Shown here piece by piece: positions 1-64,000 of a stretch of 64,000 bases of DNA. Position numbers and translations under genes: made by a program. This DNA is from Winogradskyella sp. (lineage in GTDB: Bacteria; Bacteroidota; Bacteroidia; Flavobacteriales; Flavobacteriaceae), in assembly GCA_028383925.1 (NCBI GenBank), contig JAOEWO010000003.1, positions 62,001-126,000 on the forward strand. Direction: 5' to 3'. Below the pieces are notes generated by a model. That model searched no databases and had not been told where the DNA came from. It saw nothing but the letters and a program-made list of their open reading frames with translations. Each line of letters starts with the position of its first letter. Position 1 is the first letter of the stretch.

Positions 1-1
1 T

Positions 2-283
<282 letters not shown>

Positions 284-430
284 TTTAATTTATTTCTTAA
301 TTTTTTGTGTTTTTTTTGGAATTATCGATGTTGTTTCGTTAATGATAATCTTTACATTATTGAATGTTAATATTGTTGGTAAATCACTACTGCGATGTGC
401 TTAAAGAAGAGCTTCATACAATCTGTAAAA

Positions 431-460
431 AAAAGTCTAGTACTTTCGTACTAGACTTTT
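431..460 (-). terminator. Terminator downstream of tRNA-Met
   Basis: A 13-bp perfect stem (431-443 with 448-460) closes a TTTC loop, and an A-run on the plus strand at 427-434 gives a U-tract in the minus-strand transcript. It lies just downstream of the minus-strand tRNA-Met and fits its intrinsic terminator. Confidence 0.85.
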
Positions 461-467
461 ACTATTG

Positions 468-541
468 TAGCGAGAACGAGAATTGAACTCGTGACCTCCG
501 GGTTATGAATCCGACGCTCTAACCAACTGAGCTACCTCGCC
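468..541 (-). tRNA. tRNA-Met (CAT anticodon)
   Basis: The reverse complement folds as a cloverleaf: acceptor stem starting GGCGAGG paired with TTCTCGCT-type sequence, D arm AGCTCAGTTGGTTAGAGC, anticodon loop TTCATAA, and T arm with GTTCAATTC. The first acceptor pair is G-U with discriminator A, so it lacks the 1-72 mismatch of initiator tRNA; an elongator tRNA-Met is most likely. A tRNA-Ile2 (CAT read after lysidine modification) cannot be fully excluded by eye. The CCA end is not obviously complete in the DNA. Confidence 0.9.
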
Positions 542-670
542 ATAATTTCGGGTGTAAATATAGAAACAATTTTTACGACTCCAAGCATATCAATCTAAAA
601 AAATAATTTTTAATTTAAAGTTCTTAATTCTTGTATAATTGTATATATTGGCACTCAATACAATGCAATT

Positions 671-1063
671 ATGGACGATAAAGTAAAATATGAAATGGAG
701 TTTGTTATACAAGCATCTCCGGCACTTATATACACCTATATATCAACACCTTCAGGTTTGTCTGAGTGGTTTGCAGATAATGTAAATTCTCGTGGAGAAT
801 TATTTACATTTATCTGGGATGGCTCTGAAGAACAAGCAAAATTACTGACAAAGAAAAGTGGAGAACGTGTTAAGTACAGATGGCTCGAAGATGATGAAGA
901 TGGCGCATCTTACTTTTTTGAGATAAGAATACAAGTAGATGAGATAACAAAAGATGTTTCATTAATGATTACAGATTTCTCTGAAGAGGATGAGGTAGAA
1001 GAAGCTAAAATGCTTTGGGATAATCATATTTCTAGTTTAAAACAAGTTTTAGGCTCTAGATAA
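671..1063 (+). CDS. START-like (SRPBCC fold) domain protein
   Basis: This 130-residue protein opens with the pattern of the START-like/Bet v1 fold common in Bacteroidota: a strand ending in EFVIQASPALIY, then the helix-strand SGLSEWFADNV and a strand FTFIWDG. A C-terminal amphipathic helix (about residues 108-130, ending HISSLKQVLGSR) closes the cavity in this fold. Such proteins bind hydrophobic ligands, but no ligand or reaction is known for this family. There is no signal peptide, so it is cytoplasmic. It is followed 67 bp downstream by a class IV aminotransferase on the same strand that has its own candidate promoter, so the two may be only loosely coupled. Function is inferred from fold only. 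Confidence 0.8.
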   Translation: MDDKVKYEMEFVIQASPALIYTYISTPSGLSEWFADNVNSRGELFTFIWDGSEEQAKLLTKKSGERVKYRWLEDDEDGASYFFEIRIQVDEITKDVSLMITDFSEEDEVEEAKMLWDNHISSLKQVLGSR

Positions 1064-1085
1064 GTGTAACTAACTAATCTATATA

Positions 1086-1093
1086 TATCTTTG
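1086..1093 (+). promoter_or_regulatory. Candidate -7 promoter element (TATCTTTG) for the aminotransferase
   Basis: The sequence matches the Bacteroidota -7 consensus TAnnTTTG exactly and sits about 38 bases before the ATG at 1131. I do not see a convincing -33 TTG at the usual distance, so this is a candidate only. Confidence 0.45.
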
Positions 1094-1130
1094 TCTCGGT
1101 TTAATTTTAAATAAATCGAGACATTTTTTT

Positions 1131-1985
1131 ATGATAAATTTTAATGGAAATTTAGTAGCTCAAAACGATTCTAAACTAACAACAGAAAATAGAGGCTACA
1201 AATATGGTGACGCACTTTTTGAAACGTTAAAGGTTGTAAATGGTAAGATTTTCTTTTGGGAAGATCACTATTTTAGGTTAATGGCGTCTATGCGTATTCT
1301 TCGTATGACAATCCCTATGCAGTTTACTATGGAATTTTTGGAATCAGAAATTTTAAAAACTGTCGAAGCCAATAACTTGCTAAAATCTGTTGCTCGTGTT
1401 CGTCTTAATGTAGATAGAGGTGAAGGTGGTAAATATTTACCATTAAACACAGCAGAGGTTGGTTTTAATATTAGTGCAGAAGCTCACAATAATCCTTTTT
1501 ACACCATAGATACAAATGCTAATTGTGTTGTAGATTTGTATAAAGACTACTTTATGGCACCTGGTTTATTATCGGGTTTAAAATCTAACAATAAAGCATT
1601 ACCCGTTATTGGTAGTATTTACGCAAAAGAAAACGATTTAGATAATTGTTTGGTTTTAAACACTAATAAAAGCGTAATAGAAGCGCTTAACGGTAATTTG
1701 TTTTTGGTTAAAGGTGACAAGATTAAAACACCACCATTAGAAGACGGTTGCCTTAAAGGTGTTATGAGAAAGCAAATTTTAGATGTTTTAGCTAAAGATG
1801 TAAATTTATTTGTAGAGGAAGCATCTATAAGTCCTTTTGAATTGCAAAAAGCAGATGAGCTATTTATAACTAATGTTATTAAAGGTATAGTGCCAATTAC
1901 ACAGTATCGCAAAAAAACATATGGCAGTGCTTTTGCACAAAAAACAATTGCAAAATTAAATGCGAAGTTGCGTTTAATGTCTTAA
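1131..1985 (+). CDS. Class IV PLP aminotransferase (branched-chain aminotransferase / aminodeoxychorismate lyase-like)
   Basis: The 284-residue protein shows the class IV (D-amino-acid aminotransferase fold) features: NRGYKYGDALFETLKV near the N-terminus, HYFRLMASM, the PLP-binding lysine in GLKSNNKALP (about residue 153-157), the glutamate of VIEALNGNLF, and the phosphate-binding GCLKGVMRK segment. In this fold PLP carries out transamination or the beta-elimination of aminodeoxychorismate to give p-aminobenzoate for folate. The length fits both IlvE-like and PabC-like proteins. The substrate cannot be settled by eye; many flavobacterial homologues are annotated only as aminotransferase class IV. 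No folate or branched-chain amino acid genes are adjacent. Confidence 0.85.
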   Translation: MINFNGNLVAQNDSKLTTENRGYKYGDALFETLKVVNGKIFFWEDHYFRLMASMRILRMTIPMQFTMEFLESEILKTVEANNLLKSVARVRLNVDRGEGGKYLPLNTAEVGFNISAEAHNNPFYTIDTNANCVVDLYKDYFMAPGLLSGLKSNNKALPVIGSIYAKENDLDNCLVLNTNKSVIEALNGNLFLVKGDKIKTPPLEDGCLKGVMRKQILDVLAKDVNLFVEEASISPFELQKADELFITNVIKGIVPITQYRKKTYGSAFAQKTIAKLNAKLRLMS

Positions 1986-2005
1986 TACTTTGTTTTAAAA
2001 TTTAA

Positions 2006-2560
2006 TTAGTTATAACTCGGGTCCTCTGGTGCATTAGACCATATACTATAGTCACCACCAAGTTCTAGCATTTTTTCGCGCCAAAAAGAGTTACAAGGTT
2101 TAGAAATTATGGCGTTGTCATAAACGTTCTCTGAGACTAACCAAGAATTAGATTTTAGTTCGTCGTCTAATTGTTGTTCATCCCAGCCAGAGTAGCCTAA
2201 AAAGAAGCGAATATCGTTCTGAGATATCTTATGTTCATTTATTAAGTTGAGAACAGTAGCAAAATCTCCACCCCAAAAAACACCCTTAGATATTTCTATA
2301 CTGTTAGGAATTAACTCGGGAGACTTATGTATAAAGTAAAGATTGTCTTGTTCTACAGGTCCACCATTGTAAACCATAAAATCAGACTCAGTGCCATCTA
2401 CAATATCCTTAAGATTATACTCTAAAGGTTTATTTAAAATAAAACCAACAGAACCTAACGGGTTGTGATCTGCTAAAAGTATCACAGCACGGTTAAATGA
2501 TACGTCACCGATAATTGAAGGCTCGGCAATGAGTAAGTTTCCTTTTTTTGGTTTTGTCAT
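2006..2560 (-). CDS. YqgE/AlgH family protein
   Basis: This 184-residue protein carries the YqgE/AlgH signature: LLIAEPSIIGDVSFNRAVILLADHN at the N-terminus, SVGFILNKPL, the YNGGPV motif, and the C-terminal FLGYSGWDEQQLDDELKSNSW segment. The family is widespread and cytoplasmic. It is named for AlgH of Pseudomonas, but its biochemical role is unknown. It lies on the minus strand, downstream of HU and separated from it by a terminator hairpin, so it is probably transcribed on its own. It converges on the aminotransferase gene with only about 20 bases between the stop codons. Length is normal for the family. Confidence 0.92.
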   Translation of the reverse strand: MTKPKKGNLLIAEPSIIGDVSFNRAVILLADHNPLGSVGFILNKPLEYNLKDIVDGTESDFMVYNGGPVEQDNLYFIHKSPELIPNSIEISKGVFWGGDFATVLNLINEHKISQNDIRFFLGYSGWDEQQLDDELKSNSWLVSENVYDNAIISKPCNSFWREKMLELGGDYSIWSNAPEDPSYN

Positions 2561-2647
2561 TTTATAGATTGGCTTTTAAAGACTTTTAAATCTATAATAT
2601 TTTTATCAATATAACAACTAAAGATGTTAAAAAGAGAGCAAAAAAAA

Positions 2648-2666
2648 GCCTGCTCAATGAGCAGGC
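2648..2666 (-). terminator. Terminator of the HU gene
   Basis: Stem GCCTGCTC (2648-2655) pairs with GAGCAGGC (2659-2666) across a 3-base loop. A run of seven A before it on the plus strand (2641-2647) gives a U-tract on the minus strand. It lies 25 bases past the HU stop codon. Confidence 0.9.
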
Positions 2667-2690
2667 TTTGTATTTTAAACAAATAATGTT

Positions 2691-2963
2691 TTAGTTTACA
2701 GCACCACTTAAGTCAGAACCTGCCTTAAATTTTACTACATTTTTTGCTTTAATTTTGATAGTTTTTCCAGTTTGTGGGTTTCTTCCATCTCTTGCAGCTC
2801 TTCTAGAAACTGACCAAGAACCGAATCCTACTAAAGATACTCTGTTCCCTTTTTGTAAAGATCCTTCGATATCAACTAATAAAGAGTCTAATGCTTTTTT
2901 AGCAGCTGCTTTTGTGATACCAGCATTCTCTGCCATACCGTTGATCAAATCTGTTTTGTTCAT
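2691..2963 (-). CDS. HU family DNA-binding protein
   Basis: The 90-residue protein is a full-length HU/IHF family member: N-terminal helices MNKTDLINGMAENAGITKAAAKKAL, the GFGSWSV turn (residue 47 onward), and the DNA-binding arm RRAARDGRNPQTGKTIKI with the conserved RNPQTG tip and intercalating Pro. HU dimers bend and compact DNA and assist replication, repair and transcription. It has a strong own promoter (3027-3056) and terminator (2648-2666), so it is monocistronic. Upstream are two direct repeats of TTGTTAATAA at 3082-3091 and 3102-3111. Whether this is the major HU or a paralogue cannot be told from the window. Confidence 0.97.
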   Translation of the reverse strand: MNKTDLINGMAENAGITKAAAKKALDSLLVDIEGSLQKGNRVSLVGFGSWSVSRRAARDGRNPQTGKTIKIKAKNVVKFKAGSDLSGAVN

Positions 2964-3026
2964 AAATATTAAGTTTAAATTATTAAAAATTCGGTTTTCA
3001 AATAATGATTATTAAAAATCCCTACA

Positions 3027-3056
3027 CAAAATTATTAGGAATATTCACCTATGCAA
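3027..3056 (-). promoter_or_regulatory. Promoter of the HU gene (Bacteroidota -33/-7 type)
   Basis: On the minus strand a TTG (plus 3054-3056) is followed after 19 bases by TAATTTTG (plus 3027-3034), matching the Bacteroidota sigma consensus TTG / TAnnTTTG with normal spacing. Transcription would start near 3020, giving a 5' leader of roughly 55 bases before the HU ATG. Confidence 0.7.
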
Positions 3057-3081
3057 GTAATAGCAAGGCAAATCCGTGTTT

Positions 3082-3111
3082 TTGTTAATAACTCACAGCA
3101 TTTGTTAATAA
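3082..3111. repeat. Two direct TTGTTAATAA boxes upstream of HU
   Basis: TTGTTAATAA occurs at 3082-3091 and again at 3102-3111, exactly 20 bases apart, so both face the same side of the helix. They lie 26-55 bases upstream of the HU -33 element. The reverse complement TTATTAACA differs from the DnaA box TTATNCACA at one position. The same decamer occurs upstream of gyrA (25251-25260). Role unknown; possible binding sites are an inference. Confidence 0.5.
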
Positions 3112-3158
3112 AGAGATGCATTTTTATCGATTTTTTTTAAACCAATGGTATCAAGGGT

Positions 3159-4118
3159 TTACAGAAGTTTTGCTGTATCAGAAAATTGAAACCCATTTAA
3201 AAGTGATTTTACTTCCATTTTACGCTTTCCAGGAAGCTGAATTTCTTTAATATCTATATAACCACCAGCGCATGCTACACGTAACTGATCTTTGGTAGTA
3301 ATTAGGTGTCCGGCATCAAAATTGTGGGTGTCTTCTATTTTTTCTACAGCGTATATTTTTACAGAAAGAGGTTCGCCATTATCGGTATCTAAATAGCACC
3401 AAGCAGCAGGAAACGGGTTTAAACCACGTATTTTATTATAAATAGTATCTAAGGGTGCAGACCAGTCTATTTTACAATTTTCTCTATTAAGCTTATAAGC
3501 TGTTTTAACGTTTTTAATTTCTGGTTGAATTGTTGTAGTAGCGGCATCTGTTTCTATTAGCTTAACGGTCTTTAAAACTAACTTACTACCTAATATCATA
3601 AGTCTGTCGTGAAGGCTTCCTACAGTTTCGTCATTAGTAATGGTTAAATCATTAGAATCTATGATGGCTCCGGTATCTATTTTTTCATCTATAAAAAATG
3701 TGGTAGCTCCGGTTTTTGTTTCCCCATTTATAATTGCCCAATGTATGGGTGCTGCACCTCTATATTGTGGTAATAGTGATGCATGTAGGTTAAAAGTACC
3801 ATATGCTGGCATTTGCCAAACAACTTTTGGTAACATTCTAAAAGCAACAACAATTTGTAGGTTAGCTTCTAGAGCTTTAAGCTCTTTAATAAATGCGTCT
3901 GCTTTTAAGTTTGTAGGTTGTAAAATATTTAAATTATGATCTAGCGCAAATTGTTTTACTGCAGAAGCTCTTAATTTTTGTCCACGACCAGCAGGCCTAT
4001 CTGGTGCAGTAATTACACCAACAACATTATAATCATTATCAATAAGTGTTTTTAATGTAGCTACAGCAAAATCTGGTGTGCCCATAAACACAATTTTTAT
4101 ATTACGTTTTGTTGTCAT
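3159..4118 (-). CDS. fmt: Methionyl-tRNA formyltransferase
   Basis: Fmt transfers a formyl group from 10-formyl-tetrahydrofolate to Met on initiator tRNA. The 319-residue protein has the N-terminal Rossmann start IKIVFMGTPDFAV, the tRNA-contact loop TAPDRPAGRGQKL, and the catalytic formyl-transferase core FNLHASLLPQYRGAAPI with Asn110 and His112, plus Asp148 in EKIDTGAII. A C-terminal oligonucleotide-binding domain follows (about residues 210-319). The start codon overlaps the recQ stop in an ATGA, so the two are translationally coupled. It is the last gene of the AAA-recQ-fmt operon on the minus strand. Length is normal. Confidence 0.97.
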   Translation of the reverse strand: MTTKRNIKIVFMGTPDFAVATLKTLIDNDYNVVGVITAPDRPAGRGQKLRASAVKQFALDHNLNILQPTNLKADAFIKELKALEANLQIVVAFRMLPKVVWQMPAYGTFNLHASLLPQYRGAAPIHWAIINGETKTGATTFFIDEKIDTGAIIDSNDLTITNDETVGSLHDRLMILGSKLVLKTVKLIETDAATTTIQPEIKNVKTAYKLNRENCKIDWSAPLDTIYNKIRGLNPFPAAWCYLDTDNGEPLSVKIYAVEKIEDTHNFDAGHLITTKDQLRVACAGGYIDIKEIQLPGKRKMEVKSLLNGFQFSDTAKLL

Positions 4119-6010
4119 AAAAGTTTGTAAGTATTTGCTTGTGTTATTTTTATTTGTTTGGTTTCCATAAGTTCAGACAAACTTTGTAGAAGCTGCTCTT
4201 CTGAGCAGATGATAGTTTTAATTAGTTGTCGCGAAGATAAATTTTCATTTTGTAACGCGCTTACTATTTTTGTCGAAATAGAGGCATCTAAAGTCGTAGC
4301 GTTTCTCTTTTTTTCGTTTTGGCAAACAGAGCATATTCCACATTTTAGTTTTGTCTTTTCTCCAAAATAATTAAGTAATTGTCTACTTCTACATATTTTG
4401 TTGTTTTGTGTATAACTTAAAACGGCTTCTATTTGGTTGTGCTTTAATTGGTGTTGCTGTTCTACTATTTTTGCAATTGGGTTAATGGTAATAGCATCTT
4501 CGCGAGGTTTTAAAAAGGTAATCTCAGAGTCTGTATTTGCCATTTCTAAACTAATAATACCCTCTTTTTCTAAAAGCTGTAATTGGTTTATAACTTGTTT
4601 TTCAGAGAGGTTAGATTTTTCAATAACAAGACTTAAATTTACTTTAGTTTCATATTCAAAGATACCACCATAGGTTCGTAACAAAACCTTTACTAATAAA
4701 TTAAGGTTTAAATGGGTTTCTAAATACTGAAACAACGCTGCATTAGAGATTATAAATTGAATTTTTGTTCTAAAATTAAAATGTTGTGTTAATGTAATTA
4801 TGGCATTTCTATCTAGAAGTATTAGTGCATTGTATGCCATACTAGCGCTTAATTTATAACGACTACAAAACGATTTAAAATCTAATTGGTGTGTTGTGTC
4901 TTGGCCTTCGCCATAAGAAACCTGAAAGTAATTACATAGTTTATTATAAACCAGTTTTAAGAAGTCTATAGATGGTAATGTGCTTAAAAATTGACTACGT
5001 AAGTGATCTTCATCTATATGTTGTTTTAAAATTATAGCAAATGCAGGTTCGCCATTTCTGCCAGCTCTGCCTGCTTCTTGGTAGTAACTTTCTAAACTTT
5101 CTGGTAAGTTAAAATGAATTACCGTCTTTACATTAGCTTTATCTATACCCATACCAAAAGCTGTGGTAGCGATCATTATTTCTTTTTGGTTGTTAGACCA
5201 TTGTTGTAACCGTTCTTGTTTTTCTTTGTTGGTTATACCGCCATGGTAGAAGGTGGTGCTAAAGCCTTTAGATTCTAAATAGCTGTGAATGTTAGTTGTA
5301 GCTCGTCGGTTTCTTACATAGATAATAGAAGATCCTTTATGCCTGTTTAAAATATGTTCTAGTTGAAAAAGTTTATCGTCTGTATGTAAAACACTATATG
5401 CAATATTAGGTCTAGCAAAAGAGGCTTTATATATTTTTGGGTTAATAAAGTCGAGATTTGTAATAATATCTTCTACAACAGTATGCTTGGCCGTTGCTGT
5501 TAATGCAATACAGTTAACATGCGGATGCATTTGTCTTAAAGCGCTTATATTTTTGTAAGCCGGTCTAAAATCGTTACCCCATTGGCTAATACAATGCGCT
5601 TCATCTATGGCAATTAAGTTAACCTTCATTTGTAAAATGCGTTCGCGTACTAAAGGTTGAAGCAAACGCTCTGGTGATAGGTATAAAAACTTATAATTGC
5701 CATAAATACAATTATCTAATTGTGTGTCTAAATCTTTGTAAGATAAACCAGAGGTTAATGCAATTGCTTTAATACCTTTTTGTTTTAAGGTATTAACTTG
5801 GTCCTTCATTAAAGCAATTAAAGGAGATACCACAATACAGATACCATCTTTTATTAAAGCCGGAATTTGAAAACAAACCGATTTACCACCACCTGTTGGT
5901 AGTAATGCAAAGGTGTCTTCGTTTTCTAATACAGAAGTAATAATATCTTCTTGTAGTGGTCTAAACGAGGTATGATTCCAATACCGCTCTAAAACTTCAA
6001 TAGGGTGCAT
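4115..6010 (-). CDS. recQ: RecQ-family ATP-dependent DNA helicase
   Basis: RecQ helicases unwind DNA 3' to 5' in recombination and fork repair. In these 631 residues the motifs are motif 0 FRPLQEDII (16-24), Walker A LLPTGGGKS (36-44), DEAH in AIDEAHCISQWGNDFRPAY (from residue 134), motif IV-V GITNKEKQ and TTAFGMGIDKANVK, and motif VI YYQEAGRAGRNG. A RecQ zinc-binding cysteine set follows (CRSRQLLNYFGE...CGICSVCQ, about residues 540-565). The last 60 residues look like a winged-helix-like tail rather than a clear HRDC domain. Bacteroidota often carry a second, HRDC-containing RecQ elsewhere. It sits between an AAA_28 ATPase (2-base gap) and fmt (ATGA overlap). Confidence 0.95.
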   Translation of the reverse strand: MHPIEVLERYWNHTSFRPLQEDIITSVLENEDTFALLPTGGGKSVCFQIPALIKDGICIVVSPLIALMKDQVNTLKQKGIKAIALTSGLSYKDLDTQLDNCIYGNYKFLYLSPERLLQPLVRERILQMKVNLIAIDEAHCISQWGNDFRPAYKNISALRQMHPHVNCIALTATAKHTVVEDIITNLDFINPKIYKASFARPNIAYSVLHTDDKLFQLEHILNRHKGSSIIYVRNRRATTNIHSYLESKGFSTTFYHGGITNKEKQERLQQWSNNQKEIMIATTAFGMGIDKANVKTVIHFNLPESLESYYQEAGRAGRNGEPAFAIILKQHIDEDHLRSQFLSTLPSIDFLKLVYNKLCNYFQVSYGEGQDTTHQLDFKSFCSRYKLSASMAYNALILLDRNAIITLTQHFNFRTKIQFIISNAALFQYLETHLNLNLLVKVLLRTYGGIFEYETKVNLSLVIEKSNLSEKQVINQLQLLEKEGIISLEMANTDSEITFLKPREDAITINPIAKIVEQQHQLKHNQIEAVLSYTQNNKICRSRQLLNYFGEKTKLKCGICSVCQNEKKRNATTLDASISTKIVSALQNENLSSRQLIKTIICSEEQLLQSLSELMETKQIKITQANTYKLL

Positions 6011-6012
6011 TA

Positions 6013-6552
6013 TTACAAATTTAACAACTCTAAGATAAAATCTGTTCTATTTTTAATACTTCCGAAGGGTACATCTATAAGTTTATAACCAAAACGGGTG
6101 TATGTATCTATTAAATGTTGATGAATAACTTGGGCTTCTTCAAAGTTTTCGTAACGCTCGTTGTCACTAATAAATATATCTTGCCAAGGGGCTAAAACAA
6201 AAATATAATCGTACTTATGTGTTTCGCAAACATCAATAAAATGCTTAGGGTAAGTGTCACCTATATAATCCATATAAGCCAAAACATCTGGCAGGCCTCT
6301 GTCTAAAAATACCATATTTTGGTTTTCTTTGTCAGCATCAAAAAACTGTTGTGTTCTACCTTCTAAGAGTTTTTCGCTAAATAATAAGGGTTCAGTTAAA
6401 AATAACTGCTCAATACCGTCTTGTCTTGCTTGCAGTGTTACTTGTCTAGATATTTCATCGTAGCAAGTAAACTCTAACGATTTTAAATGGGTAATAATTG
6501 ATGTTTTTCCGGTGCCTGGGCCACCAGCTATAACAATTTTTTTTGTATTCAA
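6013..6552 (-). CDS. AAA_28-type P-loop ATPase/kinase
   Basis: The 179-residue protein starts KIVIAGGPGTGKTSII with a clear Walker A (GGPGTGKT, residues 10-17), and has a Walker B-like FLDRGLPD with the DRG signature typical of AAA_28/NadR-like nucleotide kinases. Family members resemble nicotinamide-nucleotide or thymidylate-type kinases, but their substrates in Bacteroidota are not established. No signal peptide, so cytoplasmic. It is the first gene of a minus-strand operon with recQ (2-base gap) and fmt, which says little about its job. Diverges from DUF493 on the plus strand. Confidence 0.85.
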   Translation of the reverse strand: MNTKKIVIAGGPGTGKTSIITHLKSLEFTCYDEISRQVTLQARQDGIEQLFLTEPLLFSEKLLEGRTQQFFDADKENQNMVFLDRGLPDVLAYMDYIGDTYPKHFIDVCETHKYDYIFVLAPWQDIFISDNERYENFEEAQVIHQHLIDTYTRFGYKLIDVPFGSIKNRTDFILELLNL

Positions 6553-6643
6553 ATTGGCAATATTTTTGGGGTAAAATTCGTGATAAAAAATTTAATCTAA
6601 AAATGTAAAGTTAACTGTATCTTTACAATCCAAAAATTTCAAG

Positions 6644-6937
6644 ATGGAAAACGCAAATAAAACAGACGAGTTTTACGAAAAACTAAAGTCACAATTATAC
6701 GATACAACCCTTTGGCCTGCTGAATATTTATATAAGTTTATTGTAATTACAGAAGGTACTGGTATTGCAGAAATTGAGGGATTGTTTAATGGCTTAGGCG
6801 CCGTAATAAAGACCAATGTGTCTAAGAACGGAAAGTATACGAGTGTGTCTATTAACGTAAGATTAAAAAACCCAGAAGCAGTTATAGCTAAATACAAGGA
6901 GGTTGCAAAAAATGTTGACGGAGTAATTTCGCTATAA
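6644..6937 (+). CDS. DUF493 (YbeD-like) family protein
   Basis: A 97-residue protein with the DUF493 ferredoxin-like pattern: WPAEYLYKFIV, then a small helix with EIEGLFNGLGAVIK, the strand SKNGKYTSVSINVRLKN and a C-terminal helix to DGVISL. E. coli YbeD has this fold and is thought to act as a regulator, possibly by binding ligands or protein partners; no function is proven here. It heads a plus-strand set with DUF4290 and murA that I know as a recurrent flavobacterial arrangement. The ATG at 6644 gives the usual family length. Confidence 0.88.
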   Translation: MENANKTDEFYEKLKSQLYDTTLWPAEYLYKFIVITEGTGIAEIEGLFNGLGAVIKTNVSKNGKYTSVSINVRLKNPEAVIAKYKEVAKNVDGVISL

Positions 6938-6944
6938 TAATTGT

Positions 6945-6972
6945 TTTGGACTTGGTATTTTTTTGTACTTTG
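6945..6972 (+). promoter_or_regulatory. Candidate promoter between DUF493 and DUF4290
   Basis: TTTG at 6945-6948 is followed by TACTTTG (6966-6972), one T short of TAnnTTTG, at promoter-like spacing. It would provide a separate start for DUF4290-murA about 50 bases before the TTG start at 7028. Confidence 0.4.
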
Positions 6973-7027
6973 CAACAAAACCTAGAGACTACGGGTTTAA
7001 ACAATATTTACTACACATTTTACAATT

Positions 7028-7690
7028 TTGATTGACGATTTAGAATACAACACAGAGCGCGAGCATTTAATTATACCAGAGTATGGACGCCATCTTCAAA
7101 AGATGATTAACCATGCCAAGACACGCGAAACTAAAGAAGAACGTAATAAGCTAGCAAAAGCAATTATTTCTGTAATGGGAAATATACAGCCTCACTTAAG
7201 AGATGTGCCCGATTTTCAGCATAAGTTATGGGACCAGTTTTTTATTATGGCAGATTTTGATATAGATGCAGATTCGCCTTACGGCATGCCATCTAAGGAA
7301 GAGTTACAGGCACGTCCTGAAATGCTAGAATATCCACAAAATCATCCTAAATACCGTTTTTATGGAAACAACATAAAAACCATGATTGATGTTGCTGTAA
7401 GTTGGGAAGAAGGTGAACTAAAAGAAGCTTTAAAGTTTACCATTGCAAACCACATGAAAAAGTGTTTCCTTAATTGGAATAAAGACACTGTAGAGGATGC
7501 CGTTATTTTTAATCACTTATTTGAATTGTCTAACGGTAAATTAGACTTAAAAGATAGTGATGAAACATTAAGCGACTCTACAAGTTTAATGCGCACTAAA
7601 TCTAAGTACAGTAACAGCAAAAGCAGCTTAAATAAAAAGAGTAATAATTCGAATAAGAAAAAATATTCCAATAACAGAAAACGTTATTAG
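7028..7690 (+). CDS. DUF4290 domain protein
   Basis: The 220-residue protein matches the Bacteroidota-specific DUF4290 family: the N-terminus LEYNTEREHLIIPEYGRHLQKM is highly characteristic, followed by QPHLRDVPDFQHKLWDQ and YGMPSKEELQARP. The last 30 residues are a low-complexity tail of Ser, Asn and Lys. Function is unknown and no catalytic motif is evident. No ATG lies near the conserved N-terminus; a TTG at 7028 directly before IDDLEYN is the best start. It is cotranscribed with murA, whose ATG follows after 6 bases, so an envelope- or growth-related role is possible but only inferred. Confidence 0.87.
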   Translation: MIDDLEYNTEREHLIIPEYGRHLQKMINHAKTRETKEERNKLAKAIISVMGNIQPHLRDVPDFQHKLWDQFFIMADFDIDADSPYGMPSKEELQARPEMLEYPQNHPKYRFYGNNIKTMIDVAVSWEEGELKEALKFTIANHMKKCFLNWNKDTVEDAVIFNHLFELSNGKLDLKDSDETLSDSTSLMRTKSKYSNSKSSLNKKSNNSNKKKYSNNRKRY

Positions 7691-7696
7691 AAGCGT

Positions 7697-9013
7697 ATGG
7701 GGACATTTAAAATAGAAGGAGGCCACCAATTAAAAGGAAAAATTCAGCCTCAAGGAGCAAAAAATGAAGCGTTACAAATCTTATGTGCAGTACTTTTAAC
7801 TGCCCAAGAGGTTAAGATAGACAACATTCCAGATATTATTGATGTAAATAAACTTATAGCATTATTAAAAAAGCTAGGAGTAAAAATTAATAAAGTAGGG
7901 AAGGGGTCTTACATTTTTAAAGCTGATAACGTTAATTTAGAGTATTTAGAATCTGAAGAATTTAAAGAAGACGGAAAGGGTCTTAGAGGTTCTATAATGA
8001 TAGTTGGTCCTTTGTTGGCACGTTTTGGTAAAGGTTATATTCCAAAGCCAGGTGGCGATAAAATTGGTCGTCGTCGTTTAGATACCCATTTTGAGGGTTT
8101 TATAAATTTAGGTGCAAAATTCCGTTATAATAAAGAAGATCTTTTTTATGGTGTAGAAGCAGATAAACTAAAAGGTGCTTACATGCTTTTAGATGAAGCT
8201 TCTGTAACAGGTACTGCAAATATAGTAATGGCGGCTGTTTTGGCAGAAGGGACTACTACAATTTATAACGCAGCTTGTGAGCCTTATTTACAGCAACTTT
8301 GTAAAATGTTAAATCGCATGGGAGCAAAAATCTCTGGTGTTGGTTCTAACATGTTAATAATAGAAGGTGTTGACGTGCTTGGTGGTACAGAACACAGAAT
8401 GTTGCCAGACATGATTGAGATTGGGAGTTGGATAGGTCTTGCGGCGATGACTAAAAGCGAGTTAACCATAACTAATGTAAGTTGGGATGATTTAGGCCAA
8501 ATACCTAATGTGTTTAGAAAAATAGGTATAACCGTAGAGCGTCAAGGTGACGATATTTACATACCGGCTCATAAAGATGGTTACGAAGTGCAAAATTATA
8601 TAGATGGTTCTATCTTAACTATTGCAGATGCTCCGTGGCCTGGTTTTACGCCAGATTTATTGAGTATTATTTTAACTGTTTTAACTCAAGCAAGAGGAAG
8701 TGCTGTAGTGCACCAAAAAATGTTTGAAAGTCGTTTGTTCTTTGTAGATAAATTAATAGATATGGGAGCAAAAATTATACTTTGCGATCCGCACAGAGCA
8801 ACTATTATTGGTCACGATTTTAAATCTACCTTAAAAGCGACAACCATGACTTCACCAGATATTAGAGCAGGTGTTTCGCTTTTAATTGCGGCATTATCTG
8901 CTAAAGGTACATCTGTAATTCATAACATAGAACAAATAGATCGTGGTTACGAAAACATAGACGAGCGTCTTAGGGCTATTGGTGCTAAGATTGAACGTCT
9001 CGATGGGAATTAA
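7697..9013 (+). CDS. murA: UDP-N-acetylglucosamine 1-carboxyvinyltransferase, Asp-type active site
   Basis: MurA transfers enolpyruvate from PEP to UDP-GlcNAc, the first committed step of peptidoglycan synthesis. The 438-residue EPSP-synthase fold has the catalytic Lys in QGAKNEAL (residues 19-26), RGSIMIVGPLLARFG, and the active-site loop PKPGGDKIGRR. In most MurA proteins this loop has Cys (Cys115 in E. coli), the fosfomycin target; here the codon at 8057-8059 is GAT, giving Asp121. The conserved DMIEIGSW and RAG (DIRAGVSLL) segments are present. It closes the DUF493-DUF4290-murA set and is followed by a strong terminator at 9041-9063. Confidence 0.97.
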   Translation: MGTFKIEGGHQLKGKIQPQGAKNEALQILCAVLLTAQEVKIDNIPDIIDVNKLIALLKKLGVKINKVGKGSYIFKADNVNLEYLESEEFKEDGKGLRGSIMIVGPLLARFGKGYIPKPGGDKIGRRRLDTHFEGFINLGAKFRYNKEDLFYGVEADKLKGAYMLLDEASVTGTANIVMAAVLAEGTTTIYNAACEPYLQQLCKMLNRMGAKISGVGSNMLIIEGVDVLGGTEHRMLPDMIEIGSWIGLAAMTKSELTITNVSWDDLGQIPNVFRKIGITVERQGDDIYIPAHKDGYEVQNYIDGSILTIADAPWPGFTPDLLSIILTVLTQARGSAVVHQKMFESRLFFVDKLIDMGAKIILCDPHRATIIGHDFKSTLKATTMTSPDIRAGVSLLIAALSAKGTSVIHNIEQIDRGYENIDERLRAIGAKIERLDGN

Positions 9014-9040
9014 TTGATCTCAAAATACGTATTATAGAAA

Positions 9041-9063
9041 GCCTCAAGTTGTATACTTGAGGC
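9041..9063 (+). terminator. Terminator after murA
   Basis: GCCTCAAGT (9041-9049) pairs with ACTTGAGGC (9055-9063) around a 5-base loop, followed by a T-run at 9064-9069. It lies 28 bases past the murA stop. Confidence 0.9.
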
Positions 9064-9207
9064 TTTTTTGTTTTATAAAATGTGTCATTTTATTAAGTCT
9101 GATTAAGTTTTTAAATTTCACTATTCTCAATTTTTATAGTCTTGGTTACAGATTACATATCAATTAATTGTATATTTCTAGATAAAAAGAAGAGAATCTG
9201 TATTGTA

Positions 9208-12200
9208 ATGAAATCTATTTTCCATCTTAAGTATTGTGGTTTTGTTTGTCTTTTTTTGATGAGCCAGCTTATGTTTGCTCAGTTAGACGATTTTAATTTC
9301 TCTGTTGCAACTATAGATGAATCTTGTGCAGGTAATGGGTCAATTTCTATGGAAGTTTCTGCAACAACACCAAATGCCGCATTAACTTATTTTCTTTTTT
9401 TGTATCCAGATTTAGATACACCAATTGCACAAAATTCAGCAGCTATTTTTACAAATTTAGAGAGTGGCAACTATTTGGTGCAGGCTATACAAACCTTAGG
9501 TGCGTTGCAGAATTCTCAAAGTGCAGACGCTACTATTATTAATGTAATTACACCTTTAGACTTTGAGGTTAATGAGGTTTTTTCTGGTGATTGTAATACA
9601 GGGAGTCTTTTAGTATCTACACTTACAGGAAATGCACAATCTTACGAAATACTCTCTGGCCCAATAACCACCCCATTGCAAACTGAAAATACATTTAATA
9701 ATCTGCCTCAGGGAACTTATGTTATTCGTGTTTTTGATGATTGTAATAACGCATTAACTAAGACCTTCACTTTGTTGTTAAATAATGCTTCATTTTCTAT
9801 AGATGTTGTGGCTCCTCCAATTTTATTAACTAATTGTAACCAAACCACTATAACGCATCTTATTACTGCTGGTAGTGGCAGTGTACTTGCATATCCTATT
9901 ACTGTAAATTATACGATTAGCCTATTAGATGGTACTGGTGCTGTGAGTTTTAGTGAAACTATTAGTAGTGGGTCTGAAACGGCCATAGAGTTAACACAAA
10001 CGTTCAATAATTATGATGATCAAGTTTTTCAGATTGAAATTATAGTTGAAGATTTATGTGGTGTCACTGTGTCTAACATTGAGCAAATAGACCCAAATCC
10101 ACAAGTAGTTATAATACCAACGGTTGGTTTGTGTGGTAATAATATTAATATATCTGTTAGTAGTGTTTTACCTCCTTATACCTTAGAGTTTACCGAATTT
10201 CCAGACGGTTTTTTAGCAACAGATTATAATGCGAATACTGACGGTGTATTTACCGAATCTGAAATTGTTTATGGTAACCAAAATACCAGTATGCCTTATG
10301 GCATTTATAGTGTTAGTGTTACAGATGCCTGCAACAGAACTACCATTGCAACCTTAGAGTTAATAGAAGAGGAAATAGAGCCTTTAGTATCTGCAGCAAA
10401 TGAAGGTTGTGATTCTCTTACAGGGTCTTTATCTGTAAGTATACCAAATAGAGAGATTGTATCTGCTATAGTTATTGCTTCACCTGTGGCTTATGTAAAT
10501 ATAATACCAGATGATATATCTATTTTTATTATAGGTAATGGTGCATTAATAGTTGATGAGCTGCCCAAGGGTGATTACGTTTTAGAACTTATTGATGATT
10601 GTGGTAGTACCTATACTGTAGATTTTTTAATACCAGATCTTGTTGTACTTCCTATTAATGCTGTAACATCACCAAATTGTACTACAGATACTGGTACGCT
10701 AAGAATTGCTGGTTCTTATGGCCAAATTGAAACAATTACAATTACAAGTGCACCGCCAACTTTTGCTTTTGCCTTACCTTTTAACTATAGTGCAGCTATT
10801 TTGCCTTCAGGAATTTTTTATGTAGATAATCTACCCACAGGAAATTATACTATAGAGTTTACCGATACATGTGGCAATGAATTTGAGACCAATCAAATTA
10901 TTGAAAGTTATATAAGTAATCCTTCAATTTTTAACCTGCAAATAAACTGTGGTTCTTTTGATATTGGTATAGTAGATTTCGATAATTCTGTATCTAATCA
11001 GTCGTATTGGTTACAAATATATAATCCTGTAAACGATACTTGGGGTAATCCTATTACAGGTGTTACTTATACAGAAGGTGACTTGCCTAATGCTTCAAAC
11101 GCTATTACAATTGCAAATGGTGAAACTATTTTTAACCTTTTTGTAACGGGTACGTTTCGGTTAGTTAAAGCCTTTCAGTCTGTTAGTAATCCAAACCCTA
11201 ATGCATTTTGTTTAGACATATTTGCAGAATTTGAAGTAGGTTCAGATTTAATTATAAATGATGTTTTTAATCTTAATTGCGATGGCGGCTCTGGCCCATC
11301 TGATGTCTTAGTGGATGTTGCTGGTATTCCACCTTATAATTTTTCTATTGTTTCACCAGTTAATATAGATAATGGTACCGATAATATATTTACTAATTTG
11401 AGTCCTGGTGTTTATGAAATAAGAGTAGAAGATGCCTGTGGTAGTATAGAAACTGAAACTATAAATTTATTAGATTTACTACCCGTTGTTAGTATTAATA
11501 CACCAACAGATCTAGTAATTTGTAATGACGTAATAACTAGTGAAACCGTTTTTGACTTATCGCAACAAAATTCTCAATTATTAGGAAATCAAAATCCAGA
11601 AAATCTAACAATTACATACTATTTAACACAAAATGATGCTGATTCTGGTAATAATCCTATTGCTGTAAATTATGAAAATATTAGTAACCCACAAACTGTA
11701 TTTGCTAGGATGACACACAATACACTAGATATTTGTTATCAAACCACTTCTTTTCAACTCATTGTTGGGTTTGCACCACAGTTAGGGCCAGATGAATTTA
11801 TTACAGTTTGTGATAACAACTCGGTATTACTTTTTGCAGAATCGGGCTATTCTAGTTATTTGTGGTCTACTGGCGAGAGTACAAGAATTATTTCGGTAAA
11901 CGCTTCAGGTTTATATAACGTTACAGTATCTAATGATTATGGTGATTTTTCTTGTGATACCAACAAAACTTATACAGTTGCAGTATCTGGTATTGCCAAT
12001 ATTGATGCTATTATTACCGAAGATTTTACGGCTAACTCTAATTCTGTTAGTGTAGAGGTTTCTGGCTTTGGCGATTATGAATATTCTTTAAATGGTATTA
12101 GTTACCAGTTAAATAATTCTTTTTCAGATTTAGTTTCAGGTGATTATACCGTATTTGTGAGAGATATAAATGGGTGTGGTATCGCAACTAAAGATTTTTC

Positions 12201-12462
12201 TTTATTAGATTACAGACGCTTTTTTACACCTAATGGAGATGGTGATAATGAGTATTGGCAAATATTAGGTTCTCAATTTGAACCCGATTTACAGGTGTAT
12301 ATCTACAATAGATACGGAAAGCTATTAACTGGTTTTACAGGAAACACGATAGGTTGGGACGGTACTTTTAATGGTAAAAATATGCCCTCTAGCGATTATT
12401 GGTTTGTGATAGAACGCCGTAATGGTAAAACCCATACGGGGCATTTTACACTAAAACGATGA
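9208..12462 (+). CDS. Large secreted repeat protein with T9SS type B sorting domain
   Basis: I place the start at ATG 9208, because a signal peptide begins there (MKSIFHLKYCGFVCLFLMSQLMFAQ); the upstream 22 codons read as non-signal sequence. The 1084-residue product has repeated beta-sandwich units, each ending in a Y-x-V-x-V/I-x-D-x-C-G/N turn. These turns are near residues 177, 281, 372, 462, 552 and 741, so the spacing is about 90-104 residues. Such repeats resemble SprB-like adhesin modules. The last 80 residues (RRFFTPNGDGDNEYW, then YNRYGKLL and GWDGTFNGKNMPSSDYWF) are the gliding-motility-associated type B sorting domain, which directs export through the type IX system and attachment to the surface. 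It is likely a cell-surface adhesin; the partner is unknown. Confidence 0.9.
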   Translation: MKSIFHLKYCGFVCLFLMSQLMFAQLDDFNFSVATIDESCAGNGSISMEVSATTPNAALTYFLFLYPDLDTPIAQNSAAIFTNLESGNYLVQAIQTLGALQNSQSADATIINVITPLDFEVNEVFSGDCNTGSLLVSTLTGNAQSYEILSGPITTPLQTENTFNNLPQGTYVIRVFDDCNNALTKTFTLLLNNASFSIDVVAPPILLTNCNQTTITHLITAGSGSVLAYPITVNYTISLLDGTGAVSFSETISSGSETAIELTQTFNNYDDQVFQIEIIVEDLCGVTVSNIEQIDPNPQVVIIPTVGLCGNNINISVSSVLPPYTLEFTEFPDGFLATDYNANTDGVFTESEIVYGNQNTSMPYGIYSVSVTDACNRTTIATLELIEEEIEPLVSAANEGCDSLTGSLSVSIPNREIVSAIVIASPVAYVNIIPDDISIFIIGNGALIVDELPKGDYVLELIDDCGSTYTVDFLIPDLVVLPINAVTSPNCTTDTGTLRIAGSYGQIETITITSAPPTFAFALPFNYSAAILPSGIFYVDNLPTGNYTIEFTDTCGNEFETNQIIESYISNPSIFNLQINCGSFDIGIVDFDNSVSNQSYWLQIYNPVNDTWGNPITGVTYTEGDLPNASNAITIANGETIFNLFVTGTFRLVKAFQSVSNPNPNAFCLDIFAEFEVGSDLIINDVFNLNCDGGSGPSDVLVDVAGIPPYNFSIVSPVNIDNGTDNIFTNLSPGVYEIRVEDACGSIETETINLLDLLPVVSINTPTDLVICNDVITSETVFDLSQQNSQLLGNQNPENLTITYYLTQNDADSGNNPIAVNYENISNPQTVFARMTHNTLDICYQTTSFQLIVGFAPQLGPDEFITVCDNNSVLLFAESGYSSYLWSTGESTRIISVNASGLYNVTVSNDYGDFSCDTNKTYTVAVSGIANIDAIITEDFTANSNSVSVEVSGFGDYEYSLNGISYQLNNSFSDLVSGDYTVFVRDINGCGIATKDFSLLDYRRFFTPNGDGDNEYWQILGSQFEPDLQVYIYNRYGKLLTGFTGNTIGWDGTFNGKNMPSSDYWFVIERRNGKTHTGHFTLKR

Positions 12463-12567
12463 GTTATTACTTACCATTTAGTCTCGTGTGTTATGTAAGC
12501 GACTACCAAAGAGTGTTATAATTAATCTATAGAGTAAAAATATGGCCCGCTAGTTGTTTGCCCTCCT

Positions 12568-12949
12568 TTATTTCGTAAACAGATACGCACACACTTCTTC
12601 TATTTTTTGTAGTACTCTCTCTTTACACGTAAAATCTAAACCTATTTTTACAGCAAATAAATTGCCGGATGCAACAATCTTAAGAATACAATTAGTTTTG
12701 TAATTTTCTAAAGTTTCTAGCCATTATTTACGTTTGTTACATACATTTTATTTTCCTAATTTAATTTTAACGGTCATATCTGGCATCGCTTTACCACTAA
12801 CGTTTTCTGTATAACGTATTTTAATGCAATTTAGATTTTTTCTTTGTTTGCACATTTTTCTAACTTTTGGTAATGCCCAAGTATTTATATTGTATTGATT
12901 TTAATAGTAATACACCAAAGTTAGCTGTTGTTTTAACACCGATTTTTGA
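12568..12949 (-). pseudogene. Possible decayed gene (three short frame fragments)
   Basis: The 556-base gap between the T9SS gene and the OmpA gene has no intact gene. On the minus strand, protein-like fragments follow each other in different frames. At 12860-12949 there are 29 codons, including TTANFGVLLLKSIQYKYLG. At 12748-12900 there is an open frame ending YTENVSGKAMPDMTVKIKLGK. At 12568-12723 there are 51 codons, including NCILKIVASGNLFAVKIGLD. No family is recognised, and short open stretches arise by chance in AT-rich DNA. I therefore call this a tentative remnant of a gene broken by frameshifts. Bases 12463-12567 show nothing further. Confidence 0.3.
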
Positions 12950-12970
12950 CTAGGATATCTAAAAACAAAA

Positions 12971-12994
12971 AGCCCAATGCTGTTGCATTGGGCT
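12971..12994 (-). terminator. Terminator of the OmpA-like lipoprotein gene
   Basis: AGCCCAATGC (12971-12980) pairs with GCATTGGGCT (12985-12994) across TGTT. On the minus strand the stem is followed by a U-rich tail (A-run 12961-12970 on plus). It lies 25 bases past the OmpA-like gene's stop. Confidence 0.9.
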
Positions 12995-13018
12995 TTCTAT
13001 TAATATTTTATTCAAGTT

Positions 13019-13876
13019 TTAGTTGCCTTGAGATAAATTTTTCATTTCATTTTCAACCATTTCATAAAACTGATCGATTTTTGGTAATACAACAATACGC
13101 GTACGTCTATTTTTTGCTTTGTTCTCTGCAGTATCATTTTCTACTAAAGGCACATATGAACTACGCCCAGCAGCAATTAACTGTTGTGGGTTAACGTTTA
13201 AGCTTTCTAAAACTCTAACAATAGATGTCGCGCGTTTTACACTTAAATCCCAGTTATCTAATAATGGTGGCTTGCTGTAAGTTACATTATCTGTGTGAGA
13301 CTCTACCATGGCCTCAAAATTAGGTTTGCTATTAATAACCTTAGCGACTTTAGCTAAAATTTCGTTAGCTCTATCGGTTACATTATAACTTCCGCTTTTA
13401 AACAATAACTTGTCTGCTATAGATATAAAAACCACACCTTTTTCTACATTAATCTCAATATCTGGGTCGTTAATACCTACTTCTTTTTTAAGGCTAGTAA
13501 CAATAGCAAGTGTTACACTATCTTTTTTAGTTAAAGCATCTTGTAACCTGGTAATTTTTAGATCGCGTTCTTTTAAACTTTCTAAAGATTTTTCAAGATT
13601 TTCAGACCCCTTCTTTGTTAATATGGTTAAGTCTCCTTTAGTATCAATTAAATCTTGATTAGACTTACGCATATCATTTAATTGATCTTTCATTGTTTCT
13701 ACTCTTGCATTTGAAGCCGCAGCATCAGAGAGGCATTTGTTTAATTTTACAGTAGCCGTATTTAATAAATCTTCAGTAGATTTTTGTTTTTCTTCAAGTG
13801 CTAAATAGTCTTTCTTCGAGACGCAAGATGCTAGTAATAGCATTGAACAAACACCTAATAACATTAATTTTTTCAT
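13019..13876 (-). CDS. OmpA-family lipoprotein
   Basis: The 285-residue protein begins with a lipoprotein signal (MKKLMLLGVCSMLLLASC, lipobox LLASC, Cys18). A long coiled-coil segment (about residues 25-125, many Lys/Glu/Leu heptads) follows. The C-terminal OmpA_C domain has VFISIADKLLFKSGSYNVT, ESHTDNVTY, NWDLSVKRATSIVRVL, GRSSYVPL and NRRTRIVV, the peptidoglycan-binding signature. It would anchor to the outer membrane by lipid and bind the cell wall, stiffening the envelope. It has a -7 promoter match at 13915-13922 and its own terminator, so it is probably monocistronic. Confidence 0.94.
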   Translation of the reverse strand: MKKLMLLGVCSMLLLASCVSKKDYLALEEKQKSTEDLLNTATVKLNKCLSDAAASNARVETMKDQLNDMRKSNQDLIDTKGDLTILTKKGSENLEKSLESLKERDLKITRLQDALTKKDSVTLAIVTSLKKEVGINDPDIEINVEKGVVFISIADKLLFKSGSYNVTDRANEILAKVAKVINSKPNFEAMVESHTDNVTYSKPPLLDNWDLSVKRATSIVRVLESLNVNPQQLIAAGRSSYVPLVENDTAENKAKNRRTRIVVLPKIDQFYEMVENEMKNLSQGN

Positions 13877-13914
13877 AGTTGAAATTCGATTTTAGATTGT
13901 TAATTATAACATAT

Positions 13915-13922
13915 CAAAATTA
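13915..13922 (-). promoter_or_regulatory. Candidate -7 element (TAATTTTG) of the OmpA-like gene
   Basis: The minus strand reads TAATTTTG, an exact TAnnTTTG match, about 40 bases before the ATG at 13876. A -33 TTG at standard distance is not obvious. Confidence 0.45.
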
Positions 13923-13982
13923 TACAAAAGAAAAGAGGGCATTGCACGGATTAACAAAAAATTTAACAGTTCTTATAAACAA

Positions 13983-14975
13983 TTAAAATTTAGTTCTTCT
14001 TTTAATAAAATAAGCCCAAACTATAGATTTAGATTCTTGGTAATTAGAACGTTTGGGTAGCTGTTTTCGAGTTTTTAATACCTTGCCTAAATTAGAATAT
14101 AAGGCACCATGCGCTTTTAATATAGCTAAAAAACACTTGGGTTTTAATTGTATTAAAAAACGTAATGCTGCTATGCCATCTAGTAACATTCTGGTAACTG
14201 TTCTTGTAAAAAGATGTTTATCGGTGTTTTTTACTAATGTAAAAAGACTGTTTCTAAAATTAAGATAGGTCTTTTTAGGATTTGTTTTGCTTAATGTTGC
14301 CCCACCAACATGGTATACTGTAGATGCGCCAACATATTTAGTTTTATAATTAGCATTAAACGCGCGCCAGCACAAATCAATTTCTTCCATATGGGCAAAA
14401 TAAGATTCGTCAAAGCCGTCTAATGCCTTAAAAACAGAGTTTCTAATAAATAAACAAGCACCAGATGCCCAAAAAATTGTAGCCGTTGTGTTGTATTGTC
14501 CTAAATCTTTTTCGATAGTATCAAAAATTCTACCACGACAATATGGGTAACCATACGTATCTATAAAACCACCAGCTGCACCAGCATATTCAAAGTAAGA
14601 TTTGTTTTTGTAATCTAATATTTTAGGCTGAATAATAGCCGTAGTTTCGTCTGCATTAAATGTTTCTATAATAGGTTGAAGCCAATTTGCTGTAACTTCA
14701 ATATCACTATTTAATAAGCAGAGCAATGGCTCTTTCACCTCTTTTAGCGCATCATTATAACCTTTTGCATAACCACCGTTTTTAGTATTCTTAATTACCC
14801 TTACCGTAGAAAAATGTTTAGTAACAAAAGCAACTGAGTCATCTGTAGAGGCATTGTCTGCCACATAAATTTGTGCACCTTCAGCATATTTAATAACAGA
14901 TGGCAAAAACGTTTCGAGAAGTTTTTTACCGTTCCAGTTTAAAATAACAACTGCTATATCTTTACTTTGTAGCAT
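13983..14975 (-). CDS. Family 2 glycosyltransferase
   Basis: The 330-residue protein has the GT-A fold of GT2 enzymes: the N-terminal VVILNWNGKKLLETFLP, the nucleotide-sugar site VADNASTDDSV, the metal-binding region LLCLLNSDIEV, and the acceptor-side FDESYFAHMEEIDLCWRAFNANY (the ED-type catalytic motif). It resembles rhamnosyltransferase-like WcaA/RfbF-type proteins that build cell-surface glycans. The sugar and acceptor cannot be read from sequence. It starts right after the stop of the HsdR_N gene (adjacent bases), so the two are cotranscribed. A hydrophobic stretch near residues 255-280 may associate with the membrane. Confidence 0.92.
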   Translation of the reverse strand: MLQSKDIAVVILNWNGKKLLETFLPSVIKYAEGAQIYVADNASTDDSVAFVTKHFSTVRVIKNTKNGGYAKGYNDALKEVKEPLLCLLNSDIEVTANWLQPIIETFNADETTAIIQPKILDYKNKSYFEYAGAAGGFIDTYGYPYCRGRIFDTIEKDLGQYNTTATIFWASGACLFIRNSVFKALDGFDESYFAHMEEIDLCWRAFNANYKTKYVGASTVYHVGGATLSKTNPKKTYLNFRNSLFTLVKNTDKHLFTRTVTRMLLDGIAALRFLIQLKPKCFLAILKAHGALYSNLGKVLKTRKQLPKRSNYQESKSIVWAYFIKRRTKF

Positions 14976-15428
14976 TTATTTTTTGGTATAATTAGGAATA
15001 TCTTTTAAGAACGCATACCGTTCAGCTTCCATATCCATTTCACAATAATAGTGATTTAAACCATTTGTTACCATTAAAAATGAAGCATTTAAAACTAAGT
15101 TATAACGGGCTATTTGATCAAATGTAGTTTGGTCTATTTTTATGTTATACGATTTACACTCAACAATAAGATGCATGCTACCATCTGAGTTAAACACTAC
15201 AATATCGTATCGCTTCTTAAGACCATTAATAGTTAGCTCTTTTTCTACATTAATTAACGATTTAGGGAAATTCTTTTCATTTATTAAATAATGAACACAA
15301 TGCTGTCGCACCCATTCTTCGGGTTGAAGAATGATGAATTTTTTCCGAATCACATCAAAAATAGAAACTTTATTTTCTGTACTTTTGAAACGGTAATTAA
15401 ACTTAGGAAAGTTGAGTTCTTGCACCAC
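14976..15428 (-). CDS. Orphan type I restriction HsdR N-terminal domain protein
   Basis: This 150-residue protein matches HSDR_N_2, the PD-(D/E)xK nuclease-like domain of type I restriction subunits. Visible residues are Asp75 in RYDIVVFN and Glu90 and Lys92 in LIVECKSY, followed by the Q-containing FDQIARYNLVL. The ATPase and translocase parts of HsdR are absent, and there are no hsdM or hsdS genes nearby. It is therefore a stand-alone protein, not a restriction system. Its position beside a glycosyltransferase, divergent from holA, is one I recall as conserved in flavobacteria, but its function is unknown. Confidence 0.85.
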   Translation of the reverse strand: MVQELNFPKFNYRFKSTENKVSIFDVIRKKFIILQPEEWVRQHCVHYLINEKNFPKSLINVEKELTINGLKKRYDIVVFNSDGSMHLIVECKSYNIKIDQTTFDQIARYNLVLNASFLMVTNGLNHYYCEMDMEAERYAFLKDIPNYTKK

Positions 15429-15536
15429 ACAAAATTATAATTATAATGTTACTTAAGCATTATATTATATAAAGTTTTAAGATAAAAAATCAGTGTTTTT
15501 GTAAAATTAAAACACATTTTGAGAAAGTAATAGAGA

Positions 15537-16544
15537 TTGGACGACGTAAAACAACTAGTTGCAGCAATACAAAAAAAAGACCTTAAGCCTATCTATTTTT
15601 TAATGGGTGAGGAGGCTTATTATATAGATAAAATTTCAGATTTTATTGAAAATAATGTCCTCGATGAAGCAGAAAAAGGCTTTAATCAAATGGTACTTTA
15701 TGGTAGAGACGTTTCTATAGATGATATTGTAAGTAATGCAAAACGTTACCCAATGATGGCAGATCGCCAAGTGGTTATTGTAAAAGAAGCACAAGATTTA
15801 AGCCGTACAATAGAGCAGTTGGCTAAATATGCAGAAAACCCACAGCCTTCTACAGTATTAGTTTTAAATTATAAATATAAAAAATTAGACAAACGAAAAG
15901 CTTTATATAAAACGATAACTAAAAACGGCGGTGTTGTTTTTGAAAGCAAAAAACTTTACGATAACCAAGTACCAAATTGGATTGTTGGTGTGCTAAAAGG
16001 GCAAGGTTATGGTATATCTCCAAAAGCAGCTCAAATGCTTGTTGAGTTTTTAGGTACAGATTTAGCTAAAGTAAATAACGAACTTAATAAACTTAAAATA
16101 GTTTTACCAAAAGGCACGCAAATTACACCAGAGCATATTGAAGAAAATATTGGTATAAGTAAAGACTTTAATAATTTTGAATTAAGAAAAGCTGTCGGTG
16201 AAAAAAATGTAGTTAAGGTTTACCAAATTGCAAAGTATTTTGCAGACAACCCAAAGGATAATCCTATGGTGGTTACTGTGGCTTTGTTATTTAATTTCTT
16301 TTCTCAGTTGTTATATCTTCATGGCATGACAGATAAAAATCCAAGGTCTGTAGCGTCTGCATTAAAGGTTAATCCTTATTTTGTAAACGAGTACCTTACT
16401 GCTGCTCGTAACTACCCAATGCGAAAAGTTAGTCAGGTTATTGGTTTATTGCGCGAGTTTGACGTAAAAAGTAAAGGTGTAGGTGCTAATGCAACACCAC
16501 AAGGCGACCTTCTTAAAGAGATGTTGGTTCGTGTTTTAGGCTAG
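15537..16544 (+). CDS. holA: DNA polymerase III subunit delta
   Basis: HolA is the clamp-loader delta subunit that opens the sliding clamp. The 335-residue protein has the family's N-terminal KPIYFLMGEEAYYIDKISDFIENN, an AAA+-like domain without Walker A, QVVIVKEAQDLSR, a central AQMLVEFLGTDLAKVNNELNKL helix pair, and a C-terminal collar domain (VALLFNFFSQLLYLHGM, then LLREFDVKSKG). No ATG lies near the conserved start; a TTG at 15537 gives DDVKQLVAAIQ. It diverges from the HsdR_N gene and converges with the T9SS gene at 16552. Length is typical. Confidence 0.95.
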   Translation: MDDVKQLVAAIQKKDLKPIYFLMGEEAYYIDKISDFIENNVLDEAEKGFNQMVLYGRDVSIDDIVSNAKRYPMMADRQVVIVKEAQDLSRTIEQLAKYAENPQPSTVLVLNYKYKKLDKRKALYKTITKNGGVVFESKKLYDNQVPNWIVGVLKGQGYGISPKAAQMLVEFLGTDLAKVNNELNKLKIVLPKGTQITPEHIEENIGISKDFNNFELRKAVGEKNVVKVYQIAKYFADNPKDNPMVVTVALLFNFFSQLLYLHGMTDKNPRSVASALKVNPYFVNEYLTAARNYPMRKVSQVIGLLREFDVKSKGVGANATPQGDLLKEMLVRVLG

Positions 16545-16551
16545 TTAATTC

Positions 16552-17640
16552 TTAATCGCTTAACACTACTAATTTTTTTGTTATTCCCTTGTTATTTCTT
16601 TTTATTTTCAGCAAATAGACACCACTACTTAAATTAGAAATATCTATACGTTTTGTAGTTGCTGTTTTTACGAGTTGACCAGACAAATTATAGAATTCTG
16701 TTGTTAAATTTGAAGTGCTTAATATAATTTCATTTTGTGCAGGGTTTGGGTAAAAAGAAACTAAAATTGAACTAGTATCTTGTGCTGTTAATGTCGAAAT
16801 ATTAAAGCTATATAAAGCAGCAAGACTAGAACCATTTGCTTCGCCAGAGACATAATATTCAGTACCGTTAATACCAGTAATACCTTCTATTTGTAATGAG
16901 CTATTGGCAGTAACAGTGACTGCTGTTTTAATAATATTTCCGTTAGTAAATAGGCCGTTGTTAAAACTATTAAGCTGTACTACAAAAGCACCATTTATGC
17001 CATAACCACAGAGTAAAACTTCATAAGATGTTGTGTTGTAACTACCACCAGTAATTAGACCATCACTATTAAAATTATCAATTAAAGTAGCTGTTTGTAC
17101 ACCAATATCTTTTGATAATTCATAAATATTTGTTCTACTATCTTCCCAGTTTTTGGTAAATATATAAAGCTTATTATTAAAGTGAATTAAAGTTTCAGCG
17201 TCAAAATTATTAGCAAAAGGGCGCGTTGTAAAATCGGTTTGGTTGTTATAAGTAAAATCTATAACATCAGCTGTCACCGTTGTATTATTAAAATAATCTG
17301 CAATAAGTATGCGATAAACTTTAAGATTGGTTCGGTCTCCCTGAAAATTACCAAAATCACCAATATAAATATATGTACCATCTTCAGTAATATCTTCCCA
17401 ATCAGTATTAGTAGCATTACTAATAGTCACCGTTCTAGTTACTAAGCCGGTTGAGGTGTCTACATCAAACAGTGTATTTGTATTGCCAGAATCGTTATGT
17501 GTTATTAAAGTATTATTTATATATACTAAGCCAGAAGTTTCGTTTACTATAGAATTTAGGTTGGTTTCTAAAGTTAATTGCTGTGCGGCACTGTTAAAAG
17601 CACATACAAGCGAAAGTAAAAAGACAAGCGTAAATTTCAT
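16552..17640 (-). CDS. Secreted protein with T9SS type A sorting domain
   Basis: The 362-residue protein starts with a signal peptide (MKFTLVFLLSLVCAFNSAAQ). The middle (about residues 22-285) is beta-propeller-like, with repeats such as LVYINNTLITHNDSGNTN, DWEDITEDGTYIYIGDFGN and FDAETLIHFNNKLYIFTKN; this resembles SdiA-like or esterase-like phytase beta-propellers. The last 75 residues (VSFYPNPAQNEIILS, then YNLSGQLVKTA and LSSGVYLLKIK) are the type A sorting domain, cleaved during type IX export. Substrate and activity are unknown. It converges on holA with 7 bases between the stops. Confidence 0.88.
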   Translation of the reverse strand: MKFTLVFLLSLVCAFNSAAQQLTLETNLNSIVNETSGLVYINNTLITHNDSGNTNTLFDVDTSTGLVTRTVTISNATNTDWEDITEDGTYIYIGDFGNFQGDRTNLKVYRILIADYFNNTTVTADVIDFTYNNQTDFTTRPFANNFDAETLIHFNNKLYIFTKNWEDSRTNIYELSKDIGVQTATLIDNFNSDGLITGGSYNTTSYEVLLCGYGINGAFVVQLNSFNNGLFTNGNIIKTAVTVTANSSLQIEGITGINGTEYYVSGEANGSSLAALYSFNISTLTAQDTSSILVSFYPNPAQNEIILSTSNLTTEFYNLSGQLVKTATTKRIDISNLSSGVYLLKIKRNNKGITKKLVVLSD

Positions 17641-17776
17641 GGGTGATAATTAATTGGTATAAAAGTAGTTAATCTATAAGCTTTAATAATAAAAATCTAT
17701 AAAATGTTATTTAGGTTACTTAACAAAAGTAGTATTTTTACAAGGCTATAAAAATTCAATATTTTAGAATCATTAC

Positions 17777-19339
17777 ATGAAAGTATTTTCAAAAGAACAA
17801 ATTTACGAAGGTGATAAACTCACTACCGAATTACAAAAAATTTCGTCTACAGATTTAATGGAGCGTGCCGGAATTCAAATTTTTAATTGGATTCATATGC
17901 GTATGCAAGGTGCACAAGTGCCTATTCATGTTTTTTGTGGCATTGGTAATAATGGTGGTAACGGTTTGGTGCTTGCAAGACACTTAATTACACACGGTTA
18001 TAACGTGGTAACTTGTATTGTAAATTGTAGTGATAAACGATCTAAAGATTTTTTAATTAACTACGATCGTGTTAAAAATGTAACAAAAGAATGGCCAAAA
18101 ATGTTGAGTTGTTCTAGTGATTTTTCTAATATACAAATAGACGAAAAAGACATTATAGTAGATGCTGTTTTTGGTATTGGTTTAAATAGGCCACCAAACG
18201 ATTGGGTAAAAGAACTATTTATAAAATTTAAAGCCTCTAAAGCATTTACATTAGCTATAGACATACCATCGGGTTTATATACAGACACACCTGTAGAGGA
18301 CGAAAATGCAGTTGTATACGCAAATTACACACTAAGTTTTCAATCTCCTAAATTGGTGTTTTTTATGCCTGAAACTGCCAAATATACAGAGCAGTGGGAA
18401 GTTTTAGATATTGGCATAGATCGCGACTATTTAATTAAAACAGAAACTAGAGTAGAACTTGTTGGTAAGCTTGAAGCTTTACCACTTTATAAGCCAAGAG
18501 AGAAGTTTGCTCATAAAGGAGATTTTGGACACGTACTTATTTTGGGTGGAAGTTACGGTAAAATAGGTGCTGTAAATTTAGCAAGTAGTGCCGCTCTAAG
18601 TTCTGGTGCAGGCTTAGTTACAGCTTATATTCCTAAATGTGGATACCATAGTATGCAGGCGGCTTTACCCGAAATTATGGTAATTAGTGATGAAAATGAA
18701 ACTACCATTTCAAATATTAATTTTAACATTAAACCAACCGTTATTGGTGTAGGTGTAGGTCTTGGTACAAATGAACAAACACTAAAGACTTTTGAAACTT
18801 TTTTAAAGACAAATAAAACACCTTTGGTTATAGATGCAGATGCACTAAATCTGTTATCTAGCAAGAAGACTTTATTAAAATTAGTACCAAAACAATCTGT
18901 TTTAACCCCTCATTTGGGTGAGCTAGAACGCTTGGTTGGTAAATGGTCTAATGGTTTTGATAAGCTCAATAAAGTAAAAGCTTTTTCTAAAAAATACGAT
19001 GTTCTAGTATTAGTAAAGGGCGCATATTCTATTACCGTCTATAATGATAAGTGTTATATAAACACAACAGGAAACCCAGGTATGGCAACAGCAGGCTGTG
19101 GTGATGTTTTAACGGGAATGATTTCAGGGTTAATTGCGCAACATTATGCTCCTTTATCAGCAACACTTTTTGGTACGTATCTCCACGGAAAAGCAGCAGA
19201 TATAGCATTAGAAGATTATGGTTATCAAAGTTTAATTGCCAGCCACGTTATTGCAGCTATTGGTGACGCTTATATAGATTTATTTAAACAACCAGAAACG
19301 CCAGAGGTTGAGCAACAAAATGAAGAACAAGCACAATAA
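17777..19339 (+). CDS. nnrD: Bifunctional NAD(P)H-hydrate epimerase / ADP-dependent NAD(P)H-hydrate dehydratase
   Basis: This two-domain enzyme repairs hydrated NAD(P)H. The N-terminal YjeF_N domain (residues 1 to about 210) has DLMERAGIQIFNWI, the glycine-rich HVFCGIGNNGGNGLVLARHL and DAVFGIGLNRPPND, and interconverts the R and S epimers. The C-terminal ribokinase-like domain (about 225-505) dehydrates the S form with ADP: HKGDFGHVLILGGSYGKIGA, VIDADALNLL, LTPHLGELERLVG and the catalytic GNPGMATAGCGDVLTGM. The tail ends in Glu/Gln-rich sequence. A strong hairpin follows at 19351-19372. Length is as in E. coli NnrD (YjeF). Confidence 0.96.
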   Translation: MKVFSKEQIYEGDKLTTELQKISSTDLMERAGIQIFNWIHMRMQGAQVPIHVFCGIGNNGGNGLVLARHLITHGYNVVTCIVNCSDKRSKDFLINYDRVKNVTKEWPKMLSCSSDFSNIQIDEKDIIVDAVFGIGLNRPPNDWVKELFIKFKASKAFTLAIDIPSGLYTDTPVEDENAVVYANYTLSFQSPKLVFFMPETAKYTEQWEVLDIGIDRDYLIKTETRVELVGKLEALPLYKPREKFAHKGDFGHVLILGGSYGKIGAVNLASSAALSSGAGLVTAYIPKCGYHSMQAALPEIMVISDENETTISNINFNIKPTVIGVGVGLGTNEQTLKTFETFLKTNKTPLVIDADALNLLSSKKTLLKLVPKQSVLTPHLGELERLVGKWSNGFDKLNKVKAFSKKYDVLVLVKGAYSITVYNDKCYINTTGNPGMATAGCGDVLTGMISGLIAQHYAPLSATLFGTYLHGKAADIALEDYGYQSLIASHVIAAIGDAYIDLFKQPETPEVEQQNEEQAQ

Positions 19340-19350
19340 TAACTAAAAAA

Positions 19351-19372
19351 CGCCTTCAGTTTAATGAAGGCG
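19351..19372 (+). terminator. Terminator shared by nnrD and the TlpA-like gene
   Basis: CGCCTTCA (19351-19358) pairs with TGAAGGCG (19365-19372). T-run 19373-19380 follows on plus, and A-run 19345-19350 gives a U-tract on minus. It sits between two convergent genes and probably works in both directions. Confidence 0.88.
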
Positions 19373-19398
19373 TTTTTTTTATAGATAAGAAGTGGTTA

Positions 19399-20445
19399 TT
19401 AGATGTCTAAACTGTTAAATAACGCAACTAGCTTTGGGTTAGATGGTCTTGGTGCATCTGCACTAACAATAGTGCCATCTGGACCTATAAGTAAAAATCT
19501 CGGAATACTATTAATTTTGTAATCTTCAATAAAGCGAGACCTAAAACCGTTATCGGCAATTAATTGTATGCCACCTAAATTTTTATCTGCTACCATTTTT
19601 TTCCAGCCTTTATAAGCTTCTGCAGCATTGCCTTTGTAACCTCTTCCTTCATCAACAGAAATACTTAAAAAGGCAATATTTTTACCTTCAAATTGCTTTT
19701 CTATTTTTTTAAGCGATGGTATTTCTCTAATACAAGGGCCGCACCAAGTTGCCCAAACGTCTATATACACATATTTGCCTTTTAGATCACCTAAAGACAT
19801 GTTGCCACCTTTAAAGTTTTCGTAATCTTCAAAAACCGGTGAGGCTTTTCCAGCAGGAAAAGCAGAACGCATAGCTATTTTAGAAGACAAATATCTAGTT
19901 ATTTGCTGAACAGTGCCTTCAATCTTTCTATCTGTGTTAGCAATACGTAACGAGTCTACATCTTTATATTTAGCTTTTAGTTGCTGGTATGCAGATCTAT
20001 AGTTTTTAATAGCATCGTCTAAATCTTTTTGCAAACCACTAGAAATTAAATCATTTGTAAAGTGGTCATTAGAAATTAAAAACGATTGAATAGAAAAATT
20101 ATTAGTATCAGATGCATCACCATCAAATACCATAGATTTTTCAAAATCGTTATAATCTGCTATTACACTAGATTCGTTGTTGTTTTTCAAGAAAATAGGG
20201 CCATATTTATTGCCATGTTGTAACGTATAATCACCTTCTTCAACCTTTAATGTATCTGCAAAAGTACCATCTGCATTTAGTGTAATAGTTCTTTTTAGTT
20301 CGCGCCCTTTTAAAAGTTTTACAACCTTACTATTGTCTGCGTTTTCAATCTTACCAGAAAGTGTTACATAATCTTTAGGGATGTCTTCTTTACAAGCTAA
20401 AAGTGTTATTGCAATGCAAAGTGTAATTAGTCTTTTCATAATCAT
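19399..20445 (-). CDS. TlpA/thioredoxin-like lipoprotein with DUF4369-like N-terminal region
   Basis: The 348-residue protein starts with a lipoprotein signal (MKRLITLCIAITLLAC; the Met two codons later at 20439 is an equally likely start). Residues 25-110 form a beta-rich region (LSGKIENADNSKVVKLLKG) of the kind found before TlpA domains in Bacteroidota. The thioredoxin domain has WATWCGPC (Cys235, Cys238) and the cis-proline of INSIPRFLLIG. Such proteins act in the periplasm as thiol-disulfide reductases, often in respiration or envelope stress. It is monocistronic and converges on nnrD. The partner is unknown. Confidence 0.92.
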   Translation of the reverse strand: MIMKRLITLCIAITLLACKEDIPKDYVTLSGKIENADNSKVVKLLKGRELKRTITLNADGTFADTLKVEEGDYTLQHGNKYGPIFLKNNNESSVIADYNDFEKSMVFDGDASDTNNFSIQSFLISNDHFTNDLISSGLQKDLDDAIKNYRSAYQQLKAKYKDVDSLRIANTDRKIEGTVQQITRYLSSKIAMRSAFPAGKASPVFEDYENFKGGNMSLGDLKGKYVYIDVWATWCGPCIREIPSLKKIEKQFEGKNIAFLSISVDEGRGYKGNAAEAYKGWKKMVADKNLGGIQLIADNGFRSRFIEDYKINSIPRFLLIGPDGTIVSADAPRPSNPKLVALFNSLDI

Positions 20446-20561
20446 TTATTTCTTGCTCAAAAATATGAATTTATATATTAATTATATAATTGAATGAATT
20501 ATGATTTTTTTGCCTAAAAAACCAAAAATATTCTCATTTTTGAATCATAAAATTATAAACC

Positions 20562-22091
20562 ATGTCAGTATACCATATTATTTCTTCTGAAGCGCTAGAT
20601 ATTGTAACCATTTACAATATTTTTAAGGACAATAAGAAACTAAAACTATCTGCCGAGTCTGAGGCAAAAGTAGTTGCTTGTAAGGCATACTTAGATACAA
20701 AGTTGGCTAACAACAAAAAACCAATGTATGGTATTAATACAGGGTTTGGGTCTTTATATAATGTAAAAATTTCTAATTCAGATCTTAGTCAGCTTCAAGA
20801 AAACCTAGTGATGTCTCACGCTTGTGGTACTGGAGAAAGAGTACCAGAGTCTGTGGTAAAAGTGATGTTGCTATTAAAGATTCAGTCGTTAAGTTATGGT
20901 CATAGTGGTGTGCAACTGGCGACTATTAATAGACTTATAGATTTTTTTAACAATGATATTTTTCCGTTTGTTTATACTCAAGGTTCTTTGGGGGCATCGG
21001 GAGATTTAGCACCTTTAGCACATTTAGCGCTGCCGCTTTTAGGTAAGGGTGAAGTGGTGCATAAAGACAAAGATTATACCGCTGCAGCTATTTTAAAAGA
21101 ATTTAATTGGGAGCCCATTACTTTAGAAGCCAAAGAAGGCCTTGCCTTGCTTAACGGAACACAGTTTATGAGTGCTTATGGTGTTTATTTATTGTTATTG
21201 TCTCATAAAACATCCTATTTGGCAGACATTATTGCTAGTATATCTTTAGATGCTTTTGATGGTAGATTAGATCCGTTTCATGATTTGGTACACCAAGTGA
21301 GACCTCATCCTGGGCAGCGTAAAGTTGCAAGACGTTTTAATGAGTTTTTAAAGGGGAGTGAGATTATAACAAGAGCAAAGGAGCATGTGCAAGACCCTTA
21401 TTCTTTTCGTTGTATTCCTCAAGTTCATGGTGCTACAAAAGACACATTAGATTTTGTAGAGAAGGTGATTTTAACAGAGATAAATTCGGTTACAGATAAT
21501 CCTAATATTTTTTATGAAGAAGATTTAATTATTTCTGGTGGTAATTTTCATGGGCAACCTTTAGCGTTGGCTTTAGATTATTTAAAAATTGCTATGGCGG
21601 AGATTGGTAATATATCTGAGCGTCGTGTATTTCAGCTCGTATCTGGTTTACGAGGTTTACCAGCCTTTTTAGTAGATAATCCTGGTTTAAATTCAGGTTT
21701 TATGATACCACAATACACAGCGGCTAGTATTGTAAGTGCTAATAAGCAATTGGCTTCACCGGCAAGTATAGATAGTATTGTTTCTAGTAACGGCCAAGAA
21801 GATCATGTAAGTATGGGTGCTAATGCGGCAACACAAGCCTACACATTAATAAGAAACGTTGAGCGTGTTATTGCTATTGAGTTAATGAATGCCTCGCAAG
21901 CACTAGAATTTAGAAGACCTTTAAAAACAGCACCTTTTTTAGAGTCTTTTTTAGCGCAATACAGAAATGTAGTCCCTTTTGTTAAGGCAGATAGAGTTTT
22001 ACATTACGATATTGAAGCTTCTATTCAGTTTTTAAAAGATATTGATATTGAAATTGAAGAGTTGTTTTTGAACCATTACGATTTAAAATAG
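20562..22091 (+). CDS. hutH: Histidine ammonia-lyase
   Basis: HutH converts L-histidine to urocanate and ammonia, the first step of histidine degradation. The 509-residue protein has the MIO-forming triad Ala145-Ser146-Gly147 in GSLGASGDLAPLAHL, the Tyr and GINTGFGSL motif (YGINTGFG near residue 61), NGTQFM, FRCIPQVHGATKD, SVTDNPNIF and SGGNFHGQPLAL. It belongs to the aromatic amino-acid lyase family; phenylalanine or tyrosine lyases share this fold, but QVHGATKD and overall length favour histidine. No other hut genes are adjacent, so regulation is not visible. It converges with the gene at 22093 (1 base between the stops). Confidence 0.94.
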   Translation: MSVYHIISSEALDIVTIYNIFKDNKKLKLSAESEAKVVACKAYLDTKLANNKKPMYGINTGFGSLYNVKISNSDLSQLQENLVMSHACGTGERVPESVVKVMLLLKIQSLSYGHSGVQLATINRLIDFFNNDIFPFVYTQGSLGASGDLAPLAHLALPLLGKGEVVHKDKDYTAAAILKEFNWEPITLEAKEGLALLNGTQFMSAYGVYLLLLSHKTSYLADIIASISLDAFDGRLDPFHDLVHQVRPHPGQRKVARRFNEFLKGSEIITRAKEHVQDPYSFRCIPQVHGATKDTLDFVEKVILTEINSVTDNPNIFYEEDLIISGGNFHGQPLALALDYLKIAMAEIGNISERRVFQLVSGLRGLPAFLVDNPGLNSGFMIPQYTAASIVSANKQLASPASIDSIVSSNGQEDHVSMGANAATQAYTLIRNVERVIAIELMNASQALEFRRPLKTAPFLESFLAQYRNVVPFVKADRVLHYDIEASIQFLKDIDIEIEELFLNHYDLK

Positions 22092-22092
22092 A

Positions 22093-22464
22093 CTAGTGGT
22101 CACTTAAAAGTTTATCTGTCCATGATATAGCATCTGCAAGCGATGTAAAAATTTCGAAGGGTTTGTTAAAAAACAGCTTCTCTATTTGTGCGTTCTCTTT
22201 TGCTTTGTAGTTACTAGATACTACGGCAAACCCTTTTAAGTTTTCAATTTTAGAAGTTTCATAATATATTTTTGGGTTTACAGAATAAGAATTTAGTCTA
22301 TATGTAGTATAAACAAAAGGTTTTTTTGAAAAATATTTATTAGTAATCTCCAGAAGCAAACTATTGTGATTTGGTGTAATATCTATACCTTCTTTTACAA
22401 CAACGACGAGATACGTATCGTAAATCGTCATGTCACAGAAATCGAATTTTAAGGATCCTTTCAT
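22093..22464 (-). CDS. STAS/SpoIIAA-like small conserved protein
   Basis: A 123-residue cytoplasmic protein: FDFCDMTIYDTYLVVVVKEGIDITPNHN then a strand-helix unit FVYTTYRLNSYSVNP and KIENLKGFAVVSSNYKAKENAQ, ending FEIFTSLADAISWTDKLL. The alternating beta-alpha pattern is like the SpoIIAA/STAS-type fold common in flavobacterial hypothetical proteins. These are thought to be regulatory or binding modules, but no role is established. It has no signal or catalytic motif. It starts about 82 bases past the clpC stop and is separated from clpC by a terminator hairpin. Confidence 0.72.
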   Translation of the reverse strand: MKGSLKFDFCDMTIYDTYLVVVVKEGIDITPNHNSLLLEITNKYFSKKPFVYTTYRLNSYSVNPKIYYETSKIENLKGFAVVSSNYKAKENAQIEKLFFNKPFEIFTSLADAISWTDKLLSDH

Positions 22465-22501
22465 GACTGTTTTAGTGTTAGGGAAATTTAAGATACAAAA
22501 A

Positions 22502-22524
22502 AACTCCTCTTAAAAAGAGGAGTT
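22502..22524 (-). terminator. Terminator of clpC
   Basis: AACTCCTCTT (22502-22511) pairs with AAGAGGAGTT (22515-22524) across AAA. The A-run upstream on plus (22497-22503) gives a U-tract on the minus transcript, 22 bases after the clpC stop. Confidence 0.88.
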
Positions 22525-22546
22525 GTGTAATATAGTTGTTAAATAT

Positions 22547-25099
22547 CTATGATTCAGTAGCTTTACCTGATGATTTAATCTTAATTTTTAATTCACCAGT
22601 TTTTGTATCTAAATCCATAGTAATAATATCACCTTCTTGAATTTTTGCGTTAATTATTTCTTCTGCCAAGGCATCTTCAACATATTTCTGTATAGCTCTA
22701 TTTAAAGGTCTTGCGCCATATTGTTTGTCAAATCCCTTTTCAGCGATATAGTCTTTTGCTTTTTCAGTAAGTTTTAGGTTGTAACCTAAATCTTTAACCC
22801 TTGTGATAAGCTTAATTAACTCAATATCAATAATCTTATTAATATCTTCTTTTTCTAGTGCATTAAATACAATAACGTCATCAATTCTATTTAAAAACTC
22901 TGGTGCAAAGGCTTTTTTAAGTGCATTTTCTATCACTGCTTTTGCGTAGTCTGTTTCTTGAGCTTCTTTTGCAGATGTTCCAAAACCAACACCACTACCA
23001 AAATCTTTAAGTTTACGAGCACCAATGTTAGATGTCATAATAATGATTGTGTTTCTAAAATCAATTTTACGACCAAGACTATCTGTAAGATACCCATCAT
23101 CTAAAACTTGTAATAGCATATTAAATACATCTGGATGTGCTTTTTCTATTTCATCTAAAAGTACAACAGCATAAGGTTTGCGTCTTATTTTTTCTGTAAG
23201 TTGTCCACCTTCTTCATAACCTACATATCCTGGGGGTGCACCAATTAAACGCGATATTGCAAATTTCTCCATGTATTCACTCATGTCAATTCTAACTAAA
23301 GAATCGTCACTTTCAAATAACTCGCGCGCTAAAACTTTAGCCAATTGTGTTTTACCTACACCAGTTTGTCCTAAAAAGATGAATGAGCCAATTGGCTTAT
23401 TTGGGTCTTTAAGTCCCGCTCGGTTTCTCTGTATGGCCTTTACAACTTTAGCTACAGCTTCATCTTGTCCAATTACTTTTCCTTTTATTAGTTCTGGTAA
23501 TTGCGATAATTTTGTAATTTCTTTTTGCGCAATTTTATTTACAGGTATACCGGTCATCATAGACACAACGTCTGCAACATTGTCTTCGGTAACAACTTCT
23601 CTATGTTGCTTGGTGTCTTCTTCCCACTTTGCTTGTGCGGTAGCTAACTCTTTTTCAATACGTTTTTCGTCATCGCGAAGCTTTGCAGCCTCTTCATATT
23701 TTTGCTTTTTAACAACACTGTTCTTAGTTTCCTTAACTTCTTCAAGTTTTTGTTCTAATTCTAGTATTTGTTTTGGCACCTCTATGTTGGTTATGTGTAC
23801 ACGAGAACCTGCTTCGTCCAAAGCATCAATAGCTTTGTCTGGTAAGAAACGCTCGGTCATGTATCTATTTGTTAATTTTACACACGCTTCAATTGCTTCA
23901 TCTGTATAATCTACATTATGGTGCTCTTCGTATTTACCTTTAATATTATTAAGGATTTCTATAGTTTCGTCTACGCTAGTGGGTTCAACAATTACTTTTT
24001 GAAAACGACGCTCTAAAGCACCATCTTTTTCAATATATTGTCTGTATTCATCTAATGTTGTTGCACCAATACATTGTATTTCGCCTCTTGCTAATGCAGG
24101 TTTAAACATATTAGAAGCATCTAAACTTCCGGTGGCACCACCAGCGCCAACAATAGTATGTATTTCATCAATAAAAAGAATAATATCGTCATTCTTTTCG
24201 AGCTCATTCATTACCGCTTTCATACGTTCTTCAAACTGACCTCTGTATTTTGTACCAGCAACTAAACCAGCCAAATCTAAAGTAACTACACGCTTATTAA
24301 ATAGGGTACGCGACACTTTACGTTTTATAATGCGTAAAGCGAGTCCTTCTGCAATTGCAGATTTACCAACCCCAGGCTCGCCAATTAATAAAGGGTTGTT
24401 TTTTTTACGTCTGCTTAAAATTTGAGACACACGTTGTATTTCTTTTTCTCGTCCTACAACAGGGTCTAATTTACCTTCTTGAGCAAGTATTGTTAGATCG
24501 CGCCCAAAGTTATCTAAAACAGGAGTTTTAGATTTTTTATTTGTTTTGCCAGATTGGCTGCCTCCAAACGGGTTTTGTTTAGCATCATCATCTTCATTTG
24601 TATCATCATCAGAGAAAGATTCTGCTTTAGGAGTATCTAGGTAATCATCATCGCTAGTTATCATAGATTTAAATTCTTCTTTTACGTTATCATAACCCAC
24701 TTTAAGCTTATTTAAAAGTTTCGTTGTAGGGTCGTTTTCATTTCTTAGAATACACAACAATAAATGTGCAGTATTTATGGAGGTGCTTTGAAATAATTTG
24801 GCCTCTAAGAATGTTGTTTTTAAAGCACGCTCTGCTTGTCTTGTTAGGTGTAAGTTCTTTTTCTCATTAGAACTTGTCATAATATTTGGGTTTGCCGGAC
24901 TTAATATTTCGACCTTACGTCTTAGATGATTAAGATCTACATCTAAGGCGCTCAAAATATCTATAGCCTTGCCATCACCATCTCTTAGTAAACCTAGCAT
25001 TAGATGTTCTGTTCCAATAAAGTCGTGCCCTAATCTTAGCGCTTCTTCTTTACTGTAAGCAATTACATCTTTAACTCTTGGGGAAAAATTATCATCCAT
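22547..25099 (-). CDS. clpC: ClpC, AAA+ unfoldase of the Clp protease
   Basis: The 850-residue Hsp100 protein has two Clp N-terminal repeats (residues 1-145: [13 protein letters not shown] and [13 protein letters not shown]), a polar linker (about 150-190), AAA+ domain 1 (Walker A GEPGVGKS, 240-247), a UVR-like M domain ([31 protein letters not shown], about 450-500), and AAA+ domain 2 (Walker A GQTGVGKT near residue 577). It unfolds proteins for ClpP and takes part in stress and quality control. The C-terminal D2-small domain is intact. It has a leader of about 260 bases divergent from gyrA, and ends at a strong terminator. ClpC rather than ClpB is supported by the short M domain. Confidence 0.96.
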
Positions 25100-25225
25100 A
25101 TTAAAATCCTTTCTGCATTAAAAATAATAAAAACATATTATTAAAGGTCAAAAACTATACCTTTTTATTAGCTAAAAACGAATAGACTAAAAAAGCATTG
25201 TAATTCAAAGAAAATTAGCATTTAC

Positions 25226-25260
25226 TTATTAACGAAAAAGATATGAAACATTGTTAATAA
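25226..25260. repeat. TTGTTAATAA box and inverted near-copy upstream of gyrA
   Basis: TTGTTAATAA at 25251-25260, like the two copies upstream of HU, with an inverted near-copy TTATTAACG at 25226-25234. Downstream AAACTCACAA also resembles the ACTCACA following the HU copy. The site lies between divergent clpC and gyrA, about 100 bases before gyrA. Binding protein unknown; the DnaA-like reading is an inference. Confidence 0.4.
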
Positions 25261-25358
25261 AAACTCACAAAAATCATTACAAAACACGCTGTAAACGCTT
25301 CTGATTTGGTTATATTAGCACGTTACAAAAACCTACGAAAAACTAATTAATTCTATAT

Positions 25359-27893
25359 ATGGCAGAAGGAGAAAAACTCATTCCAATTAATATTGAAGAT
25401 GAAATGAAATCGGCTTACATTGACTATTCAATGTCAGTCATTGTGTCACGTGCTTTACCAGATGTAAGAGATGGTTTAAAGCCAGTTCATAGACGCGTAC
25501 TTTATGGTATGCACGAACTCGGAGTTAGAGCAAACAGTGCGCATAAAAAGTCAGCAAGAATAGTCGGTGAAGTTTTAGGTAAATATCATCCACATGGTGA
25601 CACCTCAGTTTATGATGCAATGGTGCGTATGGCTCAAGAGTGGAGTTTGCGTTACATGTTGGTAGATGGACAGGGTAACTTTGGCTCTGTAGATGGTGAT
25701 AGTCCGGCAGCAATGCGTTATACAGAAGCGCGTATGCGCAAAATATCTGAAGACATGTTGGCAGATATAGATAAAGAAACAGTAGATCACAAGCTTAATT
25801 TTGATGACACTTTAGAAGAACCAACAGTTTTACCAACACGTATACCAGGTTTACTTGTTAACGGTGCTTCTGGTATCGCTGTAGGTATGGCAACAAATAT
25901 GCCACCTCACAATTTAACCGAAGTGGTTAATGGTACTATTGCTTACATAGAAAATGATGCTATTGAGATTGATGAATTAATGCAACACATTAAAGCACCA
26001 GATTTTCCTACAGGTGGAACTATATATGGTTATGATGGTGTAAAAGAAGCGTTTCATACAGGTCGTGGTCGTATTGTAATGCGTGGTAATGCTGTTATTG
26101 AAGAAGTGCAAGGTAGAGAGTGTGTAATTGTTACTGAAATACCATACCAAGTTAATAAAGCAGACATGATTAAGAAGACTGCTGATTTAATTAATGACAA
26201 AAAACTTGAAGGAATTTCCTCTATAAGAGATGAGTCTGATAGAAACGGTATGCGTATTGTTTACGTTTTAAAACGTGATGCTATTCCTAATATCGTTCTT
26301 AATAAATTATATAAATATACTGCCTTACAATCGTCTTTTAGTGTAAATAACATTGCATTAGTAAAAGGACGTCCGCAATTATTAAACTTAAAAGAGTTAA
26401 TTCATTACTTTGTTGAGCATAGACATGAGGTTGTTGTAAGACGTACAACTTATGAGTTGCGTAAAGCCGAAGAGCGTGCACATATTTTAGAAGGATTAAT
26501 AATAGCATCAGATAATATTGACGAAGTTATTAAAATTATTCGTGCATCATCTAATGCAGATGAAGCTAGAAATAGTTTAATTGAACGTTTTAAGCTTTCA
26601 GAAATACAAGCTAAGGCTATTGTTGAGATGCGTTTGCGTCAGTTAACAGGTTTAGAACAAGATAAATTACGCACCGAGTATGATGAAATAATGGCAACCA
26701 TTATTGACCTTAAAGATATCTTAGACAAGAAAGACCGTCGTATGGAGATTATTAAAGGTGAGCTAGAGGTTGTTAGAGATAAATATGGTGACGAGCGTAG
26801 ATCTGTTATAGAATATGCTGGTGGTGACTTAAGTATCGAAGACATGATACCAGATGCACAAGTTGTGATTACCATTTCTCATGCAGGTTACATAAAACGC
26901 ACCTTACTTTCAGAATATAAAACGCAAAATAGAGGTGGAGTTGGTCAAAAAGCATCAACAACACGTAATGAAGATTTCTTAGAACATTTATTTGTTGGTA
27001 CAAATCACCAATATATGTTATTCTTTACTCAAAAAGGGAAATGTTTTTGGATGCGTGTTTACGAAATTCCAGAAGGTGCAAAAACCTCAAAAGGAAGAGC
27101 TATTCAAAATCTTATAAATATAGAGCAAGATGATAAGGTTATGGCCTTTATCTGTACTCAAGATTTAAAAGATGAAGCGTATATAAATAGTCATTATGTA
27201 ATTATGGCTACTAAGCAAGGTCAGGTTAAGAAAACATCTTTAGAGCAATATTCTAGACCAAGATCTAACGGTATTAATGCCATTACTATTAAAGATGATG
27301 ATGTTTTATTAGAAGCAAAATTAACCACTGGCGAAAGCCAAGTTATGCTAGCACTTAAGTCTGGTAAAGCTATTCGTTTTGAAGAAGCTAAAACAAGACC
27401 AATGGGTAGAAACGCATCTGGTGTAAGAGGTATTAGATTACAAGATGAAAAGACAGATGAAGTTATTGGTATGATTGCTGTAGACGATATGGAGAGTAAT
27501 ATTCTTGTGGTTTCAGAAAACGGCTACGGAAAACGCTCGAGTCTAGAAGATTACAGAATTACTAATCGTGGTGGAAAGGGTGTAAAAACCATTTCGATTA
27601 CTGAAAAAACCGGTAATTTAGTATCTATTAAGAATGTTACAGATGAAGATGATTTAATGATTATTAATAAATCTGGAATCGCTATTCGTATGGCAGTAGC
27701 AGATTTACGTGTTATGGGTAGAGCTACACAAGGGGTTAAATTAATAAACCTTAAAGGTAATGACTCTATAGCAGCAGTGGCTAAAGTTATGAAAGATGAC
27801 GAAGAAGATTTAGATGCAGAAATGTCTGATGAAGAGTCTACAGATGATGATGGCACGGCTATTGATAATAATGAAACAGAAACTGAAAATTAA
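25359..27893 (+). CDS. gyrA: DNA gyrase subunit A
   Basis: GyrA is the DNA-cleaving subunit of gyrase. The 844-residue protein has the winged-helix breakage domain with the QRDR segment [12 protein letters not shown], where Thr82 and Asp86 align with E. coli Ser83 and Asp87, and the catalytic Tyr121 in [10 protein letters not shown]. After the coiled-coil (residues 330-480), the C-terminal beta-pinwheel carries the GyrA box in [10 protein letters not shown], which marks gyrase rather than topoisomerase IV. The final residues are acidic ([19 protein letters not shown]), a normal variable tail. It is followed 28 bases later by a TPR protein that may be cotranscribed. Confidence 0.97.
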
Positions 27894-27921
27894 ATATTAA
27901 CAACAAATTATTTATTACAAG

Positions 27922-29214
27922 ATGAAAAAATTAATGACATTAGTGTTGCTCTTAACTGTCGCGTCAATGTCTTTTGCTCAAAAGAGCGAAGTCAAAGCAA
28001 TTGAGAAAGCACTTAAAAACCTAAACTATGCAGATGCTAAATCTGCTGTTTCTGCTGCAGAAGGTTTGGTAGGTAATATGGATGATAAGATTAAATCTAA
28101 ATTTTACTTCCTAAAAGCACAGTCACTATATGCAAAAGGTGCAGGTACAGACGCTAATGTAGATGATGCTATTGCAGCTTTAGATAAACTGAAAGATTTA
28201 GAATCTTCTATGGGTAAATTAAAGTATACTGAAGAAGCTAATTCTATGAAGTTAGAGATGACAAGATCTTTTTTAACTAAAGCAAACAATGCCATTAGTA
28301 ACAAAAACTTTAAGGAAGCTGCCAAGCGCTTTGAGAAAGTTTATAAAATGTCTCCACAAGACACAATTTATCTTTATTATGCAGCTTCATCTGCCGTAAA
28401 TGCTCAAGATTTTGATAATGCTCTAAATTATTATTTAGACTTAAAAAACATGGGTTATACAGGGGCATCAATGAATTATTATGCAATTAATAAAGATACT
28501 GGTGAAGAAGACTCTTTTACAAACAAATCTGAAAGAGATTTATCTGTAAAAATAGCTAAGACACATAACAATCCTGAGGACAGAAGAGGTGATTCTAAAA
28601 CATCTGAAATTGTAAAGAATATCGCTTTAATCTATGTTTCTCAGAATAAAAACGAAAAAGCTTTAGGTGCAATGGCAGATGCTAGGGCAGAGAACCCTGA
28701 TGATTTAGGTCTTTTACTTTCTGAAGCAAATGTGTATTTAAAGATGGGTAATCGCGATAAGTTTAAAGACTTAATGGAAGAGGCAACTGAAAAAGATCCT
28801 GATAATGCAGAGTTACAGTACAACTTAGGTGTACTTGCTGCAGATGGTGGTAATCCAGAAGAGGCTATAAAATATTACGAGAAGGCTATTGCAATTAACC
28901 CTGGTTATACAGATGCTTATAACAACTTAGCGGTTGTAATTTTAGCTGGTGAATCTGCTATTGTAGAAGAAATGAATGGATTAGGTAATAGTGCAGCGGA
29001 TAATAGAAAATATGACGAGTTAAAGGATAAACGCTCTAAGTTATATGAAACAGCTATTCCTTACTTAGTAAAATCATTAGATTTAAGAAGTTCTAATATT
29101 AATGCAGCCAAAACACTTATGAACATTTACAGTGCACTTGGTGAAACAGCTAAATATAAAGAAATGAAAGCAAAAGTCGCAGCAATTGAAGCAAGCGAAG
29201 CTGGAAATAACTAA
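27922..29214 (+). CDS. Exported tetratricopeptide-repeat protein
   Basis: The 430-residue protein starts with a signal peptide (MKKLMTLVLLLTVASMSFAQ). TPR units follow: NFKEAAKRFEKVYKMSPQDTIYL, QDFDNALNYYLDLKNMGY, NKNEKALGAMADARAENPDD and GGNPEEAIKYYEKAIAINPGYTDAYNNLAVV, with the canonical W/L-G-Y-A-P spacing. TPRs form protein-protein interaction scaffolds. It would be periplasmic; such proteins often sit in outer-membrane assembly or secretion complexes, but no partner is indicated here. It lies 28 bases downstream of gyrA and ends before the terminator at 29261-29291. Confidence 0.85.
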   Translation: MKKLMTLVLLLTVASMSFAQKSEVKAIEKALKNLNYADAKSAVSAAEGLVGNMDDKIKSKFYFLKAQSLYAKGAGTDANVDDAIAALDKLKDLESSMGKLKYTEEANSMKLEMTRSFLTKANNAISNKNFKEAAKRFEKVYKMSPQDTIYLYYAASSAVNAQDFDNALNYYLDLKNMGYTGASMNYYAINKDTGEEDSFTNKSERDLSVKIAKTHNNPEDRRGDSKTSEIVKNIALIYVSQNKNEKALGAMADARAENPDDLGLLLSEANVYLKMGNRDKFKDLMEEATEKDPDNAELQYNLGVLAADGGNPEEAIKYYEKAIAINPGYTDAYNNLAVVILAGESAIVEEMNGLGNSAADNRKYDELKDKRSKLYETAIPYLVKSLDLRSSNINAAKTLMNIYSALGETAKYKEMKAKVAAIEASEAGNN

Positions 29215-29260
29215 ACTTTATAAGTGATTTAATAGCTAAATTACTACTTTAATAAATTAA

Positions 29261-29291
29261 GAAGACCAAGACAGTAATTGTTTTGGTCTTC
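29261..29291 (+). terminator. Terminator after the TPR gene
   Basis: GAAGACCAA (29261-29269) pairs with TTGGTCTTC (29283-29291), loop of 13 bases, followed by T-run 29292-29297. It ends the gyrA-TPR unit. Confidence 0.85.
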
Positions 29292-29297
29292 TTTTTT

Positions 29298-29512
29298 ATC
29301 AATTTTTAGCTAGTATCAACATAATTAAAGAACGAAGTCTTAAGTCTATTGCAATATTTACGTTTAATGAGTGAACAATCTTTTGTACAAACAAAAGCTA
29401 AAATCCTGTTTACTCACATTTAAATTGGAATGATTGAATTCTGAAAATCATCACTCATGTTTTCAGGTGAATTATAGTGCTATTAAATTTTCGTGCACAA
29501 TTTTAAAAACAA
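29298..29512. other. Gene-free stretch between two terminators
   Basis: The gap between the TPR gene and the large secreted protein is 355 bases. Apart from the two terminator hairpins I see no coding frame, RNA gene or clear promoter in this part. Confidence 0.6.
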
Positions 29513-29516
29513 AAAA

Positions 29517-29539
29517 GCACACTATTAGTTATAGTGTGC
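29517..29539 (-). terminator. Terminator of the large secreted dehydrogenase gene
   Basis: GCACACTAT (29517-29525) pairs with ATAGTGTGC (29531-29539) around TAGTT. The A-run on plus at 29507-29516 gives a U-tract on the minus strand. It lies about 30 bases past the stop. Confidence 0.9.
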
Positions 29540-29569
29540 TTTTTTTAGTTTCAATATGTGGTCTCTTAT

Positions 29570-32500
29570 TTACTTAATAATTAGTTTTTGTATGCGTTTT
29601 TGATTCTGTTCATTTTCTAGTTGTACAATATAAATACCTGTAGTTAAATTAGAAACATTAATAACTTGTATTGTGTTTGTTGTCTCTAGTTTTTGAGTAG
29701 TTACTACTCTACCGTGTATATCAAACAATTTAAGATCTGTAGCCTTTTGTAATTGTCCTTTTATAACAATAGTTTTTTCTGCTTGGTTTGTATAGATGTT
29801 AAGCCCGTCTAGACTTTGCTCATTAAGGTTAAGCGCACTAGTTTCAAAACGTAAGAAGAAACGACCAGCATTAAGCATGTCAGTATCTGCTACAAAACTA
29901 TAAGTATTGGTGTTTAATAAGGTAAATGTATTGTTATCTGTGTCTTCTAAATATACATTTACAGTACTTGGTATTGACATTTCGGTAATAGCTACAGTAA
30001 TAGTTTCCCCTTGTGCTGCGTGTATGCCTAACGGAATAACCACGTTATTCATGTCATCTTGCCCAAGAGCTTGTATGGCCATTGGTGTACCCGTATTTTC
30101 TTCTACTAAATGTGTGTATACAGCATAGTTTGGGGCGCTACCACCAAATAAAGAGGCATCATAACCAGGATCTAAACCAAGTGATGCGTTAGAATTAAAG
30201 TAGATATCGGTTTCAAAAGAGGTGCTATTGTTATTAATTTCAACTTTAACAAGTCCGCTATTAATTCTGCCCGCAATAAAATCGTCTGTATTGCCTTTAA
30301 CTCGCATTTGTGGTGTAAAAGAAATAAGACCACCGCCAGATTTCACTTTCACAAAAAATCCTTGACCGGGTGCTATAAGTACCCCTGTGCTTAGATTGTT
30401 AAGTATTGTCCACCCATTAGAGGCATCACCATCATAACCGTAAACGGCTTGTAAAGCACCTGCATCTAATTGCGATTGATTTAGATTAAAGAAGGTTTCA
30501 AAATCTATATAAGACGGGTAGGGGTTACCAATTAAATTCCACCCACTAAAAGCTGTAGCAGATTCAGTAATCGGTAAAGTAAACCCATTAGTTTCTACAG
30601 CACCCGTAAAGGTTAATGTTGTACCACTAATGGCATCTTCAGAGGTATCTCTAGCAGCTCTATAGCCAACGCCTTTGTTTAGTGTTACACCAGCATTAGT
30701 TGTAGCGAATAAACTTTGATAACTACCAGTGGTTTCATTAAAAGGACCAAATAATTTCTGGTCTGTATTATTAGAATTTTCAAATAAGTTAGGGTTAGCA
30801 GTAGCAAAACTTCCAAAAGTTTGTCCATTAAAAGGAGATGATATAAGATCATTACCGGTAGAGCCATTGTAATTATTTACATGGCGTTTGTACGACATAT
30901 TACCAGTGGCAATACCTTCAATAATTAAGCTAGCATAATTGTTAGAGGACGATTGTAATTCTACAACACCATTATTAGTAAAATCACCATGCACCGTTAA
31001 ACTACCACCTTGTTCAATAATAAGAGATGCACCGTTAGAGACCTCAATAGTATTAACTTCAATACTGATATCTGCTGGTATCGTGTATATGCCATTACCG
31101 ATATAAATGTTTGCATCAGTTGTGGTTTCATTCGGACTAATATTATTTAACCAAATACCATCACAATATACTAATGTGCTAGGATCTAAGCTACTAATAT
31201 CACAGCTAATGCCAAACGGCACGTATTGAATTAATGTAGCTTTAGGAAAAGTAGCACTATCATTAGTACCATTAATAGAATTACCACCTCGACCTCTTAG
31301 GTGAATACTCACTACATCATTAACACCATCACTGTAGAGTTGAACTCTCAAGGCATCTGCAATAAATGGAGGTTGTGTATCACCACCCCATTCGTAAATG
31401 CCACCATCAATCCAACCTCCTTGACCTTCCTCTAATGTTATCCATTCATTTTCAGAATGGTAGCTTATGCGCCAAAGTGTATTTGGTTGCGCTTGCATAT
31501 TATTGTTTGTTGTATAAACTCCACCAAAAGTTACATAATTAATATATTTTGAATTAGGCCAATTTACCTTCCAGCTAAATCCATCTTCTGCATTAGGTGT
31601 TCCTAAATTTTCTAAATAGTTAGCACCATACTCGTTATAACCAGTTACAGTACGGTAATTATTAATTGCAGGATCGTATAAAATTTCAAGAGGTGTACCT
31701 CTTCCATCAGATTCTGAACCGATGAGTATTGCTTCAGTTAATAAGGCTAAATTAATACTGTCGTCTTGATTGTTGTTAGGAATACCAGGATTACAAAGTT
31801 CTGGTGCTGTAAATAATGCAGGTGATGTAATAGAGCACTCGGAATCATCTGTAAAAAAAGCCGTTACATTTACACCAATTCCATCTGAAGCAAGGCCTAT
31901 TAATGTTACAGTTTGTGGGCTGGTTGTAATAGGAAAAATTTGACCATTTACATTTAAATTACCTGTCTGTGGTGCATTAATATAATTGATAATAACATCT
32001 TGAGAGTACGAGTTATTACCTTCGTTACATAAAGATTGGTTACCTTCTGAAACCGAACCTATAATACAATCTGTTGGTGGTGGTAGGTACTGTATTAAAG
32101 TAGCTTTAGTTTCTGTACCACTATCGTCTCTTTCAAAAGATACGCCACCCCGACCTCTTAGATGAATACTCACAACATCATTAATACCATCACTGTAAAG
32201 TTCTACTTTTAGTGCTTCGGCAGTAATTGGTGTTTGGGCTCTTCCGTCATATTGGTAAATACCTTGGTCTATCCAACCTCCTTGACCTTGGTCTAAAGTT
32301 TGCCAAGTACCTTCATTATAATAGCTAATTTTCCATAAAGTATTTGGCTGATTTTGGTTTTGATTAACAGTAACACCACCAAAAGTAACATAGTTTATAA
32401 GTTTAGGTGATGACCAGTTTACTTGCCAAGTAAAAGCATCATTAATAGATATTGTACCTAAATTTTCACCAAAAGTTGCGCCGTATAAATTGTTGTCTGT

Positions 32501-35032
32501 AACTTTAAAATAATCATTTATTCTAGGGTCCCATAATATATCTAAAGGCTCACCTCGTCTACTATTTAAAGAGCCTGTTACTTCGGCAGAGGCTAAAAGT
32601 GCTAAGTTTATATTCTTATCTGGTGAATTAATAGTTTCTAAGTTGGGGTCTAACTCATTTATCCATTGTTCTATAACAGCAACAGCATCTTCATCTACTT
32701 TAGATTTAGTTAACGGTGGCATCATTATGCTAGGATTTACACTATTCATTCTATGGAATAAAACAGATTTTGAAGCATCGCCAGCAAATACAATACGTTC
32801 ATCTGCTATACCTAATGATGATAAAACACCAGAAGATAAAAGTTCGGTAGCATCAAGACTATTAAATAATCTTAAGTCAAAACCAGCTCTATTATCTGTT
32901 TCGGGTCTATGGCAATAGGCACAATTTAAATCTAAATATGATCGTGCTTTTTCTTCTAAAGATGCATTGGCGTCATAAATAGATTTATTGGTTAAGATAT
33001 TAGGTGTGTCGGCATCTACAATAGTATCATCAATAATGCCAAGGTGACTAAGTGTTACTAATTGGTTGGCAGTTGTATTAGTTGCATCGTAAGTAATATC
33101 TGTATTTAAATATCTAGACCTTAAACCAAGTGCACCTTTAGATACGGTGTTATGGCACGTAATACATTCTGAATTAGATGGGTAGTGCCATATTTGTGTG
33201 CTAGTACTTCCGTCTGCATTTGTTATTTCTATAGGTTCATCTAATGCAACGCTTTGTAAGGTTGCATCTGTTTGAGCCTCATTCCACTTATACGTTAAAA
33301 AATAAAATTTATTATCTTCACCTTTTATTGAAAAACGTGTTTCTATTTTACGTGTTATATTAGGATTATTTTCATCTGTTTTTAAATCAAAATGTTTAAT
33401 TAAAACGCTTCCGACGGGGAAATCCCAATCTCCATTTTCTGAATATTCTATTTGTTCATCTGGCGTGTTATGTGTGCCATTATTAGGTACAGCCAACCAT
33501 CTGCGTTTTAATGCTCCATCAGACCAAAAAGATTCAACAAGTTGGTAAGGTATAATACCATCATCTACATCTAAGGTGGACATGTCTGTAAAAGCACCTG
33601 TTTCAGACAACAACTGCGGAAAGATATCATAGCTTATTTCTGTAGCTTTCAGTTTGTAAAGTGGTGTGTTAAACCCTTGTCTTAGTAGATAGAGTTCTTT
33701 ATCATAATCTTCGCCAAAACCGATAATGTTTGTAGGCAAAAATATACCAAGTTCTTCATAAGATCCATTAGTAATATCTACCGTAAAAATTTCATCACCA
33801 GAGCCGTAATCCGAACATATATATTTGCCATACAATTCGGGTATTTCACTACCTCTATATACATAACCACCAGTAATTGAGTTGGCATCATCTCGAGAAA
33901 GTGATGCTAAAGGGCCTTGGTGTGGCATGTTGTCTAGTAATTCTGTTACACAACCGGGGCCAGGAATATTACCTTCAAAAAGAGGCCATCCGTAATTTTT
34001 ACCACTCTGTAAAACATTAACTTCTTCAAATGTGTTGAGACCAACATCACCTATATAAAAAAGACCTGTTTCAGAATCTTTTGTCATTTTAAAAGGGTTT
34101 CTTAAACCAATACTATAGTATTCTTCAAATCTAGAACCATCTGCACTAGGAAAAGGGTTGTCGTTAGGAATCCAGTATTCTACACCAGTAATTTCATCAG
34201 CAAAACCGGTATCTTCAGGTTTTGTCCTAATGGGAGCATGACTTCTAGCCGGATCTTTGTCAACATCTAATCGTAATACACCACCATCTAAATCGTCTGT
34301 CATATTTTGTGACCTTGCCCATGCAGCAGCATCACCTGTGGTTAAATATAAAAAACCATCATCGCCAAAATCTATTCCACCACCTCTATGTGTGGTTCCG
34401 TTCATTCTACTTTTTAGTAGCGCTATTCTAGATCCTGGTACTAAGGTTAATGAAGTTGGGTTAACTTCAAAACGTTCTAAGACCACAAAATTTGTAAAAG
34501 GCTCATCTAAGTCGCAACTTTGGGTCGTGTAACTTGTAGGTGAATTTTCGCCTTCGCTATTTTTAGTAGTGTAATAGGCGTAAAAATAATTATCACCATT
34601 ACCAAAGTTTGGGTGTATAGCAATACCTAAAAATCCTGCATCAGATATGAGTCCGACATCATTAGATAAATCAGCAATTAAATTTTTTGTCGTTGTATTT
34701 TCATCATTATCAAACCAAAATATTTCACCATTTAATTGGCTTACAACTAATTTATTTTGGTTAGGTATTGTTTTAAGCGCAATAGGGAGGAAGAATGTTA
34801 AATTCTCGAAGGCTACCTCGTATGGTTCTGGTGTTGCAGAAGAAAAAGGTGGAAAAGCTCCATTTAAATAATTTCCCATAGGCGCTGGTGTGGTTAAACC
34901 AGGTCCCATAAAAAAGGGCATTGCGCTAAAAAGTAAAATAGAGGTTAGCGCTATAATAGAAAATCTAATTTTTGTTTTAAATAGGTTAAAATTTAGTTTT
35001 CGTTTGAGTTGAATTAAATTTATGTTTAACAT
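29570..35032 (-). CDS. 1820-residue secreted PQQ-sugar dehydrogenase/cytochrome fusion, T9SS type A
   Basis: The signal region is FSIIALTSILLFSAMPFF (about residues 24-42). The next ~430 residues match the glucose/sorbosone dehydrogenase beta-propeller (FLGIAIHPNFGNGDNYFY, RGGGIDFGDDGFLYLTTGD, YYSIGLRNPFKM). Two haem motifs follow: CITCH at residues 623-627 and CAYCH at 704-708, within a conserved NSECITCH context seen in large secreted cytochrome proteins. Then two copies of a domain of about 180 residues (about 805-983 and 1091-1277), a beta-roll region (ANIYIGNGIYTIPADISIEV), and a type A sorting domain (last ~75 residues). It is likely exported to the surface and used in sugar oxidation with electron transfer. 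Substrate unknown. Confidence 0.88.
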   Translation of the reverse strand: MLNINLIQLKRKLNFNLFKTKIRFSIIALTSILLFSAMPFFMGPGLTTPAPMGNYLNGAFPPFSSATPEPYEVAFENLTFFLPIALKTIPNQNKLVVSQLNGEIFWFDNDENTTTKNLIADLSNDVGLISDAGFLGIAIHPNFGNGDNYFYAYYTTKNSEGENSPTSYTTQSCDLDEPFTNFVVLERFEVNPTSLTLVPGSRIALLKSRMNGTTHRGGGIDFGDDGFLYLTTGDAAAWARSQNMTDDLDGGVLRLDVDKDPARSHAPIRTKPEDTGFADEITGVEYWIPNDNPFPSADGSRFEEYYSIGLRNPFKMTKDSETGLFYIGDVGLNTFEEVNVLQSGKNYGWPLFEGNIPGPGCVTELLDNMPHQGPLASLSRDDANSITGGYVYRGSEIPELYGKYICSDYGSGDEIFTVDITNGSYEELGIFLPTNIIGFGEDYDKELYLLRQGFNTPLYKLKATEISYDIFPQLLSETGAFTDMSTLDVDDGIIPYQLVESFWSDGALKRRWLAVPNNGTHNTPDEQIEYSENGDWDFPVGSVLIKHFDLKTDENNPNITRKIETRFSIKGEDNKFYFLTYKWNEAQTDATLQSVALDEPIEITNADGSTSTQIWHYPSNSECITCHNTVSKGALGLRSRYLNTDITYDATNTTANQLVTLSHLGIIDDTIVDADTPNILTNKSIYDANASLEEKARSYLDLNCAYCHRPETDNRAGFDLRLFNSLDATELLSSGVLSSLGIADERIVFAGDASKSVLFHRMNSVNPSIMMPPLTKSKVDEDAVAVIEQWINELDPNLETINSPDKNINLALLASAEVTGSLNSRRGEPLDILWDPRINDYFKVTDNNLYGATFGENLGTISINDAFTWQVNWSSPKLINYVTFGGVTVNQNQNQPNTLWKISYYNEGTWQTLDQGQGGWIDQGIYQYDGRAQTPITAEALKVELYSDGINDVVSIHLRGRGGVSFERDDSGTETKATLIQYLPPPTDCIIGSVSEGNQSLCNEGNNSYSQDVIINYINAPQTGNLNVNGQIFPITTSPQTVTLIGLASDGIGVNVTAFFTDDSECSITSPALFTAPELCNPGIPNNNQDDSINLALLTEAILIGSESDGRGTPLEILYDPAINNYRTVTGYNEYGANYLENLGTPNAEDGFSWKVNWPNSKYINYVTFGGVYTTNNNMQAQPNTLWRISYHSENEWITLEEGQGGWIDGGIYEWGGDTQPPFIADALRVQLYSDGVNDVVSIHLRGRGGNSINGTNDSATFPKATLIQYVPFGISCDISSLDPSTLVYCDGIWLNNISPNETTTDANIYIGNGIYTIPADISIEVNTIEVSNGASLIIEQGGSLTVHGDFTNNGVVELQSSSNNYASLIIEGIATGNMSYKRHVNNYNGSTGNDLISSPFNGQTFGSFATANPNLFENSNNTDQKLFGPFNETTGSYQSLFATTNAGVTLNKGVGYRAARDTSEDAISGTTLTFTGAVETNGFTLPITESATAFSGWNLIGNPYPSYIDFETFFNLNQSQLDAGALQAVYGYDGDASNGWTILNNLSTGVLIAPGQGFFVKVKSGGGLISFTPQMRVKGNTDDFIAGRINSGLVKVEINNNSTSFETDIYFNSNASLGLDPGYDASLFGGSAPNYAVYTHLVEENTGTPMAIQALGQDDMNNVVIPLGIHAAQGETITVAITEMSIPSTVNVYLEDTDNNTFTLLNTNTYSFVADTDMLNAGRFFLRFETSALNLNEQSLDGLNIYTNQAEKTIVIKGQLQKATDLKLFDIHGRVVTTQKLETTNTIQVINVSNLTTGIYIVQLENEQNQKRIQKLIIK
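31200..31760 (-). repeat. Second copy of an internal duplicated domain (within the 1820-residue protein)
   Basis: This stretch encodes residues about 1091-1277 and matches the stretch at 32085-32622. Shared features include LALL, YINYVTFGGV, QPNTLWRISY versus QPNTLWKISY, EGQGGWI, LRVQLYSDGVNDVVSIHLRGRGG and ATLIQYVP. DNA similarity is high in blocks, pointing to an intragenic duplication. Confidence 0.85.
32085..32622 (-). repeat. First copy of the internal duplicated domain
   Basis: Encodes residues about 805-983 (NINLALLASAEVTG to KATLIQYLPPP). It carries the same motifs as the 31200-31760 copy and is roughly as long. The fold may be discoidin/F5-F8 type C-like carbohydrate binding, which is an inference from the pattern. 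Confidence 0.85.
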
Positions 35033-35268
35033 TTTTCAATTTGGTTACATGTTTAATAGCTCTATAAATGTAGAATGTTTTATAACCAAGAAAGAAAATA
35101 TTCGATGATACTAGTTTAATTCCGATAAAGGTAAGTGTGTTAAAATGAATGTTTTACGATAGGTATTGTCCCCGTAGGTTTACTTATACAAAAGTTAGAA
35201 TAGTTTTTAATTTTACAGCGCACCAAGTTTAGCGCATTTAGGTCTCTTTTTGAAGATTAGAGATTGCA

Positions 35269-36018
35269 TTAAATAATCTTTTTAATCACTCTAAGTTTGT
35301 GCGTGTGTATATTTTTATCTGTGTTATAAATACCGCTATGATCTAGCCTGTCTATGCGTACTTTACCATGCGCATGTATTATGTGGTTATCTTCCATAAT
35401 AATACCAACATGGGTAATATTACCTTCTGCATTATCAAAAAAGGCTAAATCACCAGGTTCACTTTCTTCAATAAAACTTAAAGCTTCACCTTGGTTGGCT
35501 TGTTGTGATGCGTCTCTAAATAGTTTGTAGCCGTTTAATTTATAAACCATTTGAGTAAAACCAGAACAGTCTATGCCAAAGGGTGTTTTTCCTCCCCATA
35601 AATAAGGGGCGTTTAAATATAAAAAAGAGGAATTTATAATTTCAGATTTTATATTCTTTTGGCTTGTTACATGCCCATCAAAAGAATGATTTAGAAGTTT
35701 TAAAGCAGTTAAATTAGAGCCAACTGGAATAGGATATAAATTATTTGAGGCATCAGCAACAAATTCAATTAAATCTGAAGATAATTTAATCTGAGATTGT
35801 GATAATTCTTTATAGTCTGTTTCTGTAATTTCTAGATACTGCTTATTATCTATCCACCCTTCGTATTTATCGAAGGCAAAACGAATACGGCTCCATTTTT
35901 TTCGTTGTTCTAAAACTTTAAAAATATCGCCATACAAAGCCTGCGTTACCATTTCACTAGTATCGCTGGGCTCTAATCGTATAGGTACAATTCCTAAATT
36001 GCAAACACCGTATTGCAT
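35269..36018 (-). CDS. NlpC/P60 family cysteine peptidase with SH3-like N-terminus
   Basis: The 249-residue protein has a C-terminal NlpC/P60 domain with the catalytic triad Cys151 (FGIDCSGFTQ), His203 (ITHVGI) and His215 (IIHAHG). The N-terminal 70 residues (ALYGDIFKVLEQRKKWSRIRFAFDKYEGWI) form a bacterial SH3-like unit that usually binds peptidoglycan. Such enzymes cut gamma-D-Glu/diaminopimelate or related bonds in cell wall peptides. There is no signal peptide, so it may be exported otherwise or act inside the cell on recycled muropeptides. It follows the thiolase gene by 8 bases and is probably cotranscribed. Confidence 0.92.
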   Translation of the reverse strand: MQYGVCNLGIVPIRLEPSDTSEMVTQALYGDIFKVLEQRKKWSRIRFAFDKYEGWIDNKQYLEITETDYKELSQSQIKLSSDLIEFVADASNNLYPIPVGSNLTALKLLNHSFDGHVTSQKNIKSEIINSSFLYLNAPYLWGGKTPFGIDCSGFTQMVYKLNGYKLFRDASQQANQGEALSFIEESEPGDLAFFDNAEGNITHVGIIMEDNHIIHAHGKVRIDRLDHSGIYNTDKNIHTHKLRVIKKII

Positions 36019-36026
36019 AAAATTAT

Positions 36027-37205
36027 TTAAGCACGTTCTAATACCATTGCAGAAGCGCCACCGCCACCATTACATATAGCAGCTGCACCAATTTTAGCAT
36101 TGTTTTGATGTAATACATTAATAAGTGTTACTAGTATTCTTGCGCCAGAACAACCAAGTGGGTGACCTAATGACACTGCGCCACCATTAACATTAACATT
36201 ACTGTCGTTTAATCCTAATATTTTCATATTTGCTAAACCTACAACAGAAAAAGCTTCGTTAAATTCAAAATAATCAACATCATCTATAGAAAGATTAGCT
36301 TTAGCTAGTGCTTTAGGTAATGCTTTAGCAGGTGCAGTTGTAAACCATTTTGGCTCGTGCGCTGCATCTGCATAACTTTTTATAATAGCAATAGGCGTTA
36401 ATCCTAATGCGTTTGCTTTTTCTCTACTCATTAAAACCATCGCTGCAGCGCCATCGTTTATAGTAGAAGCATTTGCAGCAGTTACGGTACCTTCTTTTGT
36501 GAAAGCAGCACGTAATGCCGGGATTTTTTCCATCTTTACATTAGTGTATTCTTCATCTCTGTCTACAACTATGGCATCACCACGACGTTGAGGTACCTCT
36601 ACAGAGACAACTTCATTACTATATTTACCAGCTTCCCAAGCGGCTTTAGAACGTTCGTAAGATTGAATAGCAAAATTATCTTGGTCTTCTCTAGAGAAGT
36701 TATATTCTGTGGCACATGCATCTGCAGAAACACCCATCGCATTTTTATCATAAGCATCTACAAGACCATCTTTTTGCATACCATCTTCTAAAGTTGCAGG
36801 GCCAAACTTTGTAGCACTTCTTGCATGGTAATAATGCGGAATTGCACTCATGTTTTCCATACCACCAGCAACAACAATATCAGCATCACCAAGCATAATG
36901 GCTTGTGCTGCTTGCATCACAGCTTTCATACCAGAGGCACAAACTTTATTTATAGTAGTACAAGGAACTGTATTTGGTATACCAGCGTATATTGCTGCTT
37001 GTCTAGCAGGCGCTTGCCCAGTACCAGCCTGCACAACATTACCCATTAGTACTTCATCTACCAACTCTGGTTTTAAATTTATTTTATCTAAAGCGCCCTT
37101 AATTGCAGCAGCTCCAAGTCTTGGTGCTGTTACAGAAGATAAAGCACCAAGAAAACTACCAATTGGTGTTCTTACTGCAGATACGATTACAACCTCTTTA
37201 CTCAT
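36027..37205 (-). CDS. Acetyl-CoA C-acetyltransferase (thiolase)
   Basis: The 392-residue enzyme joins or cleaves acyl-CoA and acetyl-CoA. Catalytic residues sit at standard spacing: Cys89 (NKVCASGMKA), His348 (GHPLGCSGARI) and Cys378 (ICNGGGGASAM). The N-terminus VVIVSAVRTPIGSFLG and the SINDGAAAMV-like segment are typical. Biosynthetic (acetoacetyl-CoA) versus degradative use cannot be decided from sequence; absence of a neighbouring beta-oxidation gene favours the former. It is upstream of the NlpC/P60 gene in the same operon, with no evident metabolic link. Confidence 0.95.
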   Translation of the reverse strand: MSKEVVIVSAVRTPIGSFLGALSSVTAPRLGAAAIKGALDKINLKPELVDEVLMGNVVQAGTGQAPARQAAIYAGIPNTVPCTTINKVCASGMKAVMQAAQAIMLGDADIVVAGGMENMSAIPHYYHARSATKFGPATLEDGMQKDGLVDAYDKNAMGVSADACATEYNFSREDQDNFAIQSYERSKAAWEAGKYSNEVVSVEVPQRRGDAIVVDRDEEYTNVKMEKIPALRAAFTKEGTVTAANASTINDGAAAMVLMSREKANALGLTPIAIIKSYADAAHEPKWFTTAPAKALPKALAKANLSIDDVDYFEFNEAFSVVGLANMKILGLNDSNVNVNGGAVSLGHPLGCSGARILVTLINVLHQNNAKIGAAAICNGGGGASAMVLERA

Positions 37206-37319
37206 TACTATAAAGTTTGAAATTAATAGCTGCGAATTTAATCAATTTTTGATAGATTTAGGAATGAATTAATGATTATAGGGCTCTAAAATTTTAATAT
37301 TTATTACTTTTGATTGCAT

Positions 37320-39371
37320 ATGAATAATCTTTTAAATAAATGGTACAAGAATCATGCATTAGTATATAAAATACTATTGTTTATAGTAACTACACTTTTC
37401 ATTGTTTATTTATTTCCTAAAACAGGTAAGTTTAGATTTTCGTTTGAAAACGGAAAGCCTTGGCAGTCGGAAGTTTTATTAGCTCCTTTTGATTTTGCTA
37501 TTAAAAAATCTAAAGATGAAATTGATAAAGAACGTCGAGACATAGAGGGTAATGCTTCACTTTATTTTGAGATAGACTCTAAAATAAATGAGGATCTAAA
37601 TTCCGAATTTCTTGAAGGTTTTAATCAGGTATTTAAAGATACTTTAAGTTTTGGCGGTAAAAATACGGTACTATACGAAAAAGGGAAATCTTTTTTAAAT
37701 GAACTCTACAGTAATGGTGTCTTAGATTCAGACTACAACTACACCAAAGATAGGTCAGTTATTTTAATGGAGTCTAATACGATAAAGAAGCAACTTCAAT
37801 ATGGCGATTTTATTCAAATTAATCAGTTAAGACCACTACTTGAAGATTATTTTAATACCTCAGTTTCTGCAGATGATAGAAACAAAATGACATCCTTGTT
37901 TTTTGATATTATTAAGCCAAATATTGCACCTAATCTTAGTGTAACACAAAAAAATCTAGAAGAAAAATTATCTCAAATCTCACTAACTCGTGGTAGTATT
38001 GAAAAAGATCAATTAATTATTTCTAAAGGACAAATTGTAGAAGATGAAGAGTATAATATTTTAAACTCTCTTAAATCTGAGTATGAATCTCAGGTTTGGA
38101 ACACAGCTAATTATAATTGGGTGTTAGTTGCTTACACATTACTTGTTGCTTTAACACTGCTTATGTTGCTGTTGTTTTTAAGAAAATATAGGGTTGAAGT
38201 TTTTCTCAATAATACCAAGGTTACTTTTATCTTTTTCAATATTGCCTTAATGGTATTTTTAAGCACTTTGGTTATAAGCTACAACTCACAGTATATTTAT
38301 GTTGTACCATTATGTATATTACCATTAGTTCTTAAGGCCTTTTTTGATGCCAGATTAGGACTTTTTGCACACGTATTAACAGTACTTTTATTAGGTTTTA
38401 TTGTGCCTAATAGTTATGAGTATATGTTTCTTCAAATTATTGCAGGTATTGTGACTATACTTACCGTTTCAGAATTATATAAAAGAGCAAATCTATTTAT
38501 TTCGGTAGGGCAAATTACCTTTATATATATTATAGCATATTTTGCTTTTTTTGTTATACACGAAGGGCAATTAACGGGTTTAAAATGGGAAACATTTGGA
38601 CTTTTTGTACTCTGTGGTTTGGCCACACTTTTTGTTCAACCCTTAATTTATATGTATGAAAAGATATTTGGGTTGGTGTCTGATGTGTCTTTATTAGAAC
38701 TTTCTGATACAAATTCAAAATTACTAAAAGAATTGTCTAATAGAGCGCCAGGCACATTTCATCACTCTTTAAATGTAGCAAATTTAGCAGAAGCATCTGC
38801 AAATGAAATAGGTGCAAACTCCATGCTTATTAGGGTAGGCGCATTATATCATGATATTGGTAAAATGACAAATCCAACATTTTTTACAGAGAATCAGAGC
38901 ACAGGTATCAATCCTCACGACGAATTATCCAGCCTAGAAAGTGCTAAAATTATTATAGGTCACACCTTAAATGGCATTGAAATAGCTAAAAAGAATAATC
39001 TGCCAGATCGCGTTATAGATTTTATTAGAACGCATCATGGCACAAGTGTAGTGTACTATTTCTATATGAAAGAAAAGGAAATAAACGCAGATATAAATAT
39101 TGAAGATTTTAGGTATCCTGGTCCAAAACCGTTCAGTAAAGAAACGGCAATATTAATGATGTGCGATAGTGTAGAAGCAGCCTCAAAGAGTTTAAAAGAG
39201 CCAACAACTGTAAAAATTAATGACTTTGTAGAAAATATTATCAATAAGCAAATGGAAAATGGCCAGTTTCTAAATGCAGATATTACATTTAAAGAAATTC
39301 AATCTATAAAAAAGGTATTAAAGCATAAGTTGGCTAATATTTATCATCTTAGAATAGAGTACCCCGAATAA
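37320..39371 (+). CDS. 7TM-HD family phosphohydrolase (PgpH-like)
   Basis: The 683-residue protein has an N-terminal membrane helix (ILLFIVTTLFIVYLF), a large periplasmic region (about 60-260), then about six hydrophobic segments (VLVAYTLLVALTLLMLLLFL onward) and a cytoplasmic HD domain. The HD motifs are HHSLNVANLAEA and ALYHDIGKM, then HTLNG and RTHHGTS. In Firmicutes PgpH hydrolyses cyclic di-AMP; in Bacteroidota the family is often called HDIG/HD family hydrolase. The domain order fits, but the substrate is an inference. An upstream TTG at 37314 could add two residues; I chose the ATG. The gene ends at a bidirectional terminator. Confidence 0.9.
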   Translation: MNNLLNKWYKNHALVYKILLFIVTTLFIVYLFPKTGKFRFSFENGKPWQSEVLLAPFDFAIKKSKDEIDKERRDIEGNASLYFEIDSKINEDLNSEFLEGFNQVFKDTLSFGGKNTVLYEKGKSFLNELYSNGVLDSDYNYTKDRSVILMESNTIKKQLQYGDFIQINQLRPLLEDYFNTSVSADDRNKMTSLFFDIIKPNIAPNLSVTQKNLEEKLSQISLTRGSIEKDQLIISKGQIVEDEEYNILNSLKSEYESQVWNTANYNWVLVAYTLLVALTLLMLLLFLRKYRVEVFLNNTKVTFIFFNIALMVFLSTLVISYNSQYIYVVPLCILPLVLKAFFDARLGLFAHVLTVLLLGFIVPNSYEYMFLQIIAGIVTILTVSELYKRANLFISVGQITFIYIIAYFAFFVIHEGQLTGLKWETFGLFVLCGLATLFVQPLIYMYEKIFGLVSDVSLLELSDTNSKLLKELSNRAPGTFHHSLNVANLAEASANEIGANSMLIRVGALYHDIGKMTNPTFFTENQSTGINPHDELSSLESAKIIIGHTLNGIEIAKKNNLPDRVIDFIRTHHGTSVVYYFYMKEKEINADINIEDFRYPGPKPFSKETAILMMCDSVEAASKSLKEPTTVKINDFVENIINKQMENGQFLNADITFKEIQSIKKVLKHKLANIYHLRIEYPE

Positions 39372-39398
39372 TCAATATTTTATTTTATAAAACAAAAA

Positions 39399-39422
39399 AG
39401 CCTCAACATTACTGTTAAGGCT
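39399..39422 (+). terminator. Bidirectional terminator between the HD gene and tRNA-Arg
   Basis: AGCCTCAACA (39399-39408) pairs with TGTTAAGGCT (39413-39422) with one C-A mismatch and a TTAC loop. T-run 39423-39426 follows, and A-run 39393-39398 supports use on the minus strand after tRNA-Arg. Confidence 0.8.
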
Positions 39423-39427
39423 TTTTG

Positions 39428-39501
<74 letters not shown>

Positions 39502-39535
39502 ATTTTACAATGTTATAAATCAACTTTCTGAACCG

Positions 39536-39574
39536 TCCCGATACATCGGGATGCTCTATCCAGCTGAGCTATGC
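39536..39574 (-). repeat. tRNA-Arg fragment joined to a TCCCGAT...ATCGGGA palindrome
   Basis: Bases 39552-39574 are identical over 23 bases to 39474-39496, the D-arm side of tRNA-Arg, and would be a tRNA remnant in the same orientation. They begin immediately after a 16-base palindrome TCCCGATACATCGGGA (39536-39551). A related palindrome is at 51251-51268. The fragment lacks the anticodon and T arms. Confidence 0.8.
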
Positions 39575-39600
39575 AATTATTTAAGAGTAAAACTCTAAAG

Positions 39601-39675
39601 TCGGGGTGGCAGGATTCGAACCTGCGGCCTCCACGTCCCAAACGTGGCGCGATAACCGGGCTACGCTACACCCCG
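39601..39675 (-). tRNA. tRNA-Pro (TGG anticodon)
   Basis: The reverse complement starts CGGGGTGTAGCGTAGCCCGG and ends in CACCCCG plus A. The anticodon arm CCACGTTTGGGACGTGG has TGG in the loop. Stems pair fully, including the acceptor. Confidence 0.95.
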
Positions 39676-39698
39676 AATTGGTTATCATAAAAATATTG

Positions 39699-39782
39699 CG
39701 GAGAGACAGGGACTCGAACCCTGGCGACAGTTACCCGTCGACAGATTAGCAATCTGCTCCATTACCACTCTGGCACCTCTCC
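39699..39782 (-). tRNA. tRNA-Ser (GCT anticodon)
   Basis: The reverse complement starts GGAGAGGTGCCAGAGTGG, has CAGATTGCTAATCTG with anticodon GCT, a long variable arm (GTCGACGGGTAACTGTCGC) and GGGTTCGAGTCCC. The long variable arm and discriminator G fit tRNA-Ser. Confidence 0.95.
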
Positions 39783-39997
39783 AATAATTAAAAAGAACGT
39801 TCCTTTAAATTCGGTTGCAAATGTACCTTTTCATATTAAATAACACAACATTTTTTTTTAGTTTTTTATAAAAATCACTACTGTATTTAATCTTAGGGTA
39901 TTACAATATATTTCTTTACAAAAAAATTAATTTTATACGGTATTTTCATTTTCGTACTTTTAGAATTCATCAATGCTTTCATTTAACAACTTACAAT

Positions 39998-40591
39998 ATG
40001 TCTAAATATCAAAAAGATAGAGATTTTACAGATTATGTACATGCTAAGTTGGCAGTTCCATTGATTTATAAAGATTTAAACTGGAAAGAAGTAAAACTTA
40101 AAAAAGACTATGCCAAATATATAGATATGACAGACGGTATCGATTATATTTTTAGAAATGGCGATAGCATAATGACAGTGTAAGAGCGCTTTAGAGAGCA
40201 AAAATATAAAAGCTACTCCGATTTTACAATCCGTTATAGACGCGATAAAAATAAACTTGAAGAGCGTCATAAATCTGAATATTATAAAATGAAAGCGCAT
40301 TATTTTACTTATGGCATAATAGATAGTACAAAACATGAGGTTTCAAACACGTCTAACTTTAGCAAATATGCTATTATAGATTTAAAAAAAGTCTATGAAA
40401 AGTTAGATTCTAAAGCCATATTTATTTCAGATAACAATAAAAACAAATGTCAAATAGTTGGTGGTAATCGTATTGAATGCCCAGTTAAGTTTAATATAGA
40501 TGGTTCATCTTCATTTTTTCCAATAGATATTTCTTTTCTCGTGCAATTATGGGGTGCTGATATGATTATTGCACAAAAAGGATTTTTATAA
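39998..40591 (+). pseudogene. Conserved-looking gene split by one in-frame TAA
   Basis: An ATG at 39998 opens a frame that reaches TAA at 40181-40183 (after SIMTV). It then continues in the same frame, without other stops, to 40591, giving about 197 codons in all. After the TAA the protein reads ERFREQKYKSYSDFTIRYRR, then KSEYYKMKAHYFTYGI, DLKKVYEKLDSKAIF and a tail FPIDISFLVQLWGAD. A change of CAA to TAA would explain it. It could be a recent pseudogene, a readthrough site or a sequence error. The family is not recognised, though the charged FTIRYRR segment looks conserved. It lies 81 bases before the ligase-associated repair operon. Confidence 0.6.
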
Positions 40592-40672
40592 AATTATAAT
40601 GTTTTTAAAAGCTCAAAATTTAACGTTATTTTACTAATTAAAGTTCTGCTTTTTTTATAGCTTACACCAAGT

Positions 40673-41710
40673 ATGACTGTAGAAAAAGAGCTTTTAAAAT
40701 TCACAAAAAAAGGTGTTTATTGTCCACAAGGAAAATTCTATTTAGACCCTTGGCACCCTGTAGATTATGCCGTAATTTCTCATGGGCATGCAGACCATGC
40801 ACGCTGGGGAATGCAACATTATTTATGCCAAAACGATTCTAAAGCAATTTTACAACATCGCCTTGGTGCTGCTATTAAAATTGAAAGTTTAGATTATAAT
40901 GAGCCTCTTAATATTAACGGTGTAGCGGTTAGTTTTCATCCTGCTGGGCATGTTATTGGTTCGGCTCAAATTAGATTAGAATATAAAGGGTTTGTGGTCG
41001 TGTTTTCGGGAGATTATAAAACACAACCCGATTTTATTACAGTGCCTTTTGAGTCTGTTAAATGTCATACATTTATTACAGAAAGCACTTTCGGACTTCC
41101 AATATACCATTGGCAAACAGAAAAAGAGCTTCAAGCAGAGTTACAACAATGGGTTTTGAATAATCAAGCTAACAACAGAACGTCTGTTCTTTTAGGATAT
41201 TCATTAGGTAAAGCCCAACGCTTAATGTCGCTTTTAGAAGGTGTAGATACTATGTATGTACATCGTGCTATTCATAATTTAAACGAGGCCATTATAAACT
41301 CAGGAATAAAGCTCCCTAAAACAACCTTATTAAGTAATGATTTCGATAAAAAAGAACTCCAAAATAAAATAATAATAATGCCACCAGGACTCTTAGGCTC
41401 GCGATTGTTGAAACGTGTGCCTAATGCTGCAACAGCAATTTGCTCGGGTTGGATGCAAATACGAGGAAATAAAAGATGGCAAGCTGTTGATGCAGGTTTT
41501 ACTGTTAGTGACCACGCGGATTGGAATGGTTTAATTGCGGCCGTAAAATCGTCTGATGCAGAACAAGTTTATGTAACGCACGGATCTCAAGCTATATTTT
41601 CAAAATATCTAAATGAAATTGGTATTAAAGCTAACGAGCTTAAAACTGAATACGGTGAAGAAGCTATGGTAAAAGCCGAAAATGAATCTGAAACTGTTAT
41701 TGATTCATGA
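40673..41710 (+). CDS. Ligase-associated DNA exonuclease (metallo-beta-lactamase fold)
   Basis: The 345-residue protein is an MBL/beta-CASP-type nuclease of the ligase-associated family. The metal-binding HxHxDH is in SHGHADHARWG (His37, His39, Asp41, His42), followed by FSGDYKTQPDF and SDHADW near the C-terminus, which provide further ligands. It degrades or trims DNA ends in a repair process that works with the neighbouring ligase and helicase. Its stop (TGA) overlaps the ligase ATG at 41707-41710, so translation is coupled. It is the first gene of the operon. Confidence 0.94.
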   Translation: MTVEKELLKFTKKGVYCPQGKFYLDPWHPVDYAVISHGHADHARWGMQHYLCQNDSKAILQHRLGAAIKIESLDYNEPLNINGVAVSFHPAGHVIGSAQIRLEYKGFVVVFSGDYKTQPDFITVPFESVKCHTFITESTFGLPIYHWQTEKELQAELQQWVLNNQANNRTSVLLGYSLGKAQRLMSLLEGVDTMYVHRAIHNLNEAIINSGIKLPKTTLLSNDFDKKELQNKIIIMPPGLLGSRLLKRVPNAATAICSGWMQIRGNKRWQAVDAGFTVSDHADWNGLIAAVKSSDAEQVYVTHGSQAIFSKYLNEIGIKANELKTEYGEEAMVKAENESETVIDS

Positions 41711-43296
41711 AACAGTTCTCAAACCTCATAAGTGCCATAGAAATCACAAATAAAACCAATGCCAAAATAGAGGCATTGGTAGACTATTTTAAAACAGCAC
41801 CAGATAAAGATAAGCTTTGGCTCATTGCACTATTTACGGGTAAGCGACCGTCCAGACCTGTAAAAACTACTTTAATGAAGCAATGGTGCATAGAAATTAC
41901 CAAATTACCAGAATGGTTGTTTTTAGAAAGTTACAGTACCGTTGGTGATTTGGGTGAAACTCTTGCTTTGTTATTACCAGAACCCAATCATCAATTAGAC
42001 CTTTCATTAAGTGAATGGATGTCGCAATTAAAACAGTTAAAACCAAAAACAGAAGACGAAAAGAAAATCTTCGTTTTAAACGCTTGGTCAGGATTACAAC
42101 AGCAAGAACGTCTCATATTTAATAAATTAATTGGTGGTAGTTTTAGAATAGGTGTCTCTAAAAAAACATTAGTAAACGCCTTATCTAAACTCACAGGTAT
42201 TGACGCTAATCAGCTTATGCACAGTATTATTGGGAATTGGGATATAGATTCAATTTCGTTTGATGATTTAATAAATGGGTCGCATATTAATTATGATAAT
42301 TCAAAACCTTACCCATTTTGCCTAGCTTATGCTTTAGAAAAGGAAATTAAGGAACTCGGTGATCCAAACGATTGGATTGTTGAACAAAAATGGGATGGTA
42401 TCCGTGGGCAAATCGTAAAACGGAATAGCGAAATTTATATTTGGTCTCGTGGTGAGGATTTAGTAACACAGCAGTTTCCAGAGTTAGTTGACGCTTTTTC
42501 AAAATTTGAAGATGATTTTGTAATTGATGGTGAAATATTAGCCATGAAAGATAATGCCATTCTCTTATTTAATGATTTGCAGAAACGTCTTAACCGTAAA
42601 AATGTAACCAAGAAATTATTAGAAGACGTACCTGTAGGTTTTTATGGTTATGATCTTTTGGAGTTTAATTCTGAAGATTTACGCGATAAACCAATGGCTG
42701 AACGACGCACTATTCTTGAAAATTTATTTGTGGCAATTCCATTTACTGAGCGACTTCAACTATCATTTATCGTAGATTTTAAAAATTGGGCAGACTTATA
42801 TAAAATCAGAGAAAATTCCAGAGCTTTAAATAGTGAAGGTTTAATGCTAAAACAGAAAGCATCTTCGTACCATACAGGCCGGAAAAAAGGCGATTGGTGG
42901 AAATGGAAGGTAGATCCTCTAACCATTGATGTTGTAATGATTTATGCACAAAAGGGCAGTGGTAGACGAAGTTCTAAATACACAGATTATACGTTTGCTG
43001 TAAAAAAAGATGATGGATTAGTGACTGTAGCAAAAGCGTATTCAGGTTTAACAGATAAAGAAATTACCGAGATATCAAAATGGGTGAATAAAAATGCAAT
43101 TGAAAAATTTGGTCCTGTGAGAACTGTAAAACCAGAATTGGTTTTTGAAATCGCTTTTGAAGGTATAGCCCTTAGCAACAGACATAAATCTGGAGTTGCT
43201 CTACGTTTTCCTAGAATTGCACGTTGGCGAAAAGATAAACCTGCCTCTGAAATTGATACTATTGAAACTGTAAAACAATTAATTACTGCACCTTGA
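41707..43296 (+). CDS. ATP-dependent DNA ligase (ligase-associated operon)
   Basis: The 529-residue protein is an ATP-dependent ligase: an N-terminal alpha-helical DNA-binding domain (1-205), the nucleotidyltransferase motif I EQKWDGIRGQI with the adenylated Lys228, motif III/IIIa FYGYDLLEFN, motif IV EGLMLKQKAS, motif V WWKWKVDPLTIDVV, and an OB fold (about 420-520). It seals nicks with ATP, unlike the NAD-dependent LigA used in replication. It overlaps the exonuclease at its start and the helicase at its end. The combination is known from flavobacteria and other bacteria as a repair module separate from Ku/LigD. Confidence 0.95.
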   Translation: MKQFSNLISAIEITNKTNAKIEALVDYFKTAPDKDKLWLIALFTGKRPSRPVKTTLMKQWCIEITKLPEWLFLESYSTVGDLGETLALLLPEPNHQLDLSLSEWMSQLKQLKPKTEDEKKIFVLNAWSGLQQQERLIFNKLIGGSFRIGVSKKTLVNALSKLTGIDANQLMHSIIGNWDIDSISFDDLINGSHINYDNSKPYPFCLAYALEKEIKELGDPNDWIVEQKWDGIRGQIVKRNSEIYIWSRGEDLVTQQFPELVDAFSKFEDDFVIDGEILAMKDNAILLFNDLQKRLNRKNVTKKLLEDVPVGFYGYDLLEFNSEDLRDKPMAERRTILENLFVAIPFTERLQLSFIVDFKNWADLYKIRENSRALNSEGLMLKQKASSYHTGRKKGDWWKWKVDPLTIDVVMIYAQKGSGRRSSKYTDYTFAVKKDDGLVTVAKAYSGLTDKEITEISKWVNKNAIEKFGPVRTVKPELVFEIAFEGIALSNRHKSGVALRFPRIARWRKDKPASEIDTIETVKQLITAP

Positions 43297-45746
43297 GTAA
43301 ATTTAACGATAGCATAGGATTACAGTTAATTACTAACTGGATGGCAGAAAAGGGTCAAGCACCATTTCCGTTTCAAGCAAAAACTTGGCAGCGCTATGCT
43401 AATGGGTATAGCGGTATGGTGGTTGCACCAACTGGTTTTGGTAAAACATTTTCGGTTTTTCTAGGTGTGGTTATCGATTATCTTAACCATCCAGAAAACT
43501 ATCCAAAAGGCTTAAAATTACTTTGGGTTAGTCCATTACGTTCATTAGCAAAAGATTTAGCTAAAGCAATGGAACAAGCTGTTAACGAGATTGGCTTAGA
43601 CTGGTCTATACAAGTGCGTAACGGAGATACACCAACAAATGTGCGTCGTAAACAAGAGCGTTTAATGCCAGACGTATTATTAACAACACCAGAGACGATG
43701 CATTTGCTGTTTTCCATGAAAAAGAACTCACGTTTTTTTAAAGGTGTAAAATGTGTTGCAATAGACGAGTGGCATGAGCTTATTGGTAATAAACGAGGCA
43801 TATTAACCGAACTTGCAATTTCGCAATTAAGAGCCTATTCACCAAAACTTCAAATTTGGGGAATTACAGCTACCATTGGTAATTTGGAAGAAGCAAAAGC
43901 AGTTTTATTACCATATTCTAAATTAAAAATTACTCAGGTAAAAGCCAAGCAAAAAAAGAAGATAGATATTATTTCGGTGCTTCCCAACGAAATAGAAGTG
44001 TTGCCTTGGGCTGGGCATTTAGGAGGTAAAATGGTAGATAAAATTTTACCAATTATAGAAGCACACACAACGACGCTCATCTTCACAAATACAAGAGGCC
44101 AAGCAGAATTGTGGTATCAATTGCTCTTAAATGCCAATCCAGAATTGGCAGGCTTGTTAGCCATACATCATGGTTCTATTAGTAAAGAGCTAAGAAATTG
44201 GATAGAAGACAGTATTTCTAGTGGTTATTTAAAAGCTGTTGTTTGCACGTCGTCTTTAGATTTAGGAGTAGATTTTAAACCCGTAGATTGTGTCATTCAA
44301 ATTGGATCGGCAAAAGGGATTGCGCGTTTTATGCAACGTGCTGGTCGCAGTGGTCACTCACCTTATGAGCGATCTAAAATATATTTTATTCCAACGCACT
44401 CTTTAGAATTAGTAGAAGTAGCAGCGTTAAAAGAAGCGGTAAAACAAGAACAAATTGAAACTAGAGACCCAATGGTTTTAACCTTTGATGTTTTAGTGCA
44501 GTTTATGGTAACGTTGGCAGTTGGCATGGGCTTCGATTCCCAAAAACTCTTTAATCAAATTAAAGAAACGCATGCGTTTAGTTATATTACAGAAGATGAG
44601 TGGCAATGGTGTTTGCATTTTATTACCAAAGGCGGAAAAACACTTAGTAATTACGAAGAATTTCATAAAGTTATTGAAGATGACGATGGCCTTTATAACG
44701 TAAAAAGTCGAAGAATTAGCATGTTACATCGCATGAATATTGGTGCAATTGTGAGTGAAGCTAATGTCATGGTAAAGTTCTTTTCTGGCGGTTATATTGG
44801 TATGATTGAAGAATTCTTTATTTCAAAATTAAAACCAGGTGATAGTTTTATTTTAGCTGGTCGTATTTTAGAATTGGTAAAATTAAAAGACATGACGGTT
44901 TTAGTAAAACGAAGTAAAGCAAAAAAGGCAGTTTCGCCAAGTTGGATGGGTGGCCGATTACCCTTAACCTCGCATTTAAGTCATTTTTTAAGATTAAAAC
45001 TATCAGATGCTTTAGAGCCAGGTCGTTTAGAAAAAGAATTACGGTTTTTAAACCCATTAATTTTGAGGCAAGCGAAATATTCACATATTCCCAAAGCAGA
45101 TGAATTTTTAATAGAATTAATTGAAACTAAAGATGGCCATCATGTATTTATGTACCCTTTTGAAGGCAGATTGGTTCACGAGGTGTTTTCAGCATTAATG
45201 GCGTATCGTTTAAGTAAGCTAAAGCCTTTAACATTTACAATCGCCATGAACGATTATGGTTTTGAATTATTGAGCGATCAACCCATTCCGATTTCAGAAG
45301 AAAATATTACGTTGTTATTGAGTAAAGAGAATTTGATGGATGATGTTATAGCAAGTATAAATGCGTCTGAAATGGCATCACGAAAATTTAGAGATATTGC
45401 AGTTATTGCAGGTTTAGTAGTGCAAACACAACCAGGAACCCGAAAAAATAATAAAAGTTTACAATCGTCTTCTGGTCTTATATTTAGGGTCTTAGAAGAT
45501 TATGAAAAAGATAATTTATTGTTGCGTCAGGCTTATTCAGAAGTATTTAATCAACAATTAGAAGAGGTAAGATTACAAGCTGCTTTTGAGCGTATATCCA
45601 AAAGTAAAATTATAATTAAACATGCTAAATCATTTACACCATTAAGTTTTCCTTTAAAGGTAGATAGTTTGCGTGGCACTATGAGTAATGAAAATTTAGA
45701 TAAACGCATACAGCGTATAAAGAACCAAGCTTTTAAGATTGACTAA
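43293..45746 (+). CDS. Ligase-associated DEXH-box helicase (Lhr-like)
   Basis: The 817-residue superfamily 2 helicase has Walker A APTGFGKT (45-52), motif Ia SPLRSLAKDL, motif II with a DEWH box in AIDEWHEL, motif III ITATIGN, and motifs V-VI TSSLDLGVDF and QRAGRSGHSP. The C-terminal half resembles Lhr-core winged-helix and beta-barrel domains. Start TTG at 43293 overlaps the ligase stop TGA, so translation is coupled. It likely translocates along DNA for the adjacent exonuclease and ligase. Stop TAA overlaps the PdeM ATG by one base. Confidence 0.94.
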   Translation: MSKFNDSIGLQLITNWMAEKGQAPFPFQAKTWQRYANGYSGMVVAPTGFGKTFSVFLGVVIDYLNHPENYPKGLKLLWVSPLRSLAKDLAKAMEQAVNEIGLDWSIQVRNGDTPTNVRRKQERLMPDVLLTTPETMHLLFSMKKNSRFFKGVKCVAIDEWHELIGNKRGILTELAISQLRAYSPKLQIWGITATIGNLEEAKAVLLPYSKLKITQVKAKQKKKIDIISVLPNEIEVLPWAGHLGGKMVDKILPIIEAHTTTLIFTNTRGQAELWYQLLLNANPELAGLLAIHHGSISKELRNWIEDSISSGYLKAVVCTSSLDLGVDFKPVDCVIQIGSAKGIARFMQRAGRSGHSPYERSKIYFIPTHSLELVEVAALKEAVKQEQIETRDPMVLTFDVLVQFMVTLAVGMGFDSQKLFNQIKETHAFSYITEDEWQWCLHFITKGGKTLSNYEEFHKVIEDDDGLYNVKSRRISMLHRMNIGAIVSEANVMVKFFSGGYIGMIEEFFISKLKPGDSFILAGRILELVKLKDMTVLVKRSKAKKAVSPSWMGGRLPLTSHLSHFLRLKLSDALEPGRLEKELRFLNPLILRQAKYSHIPKADEFLIELIETKDGHHVFMYPFEGRLVHEVFSALMAYRLSKLKPLTFTIAMNDYGFELLSDQPIPISEENITLLLSKENLMDDVIASINASEMASRKFRDIAVIAGLVVQTQPGTRKNNKSLQSSSGLIFRVLEDYEKDNLLLRQAYSEVFNQQLEEVRLQAAFERISKSKIIIKHAKSFTPLSFPLKVDSLRGTMSNENLDKRIQRIKNQAFKID

Positions 45747-46393
45747 TGATTATAGCAGAAGAACATATTAAAGTAAAAGGTGAAATTTTGGTATTAACCA
45801 ATCATCGTGCTATATATTGGAAACGAGAAAATGCGTTAATACTGTCAGATATTCATATTGGTAAAACAGGACATTTTAAAAAGCACGGTATCCCAATGCC
45901 AGATGCTATTCTTCAAAAAGATTTAGAACGTTTAAAAGCTTTAATAGTTCACTTTAAAGCTAAAAAATTAGTAGTTGTTGGAGATTTGTTTCATGCCGAA
46001 GCTAATAAGGATATGAGTACTTTTAAATCATGGTTAGTTCAATTTGAAAACTTAAAAATTATATTGATTAAAGGTAACCACGACCGATTGTCTAAGCAGC
46101 TTATGTCTGATTTTAATTTTCAAGTTGAAACAGAATTAGAACTTTCTCCCTTTTTATTAGTGCATGAACATTTAGAACAGCATAACGAAGAGTTTACAAT
46201 TTCAGGGCATACACATCCTGGCGTTTTAATTAAAGGAAAGGGCAGGCAAAGAATAAAATTACCGTGCTATCAGGTTACAAATAAGCAGATTATATTACCT
46301 GCTTTTAGTTTGTTTACAGGATTAAATGCTAGGTCAGAACCTAAAAATGTAGCGGCTTATGCCTTTACTGAAACCTCTATTTTTAAACTTTAG
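45746..46393 (+). CDS. pdeM: Ligase-associated DNA damage response endonuclease PdeM
   Basis: The 215-residue protein has a calcineurin-like phosphoesterase fold: SDIHIGKTGHFKKHG (Asp35, His37), VVVGDLFHAE (Asp80), KGNHDRL (Asn111, His112) and SGHTHPG (His155, His157) hold the two-metal site. It is the last gene of the four-gene repair operon and may cut DNA or remove blocking groups at ends. It starts at the last base of the helicase stop. Length and motif order match the family. No obvious terminator follows. Confidence 0.93.
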   Translation: MIIAEEHIKVKGEILVLTNHRAIYWKRENALILSDIHIGKTGHFKKHGIPMPDAILQKDLERLKALIVHFKAKKLVVVGDLFHAEANKDMSTFKSWLVQFENLKIILIKGNHDRLSKQLMSDFNFQVETELELSPFLLVHEHLEQHNEEFTISGHTHPGVLIKGKGRQRIKLPCYQVTNKQIILPAFSLFTGLNARSEPKNVAAYAFTETSIFKL

Positions 46394-46539
46394 TCTTTTT
46401 TTCGATAGAGAGAAGTATGAGCGATGATAAACGTAAGTTAAGTAAAGCGAAAACACGCAAGTTGTTATTTAATAGGGTTTTGCTCTTTATGTGAGCTGTA
46501 ATACTGTTTAGTGACAGTCAATATAGAAATCCAAATAGA

Positions 46540-47064
46540 TTAATATTTAGCTTTTAAAGTCTCAGTATGATGTTCAACATGGTAAGCAGTCCACATTATT
46601 AGTTCGCGTACAGGCATTTTTCCCATAAGCGGATGCGGTAATACAACAGTATCTAAGTTAGTGACGCTAATTTTATTGGTTTTGTATTGCAGTTTTTTAG
46701 ACTCGGTTTGTAGCCTGTTAAGAATGTATTCTTTTTCATCTATTCTCGGAACTTTCATGTTTTGAGATCTTTTAAAAGTTTTGCCTTTTACCTTATTTAG
46801 TTTTTCATGGTAACGGTTTACAATAGTATTGTAATCTCTTACAGGTCTATTAGCTTTGCCAAATTTTAATCGCAATAAAAATCTAGGCATGCTTAACGCA
46901 TTATTAAGTGGTATTATACTTTGTAGTAAATGTAAAGCTTGCTGACCTGTAGTCCATTTGCCTTCGGGACCTTTAGTCCAAGAATCGATTGGTTGTTGTG
47001 CTAACCATTTTATTAATTCAGAATGTTTATCCTCAATCAATTCGGCAATTTTATCTTTATCCAT
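46540..47064 (-). CDS. DinB-superfamily protein
   Basis: I place the start at Met 47064 (MDKDKIAELIEDKHSEL), because the 14 upstream residues look like extra hydrophobic sequence. The product of about 174 residues fits a DinB/YfiT four-helix bundle: SELIKWLAQQPIDSW, TGQQALHLLQSIIP, and the C-terminal WTAYHVEHHTETLKAKY with His residues that bind metal in the superfamily. Such proteins often are thiol-transferases or damage-linked enzymes; the reaction is unknown. The gene stands alone on the minus strand next to the repair operon, but the proximity may be chance. Confidence 0.82.
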   Translation of the reverse strand: MDKDKIAELIEDKHSELIKWLAQQPIDSWTKGPEGKWTTGQQALHLLQSIIPLNNALSMPRFLLRLKFGKANRPVRDYNTIVNRYHEKLNKVKGKTFKRSQNMKVPRIDEKEYILNRLQTESKKLQYKTNKISVTNLDTVVLPHPLMGKMPVRELIMWTAYHVEHHTETLKAKY

Positions 47065-47157
47065 AGTGTTATAAATAATAAATAAAAGATACGCTTTTAA
47101 TTGCATATTTAGCTGATAGTTTTCTGCTTTTAGTTTTTTTTAAAGGTGAAGAGAGAA

Positions 47158-47194
47158 GAGTTAAAAGTTAAGAGTTAAAAGTAAGAGTTAAAAG
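47158..47194. repeat. GAGTTAAAAG, three copies
   Basis: GAGTTAAAAG occurs at 47158-47167, 47172-47181 and 47185-47194, with 3-4 bases between copies. Non-coding. Confidence 0.8.
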
Positions 47195-47262
47195 GGAATA
47201 GTAAAGCGCAAACTTATTTAATTAAATACAACAGAAACGATTACCTTATTTTATTAAAACAG

Positions 47263-47318
47263 CTTAGGGTCTTAGGGTCTTAGGGTCTTAGGGTCTTTGG
47301 GGCTTAGGGGCTTTGGGT
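47263..47318. repeat. 8-bp tandem repeat CTTAGGGT
   Basis: Seven units of 8 bases: four exact CTTAGGGT (47263-47294), then CTTTGGGG, CTTAGGGG and CTTTGGGT, ending near CTTTGCG. It is a slippage-prone minisatellite in the gap upstream of DUF6048. The resemblance to telomere repeats is coincidental. Confidence 0.9.
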
Positions 47319-47367
47319 CTTTGCGTTGTTTTTAAAGGTAAAAGCAAAAACACAAATAAAAAAGCAA

Positions 47368-48129
47368 TTACTCTTCTTGTTTTTCTTGAACTACTATTTT
47401 ATCCTTTTTAAAGATAGGCACTAAGTACGCGATGTTAAACCCAAAACCTGCTCCAAAACGACTACTATCGTAAGTTCGGTTAAAACCCGGAATGTATAAA
47501 TTCTCATAATCATCTAGTTCTGTTTCAGATCCTAAGAATTTTAATTGCACATTTAAACCAGCAAATAAATTGGTAAACACTTCGGCTTTAAAGCCAATTT
47601 GTACTTCACCCCAAATAGCGGCTAAACCACTAAATTCTTCACTCTCATTAATAATTATTTGTTCGTCCCAGTACTGGTTGTTAACGTTGTAGAGATTGTA
47701 ATTATTTCGTGTTTGACTAAATGTACTAGCACCAACTCTAAAACCAACATAGATTAGATTTTCCATTTCTAACCAGTTTTTAAACAAGTTAATATCTATA
47801 CCTGCTTTAAAATAGCTTCCTTTTGTGGTGTTGCTTAAAACTTCGTTATTTAGTGTGCGCTCTTCATTACCAATCTCACCTGCTAAATACATTTTTTTAG
47901 TAAGACGGTAATCTCCCATCAGTTCAAAACCAGTGTAATCATCGTCTAAAAATGTTCTGGCTAGTTTACTCAAATCTGCACCAATACGTAAGCCATACTT
48001 TTGTTTATAAACTAAAGTGTCTTTTGCTTTGTCTTCTTTTTCTTGAGCTAGTGCTATTGTAGAAAACAATAACAAAATTAGAGCGCTTTTAATGTAAGAT
48101 GCGTACATGTACTGTGTTTTCGTTTTCAA
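47368..48129 (-). CDS. DUF6048 family outer-membrane-like protein
   Basis: The 253-residue protein starts with a signal segment (residues 8-29, SYIKSALILLLFSTIALAQ), then many amphipathic beta strands with aromatic ends (YGLRIGADLSKLARTFLD, YMYLAGEIG-like, NLIYVGFRVGAS, FKAEVFTNLFAGLNVQLKFLG), as in small outer-membrane beta barrels. It matches the flavobacterial DUF6048 family, which is found next to DUF6452. The start overlaps the DUF6452 gene's end by 41 bases, so coupling is likely (Met 48108 gives 20 bases). Function unknown. Confidence 0.8.
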   Translation of the reverse strand: MKTKTQYMYASYIKSALILLLFSTIALAQEKEDKAKDTLVYKQKYGLRIGADLSKLARTFLDDDYTGFELMGDYRLTKKMYLAGEIGNEERTLNNEVLSNTTKGSYFKAGIDINLFKNWLEMENLIYVGFRVGASTFSQTRNNYNLYNVNNQYWDEQIIINESEEFSGLAAIWGEVQIGFKAEVFTNLFAGLNVQLKFLGSETELDDYENLYIPGFNRTYDSSRFGAGFGFNIAYLVPIFKKDKIVVQEKQEE

Positions 48130-48640
48130 CTATTAAATCTACCACTTCTATACTTGTAATCCACCTATCACTATCACCATCAATATCTTCTTGTACTATA
48201 AGGTTAGTAAATATACTTTTATAACCACAAGCTCTAGATACATATTCAAATTGTGGTATATACTTTATCTCTATAATATCTACGTTAGAGGTTGTAGATG
48301 CGTTGGTGTCTAATCTTAAATTGGTACTTCGTTCTAATATAAACCGAGTTGTAACTTCTATATTTTCGGCATCAATTTTTAGAGGTAATGCTACCGAATT
48401 TGTGTTTTCATTAAACCTAATAGTGGCCTCAGTTTCTTCTGTTGGTGGGTTTGGTATTGGTAAATCTTCACCATAAACAGTTAAACGCGGTACGTTTTTT
48501 AAGAGATCAGTATCTGTTGCATCATAAAACTCTACGATTAAGCGAGGTGTTGTAGAAGTGCTTTCTGCACAAATATCATCGCGCTCGCAACTTAGGCAAG
48601 CCATGGTTATAAATAAAACTAAATATTTTAAGTGTTTCAT
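48089..48640 (-). CDS. DUF6452 family lipoprotein
   Basis: The 183-residue protein begins with a lipoprotein signal (MKHLKYLVLFITMACLSC, lipobox CLSC). The mature part has two or three beta strands with conserved Cys and Tyr (CAESTSTTPRLIVEFYD, EIKYIPQFEYVSRACGY) and ends VDLIVENENTVHVRILH. This is the DUF6452 family, whose role is unknown, usually paired with DUF6048. It starts 3 bases after the rlmD stop and overlaps DUF6048, so rlmD-DUF6452-DUF6048 forms one operon. Confidence 0.82.
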   Translation of the reverse strand: MKHLKYLVLFITMACLSCERDDICAESTSTTPRLIVEFYDATDTDLLKNVPRLTVYGEDLPIPNPPTEETEATIRFNENTNSVALPLKIDAENIEVTTRFILERSTNLRLDTNASTTSNVDIIEIKYIPQFEYVSRACGYKSIFTNLIVQEDIDGDSDRWITSIEVVDLIVENENTVHVRILH

Positions 48641-48643
48641 GTA

Positions 48644-50095
48644 TTATTTTTCGAATAAAACAACAGTTTCAATATGGGCAGTATGAGGAAATTGATCTAC
48701 TAAACTTATTTTTTTAATGTTATAGCCAGCTTCCATTAATTGCTCTGTGTCTCTAGCTTGTGTTGCCGGATTACAAGATACATAAACCAAACGTTCTGCA
48801 TTTAGGTTTATTATCTTTTTAAGTGTTTTTGGTGCAATTCCAGCTCTTGCAGGATCTAATATAATTGTTCTTATTTTGTCAGTATATTCAGCGTGTTCTG
48901 TTAAAAACTTTCCGACATCTGCAGCATAAAACTCTAAGCCTTCTATTTTATTACGCTTAGCGTTTTCTTTTGCATCTTTTATAGCTGCTGCAACAATATC
49001 TACACCTACAATTTTAGTATTACTAGATTTACTTGCTATAATTTGCCCAATAGTACCTGTACCACAAAACAAGTCTAAAACCACTGTATTATCAATAGCT
49101 TTTTTGTTTTCTAAGGCATAGTCTACCACTTTTGTGTAGAGTTTTTCAGCACATTTAGGATTGGTTTGAAAAAAGCTTTTCATGCTAATTTCAAAATTTA
49201 AACCTAAAAGTTCTTCAACTATTTTGTCATCACCGTAAATGAGATTTATTTTACCAGTTGTTGCAATAGTTCTGTCACCAACTTCGTCATTTATAGTATG
49301 TAATAAACCAGCAACACGCTCGCCAAATAATTCAACAAGATACTTAGAGAATTTATCTAAATCAAATTCTGGCAAGTCATAAGATGTAGTCACCAAATTA
49401 AATAAAAGCTTATTTGTTTTGTATGATTTACGAACTACAAAATACCTAAAAAAGCCTTCTTTTCTTGGTGCATGCCAAGGGGCTAAACCTGTAGCTTCAC
49501 AATAGGCTTTAATGTCTTTAACCCGGTTTTCAAATTCAGCATCAAAAAGACCAGAGTCACTATTAAGATTGTCGCCACACCACCAAGTACCACGTTTTTT
49601 AAAGCCTAGCGTAAACTCATCTACATCGGTTTTTAATTCGCGATTGTAACCAATGGCAGAAAAGCCATATTCCATTTTGTTTCTGTAGTGAAAGGTGTTG
49701 GGAGAGGTTACAAATTCATCAAATTTATCTTCTATGTCTGCAACTTTGCCAATGCGCTTAAACAGCTCTAGCGTGCTTTGCTTTTTATAAGCATGTTGCA
49801 TTTCTATAGGAAGTTGCATATAAGGTGCGCCTGGTATATCTTGGTAAGGCATTTGCACTTCATCTTCCGAAGGTTTTAAAATTTCAAAAAGTTTAGCTTC
49901 TGCATACTTTTTACTCGACTTTTTTACCTGTGCTTTAACAAGTTGCCCTGGTAATGTATTAGGTACAAAGACTACAAACTCGCCGTGTTCGTTACGAATA
50001 CGACCAATTCCCTTACCTCCAAATGCATAGTCTTCTATTAAGATTTCTATGATTTCTCCTCGTTTTACAAACTTGTTACGTTCTCTTTTTGGCAT
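48644..50095 (-). CDS. rlmD: 23S rRNA (uracil-5-)-methyltransferase RlmD/TrmA family
   Basis: The 483-residue protein has an N-terminal TRAM domain (RGEIIEILIEDYAFGGKGIGR), a Rossmann methyltransferase fold (VVLDLFCGTGTIGQIIA) with the RlmD/TrmA motif LDPARAGI, and the catalytic Cys in YVSCNPATQARD. It methylates a uracil in 23S rRNA using S-adenosylmethionine. The N-terminal Fe-S cluster cysteines of E. coli RlmD are replaced: the segment reads MPYQDIPGAPYMQL, with no Cys in residues 1-120. Which rRNA uracil it modifies cannot be read from sequence. It is the first gene of the operon with DUF6452. Confidence 0.9.
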   Translation of the reverse strand: MPKRERNKFVKRGEIIEILIEDYAFGGKGIGRIRNEHGEFVVFVPNTLPGQLVKAQVKKSSKKYAEAKLFEILKPSEDEVQMPYQDIPGAPYMQLPIEMQHAYKKQSTLELFKRIGKVADIEDKFDEFVTSPNTFHYRNKMEYGFSAIGYNRELKTDVDEFTLGFKKRGTWWCGDNLNSDSGLFDAEFENRVKDIKAYCEATGLAPWHAPRKEGFFRYFVVRKSYKTNKLLFNLVTTSYDLPEFDLDKFSKYLVELFGERVAGLLHTINDEVGDRTIATTGKINLIYGDDKIVEELLGLNFEISMKSFFQTNPKCAEKLYTKVVDYALENKKAIDNTVVLDLFCGTGTIGQIIASKSSNTKIVGVDIVAAAIKDAKENAKRNKIEGLEFYAADVGKFLTEHAEYTDKIRTIILDPARAGIAPKTLKKIINLNAERLVYVSCNPATQARDTEQLMEAGYNIKKISLVDQFPHTAHIETVVLFEK

Positions 50096-50246
50096 TTATA
50101 CAAAAATTTGAGTGCAAATATAGTTGCAATTTTAGTAATAGTTGCATTAAGGGGTAAGAGTAAAATTAAACTACCTTTAAATAATGTGGTATTAAAAATG
50201 AACCTTTCGTAACATTTAACGTCTTTTAAATAGACCACACTTATTT

Positions 50247-50801
50247 ATGCACAATAAAAATAGAGATAACGAAGATGTTTGGGTTACACGTTTGCAAAAC
50301 GGTGATAAAAAAGCATTGGTTTTTTTAGTAAAAAAATGGCATAAGTTGTTTTGCAACACCTCTTATTGGATGGTAAAAGATAAGGATGCTGCTAAAGATA
50401 TTGTACAAGAGAGTTGGCTCGTTATTATAGATAAAATAGATGGTCTTAAAAAGCCTAAACAATTTAAGTATTGGGCCTATAGAATAGTATGTAATAAGTT
50501 TACCGATTGGTTAAGACTTAAATTAAAAGAACAGCAAATACAGATTAGAGATAGTGACAACATTAGAGATGATAGTGTATGTTATTCTGAAAACGAAAAA
50601 ATAAAATCTAAGTTGCTTAACGCAGTAAACAGGTTACCAAATCACCAAAAAGAGGTTGTAAGGTTATTTTACATAGAAGCGTACAGCTTAAAAGAAATTA
50701 GTAGTTTATTAAAAATATCTTTAGGTACAACCAAATCAAGATTATTTAATGCTAGAGAAAAATTAAAAATAATAATAAAACAAACAGATTATGAAAACTA
50801 A
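50247..50801 (+). CDS. ECF-type RNA polymerase sigma factor
   Basis: The 184-residue protein has ECF sigma regions: sigma2 with NGDKKALVFLVKKWHKLFCNTSYW and DAAKDIVQESWLVIIDKIDGL, then KQFKYWAYRIVCNKFTDWLR, and sigma4 with NAVNRLPNHQKEVVRLFYIEAYSLKEISSLLKISLGTTKSRLFNAREKLK. It would recruit RNA polymerase to alternative promoters. It overlaps by 11 bases with the membrane protein at 50791, a possible anti-sigma partner. No target promoters can be read from the window. Confidence 0.93.
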   Translation: MHNKNRDNEDVWVTRLQNGDKKALVFLVKKWHKLFCNTSYWMVKDKDAAKDIVQESWLVIIDKIDGLKKPKQFKYWAYRIVCNKFTDWLRLKLKEQQIQIRDSDNIRDDSVCYSENEKIKSKLLNAVNRLPNHQKEVVRLFYIEAYSLKEISSLLKISLGTTKSRLFNAREKLKIIIKQTDYEN

Positions 50802-51177
50802 AATTGAAGACATAGATCAGCTCATTAAAGAAACACTAACAGAAGAAGAAGCTAAATTTTACGATGATTTAGATGATCAAAACATTTTTAAAATGGTGGG
50901 TGGCTTATATAAAGGAAAAAATGCTTGGATGACCATTTTAATGATTGTAATAAATGTAATTGTATTTGGGTTAGCTATTTACTGCCTTATTAAAACGTTT
51001 GATATTGAAAATACAAACCATCTTATGTTATGGCTTGCCGGTTTTTTCTTTTGTTTTATTATTATGAGTATGTTAAAGATTTTTGCTTGGATGCAAATGC
51101 ATAAAAACGCAACAAGTAGAGAAATAAAGCGATTAGAACTACAAGTATCATCGTTAGCTTCAAAATTATCTGAGTAA
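50791..51177 (+). CDS. DUF6768-like membrane protein, likely partner of the sigma factor
   Basis: The 128-residue protein has a short cytoplasmic N-terminus rich in acidic residues (EDIDQLIKETLTEEEAKFYDDLDD) and two hydrophobic helices (TILMIVINVIVFGLAIYCLI and LMLWLAGFFFCFIIMSMLK), then an amphipathic tail (MHKNATSREIKRLELQVSSLASKLSE). Its start overlaps the sigma gene, so the pair is translationally coupled. Such overlap suggests an anti-sigma or a regulator of the sigma; that role is inferred. The family (DUF6768) is conserved in flavobacteria beside sigma factors. Confidence 0.75.
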   Translation: MKTKIEDIDQLIKETLTEEEAKFYDDLDDQNIFKMVGGLYKGKNAWMTILMIVINVIVFGLAIYCLIKTFDIENTNHLMLWLAGFFFCFIIMSMLKIFAWMQMHKNATSREIKRLELQVSSLASKLSE

Positions 51178-51250
51178 GTTTTAAATCGAAAAGATTATTT
51201 AGTAATTTGCACATTCTTAGGGATGATTTCTTTCCCACGCTGAATTTTCG

Positions 51251-51268
51251 TCCCGATAGCTATTGGGA
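51251..51268. repeat. TCCCGATAGCTATTGGGA palindrome
   Basis: Near-perfect 18-base inverted repeat with one G-T pair; related to the palindrome at 39536-39551. Short TCCCGAT palindromes are common in flavobacterial intergenic DNA. It lies between DUF6768 and ornithine aminotransferase. Confidence 0.75.
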
Positions 51269-51332
51269 TTCCCGAAAGGATAAAGGTAGATAAGGAATGG
51301 ATATAGTATTCATTTATTAAATTATTTTTAAA

Positions 51333-52613
51333 ATGGCTGTTTTAGACCAATTAACATCGCAACAAGCGATAGATTTAGAAAACAAATATGGTGCACATAA
51401 CTACCATCCACTTCCTGTTGTATTAAGTAGGGGTGAGGGAGTTTTTGTTTGGGATGTAGAGGGTAAAAAGTATTACGACTTTTTATCGGCTTACTCTGCG
51501 GTTAACCAAGGACATTGTCACCCAAAAATTGTTGGTGCAATGACAGCACAGGCACAAACATTAACTTTAACATCGAGAGCATTTTATAACGATATGCTTG
51601 GTAAGTTTGAAAAATACGCAACTGAAACCTTTAACTTTGACAAGTTATTACCAATGAATACTGGTGCTGAGGCTGTTGAGACGGCTTTAAAGCTTTGTAG
51701 AAAATGGGCTTATGAGGTAAAAGGAATAGATGAAAATGAAGCAGAAATTATTGTTTGTGAAAATAATTTTCATGGAAGAACAACAACAATAATTTCATTT
51801 AGTAACGACCCTGTAGCGCGCAAAAACTTTGGACCTTATACTAAAGGATTTATAAAAATTGAATACGATAATATAAAAGCTTTAGAAGAGGCATTAGACA
51901 GTAATAAGAATGTTGCTGGTTTTTTAGTAGAGCCAATTCAAGGTGAAGCTGGTGTTTATGTGCCAAGTCCAGGATATTTAGCAGCGGCTAAAGCGTTATG
52001 CGAAAAGCATAATGTTCTATTTATTGCAGACGAGGTACAAACAGGTATTGCAAGAACCGGTCGTTTATTGGCGACTTGTGGTGATTGTAGTTGTGTAGAT
52101 AAGCATTGCTCTGGTACACCTGAGGTAAAAGCAGATATTTTAATATTAGGTAAAGCATTATCAGGTGGAGCCTATCCTGTATCAGCGGTTTTAGCAAATA
52201 ATACTATAATGAATGTTATTAAACCAGGAAATCATGGTAGTACATTTGGTGGTAACCCTGTAGCTGCTGCAATTGGTATAGCTGCGCTAGAAGTTATAAA
52301 AGAGGAAGAGTTAGCAAATAACGCCCAAGAATTAGGTGCGTTGTTTAGAGCAGAATTAGCTAAATTTATAGAAACAAGTTCTATTGTAAACGGTGTTAGA
52401 GGTAAAGGACTTTTAAACGCTATATTAATTAATGATACAGAAGATAGCGAGACCGCTTGGAATATCTGTATGCGCTTAAGAGATAATGGCTTATTAGCTA
52501 AACCAACACATGGTAACATTATTCGTTTTGCACCACCTTTAGTAATGACAAAAGAGCAATTGTTAGAGTGTGTGGCTATTGTAACACAGACATTAAAAGA
52601 ATTTGAAGTGTAA
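51333..52613 (+). CDS. rocD: Ornithine--oxo-acid aminotransferase
   Basis: The 426-residue PLP enzyme converts ornithine and 2-oxoglutarate to glutamate semialdehyde and glutamate. It has the fold-type I start [36 protein letters not shown], the ornithine-type [37 protein letters not shown] and the PLP Lys274 in [10 protein letters not shown]. Between the last two motifs is a short Cys-rich insert with Cys249, Cys252, Cys254 and Cys259 ([11 protein letters not shown]), which could bind a metal. The ATG gives the usual length. A terminator follows at 52640-52655. Confidence 0.95.
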
Positions 52614-52639
52614 AAAACACAAGACTTTAAATAAAAAAA

Positions 52640-52655
52640 GCGACCTAAGGGTCGC
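52640..52655 (+). terminator. Terminator after rocD
   Basis: GCGACC (52640-52645) pairs with GGTCGC (52650-52655) across TAAG, followed by T-run 52656-52661 and preceded by an A-run 52633-52639. It also suits the convergent minus-strand gene at 52678. Confidence 0.85.
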
Positions 52656-52677
52656 TTTTTTAATGCTTTTTATAAGG

Positions 52678-53016
52678 CTATGCTTGGCCTTGAGCTTGCA
52701 TAGCATCTTGGTATTGTTTCATAAACTCGTCGTACATTTCATCCCAACCTATAGTTGCAATTACATAAACTACTCTAATTATTATTAATACATTAAGAAC
52801 TACAGCAACTATTGCAATAATACGAGCTGTATTCATAGCTTTTACGCTAGATACATCGTAGTTGTCTATATCTGCATTAGCAGTTTTTAAATTGTTTTGA
52901 GCTATAAAGTAAGCAATCGCTGAGGGTATTATACCAGCACCAAGTACGCAACAGCACAGCATTCCAAAAATAGATAATACATAGACAATAGCAGGGTTGA
53001 GTTTTTGTTGTTCCAT
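52678..53016 (-). CDS. CCC-motif membrane protein
   Basis: The 112-residue protein has the LCCC motif in YVLSIFGMLCCCVLGAG and two hydrophobic stretches (YVLSIFGMLCCCVLGAGIIPSAIAYFIA and IAIVAVVLNVLIIIRVVYVIATI), typical of the CCC-motif/DUF4190-type membrane family in Bacteroidota. The C-terminal tail is acidic and Gln-rich. Function unknown; the role of the Cys triplet is not established. It follows the DUF2752 gene by 8 bases and is cotranscribed with it. Confidence 0.8.
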   Translation of the reverse strand: MEQQKLNPAIVYVLSIFGMLCCCVLGAGIIPSAIAYFIAQNNLKTANADIDNYDVSSVKAMNTARIIAIVAVVLNVLIIIRVVYVIATIGWDEMYDEFMKQYQDAMQAQGQA

Positions 53017-53024
53017 AGAAAATT

Positions 53025-53324
53025 TTATTTAAGATAAAGTTTAAGTAAAAAATTACTGATAATTATTATCACGTTTACTATGGCCAATATAGTAATTATT
53101 TTAGTTCCGTATTTATAGTGTTTAAAACTGTTTACAAGTATAAAACCAAACATTGCAATAAGCGTGTATATTGCAGGATACATTATAAAAGCTTCTGTTA
53201 ATTGGCCTTTGGTTAATAGTGCAACAGATCGCTGTATACCACAACCCATACATTCAAACCCTAATATTTTTTTATTAAGGCAGGGCAACATATAATCTTC
53301 AAGTTCTTTTGTGAATAGCAACAT
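53025..53324 (-). CDS. DUF2752 family membrane protein
   Basis: The 99-residue protein carries the DUF2752 signature C-x-G-CG-x-QRS (FECMGCGIQRSVALLTKGQ) and two hydrophobic helices (AFIMYPAIYTLIAMFGFILV and IITILAIVNVIIIISNFLLK). A second Met at about 53291 could be the true start. It is an integral membrane protein of unknown job, often next to the CCC-motif protein as here. Confidence 0.85.
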   Translation of the reverse strand: MLLFTKELEDYMLPCLNKKILGFECMGCGIQRSVALLTKGQLTEAFIMYPAIYTLIAMFGFILVNSFKHYKYGTKIITILAIVNVIIIISNFLLKLYLK

Positions 53325-53387
53325 ACCAACAAAATTAAGGATTTACTAAATATATTTAGAATCTTAAGTATAAATTATTGTAAACCG

Positions 53388-53395
53388 TATTTTTG
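53388..53395 (+). promoter_or_regulatory. -7 promoter element TATTTTTG for the small membrane protein and smr
   Basis: Exact TAnnTTTG match 25 bases before the ATG at 53420. A TTG at standard -33 distance is not clear. Confidence 0.45.
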
Positions 53396-53419
53396 CAGTC
53401 TAAATTTATTGAGAAAACT

Positions 53420-53638
53420 ATGAATATATCAAGATTTATAAATTTAATATGCATGCTTTCTGGCGGGTTAGTGGCAATTTATGCTCAGGCACAAGAACAA
53501 CAAAATTTATACTTATTAATGGGTGGTGTTGTTTTGTTAATGTTTGGTATTTATAGAACATCTCGAAATATTCCTAGTAAATACGATAACCAAGAAAATA
53601 AAAACGAAACTTTTGTAGTAGCTGAAGATGAAGATTAA
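53420..53638 (+). CDS. Small membrane protein upstream of smr
   Basis: Starting at Met 53420 (MNISRFINLICMLSG), the 72-residue protein has two hydrophobic helices (NLICMLSGGLVAIYA and LYLLMGGVVLLMFGIYRTS) and an acidic C-terminal tail (NQENKNETFVVAEDED). The -7 element TATTTTTG lies just before it; the TTG at 53393 falls inside that element, so a start there is less likely. It overlaps the smr gene by 11 bases and is cotranscribed. Function unknown. Confidence 0.75.
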   Translation: MNISRFINLICMLSGGLVAIYAQAQEQQNLYLLMGGVVLLMFGIYRTSRNIPSKYDNQENKNETFVVAEDED

Positions 53639-54185
53639 GATAGGGAATAAGGTTGAAACTATAGATGATAATATATCTGGAATTGTAACAAAAGTTTTAG
53701 ACACTACTATAACTATTGAAGATAATGATGGTTTTGAGTTTCAGTTTGAAGCTAACGAATTAATGCTATCTTCTTTTGATAACACCATAGAAAGCGCTAT
53801 TTACGACGCTGACATAGACGCTGTAAAAAGAGAAAAAGAAGTTAAAAAAAGATCTGCGACACCAACTGTAAAACCAAAAGAACGCAGTGCGCCAAAATTT
53901 GAAGTAGACCTACATATACACCAACTCACCAACTCTACTCGTGGTATGTCTAATTACGACATGCTTAATTTACAACTAGACAAAGCAAGGGGCCAGCTAG
54001 AATTTGCAATTAGAAAACGCATACCAAAAATTGTATTTATACATGGTGTGGGAGAGGGCGTTTTAAAACAAGAACTTGAGACCTTATTTGGCCGTTACAA
54101 TAATGTTAGATTTTATGATGCAGATTATAAAACCTACGGATTAGGTGCTACTGAAGTTAAGATATTACAAAATATAGAGCCCTAG
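53628..54185 (+). CDS. Smr/MutS2-type nuclease domain protein
   Basis: The 185-residue protein has a small N-terminal beta domain (IKIGNKVETIDDNISGIVTKV, like the DUF2027-type first part) and a C-terminal Smr domain: VDLHIHQLTNSTRGMSNYDML, then QLEFAIRKRIPKIVFIHGVGEGVLKQEL and RFYDADYKTYGLGATEV. The HGxG loop (IHGVGEG) is the nicking endonuclease core in MutS2-type Smr domains. It may act in recombination control or RNA quality control, but no full MutS2 is present. It converges with the lipoprotein gene with a 4-base stop overlap. Confidence 0.88.
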   Translation: MKIKIGNKVETIDDNISGIVTKVLDTTITIEDNDGFEFQFEANELMLSSFDNTIESAIYDADIDAVKREKEVKKRSATPTVKPKERSAPKFEVDLHIHQLTNSTRGMSNYDMLNLQLDKARGQLEFAIRKRIPKIVFIHGVGEGVLKQELETLFGRYNNVRFYDADYKTYGLGATEVKILQNIEP

Positions 54186-55108
54186 TCTTCTGGTGGACTG
54201 TAATTATCAATAACATTTGTATAGGTGCCAAACTCAATTTCGGTAGCGCTAATAGGTCCTAAATTTACATTAATAACAAGAAATGTGGTAAAAACAGTTC
54301 TTTGGTATTCATTAGCAACAGAACCTGGATCTGTATATATATCAGTCGCAAGATTATACAAATAACGTGCTATGTTAATACCTTCTGCATCTACTACCAA
54401 ATCATTTTGAGGTATGCCATCTTCATTTTCATCTTCTAGTCGTGTTGGTATACCATCATCATCATCATCAGGATCTAGGTAATTAGGCAACATATCTCCA
54501 TCTGTGTTTTTTGCATCTGTAAAAGGGTTGGCATCACCATCAAAGTTATCATCTTCATTTATGGTTTTAATATTGTCATTGTCATCGTCTTCATCAAGGT
54601 AATCAGCAATGCCATCATTATCGGTGTCTATTGCATCAGAGAAATCGCCATCACCATTTGGGTCTCTACCTTCGTCTTCACTTGGTATGCCATCATTATC
54701 ATCATCATCTATAGTAACGGTAATAATTATTTGTCCTGATGGGGCTTCAAAATCGCCTGTAATATCTAAGTTTGCTGGCGGAATTATAGAACACAAATCA
54801 TTAGTTTCTAAAACTCTGTTGTATCTGCGGTAATTAAACCTAATAGTGTTTTCGTTTATAGTTCTTATTTCAGGCATATCTTCTGGTGTAGGCTCTGTAA
54901 ATAGTAACTCTGTATCTTCGTCTTTTGGAAGAATTAGCGATAAAGATTCACTTGGATCTTCTCGCGTATCAAAAATTAAATAAGAAGCTTCAAAGTTATC
55001 GCAACGCTCTAGTTGTTGACTAAATTCTAAATCGGTACTGATAATGTCACCATCGTCACAAGCTGCAAAAACCACTAAAAAAAGCATTAAATATATACGA
55101 CGTATCAT
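54182..55108 (-). CDS. Lipoprotein with acidic calcium-binding repeats
   Basis: Start Met 55108 gives MIRRIYLMLFLVVFAAC with a lipobox (FAAC). The 308-residue mature protein has a beta domain (residues 25-115), then a run of Asp/Asn/Gly-rich loops such as DDDNDGIPSEDEGRDPNGDG, DTDNDGIADYLDEDDDND and DPDDDDDGIPTRLEDENEDG. This is the thrombospondin type 3 pattern, which binds calcium. The rest (about 235-308) is unrecognised. Surface exposure after lipid attachment is likely. It converges with smr. Confidence 0.8.
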   Translation of the reverse strand: MIRRIYLMLFLVVFAACDDGDIISTDLEFSQQLERCDNFEASYLIFDTREDPSESLSLILPKDEDTELLFTEPTPEDMPEIRTINENTIRFNYRRYNRVLETNDLCSIIPPANLDITGDFEAPSGQIIITVTIDDDDNDGIPSEDEGRDPNGDGDFSDAIDTDNDGIADYLDEDDDNDNIKTINEDDNFDGDANPFTDAKNTDGDMLPNYLDPDDDDDGIPTRLEDENEDGIPQNDLVVDAEGINIARYLYNLATDIYTDPGSVANEYQRTVFTTFLVINVNLGPISATEIEFGTYTNVIDNYSPPED

Positions 55109-55182
55109 AGATTGAATTTTAAACAAAAATAACAGATTTGTAAAATTATAACGCTTCATTATTCAAATAATTTTATTTGCGA

Positions 55183-55190
55183 TATTTTTG
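55183..55190 (+). promoter_or_regulatory. -7 promoter element TATTTTTG just before the cysteine desulfurase
   Basis: Exact TAnnTTTG match ending 4 bases before the chosen ATG (55195). If used, transcription would begin within a few bases of the start codon, giving almost no leader. Confidence 0.45.
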
Positions 55191-55194
55191 CAAC

Positions 55195-56343
55195 ATGAAT
55201 GCAATTTATTTAGACAATGCCGCAACTACAGCTTTACGACCAGAAGTTGTTGACGTAATGACAAAAGTGCTTAGTGAACAATTTGGTAATCCGTCTTCTA
55301 CCCATAGTTTTGGTAGAACTTCAAAATCACTTTTAGAACAGTGTCGTAAAAACATAGCTAAACATTTTAATGTCTCTGCTGCTGAGATTGTTTTTACCTC
55401 AGGGGGTACCGAAGCCGATAATTTAGCGCTGCGAAGTAGTGTTAGAGACTTAGGAGTTACCGAAATTATAACTACAAAAATAGAGCATCATGCTGTTTTA
55501 CATACAGCAGAGCAATTGCAAAACGAATATAACGTCGACTTAAAATATGTAGAATTAGACGATTTAGGTTTTATTAATTACCAGCATTTAGAGAGCCTTT
55601 TAAAAGCATCAAAAAAAGCTGTAGTAAGTTTAATGCATATTAATAATGAAATAGGTAATATTTTAGATATTGAGCGTGTTGCTAAACTTTGTAAAAGCTA
55701 TAATGCCTTATTTCATACAGATAGTGTGCAATCTGTAGGGCATTACACTACCGATTTAAAGGCAATACCCATAGATTTTTTAGCGGCAAGTGCTCATAAA
55801 TTTCATGGACCAAAAGGTGTTGGGTTCTGTTTTATAAGAAAAGAATCTGGTTTAAAACCATTAATTTTTGGTGGTGAACAAGAACGTGGTTACAGAGCTG
55901 GTACAGAAGGATTACATAATATAGTTGGTATGGATAAAGCTTTAGAGATGGCTTACACAAATCTAGATACAGAAAAAGCACAAGTATCAGCGTTAAAAAC
56001 TTACTTTGTAGAACAGCTTAATTTAAAACTTCCAGAATGTCATTTTAATGGTGCTTCTGCATGTATGACGACTGCAACCTATACCTTAATAAATGTAGCA
56101 TTACCTGTAACGGCCGAAAAAGCAGCAATGCTTCAGTTTCAATTAGACTTAAAAGGTATAGCGTGCTCTAAAGGAAGTGCTTGCCAAAGTGGTAGTACAA
56201 CTGGTTCGCATGTTTTAAAAGAAGTGTCTACTGTTCAAATATTAAAGCGACCTTCTATCCGTTTTTCATTAAGTATTTATAACAAAAAAGCAGATATAGA
56301 TTATGTTATTAATACATTAGTGGAATTTACAAGTAGCTCTTAA
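55195..56343 (+). CDS. Cysteine desulfurase family protein
   Basis: The 382-residue PLP protein takes sulfur from cysteine for Fe-S or thiolation. It begins MNAIYLDNAATTALRPEVVD, then FGNPSSTHSFGRTS, EIVFTSGGTEADNLAL, the PLP Lys202 in ASAHKFHGPKG, and the active-site Cys330 in GSACQSGS. The start at 55195 fits the family; six codons upstream are not needed. No iscU or suf genes are adjacent, so this is a stand-alone desulfurase; its acceptor cannot be told. Confidence 0.92.
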   Translation: MNAIYLDNAATTALRPEVVDVMTKVLSEQFGNPSSTHSFGRTSKSLLEQCRKNIAKHFNVSAAEIVFTSGGTEADNLALRSSVRDLGVTEIITTKIEHHAVLHTAEQLQNEYNVDLKYVELDDLGFINYQHLESLLKASKKAVVSLMHINNEIGNILDIERVAKLCKSYNALFHTDSVQSVGHYTTDLKAIPIDFLAASAHKFHGPKGVGFCFIRKESGLKPLIFGGEQERGYRAGTEGLHNIVGMDKALEMAYTNLDTEKAQVSALKTYFVEQLNLKLPECHFNGASACMTTATYTLINVALPVTAEKAAMLQFQLDLKGIACSKGSACQSGSTTGSHVLKEVSTVQILKRPSIRFSLSIYNKKADIDYVINTLVEFTSSS

Positions 56344-56363
56344 TTATAGTATTACAGCTTAAA

Positions 56364-57332
56364 ATGAAAAACAAATGCTTAGTTGTTATTCTTGGTCATG
56401 CCCGAGCGTCAGATCTCACTTGGGATTCATTTAAATCTAATGTTTTTTATAAATTAAATGCAGATTTAGCACTTTGCGTTGGCGAGTCTAACACTAATAA
56501 TAACGCAAACCCATATTGGAAACATGCCAAATATAAATGGGTAAGTGAAGAATACGAAAATTATGCATTGGGTTATGATAATTTTCAGAACATTTACGGT
56601 GGTACTAATAACTGGAGAGAATTATTAGATTTTGCACCAGATGATGTGGCACCATTTTTAGGCGGTTGTTATGACGAAAAAAATAAGCCTGCGGCTTCAG
56701 CAGGTATATTAATTTATTACAGAGCGCTTGCTTTACAGTATATTAAAGATCTTAAATTAGATAATACTTACGATCGATTTTTAATTACCCGATCAGATTT
56801 TATATGGCAAAGTCCGCATCCTAGTTTAGATAAGTTAAGTTCAGCTAAAATATGGATAGCTTTTGGCGAAAAATATGGTGGCATTACAGACCGGTATGCG
56901 TTATTAAATAATAAAGATGTTTTTACATATTTAGATATTTTAAGGCCAATTGTAACAGACCACATTTTATTAAAGTCTAAATTATTAGTATTCGATAAGT
57001 ATCGCCGTATTAATATGGAGTCTTATATTAAATTTCATTTATTAGACAATAATATTTACAAAAGCGTTCGTTTTATACCTTATTATATGTTTAGTGTTAG
57101 AAACAAAGATTCACCAGGGCGTTGGTCTAAAGGTACTTATAATAAGAAGCTAGATTGTTTTATAAAGTACCCAGATGAGAAGATAATGGCAGATATATAT
57201 GCTAATTTTTTCTCTAAGTTTGGCTTACTTAATTCATTTAAATGTTATCCTTACAACTACGTAATATATAGTATTATTGAGTTTACAGCAAAAGTAAAAC
57301 GACGTCTATTTAAGACAAAGATTAAATATTAG
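56364..57332 (+). CDS. Glycosyltransferase-like surface polysaccharide protein
   Basis: The 322-residue protein starts VVILGHARASDLTWDSF, has NTYDRFLITRSDFIWQSPHPSL, where RSDF is reminiscent of metal-binding DxD-like sites, and YGGITDRYALLNNKDVF. A basic tail follows (KVKRRLFKTKIKY). The pattern fits poorly known glycosyltransferase-like families (for example DUF7796) acting in surface glycans. No other polysaccharide genes are nearby. It is 20 bases after the cysteine desulfurase stop and may be cotranscribed, with no evident link. Not closely recognised. Confidence 0.6.
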   Translation: MKNKCLVVILGHARASDLTWDSFKSNVFYKLNADLALCVGESNTNNNANPYWKHAKYKWVSEEYENYALGYDNFQNIYGGTNNWRELLDFAPDDVAPFLGGCYDEKNKPAASAGILIYYRALALQYIKDLKLDNTYDRFLITRSDFIWQSPHPSLDKLSSAKIWIAFGEKYGGITDRYALLNNKDVFTYLDILRPIVTDHILLKSKLLVFDKYRRINMESYIKFHLLDNNIYKSVRFIPYYMFSVRNKDSPGRWSKGTYNKKLDCFIKYPDEKIMADIYANFFSKFGLLNSFKCYPYNYVIYSIIEFTAKVKRRLFKTKIKY

Positions 57333-57943
57333 AGTGGGGTGTGAGACCTTAAATGTTTTTTTAGGGTTAATTAAATAGGTCTTGTAGTTTGTTTAATTCT
57401 TCTAAATAAGTGATAATTTGGTCTCAATGGTATTGGTAAAAGAAAGATGTGTGTTTTTTATTGAAATTATCTATTATAACCAGACTAGATTAGGGATAAT
57501 GAAGTTTAAAGAAAAGCTTTTCTACCATTATATTATTGTCCTGTTGCCTATTTACAGATCTTATTTTGTGATATTTTAATTTAGTATTCTTTTTATGAAT
57601 CTAAATAGTTAGTAATACCTAAATCAATATTAATTTTTTTGAAACACTTTTTTTTAGGCTGAAAAACAGAATAGGTAAGACTCTTTTGTAAGCTATTAAA
57701 ATCATTTTATTTTAATAGACATAAATTTCACGACTTACAAGTAAGTTGATATTGCAAGTATAGTTTTGATAATTTAATTTTAGAGAGGTCTATATTTGTT
57801 GTAATCTAACGTTACCTTTTGCTTTAAAATAGATTTTTAAATGTGAGATTTGTCTTCATCATAGTAATATTTCGTTTTGCTTTAGCACAAAAACTAGAAT
57901 ATAAAATTATAAACAATAAGATTACATAATATCTTACACCTAA
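57333..57943. other. Gene-poor stretch with a possible short secreted remnant
   Basis: This 611-base gap holds no clear gene or strong hairpin. At 57843-57929 a GTG start gives 28 codons with a signal-like beginning (RFVFIIVIFRFALAQKLEY), ending TAA. It may be a remnant of an exported protein, but chance is a fair explanation. The rest shows nothing recognisable. Confidence 0.3.
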
Positions 57944-60409
57944 TTAAAATCTAGCAGATAACCTTAGGTTAAAAACACGAGGCGTTAAAAAGTTAGGTAT
58001 TGCAAATTGTCTTTTACTATAAACATCCCTTACCCAAGTATTGGTTATGGTGTTTTGGTTATTAAACATATTATAGATTTCGAAACCAATAGACAAATCT
58101 TTAAATGCATTTTTCCATTTTGCGTTATAGGTTTTTTCAGAATTAACAATAACATAAGAAATACCTAAGTCTGCACGTCTGTAATCTCTAAGTCTAACCT
58201 GAAAATTATAAGGATCTGCATAACTTGGAGATCCTCCAGGTACACCAGTATTATAGACTAAGTTTAAGTACATTTTTAAATCTGGAATATTTGGCACATA
58301 ATCTTGAAACAAAGCTCCAAACTTTAACCGTTGGTCAGTTGGTCTTGCTATAAAACCTCGGTTATCTATGTTTTCTTCAGTTTTTAAATACCCAAAGCTA
58401 AACCAAGACTCTGTACCAGGTACAAACTCGCCATTAATACGTACGTCTAATCCATAGGCATAGGCTTCTGCATTATTTTTAGCACGATAACGAATTCTTA
58501 CATTTTCTAAGGTATAGGGGTTAACATCAGTTAAGCCTTTGTAATACGCTTCAGTAACGAGTTTAAAAGGTCTATCCCACATTTCAAAACTATATTCATT
58601 TCCTAATACAATATGAAATGATTTTTGTGCTTTTACATTGGGTTGTACCACACCCGAAGAATCTCGTAACTCTCTATAAAAGGGTGGTTGGTAGTAAAGG
58701 CCTCCGGCAACTCTAAAGAGCATATCTTTCTCCCAGTTTGGTTTTATTGCAAATTGTGCTCTTGGGCTAAATACGGTTTGTGTAGAACCTTCAATATTTT
58801 CGCCTCCTACTGCCCAAGTATGTTGGCGTACACCAACATTATAAAACACTTCGTTTTCTCCCCATGATGTGCGTTTACTGTATTGAGCAAAAGCTTGCAA
58901 ACGATTAATGTTTACACGATTTAAAGCACGTATGTTTTGAAATGCTGTTAAAGGACCAGAAAAGGCTTGGTAAGGTTGTGGGTTAAGCTGGCTAACGTTT
59001 GGTGGTCTAATAGAAAAACCAGCAGAGTCTATAACTTCATATTCAACTAGACGATCCCTTATATCTTCGTGTGTATATTTTACAGACCATTCAACCGTGG
59101 TTTCGTCATCAATTTTGTAATCACCTCTATGTTCTGCATTTACAATAAGTGCGTCTAACTCATTACGTGCGTGTGTTAATTGAGAGCCAATACCTTCGCT
59201 AAATTCTACTTCGCCTAAATCATCATCACCAATATTTGTATTGACTTCACCAAGGCGGTATTGCGCAAAAATATCGAAAAACTCTTGCTCTGTTGTATGG
59301 TAGGCAGATGCAATAAATTTTAATGTTAAGTCATCGCTTGCAAAATAGTTGGCTTTAAAAGCACCAAAATAGGTTTGGTACTGATCTCTTTCCTGTCCGT
59401 TGTAAGCTACTAATAAAGCTACTGGATCGTCTATAGTGCCAAAATTAGTTTGTCTGTTTTGAGGTTCAAAATTATATTTATTTATAGAGATGTTACCTAA
59501 AAAATTAAGATGAAACTTACTCGAAAAGCGGTAGGTAAGGTATGTTTGTGCATCTGCAAAAACAGGTTCTACATTGCCTTCGGTTTCAAGATTATTTAAA
59601 ATTAAACTATTGTCTCTGTAGCGTACACCTGCTATACCAGAAAATTTACCATCTTTACTAACGGTTTCTACAGCTAAGCTTCCACCTAATAAACTTAAAT
59701 CGGTTCTTATTCCAAAGTTATCAGGATTTCTATAAGTTATATCTAAAACAGAAGATAGTTTATCGCCATATTTTGCTTGAAAACCACCAGCAGAGAAACC
59801 TACATTTTGCACCAAGTCTGTATTTACAAAACTCAGCCCTTCTTGGTTACCAGATCGTATTAAAAAGGGTCTGTAAACTTCTATTTCATTTACATAAACT
59901 AAGTTTTCATCAAAGTTACCACCTCTAACGGAGTATTGTGTACTTAACTCGTTAGATATGTTTACACCAGGTAGTGTTTTTAAAATATTTTCTACACCAG
60001 GTTGTGCCCCTTTTATGGTTCTTATGGTTTCGGCAGATAGTGTTGTAACACCATCTACAGACTGTCTTGTGTTTGTGTTAAGTACAACTGTAGCAATTTG
60101 TACAACATCTGTTTTTAGTACAGGGTTGTATAATAATTCTTGTCCGTTTTTAAGATTAAAAATTTGCTCAACGCGTTTATGAGATAAATGTGTAAATACG
60201 ACTATAATGTCTTTACCGTAAGGTATCTTAAGTTCGTAAAAGCCATTAATATTTGTAGTTGTCCCTTCGCCATTGCTGGCTTTTATATTAACATTATAAA
60301 TAGGGTTATTAGCTTCGTCTAAAATAACACCTCTTATTGTTGCAGACTGCGAAAAAGAAAGGCAACTTATTAGTAAGCCTATTAGTACTGTAAATTGTAA
60401 GCGTTTCAA
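57944..60409 (-). CDS. TonB-dependent outer membrane receptor
   Basis: The 821-residue protein has a signal peptide (MKRLQFTVLIGLLISCLSFSQ), a CarboxypepD_reg-like domain (SATIRGVILDEANNPIYNVNIKASN, about 22-110), a plug domain (about 120-220: TIRTIKGAQPGVENILKTLPGVNI and YSVRGGNFDENLVYVNEIEVYRP), and a C-terminal beta barrel ending FNLRLSARF with a terminal Phe. It would import a substrate through the outer membrane by TonB energy. The substrate is not indicated. It follows the M23 peptidase gene by 12 bases in one operon. Confidence 0.93.
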   Translation of the reverse strand: MKRLQFTVLIGLLISCLSFSQSATIRGVILDEANNPIYNVNIKASNGEGTTTNINGFYELKIPYGKDIIVVFTHLSHKRVEQIFNLKNGQELLYNPVLKTDVVQIATVVLNTNTRQSVDGVTTLSAETIRTIKGAQPGVENILKTLPGVNISNELSTQYSVRGGNFDENLVYVNEIEVYRPFLIRSGNQEGLSFVNTDLVQNVGFSAGGFQAKYGDKLSSVLDITYRNPDNFGIRTDLSLLGGSLAVETVSKDGKFSGIAGVRYRDNSLILNNLETEGNVEPVFADAQTYLTYRFSSKFHLNFLGNISINKYNFEPQNRQTNFGTIDDPVALLVAYNGQERDQYQTYFGAFKANYFASDDLTLKFIASAYHTTEQEFFDIFAQYRLGEVNTNIGDDDLGEVEFSEGIGSQLTHARNELDALIVNAEHRGDYKIDDETTVEWSVKYTHEDIRDRLVEYEVIDSAGFSIRPPNVSQLNPQPYQAFSGPLTAFQNIRALNRVNINRLQAFAQYSKRTSWGENEVFYNVGVRQHTWAVGGENIEGSTQTVFSPRAQFAIKPNWEKDMLFRVAGGLYYQPPFYRELRDSSGVVQPNVKAQKSFHIVLGNEYSFEMWDRPFKLVTEAYYKGLTDVNPYTLENVRIRYRAKNNAEAYAYGLDVRINGEFVPGTESWFSFGYLKTEENIDNRGFIARPTDQRLKFGALFQDYVPNIPDLKMYLNLVYNTGVPGGSPSYADPYNFQVRLRDYRRADLGISYVIVNSEKTYNAKWKNAFKDLSIGFEIYNMFNNQNTITNTWVRDVYSKRQFAIPNFLTPRVFNLRLSARF

Positions 60410-60421
60410 ATAGTTTAGTTT

Positions 60422-62116
60422 TTATTTTCTAAAAAATGTTGCTTCAAATGTAGAACTATTTCCTACATTATCTGTAACTATTATTTTTAATTCGTTTTTA
60501 GTGTCTTTAATAATACCATCATTAAAGTCGTGTATTAACGTATTTGTTTTGTAATCGTATTCCATTAAAATCCATTGTCCATTTACAGTAGCTCTGTATT
60601 TACTAATGCCTGATAATTCGTCATCAATTTTAACCTTTAAATAGCGGTATTTACTCAACCATTTATTGTCTTGAAAGTTAACTGGCTTTATAGTAGGCGA
60701 AATAGTATCCATAGCAATGGTGTAGGTGCCAAACATTTTGCTGCCTGCACTTAATATATTGCCTTTGCGTTTAGTGTATACATAACTTGGTCTTTTGTAA
60801 TACCCATAAAGTCTTGCAATAAATATTTTATCTTGGTGCTCTGTTTTGTAATTAGTAACGTCGTAATTAATATAAAAATTCTTTTGAAGCGGAATTTTAT
60901 CTTCATGAAGATGAAGCGTATCTGAGTTTACTTTAAAGTCAATAAGCACATCATCATAAACGGTGTTTGCGTAAAAGCTTACACTAACATTACCCGATTC
61001 TAATTTGGTGGTCTTATCGCTATACACAAGTGATTTGTCTAAAGTATTTATATTTTCTTCGTTTGCTACACTTATACTACTGTGTTTACCTTCAATAGGA
61101 ATACTAACCCAAGTTTCATTTTGTTTAAAATCTCGGATCCTTATTTTATATACAGAAGAAGTACTGTCTTCAATTTTAATATACCCATTATCATAAGCGT
61201 CTTTATAAAGACTAAGTGGGTTGTTTTGTTCTATAAATAATTTCTGAATTTTAGATTTATGGGTTCTATAATATTCATAATCTACTAAGCGTTTTATGTG
61301 TTTTGTTTCTTCAAAACTAAACCGTTTAAAATCTATTTCTAAACTTTTATTGCCATTATAAAAAGTCTGAATATTACTAACACCATTATTATTTGGTGCT
61401 AAATCTTGCTTGTCATTAGATACAATACCAAAACCAATATTGCCGTAAGCCGTAATTTTTTCTACGTCATAACTACCATTTTTATTAGGAATAAGTCTTA
61501 GAGGTATGCGTTTTGTTTCACCGTTAACAACAGCGTTTTTATCTTTTGTGTAGGCATAAATACCAGATACATAAGGTGCCGTAGTGTCTTTAATGTCGTA
61601 ACCAAATAACATAGGGTTTATTGGGCGTTCTTGGTTGTCTCTAATTTCAAAATGCAAATGTGGCCCACCAGATCCTCCTGTATTACCAGAATAGGCAATA
61701 ACTTCATCTGTATTAATAAGTAATTCTGTTGTGTTGGGAAACACTTCAACTTCAAAACTTTCTTTAGCATATTGGCAATCTTTTATATAATCCTCTAAAC
61801 GTTTAGAGAATTTTTGCAGATGACCGTAAACTGTAGTGTAGCCATTTGGGTGTGTTATATAAATAGCTTTGCCGTAACCAAAATGAGAGATTTTAATTCT
61901 GCTTATATATCCATTTGCAGCGGCATATACTTTTAAGCCTTCTTTTTGTTGGGTTTTAATATCTAAGCCACCATGAAAGTGTGTTGATCTTAATTCTGCA
62001 AAAGTACCAGCGAGTACTGTAGGTATATCTAACGGATTTCTAAAATAATCTTGAGGATATTCTGATTGTGCATATAGTGAGCTAGAAATTAAAAATAAGA
62101 ACAAAATGTTTTTCAT
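60422..62116 (-). CDS. M23 family metallopeptidase with C-terminal beta domains
   Basis: The 564-residue protein has a signal peptide (MKNILFLFLISSSLYAQ) and a LytM/M23 domain: HFHGGLDI (His48, Asp52), YGHLQK (His99) and GPHLHFEIRD (His153, His155), the zinc and catalytic set. It cuts peptide cross-links of peptidoglycan. The other 400 residues are beta-rich and unlike other M23 proteins I can name. It is the first gene of a two-gene operon with the TonB receptor, so the enzyme may remodel the wall for receptor insertion or export; that link is inferred. Confidence 0.92.
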   Translation of the reverse strand: MKNILFLFLISSSLYAQSEYPQDYFRNPLDIPTVLAGTFAELRSTHFHGGLDIKTQQKEGLKVYAAANGYISRIKISHFGYGKAIYITHPNGYTTVYGHLQKFSKRLEDYIKDCQYAKESFEVEVFPNTTELLINTDEVIAYSGNTGGSGGPHLHFEIRDNQERPINPMLFGYDIKDTTAPYVSGIYAYTKDKNAVVNGETKRIPLRLIPNKNGSYDVEKITAYGNIGFGIVSNDKQDLAPNNNGVSNIQTFYNGNKSLEIDFKRFSFEETKHIKRLVDYEYYRTHKSKIQKLFIEQNNPLSLYKDAYDNGYIKIEDSTSSVYKIRIRDFKQNETWVSIPIEGKHSSISVANEENINTLDKSLVYSDKTTKLESGNVSVSFYANTVYDDVLIDFKVNSDTLHLHEDKIPLQKNFYINYDVTNYKTEHQDKIFIARLYGYYKRPSYVYTKRKGNILSAGSKMFGTYTIAMDTISPTIKPVNFQDNKWLSKYRYLKVKIDDELSGISKYRATVNGQWILMEYDYKTNTLIHDFNDGIIKDTKNELKIIVTDNVGNSSTFEATFFRK

Positions 62117-62235
62117 ATAATAAGCTATATAGCTAAAATATTAATTTGTAGCTATTACCAAGCAGTAAAGGTGTATTATTTTTTAACGCTCAATTTATAT
62201 TGATGTTATACTTATTAAAAATAATTGTAAAAGAA

Positions 62236-62266
62236 TTGTATTTTTTCATAAGGTATGTTAACTTTG
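62236..62266 (+). promoter_or_regulatory. Promoter of the coiled-coil/zapA/6S transcript
   Basis: TTG at 62236-62238 is followed after 20 bases by TAACTTTG (62259-62266), an exact TAnnTTTG match with normal spacing. Transcription would start near 62273, about 18 bases before the ATG at 62291. Confidence 0.7.
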
Positions 62267-62290
62267 TTACAATAGTATTGAATTGCTTTA

Positions 62291-62581
62291 ATGAGTAAAA
62301 TAGAAGACATTGTTGATGCCTTAGAAAATAAAATCAGTAAGGTTTTGCATAAGAAGGAGGTTTTAAAACAAACTAATGCAAAGTTAACTGAACAGTTAAG
62401 CCAACAACAACACAAGCTAATACAGCAACAAGATGAAATTAAATCTTGGTCAGATAAGTATGAAACACTTAAAATGGCAAATTCAATGCTTGGTAGTGAC
62501 GAAAATAAGCGAGAAACGAAGCTAAAGATAAATGCATTAATTAGAGATATAGACCATTGTATTGGTCAGCTCTCTGAATAA
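62291..62581 (+). CDS. Small coiled-coil protein upstream of zapA
   Basis: The 96-residue protein is one long coiled coil (residues 1-65: IEDIVDALENKISKVLHKKEVLKQTNAKLTEQLSQQQHKLIQQQ, Gln- and Leu-rich) with a short C-terminal helix (KINALIRDIDHCIGQLSE). It lies 14 bases before zapA with a shared promoter. A ZapB-like or ZapA-partner role in division is plausible and inferred from position and coiled coil; no sequence match is claimed. Confidence 0.75.
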   Translation: MSKIEDIVDALENKISKVLHKKEVLKQTNAKLTEQLSQQQHKLIQQQDEIKSWSDKYETLKMANSMLGSDENKRETKLKINALIRDIDHCIGQLSE

Positions 62582-62595
62582 TTTTGTAAATTTAA

Positions 62596-62883
62596 ATGGC
62601 AGATCAATTAAAAATAAAGCTTTCTATAGCAAATAGAGTTTATCCATTAACAATAAACCCTAAGCAAGAAGAAGGTTTACGAAAGGCCACAAAGCAAATT
62701 GAGACCATGATTGGTCAATTTGAACAAAACTATTCTGTAAGAGATAAACAAGATGTATTAGCAATGTGTGCATTACAATTTGCAGCTCAAGTAGAACAAA
62801 AATCTATAGATAAAGAATATGTTAATGAAGAGGTGCAAGAGAAGTTAGAAGCTTTAAATGACCTTTTACAATCACATATTTAA
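62596..62883 (+). CDS. zapA: Cell division protein ZapA
   Basis: The 95-residue protein has the ZapA start LKIKLSIANRVYPLTINPKQEEGLRKATKQIETMIGQF, followed by a coiled-coil segment with DKQDVLAMCALQFAAQVEQ. ZapA binds FtsZ and cross-links filaments into the Z ring. It is cotranscribed with the coiled-coil gene and is followed directly by the 6S-like RNA and rny, an order that parallels zapA-ssrS in enterobacteria. Confidence 0.92.
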   Translation: MADQLKIKLSIANRVYPLTINPKQEEGLRKATKQIETMIGQFEQNYSVRDKQDVLAMCALQFAAQVEQKSIDKEYVNEEVQEKLEALNDLLQSHI

Positions 62884-62907
62884 CTCGTACGTTCTTTAAA
62901 ATAAATA

Positions 62908-63123
62908 AGGTTACTGCCTACATTAGTTACATTTTTTGATAAACTCAACGATCAATTCTTTAAAAAGGGTGAGTTTAAGTTGTAAAATCGTGCTGTTAGT
63001 GCTGCCCGTGCTAAACTTGTTTTAGTAACACAGTATCTTAGACAGATTTTTGATCAGCTTGTTAGCCCTAAACTTGTTTTTAAGGAGTTTATACAAAACC
63101 GATAATTGATGTAGGCTTTTTTT
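62908..63123 (+). ncRNA. ssrS: Probable 6S-type RNA (6S-Flavo candidate)
   Basis: The 318-base gap after zapA has no coding frame but can fold. A closing stem pairs GCCTACAT (62916-62923) with ATGTAGGC (63109-63116), extended by weak pairs, and is followed by a T-run (63117-63123), as in a terminator-ended RNA of about 200 bases. Inside are a hairpin TAAACTCA/TGAGTTTA (62940-62947 with 62970-62977) and a hairpin CTAAA/TTTAG (63011-63015 with 63021-63025). A 13-base direct repeat CTAAACTTGTTTT lies at 63011-63023 and 63068-63080. Position beside zapA and overall stem shape match 6S RNA, which binds RNA polymerase; the family match is inferred. Confidence 0.55.
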
Positions 63124-63201
63124 ATACTACTCATTTTGATTTTTTATTTCTAAGAAATTAAATTTTAAATTGAGTTTAGACACTAAAACTAAAAAATAAA
63201 C

Positions 63202-64000
63202 ATGGAAACTAACACAATCTTATACATTGTAGGAGGAGTAGTATTAGGAATAATACTAGGATATATTATAGCAAAAGCATTAGAAAAAGGCAATGCATCT
63301 AAATTAATATTAAATGCAGAAAGCGATTCAAAATCAATCTTAAAGCAAGCAAAATTAGATGCTGAGTCTTTAAAGAAAGATAAAATACTTCAGGCAAAAG
63401 AAAAATTTATTGAGCTAAAAGCAGAACATGAAAAGGTTATTCTTTCTCGTGATAAAAAAATGGCAGAAGCCGAAAAACGTATTAGAGATAAAGAATCTCA
63501 AATATCTAGTGAATTATCTAAATCTAAAAAAACAAACCAATCTTTAGAAAGTAAAGAAAAAGATTACGATTTTAAGTTAGAGTTTTTAGACAAGAAAAAA
63601 GAAGAAGTAGATAAGGCGCACAAAAGCCAAATTAAACAATTGGAAGTGATTTCTGCTTTATCTGCAGAAGAAGCTAAAGCGCAACTAATAGAATCTTTAA
63701 AAGAAGAAGCTAAAACAGATGCCATGGCATTTATACAAAACCATGTAGAAGAGGCCAAGTTAACTGCCCAACAAGAGGCTAAGAAAATTATTATTAATAC
63801 GATACAGCGTATTGGTACAGAAGAAGCTGTTGATAATTGTGTCTCTGTTTTTAATATAGAGTCTGATGACGTTAAAGGTAGAATTATTGGTAGAGAAGGT
63901 CGTAACATTAGAGCAATTGAAGCTGCAACAGGTGTGGAAATTATTGTAGATGATACGCCAGAGGCTATTATTTTATCTTGTTTTGATTCTGTAAGACGTG
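63202..64000 (+). CDS. rny: Ribonuclease Y, N-terminal part (window ends inside)
   Basis: The first 266 residues are seen: an N-terminal membrane helix ([20 protein letters not shown], residues 6-25), a long charged coiled coil (about 30-185), and the start of the KH domain with [21 protein letters not shown]. The HD catalytic domain lies beyond the window. RNase Y is a membrane-tethered endonuclease that begins mRNA decay. The gene follows the 6S-like RNA and continues past 64000. Confidence 0.95.

Follow-up and report, generated by a model that had tools for sequence, protein, structure and literature searches.

The window analysed here is a stretch of 64,000 nucleotides of Winogradskyella sp. 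(contig JAOEWO010000003.1, positions 62,001 to 126,000 of the forward strand). A non-coding gap of 318 bases (62884-63201) in the window is flanked by a ZapA ORF and an RNase Y ORF. The features of the locus, in coordinates of the window, are as follows.

62596..62883, + strand: zapA (cell division protein ZapA), upstream neighbour; 95-aa ORF; Pfam ZapA, E 1.9e-18
62889..62903, + strand: conserved element ACGTTCTTTAAAATA directly after the zapA stop; candidate promoter or processing signal; loosened pattern
62913..63123, + strand: full 6S RNA gene (6S-Flavo family); RF01685 core match 62943-63090 and our own full-length model
62916..62929, + strand: closing stem P1, 5' arm; pairs with 63103-63116 in fold and alignment
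62934..62946, + strand: inner stem P2, 5' arm, TTTTGATAAACTC; pairs with 63085-63098
62947..62965, + strand: central bubble, 5' strand; flanked by P2 and P3 in both fold and alignment
62997..63039, + strand: apical extension relative to short relatives, with nested repeat-like hairpins and outer arms AGTGCTG...CAGTATCT; limits by eye
63009..63030, + strand: inner REP-like hairpin TGCTAAACTTGTTTTAGTAACA with the 13-mer copy 63011-63023; four mismatches to the 22-nt consensus
63070..63084, + strand: central bubble, 3' strand; AAAC[TC]TGT conserved
63085..63098, + strand: inner stem P2, 3' arm; comparative pairing; inverted repeat I5
63103..63116, + strand: closing stem P1, 3' arm; pairs with 62916-62929 in fold and alignment
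63117..63123, + strand: T-run, likely 3' end, from the sequence
63202..63999, + strand: rny (RNase Y), downstream neighbour, runs off the window; Pfam RNase_Y_N, E 2.1e-35

The RNA element is best drawn from about 62908/62913 to 63123, its 5' end being approximate. Upstream of it, an element of the form ACGTTCTTTA(AAATA) follows the zapA stop at 156 of 159 loci, 20-40 nt before ACTGCC / the 6S stem, as counted with a loosened pattern and without a shuffled control; similar letters are seen by eye in the loci of a further family (f3, see below). TTCTTTAAAA recurs within the 5' strand of the central bubble, at 62956-62965. A scan for sigma-70 promoter-like sites returns 2, compared with 3.1 in shuffles, and a scan for simple terminators returns 0, both scans being ill-suited to this phylum. 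A small ORF (62291-62581) lies immediately before zapA, and its only Pfam match is below the cut-off; from its position, it is possibly a ZapB-like partner.

A rod-shaped RNA of the 6S-Flavo family

The predicted fold has an energy of -58.2 kcal/mol, whereas the shuffles average -40.81 (z -4.26) and none of 200 folds as well; the fold of 62913-63123 gives a z of -4.79 (again 0 of 200). Within a longer stem, GCCTACAT (from 62916) pairs without mismatch with ATGTAGGC (to 63116), and the stem is followed by seven T (63117-63123). We align 45 full-length relatives (39 Flavobacteriaceae and six members of a second family, f2) that are selected for short tips, and count on them a 39-pair structure comprising the closing stem P1, the inner stem P2, and four further helices. 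On these relatives, 94.5% of the cells are paired, 25 of the 39 pairs have changes on both sides, and the covariation score is 0.385, compared with 0.190 for shuffled and at most 0.102 for slid controls. P1 is paired in 98.0% of the cells, with eight of its 12 counted pairs changed on both sides; P2 is paired in 99.0%, with two of nine counted pairs covarying. Many pairs of the helices P3 to P6 are unpaired or gapped in six or seven rows; these are probably the six f2 rows, where the alignment is apparently shifted. The comparative pairing shows a long rod in which the closing stem P1 and the inner stem P2 lead into a large central bubble, topped by a variable apical arm. The structural features named in the preliminary description (a 318-base non-coding gap, an exact closing stem of 8 bp, internal hairpins, a T-run, and a position adjoining zapA) are all present, and the pairing is kept in relatives through compensatory changes.

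The Rfam model of 6S-Flavo (RF01685) matches positions 62943-63090 on the + strand with 93.7 bits, above its gathering score of 85; the match ends within P2. When the window is aligned to this model, the conserved core of the model consensus (ACUCAAC ... GGuGAGUuu ... CCccAAaCuUGUUUuu ... GGAGUUU) is present. The RF00013 (6S) covariance model has no match listed in the window. The full-length covariance model that we built, from an alignment in which the window is absent, covers 62913-63123 with 149.7 bits (E 2.8e-26). Covariance model and pairing together show that the element belongs to the 6S-Flavo family.

In its own genome, which is 83.2% complete, the RF01685 match is the sole match of the family. 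RF01685 is found in 66 of 68 genomes of the genus and in 194 of 199 genomes of the family sample (182 of 199 above the cut-off). Among genomes with a completeness of at least 90%, it is found in 59 of 59 and 164 of 164, respectively. The phylum sample yields matches at E ≤0.001 in 37 of 296 genomes, 13 of them above the cut-off; therefore, the Rfam model is narrow.

Gene order and 6S-like RNAs in other families

The order zapA-6S-rny on the same strand is kept at 123 of the 123 Flavobacteriaceae loci tested, with zapA required within 400 bases upstream and rny within 500 bases downstream. These loci represent 122 genomes, as L109 repeats the genome of L065. The six f2 loci are likewise flanked by zapA and rny. 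The preliminary description had called a 6S RNA at this place, and the call is borne out by the RF01685 match above threshold, the compensatory changes, and the position next to zapA.

The zapA-rny region is examined in 19 of the 21 other-order genomes named in the phylum-wide search, all 19 of which have ZapA. The four genomes from family f3, which we guess to be Sphingobacteriaceae, have a zapA-rny gap of about 200-300 bases with a 6S-like closing stem and a T-run (L136, L137, L139, and L142). Rfam leaves these gap sequences unreported. Our full-length model matches L136 well (E 2.9e-4); the values of L139 (0.2) and L142 (0.27) are no better than chance (a chance match in the window has 0.24), L137 is unreported, and the whole-genome search with the same model does not return the f3 zapA-rny places. 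Among the other 15 genomes, the zapA-rny gap is about 30-130 bases in 10, about 380 in L146, and about 680 in L153, and rny is not found in the locus in three. In family f8, all three genomes have model matches on contigs other than that of zapA (E 1.5e-6, 9.5e-4, and 3.5e-3). The f8 loci (L349, L350, and L351) carry GCAGCTCAAA[AT]CTTGTC, much like the bubble strand of Flavobacterium, and Rfam recognises one of the candidates with just 28.1 bits. The remaining genomes of the whole-genome search give no match to our model below E 0.28. We regard the extension to other orders as leads, not proofs; judged from their sequences, the f8 candidates are likely homologues. The zapA linkage and the homologues in other orders may already be published.

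The gene order could also suggest a cis-acting RNA, i.e., the folded 3' end of the zapA mRNA or a regulatory leader of rny, instead of a free 6S RNA. Such an RNA would account for the same-strand position at every Flavobacteriaceae locus tested, and zapA and rny remain near each other in the absence of the element in 10 of the 15 genomes outside families f1-f3. However, the covariance model places the element in the 6S family, and 6S RNA is detected as a known RNA in Flavobacterium psychrophilum, as stated in a passage of PMC9723704. In addition, in all three f8 genomes the likely homologues are on contigs other than that of zapA, and hence the RNA is not bound to a place beside zapA or rny. 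A cis-acting RNA is therefore very improbable, and we retain the free 6S RNA.

One further element, L135 (1222-1432, minus strand) of genome G299 in family f5, scores 38 bits with RF01685 and 41.9 bits with our model. It is absent from the whole-genome search with our model, and zapA and rny are not found in its locus; from its sequence, it is possibly a 6S RNA.

The central bubble, the apical arm, and the direct repeat

Known 6S RNAs sequester the RNA polymerase holoenzyme, and the synthesis of a product RNA releases the enzyme. Two classes of product RNA are described for the 6S RNA of Bacteroides thetaiotaomicron in a passage of PMC7366714. By analogy with the 6S family and the Bacteroides product RNAs, the window RNA would most likely trap polymerase in the same manner. 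The central bubble would imitate an open promoter, and the primary-sigma holoenzyme would bind the bubble and be kept off genes. When nucleotides return, the enzyme would transcribe the region around AACTCAAC in the 5' bubble strand into a short product RNA, with the 5' arm of P2 and the next AAC as the putative template; this synthesis would unfold P2 and release the enzyme. The 3' bubble strand with TAAACTTG would be the stand-in for the non-template -7 box.

AACTCAAC is invariant in the alignment of relatives (A2), while its presence in all extracted rows is no finding, since the row-extraction pattern requires it. The promoter box consensus given for F. psychrophilum in a passage of PMC9723704 is TAnnTTTG at -12 to -5. 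TAAACTTG (63069-63076) misses one of the six specified letters of this consensus, and the bubble-strand box deviates further in other groups (TAAACCTG, AAAACTTG, and CAAATCGTG). Therefore, the letters by themselves argue weakly for promoter imitation. Two candidate release-switch helices are attractive by eye and broken in part of the rows. The 3'-strand hairpin (UAAACUU with GAGUUUA) has no covarying pair and is paired in 86.3% of the cells, and the 5' hairpin (AAACUC with GAGUUU) has no covarying pair and is paired in 80.0% (45 relatives each). Neither helix is supported, and a release switch is not claimed.

The apical segment is 64 nt long in the window. Across 121 rows, its length falls into three ranges: 51 rows have 23-31 nt, 59 have 34-47 nt, and 11 have 59-64 nt; short segments occur in 48 of 56 rows outside the genus, compared with 3 of 65 inside. 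In relatives of the 47-nt class, the inner hairpin is mostly CTGAAnnnnnTTCAG, with 99.4% of the cells paired and six of 14 pairs covarying; one of the six, G-C in the majority of rows, is A-U in the window. A quick tree of flanking DNA from 65 genus members requires at least 18 changes among the four tip classes. For the long nested class (defined by length), it requires eight changes, five of which are forced by well-supported branches. The window (nested) and L083 (single) are sisters on this tree (support 97, starred), as are L045 (nested) and L033 (none; support 89, not starred). Exchange of the 6S gene between species could be an alternative source of this pattern.

The 13-base sequence CTAAACTTGTTTT occurs exactly at 63011-63023 and 63068-63080. 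Dinucleotide shuffling produces a direct repeat of at least 13 bases in 3 of 2000 trials for 62908-63123 and in 14 of 2000 for 62884-63201. The 3' copy (C63068, T63069, and the bubble 3' strand) is the conserved strand of the central bubble, and 151 of 159 rows keep AAAC[TC]TGT there. The 5' copy forms the tip of the variable, compensating apical hairpin. The 13-mer is present at least once in 111 of 159 extracted rows, the exact 13-base repeat occurs in one of them, and the window alone has a direct repeat of at least 12 bases. Rows failing the extraction pattern are dropped (L017, L041, L099, L116, L118, L285, L305, L307, and L308); the repeat score (121 rows) is further without L090 and L114, and the apical segments are further without L026 and L050.

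Compared with the window, the apical segment of L068 is seven edits away, that of L062 nine, and that of L083, the sister on the flank tree, 21. The tip of L062 (CTGAACTTGTTTCAG) differs from that of the window (CTAAACTTGTTTTAG) by exactly one G-C to A-U pair. The repeat may have arisen by this pair change or by another path, as L068 (CTAAACTAGTTTTAG) is nearer and already has the A-U pair, its 13-mer being off by one loop base. Our claim is limited to one or a few base changes in the hairpin as the origin of the match between the copies. The exact repeat is a by-product of hairpin evolution, with no functional duplication.

Selection of the apical CTAAACTTGTTTT copy as a second polymerase-binding or decoy element would be consistent with the rarity of the exact repeat in shuffles and with a 9-mer (AACTTGTTT) that the hairpin tip and the bubble strand share in 11 further rows of 121. 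It is scarcely credible, however: the exact repeat is confined to a single row, the hairpin loop varies (CTTG, CTCG, TTTA, CGTG, and CTAG) while the bubble copy stays constant, and three genus members lack any apical insert. The earlier suggestion that the repeated sequence is a functional element thus holds for the 3' copy, which lies in the conserved bubble strand, and fails for the exact repeat. We put the probability at about 0.9 that the element is a 6S RNA gene of the 6S-Flavo family, present in a single copy and likely working as other 6S RNAs do, and that its 13-base repeat does not represent the duplication of a functional unit.

The apical palindrome and comparison with known systems

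The apical hairpin resembles a palindrome that is dispersed in genomes. The pattern GTGCTRAACTTGTTTYAGTA is found in at least 118 stretches of public genomes; among the matches listed, 93 are from Flavobacteriia and the rest are from other Bacteroidota and other phyla. With at most three mismatches, TGCTGAACTYGTTTCAGTATCT is present in 66 of 68 genomes of the genus, at up to 69 places, and absent from two of 68, while the reversed control gives 0-1 per strand per genome. The own genome of the window has 12 such matches, compared with one for the reversed pattern, and the genome copies of the palindrome occur in both orientations. In 6S RNA, 39 of 93 long unique sequences match the ambiguous 22-nt consensus at three mismatches or fewer, compared with 0 of 62 short ones. 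By row, this match is seen in 35 of 66 in the genus and in 6 of 93 in other genera. The window tip is four mismatches from the consensus, which has a chance of about 3e-5 per random hairpin and placement. The palindrome core occurs in 31 of 65 genus 6S genes (12.5 kb), compared with two occurrences in 243.6 kb of flanking DNA. On these sequences, the apical hairpin is probably derived from the dispersed REP-like palindrome.

Short AT-rich hairpins look alike, and the apical hairpin might have come to resemble the palindrome by convergence. Several observations would agree with this. The near-perfect 6S copies all have one orientation (39 rows forward and 0 reverse), which also leaves repeated random insertion unsupported; the head letters GTCAT of some genome copies are absent from the 6S tip; and the 22-nt consensus was originally read from 6S tips. 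In addition, no Y1 transposase tracks copy number: Y1_Tnp is present in three of 10 genus genomes and absent from most of the copy-rich ones, and we name no mover. The palindrome is also found in none of 30 tmRNA bodies. Against convergence stand the restriction of consensus matches to long 6S sequences, in which the reversed consensus never has fewer than seven mismatches, and the absence of any match at three mismatches or fewer in 200000 random hairpins, each drawn at one fixed placement. The true dispersal of the consensus in genomes, compared with its reversed control, and the presence of the palindrome in RNase P RNA argue in the same direction. We therefore consider convergence unlikely, although it keeps appreciable weight, and favour derivation from the palindrome. 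The identity of the palindrome with Flavo-1 (RF01705) is rejected; the sole above-threshold match (L170, 1563-1718) lies away from the palindrome sites there.

Both GTGCTRAACTTGTTTYAGTA matches in one Winogradskyella record (L202) are inside RNase P RNA. The palindrome core, at one mismatch or fewer, is present at seven of 50 genus RNase P loci examined (L360, L389, L390, L391, L393, L394, and L396). The 50 loci are the 30 best-scoring and 20 picked ones, some for a long match, from 64 genomes with a match; the RNase P bodies are taken from the listed match start, and some begin inside the first hairpin. In five of the seven loci, the palindrome is near the first hairpin, in at least three as an inverted pair with the potential for a long stem; in three, it is at a second place near the 3' part, and one locus has both. 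The RNase P RNA of the window's own genome (L392) lacks the palindrome. Copies shared by descent among related genomes are not independent events.

We lean slightly towards the view that, in Winogradskyella and other Flavobacteriaceae, dispersed REP-like palindromes settle at helix tips of structural RNAs that are essential, where compensatory changes would keep them foldable and stable RNAs would serve as safe havens and archives of a mobile hairpin. The sites so colonised would be, with the same modest preference, the 6S apical loop, with nested second palindromes (the window included), and two or more peripheral sites in RNase P RNA. If true, such a capture offers a natural experiment. It bears on the amount of change that a global transcription regulator can accommodate at its tip, as well as on the spread of short palindromes through Bacteroidota.

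The literature search returns no paper that links 6S RNA and REP elements, its coverage being thin. Short repeats in stable RNAs have parallels elsewhere. In 1997, Vioque reportedly described STRR repeats in the RNase P RNA of cyanobacteria. By the definition of RepRanger, and as given in a passage of PMC12306157, REPs are present in 81 of 157 E. coli sRNAs, which is likewise a short repeat in stable or regulatory RNA. In contrast to RepRanger and STRR, the palindrome here is at the 6S tip and in the RNase P RNA of Flavobacteriaceae.

The RNA itself belongs to an already known family, and the main claim is an ordinary one. This analysis contributes an alignment over the full length that includes the closing stem, a set of likely homologues from other orders that score below the Rfam threshold, and the observation that 6S and RNase P RNA have apparently captured a dispersed palindrome. 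The enterobacterial 6S RNA (ssrS, RF00013) is a rod with a closing stem and a central bubble, as is the window RNA. It likewise adjoins zapA in beta- and gammaproteobacteria, according to a passage of PMC7641849, whereas its model has no match in the window and matches 0 of 19 Bacteroidota genomes of other orders. Bacteroidales-1 RNA (RF01693), for which an Rfam note suggests the name 6S-Bacteroidales RNA, is the probable 6S RNA of a sister order; it is a separate Rfam family that gives just 33 bits (cut-off 60) to an f2 locus (L129). The closest known system is 6S-Flavo RNA of Bacteroidota (RF01685), described in the part of Weinberg et al. 2010 (PMC2864571) consulted, with which the window shares sequence and structure above the cut-off. 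In contrast to that family's model, which matches the core only, the window has the closing stem P1 and the T-run outside the match and about 40 extra nt in the apical loop.
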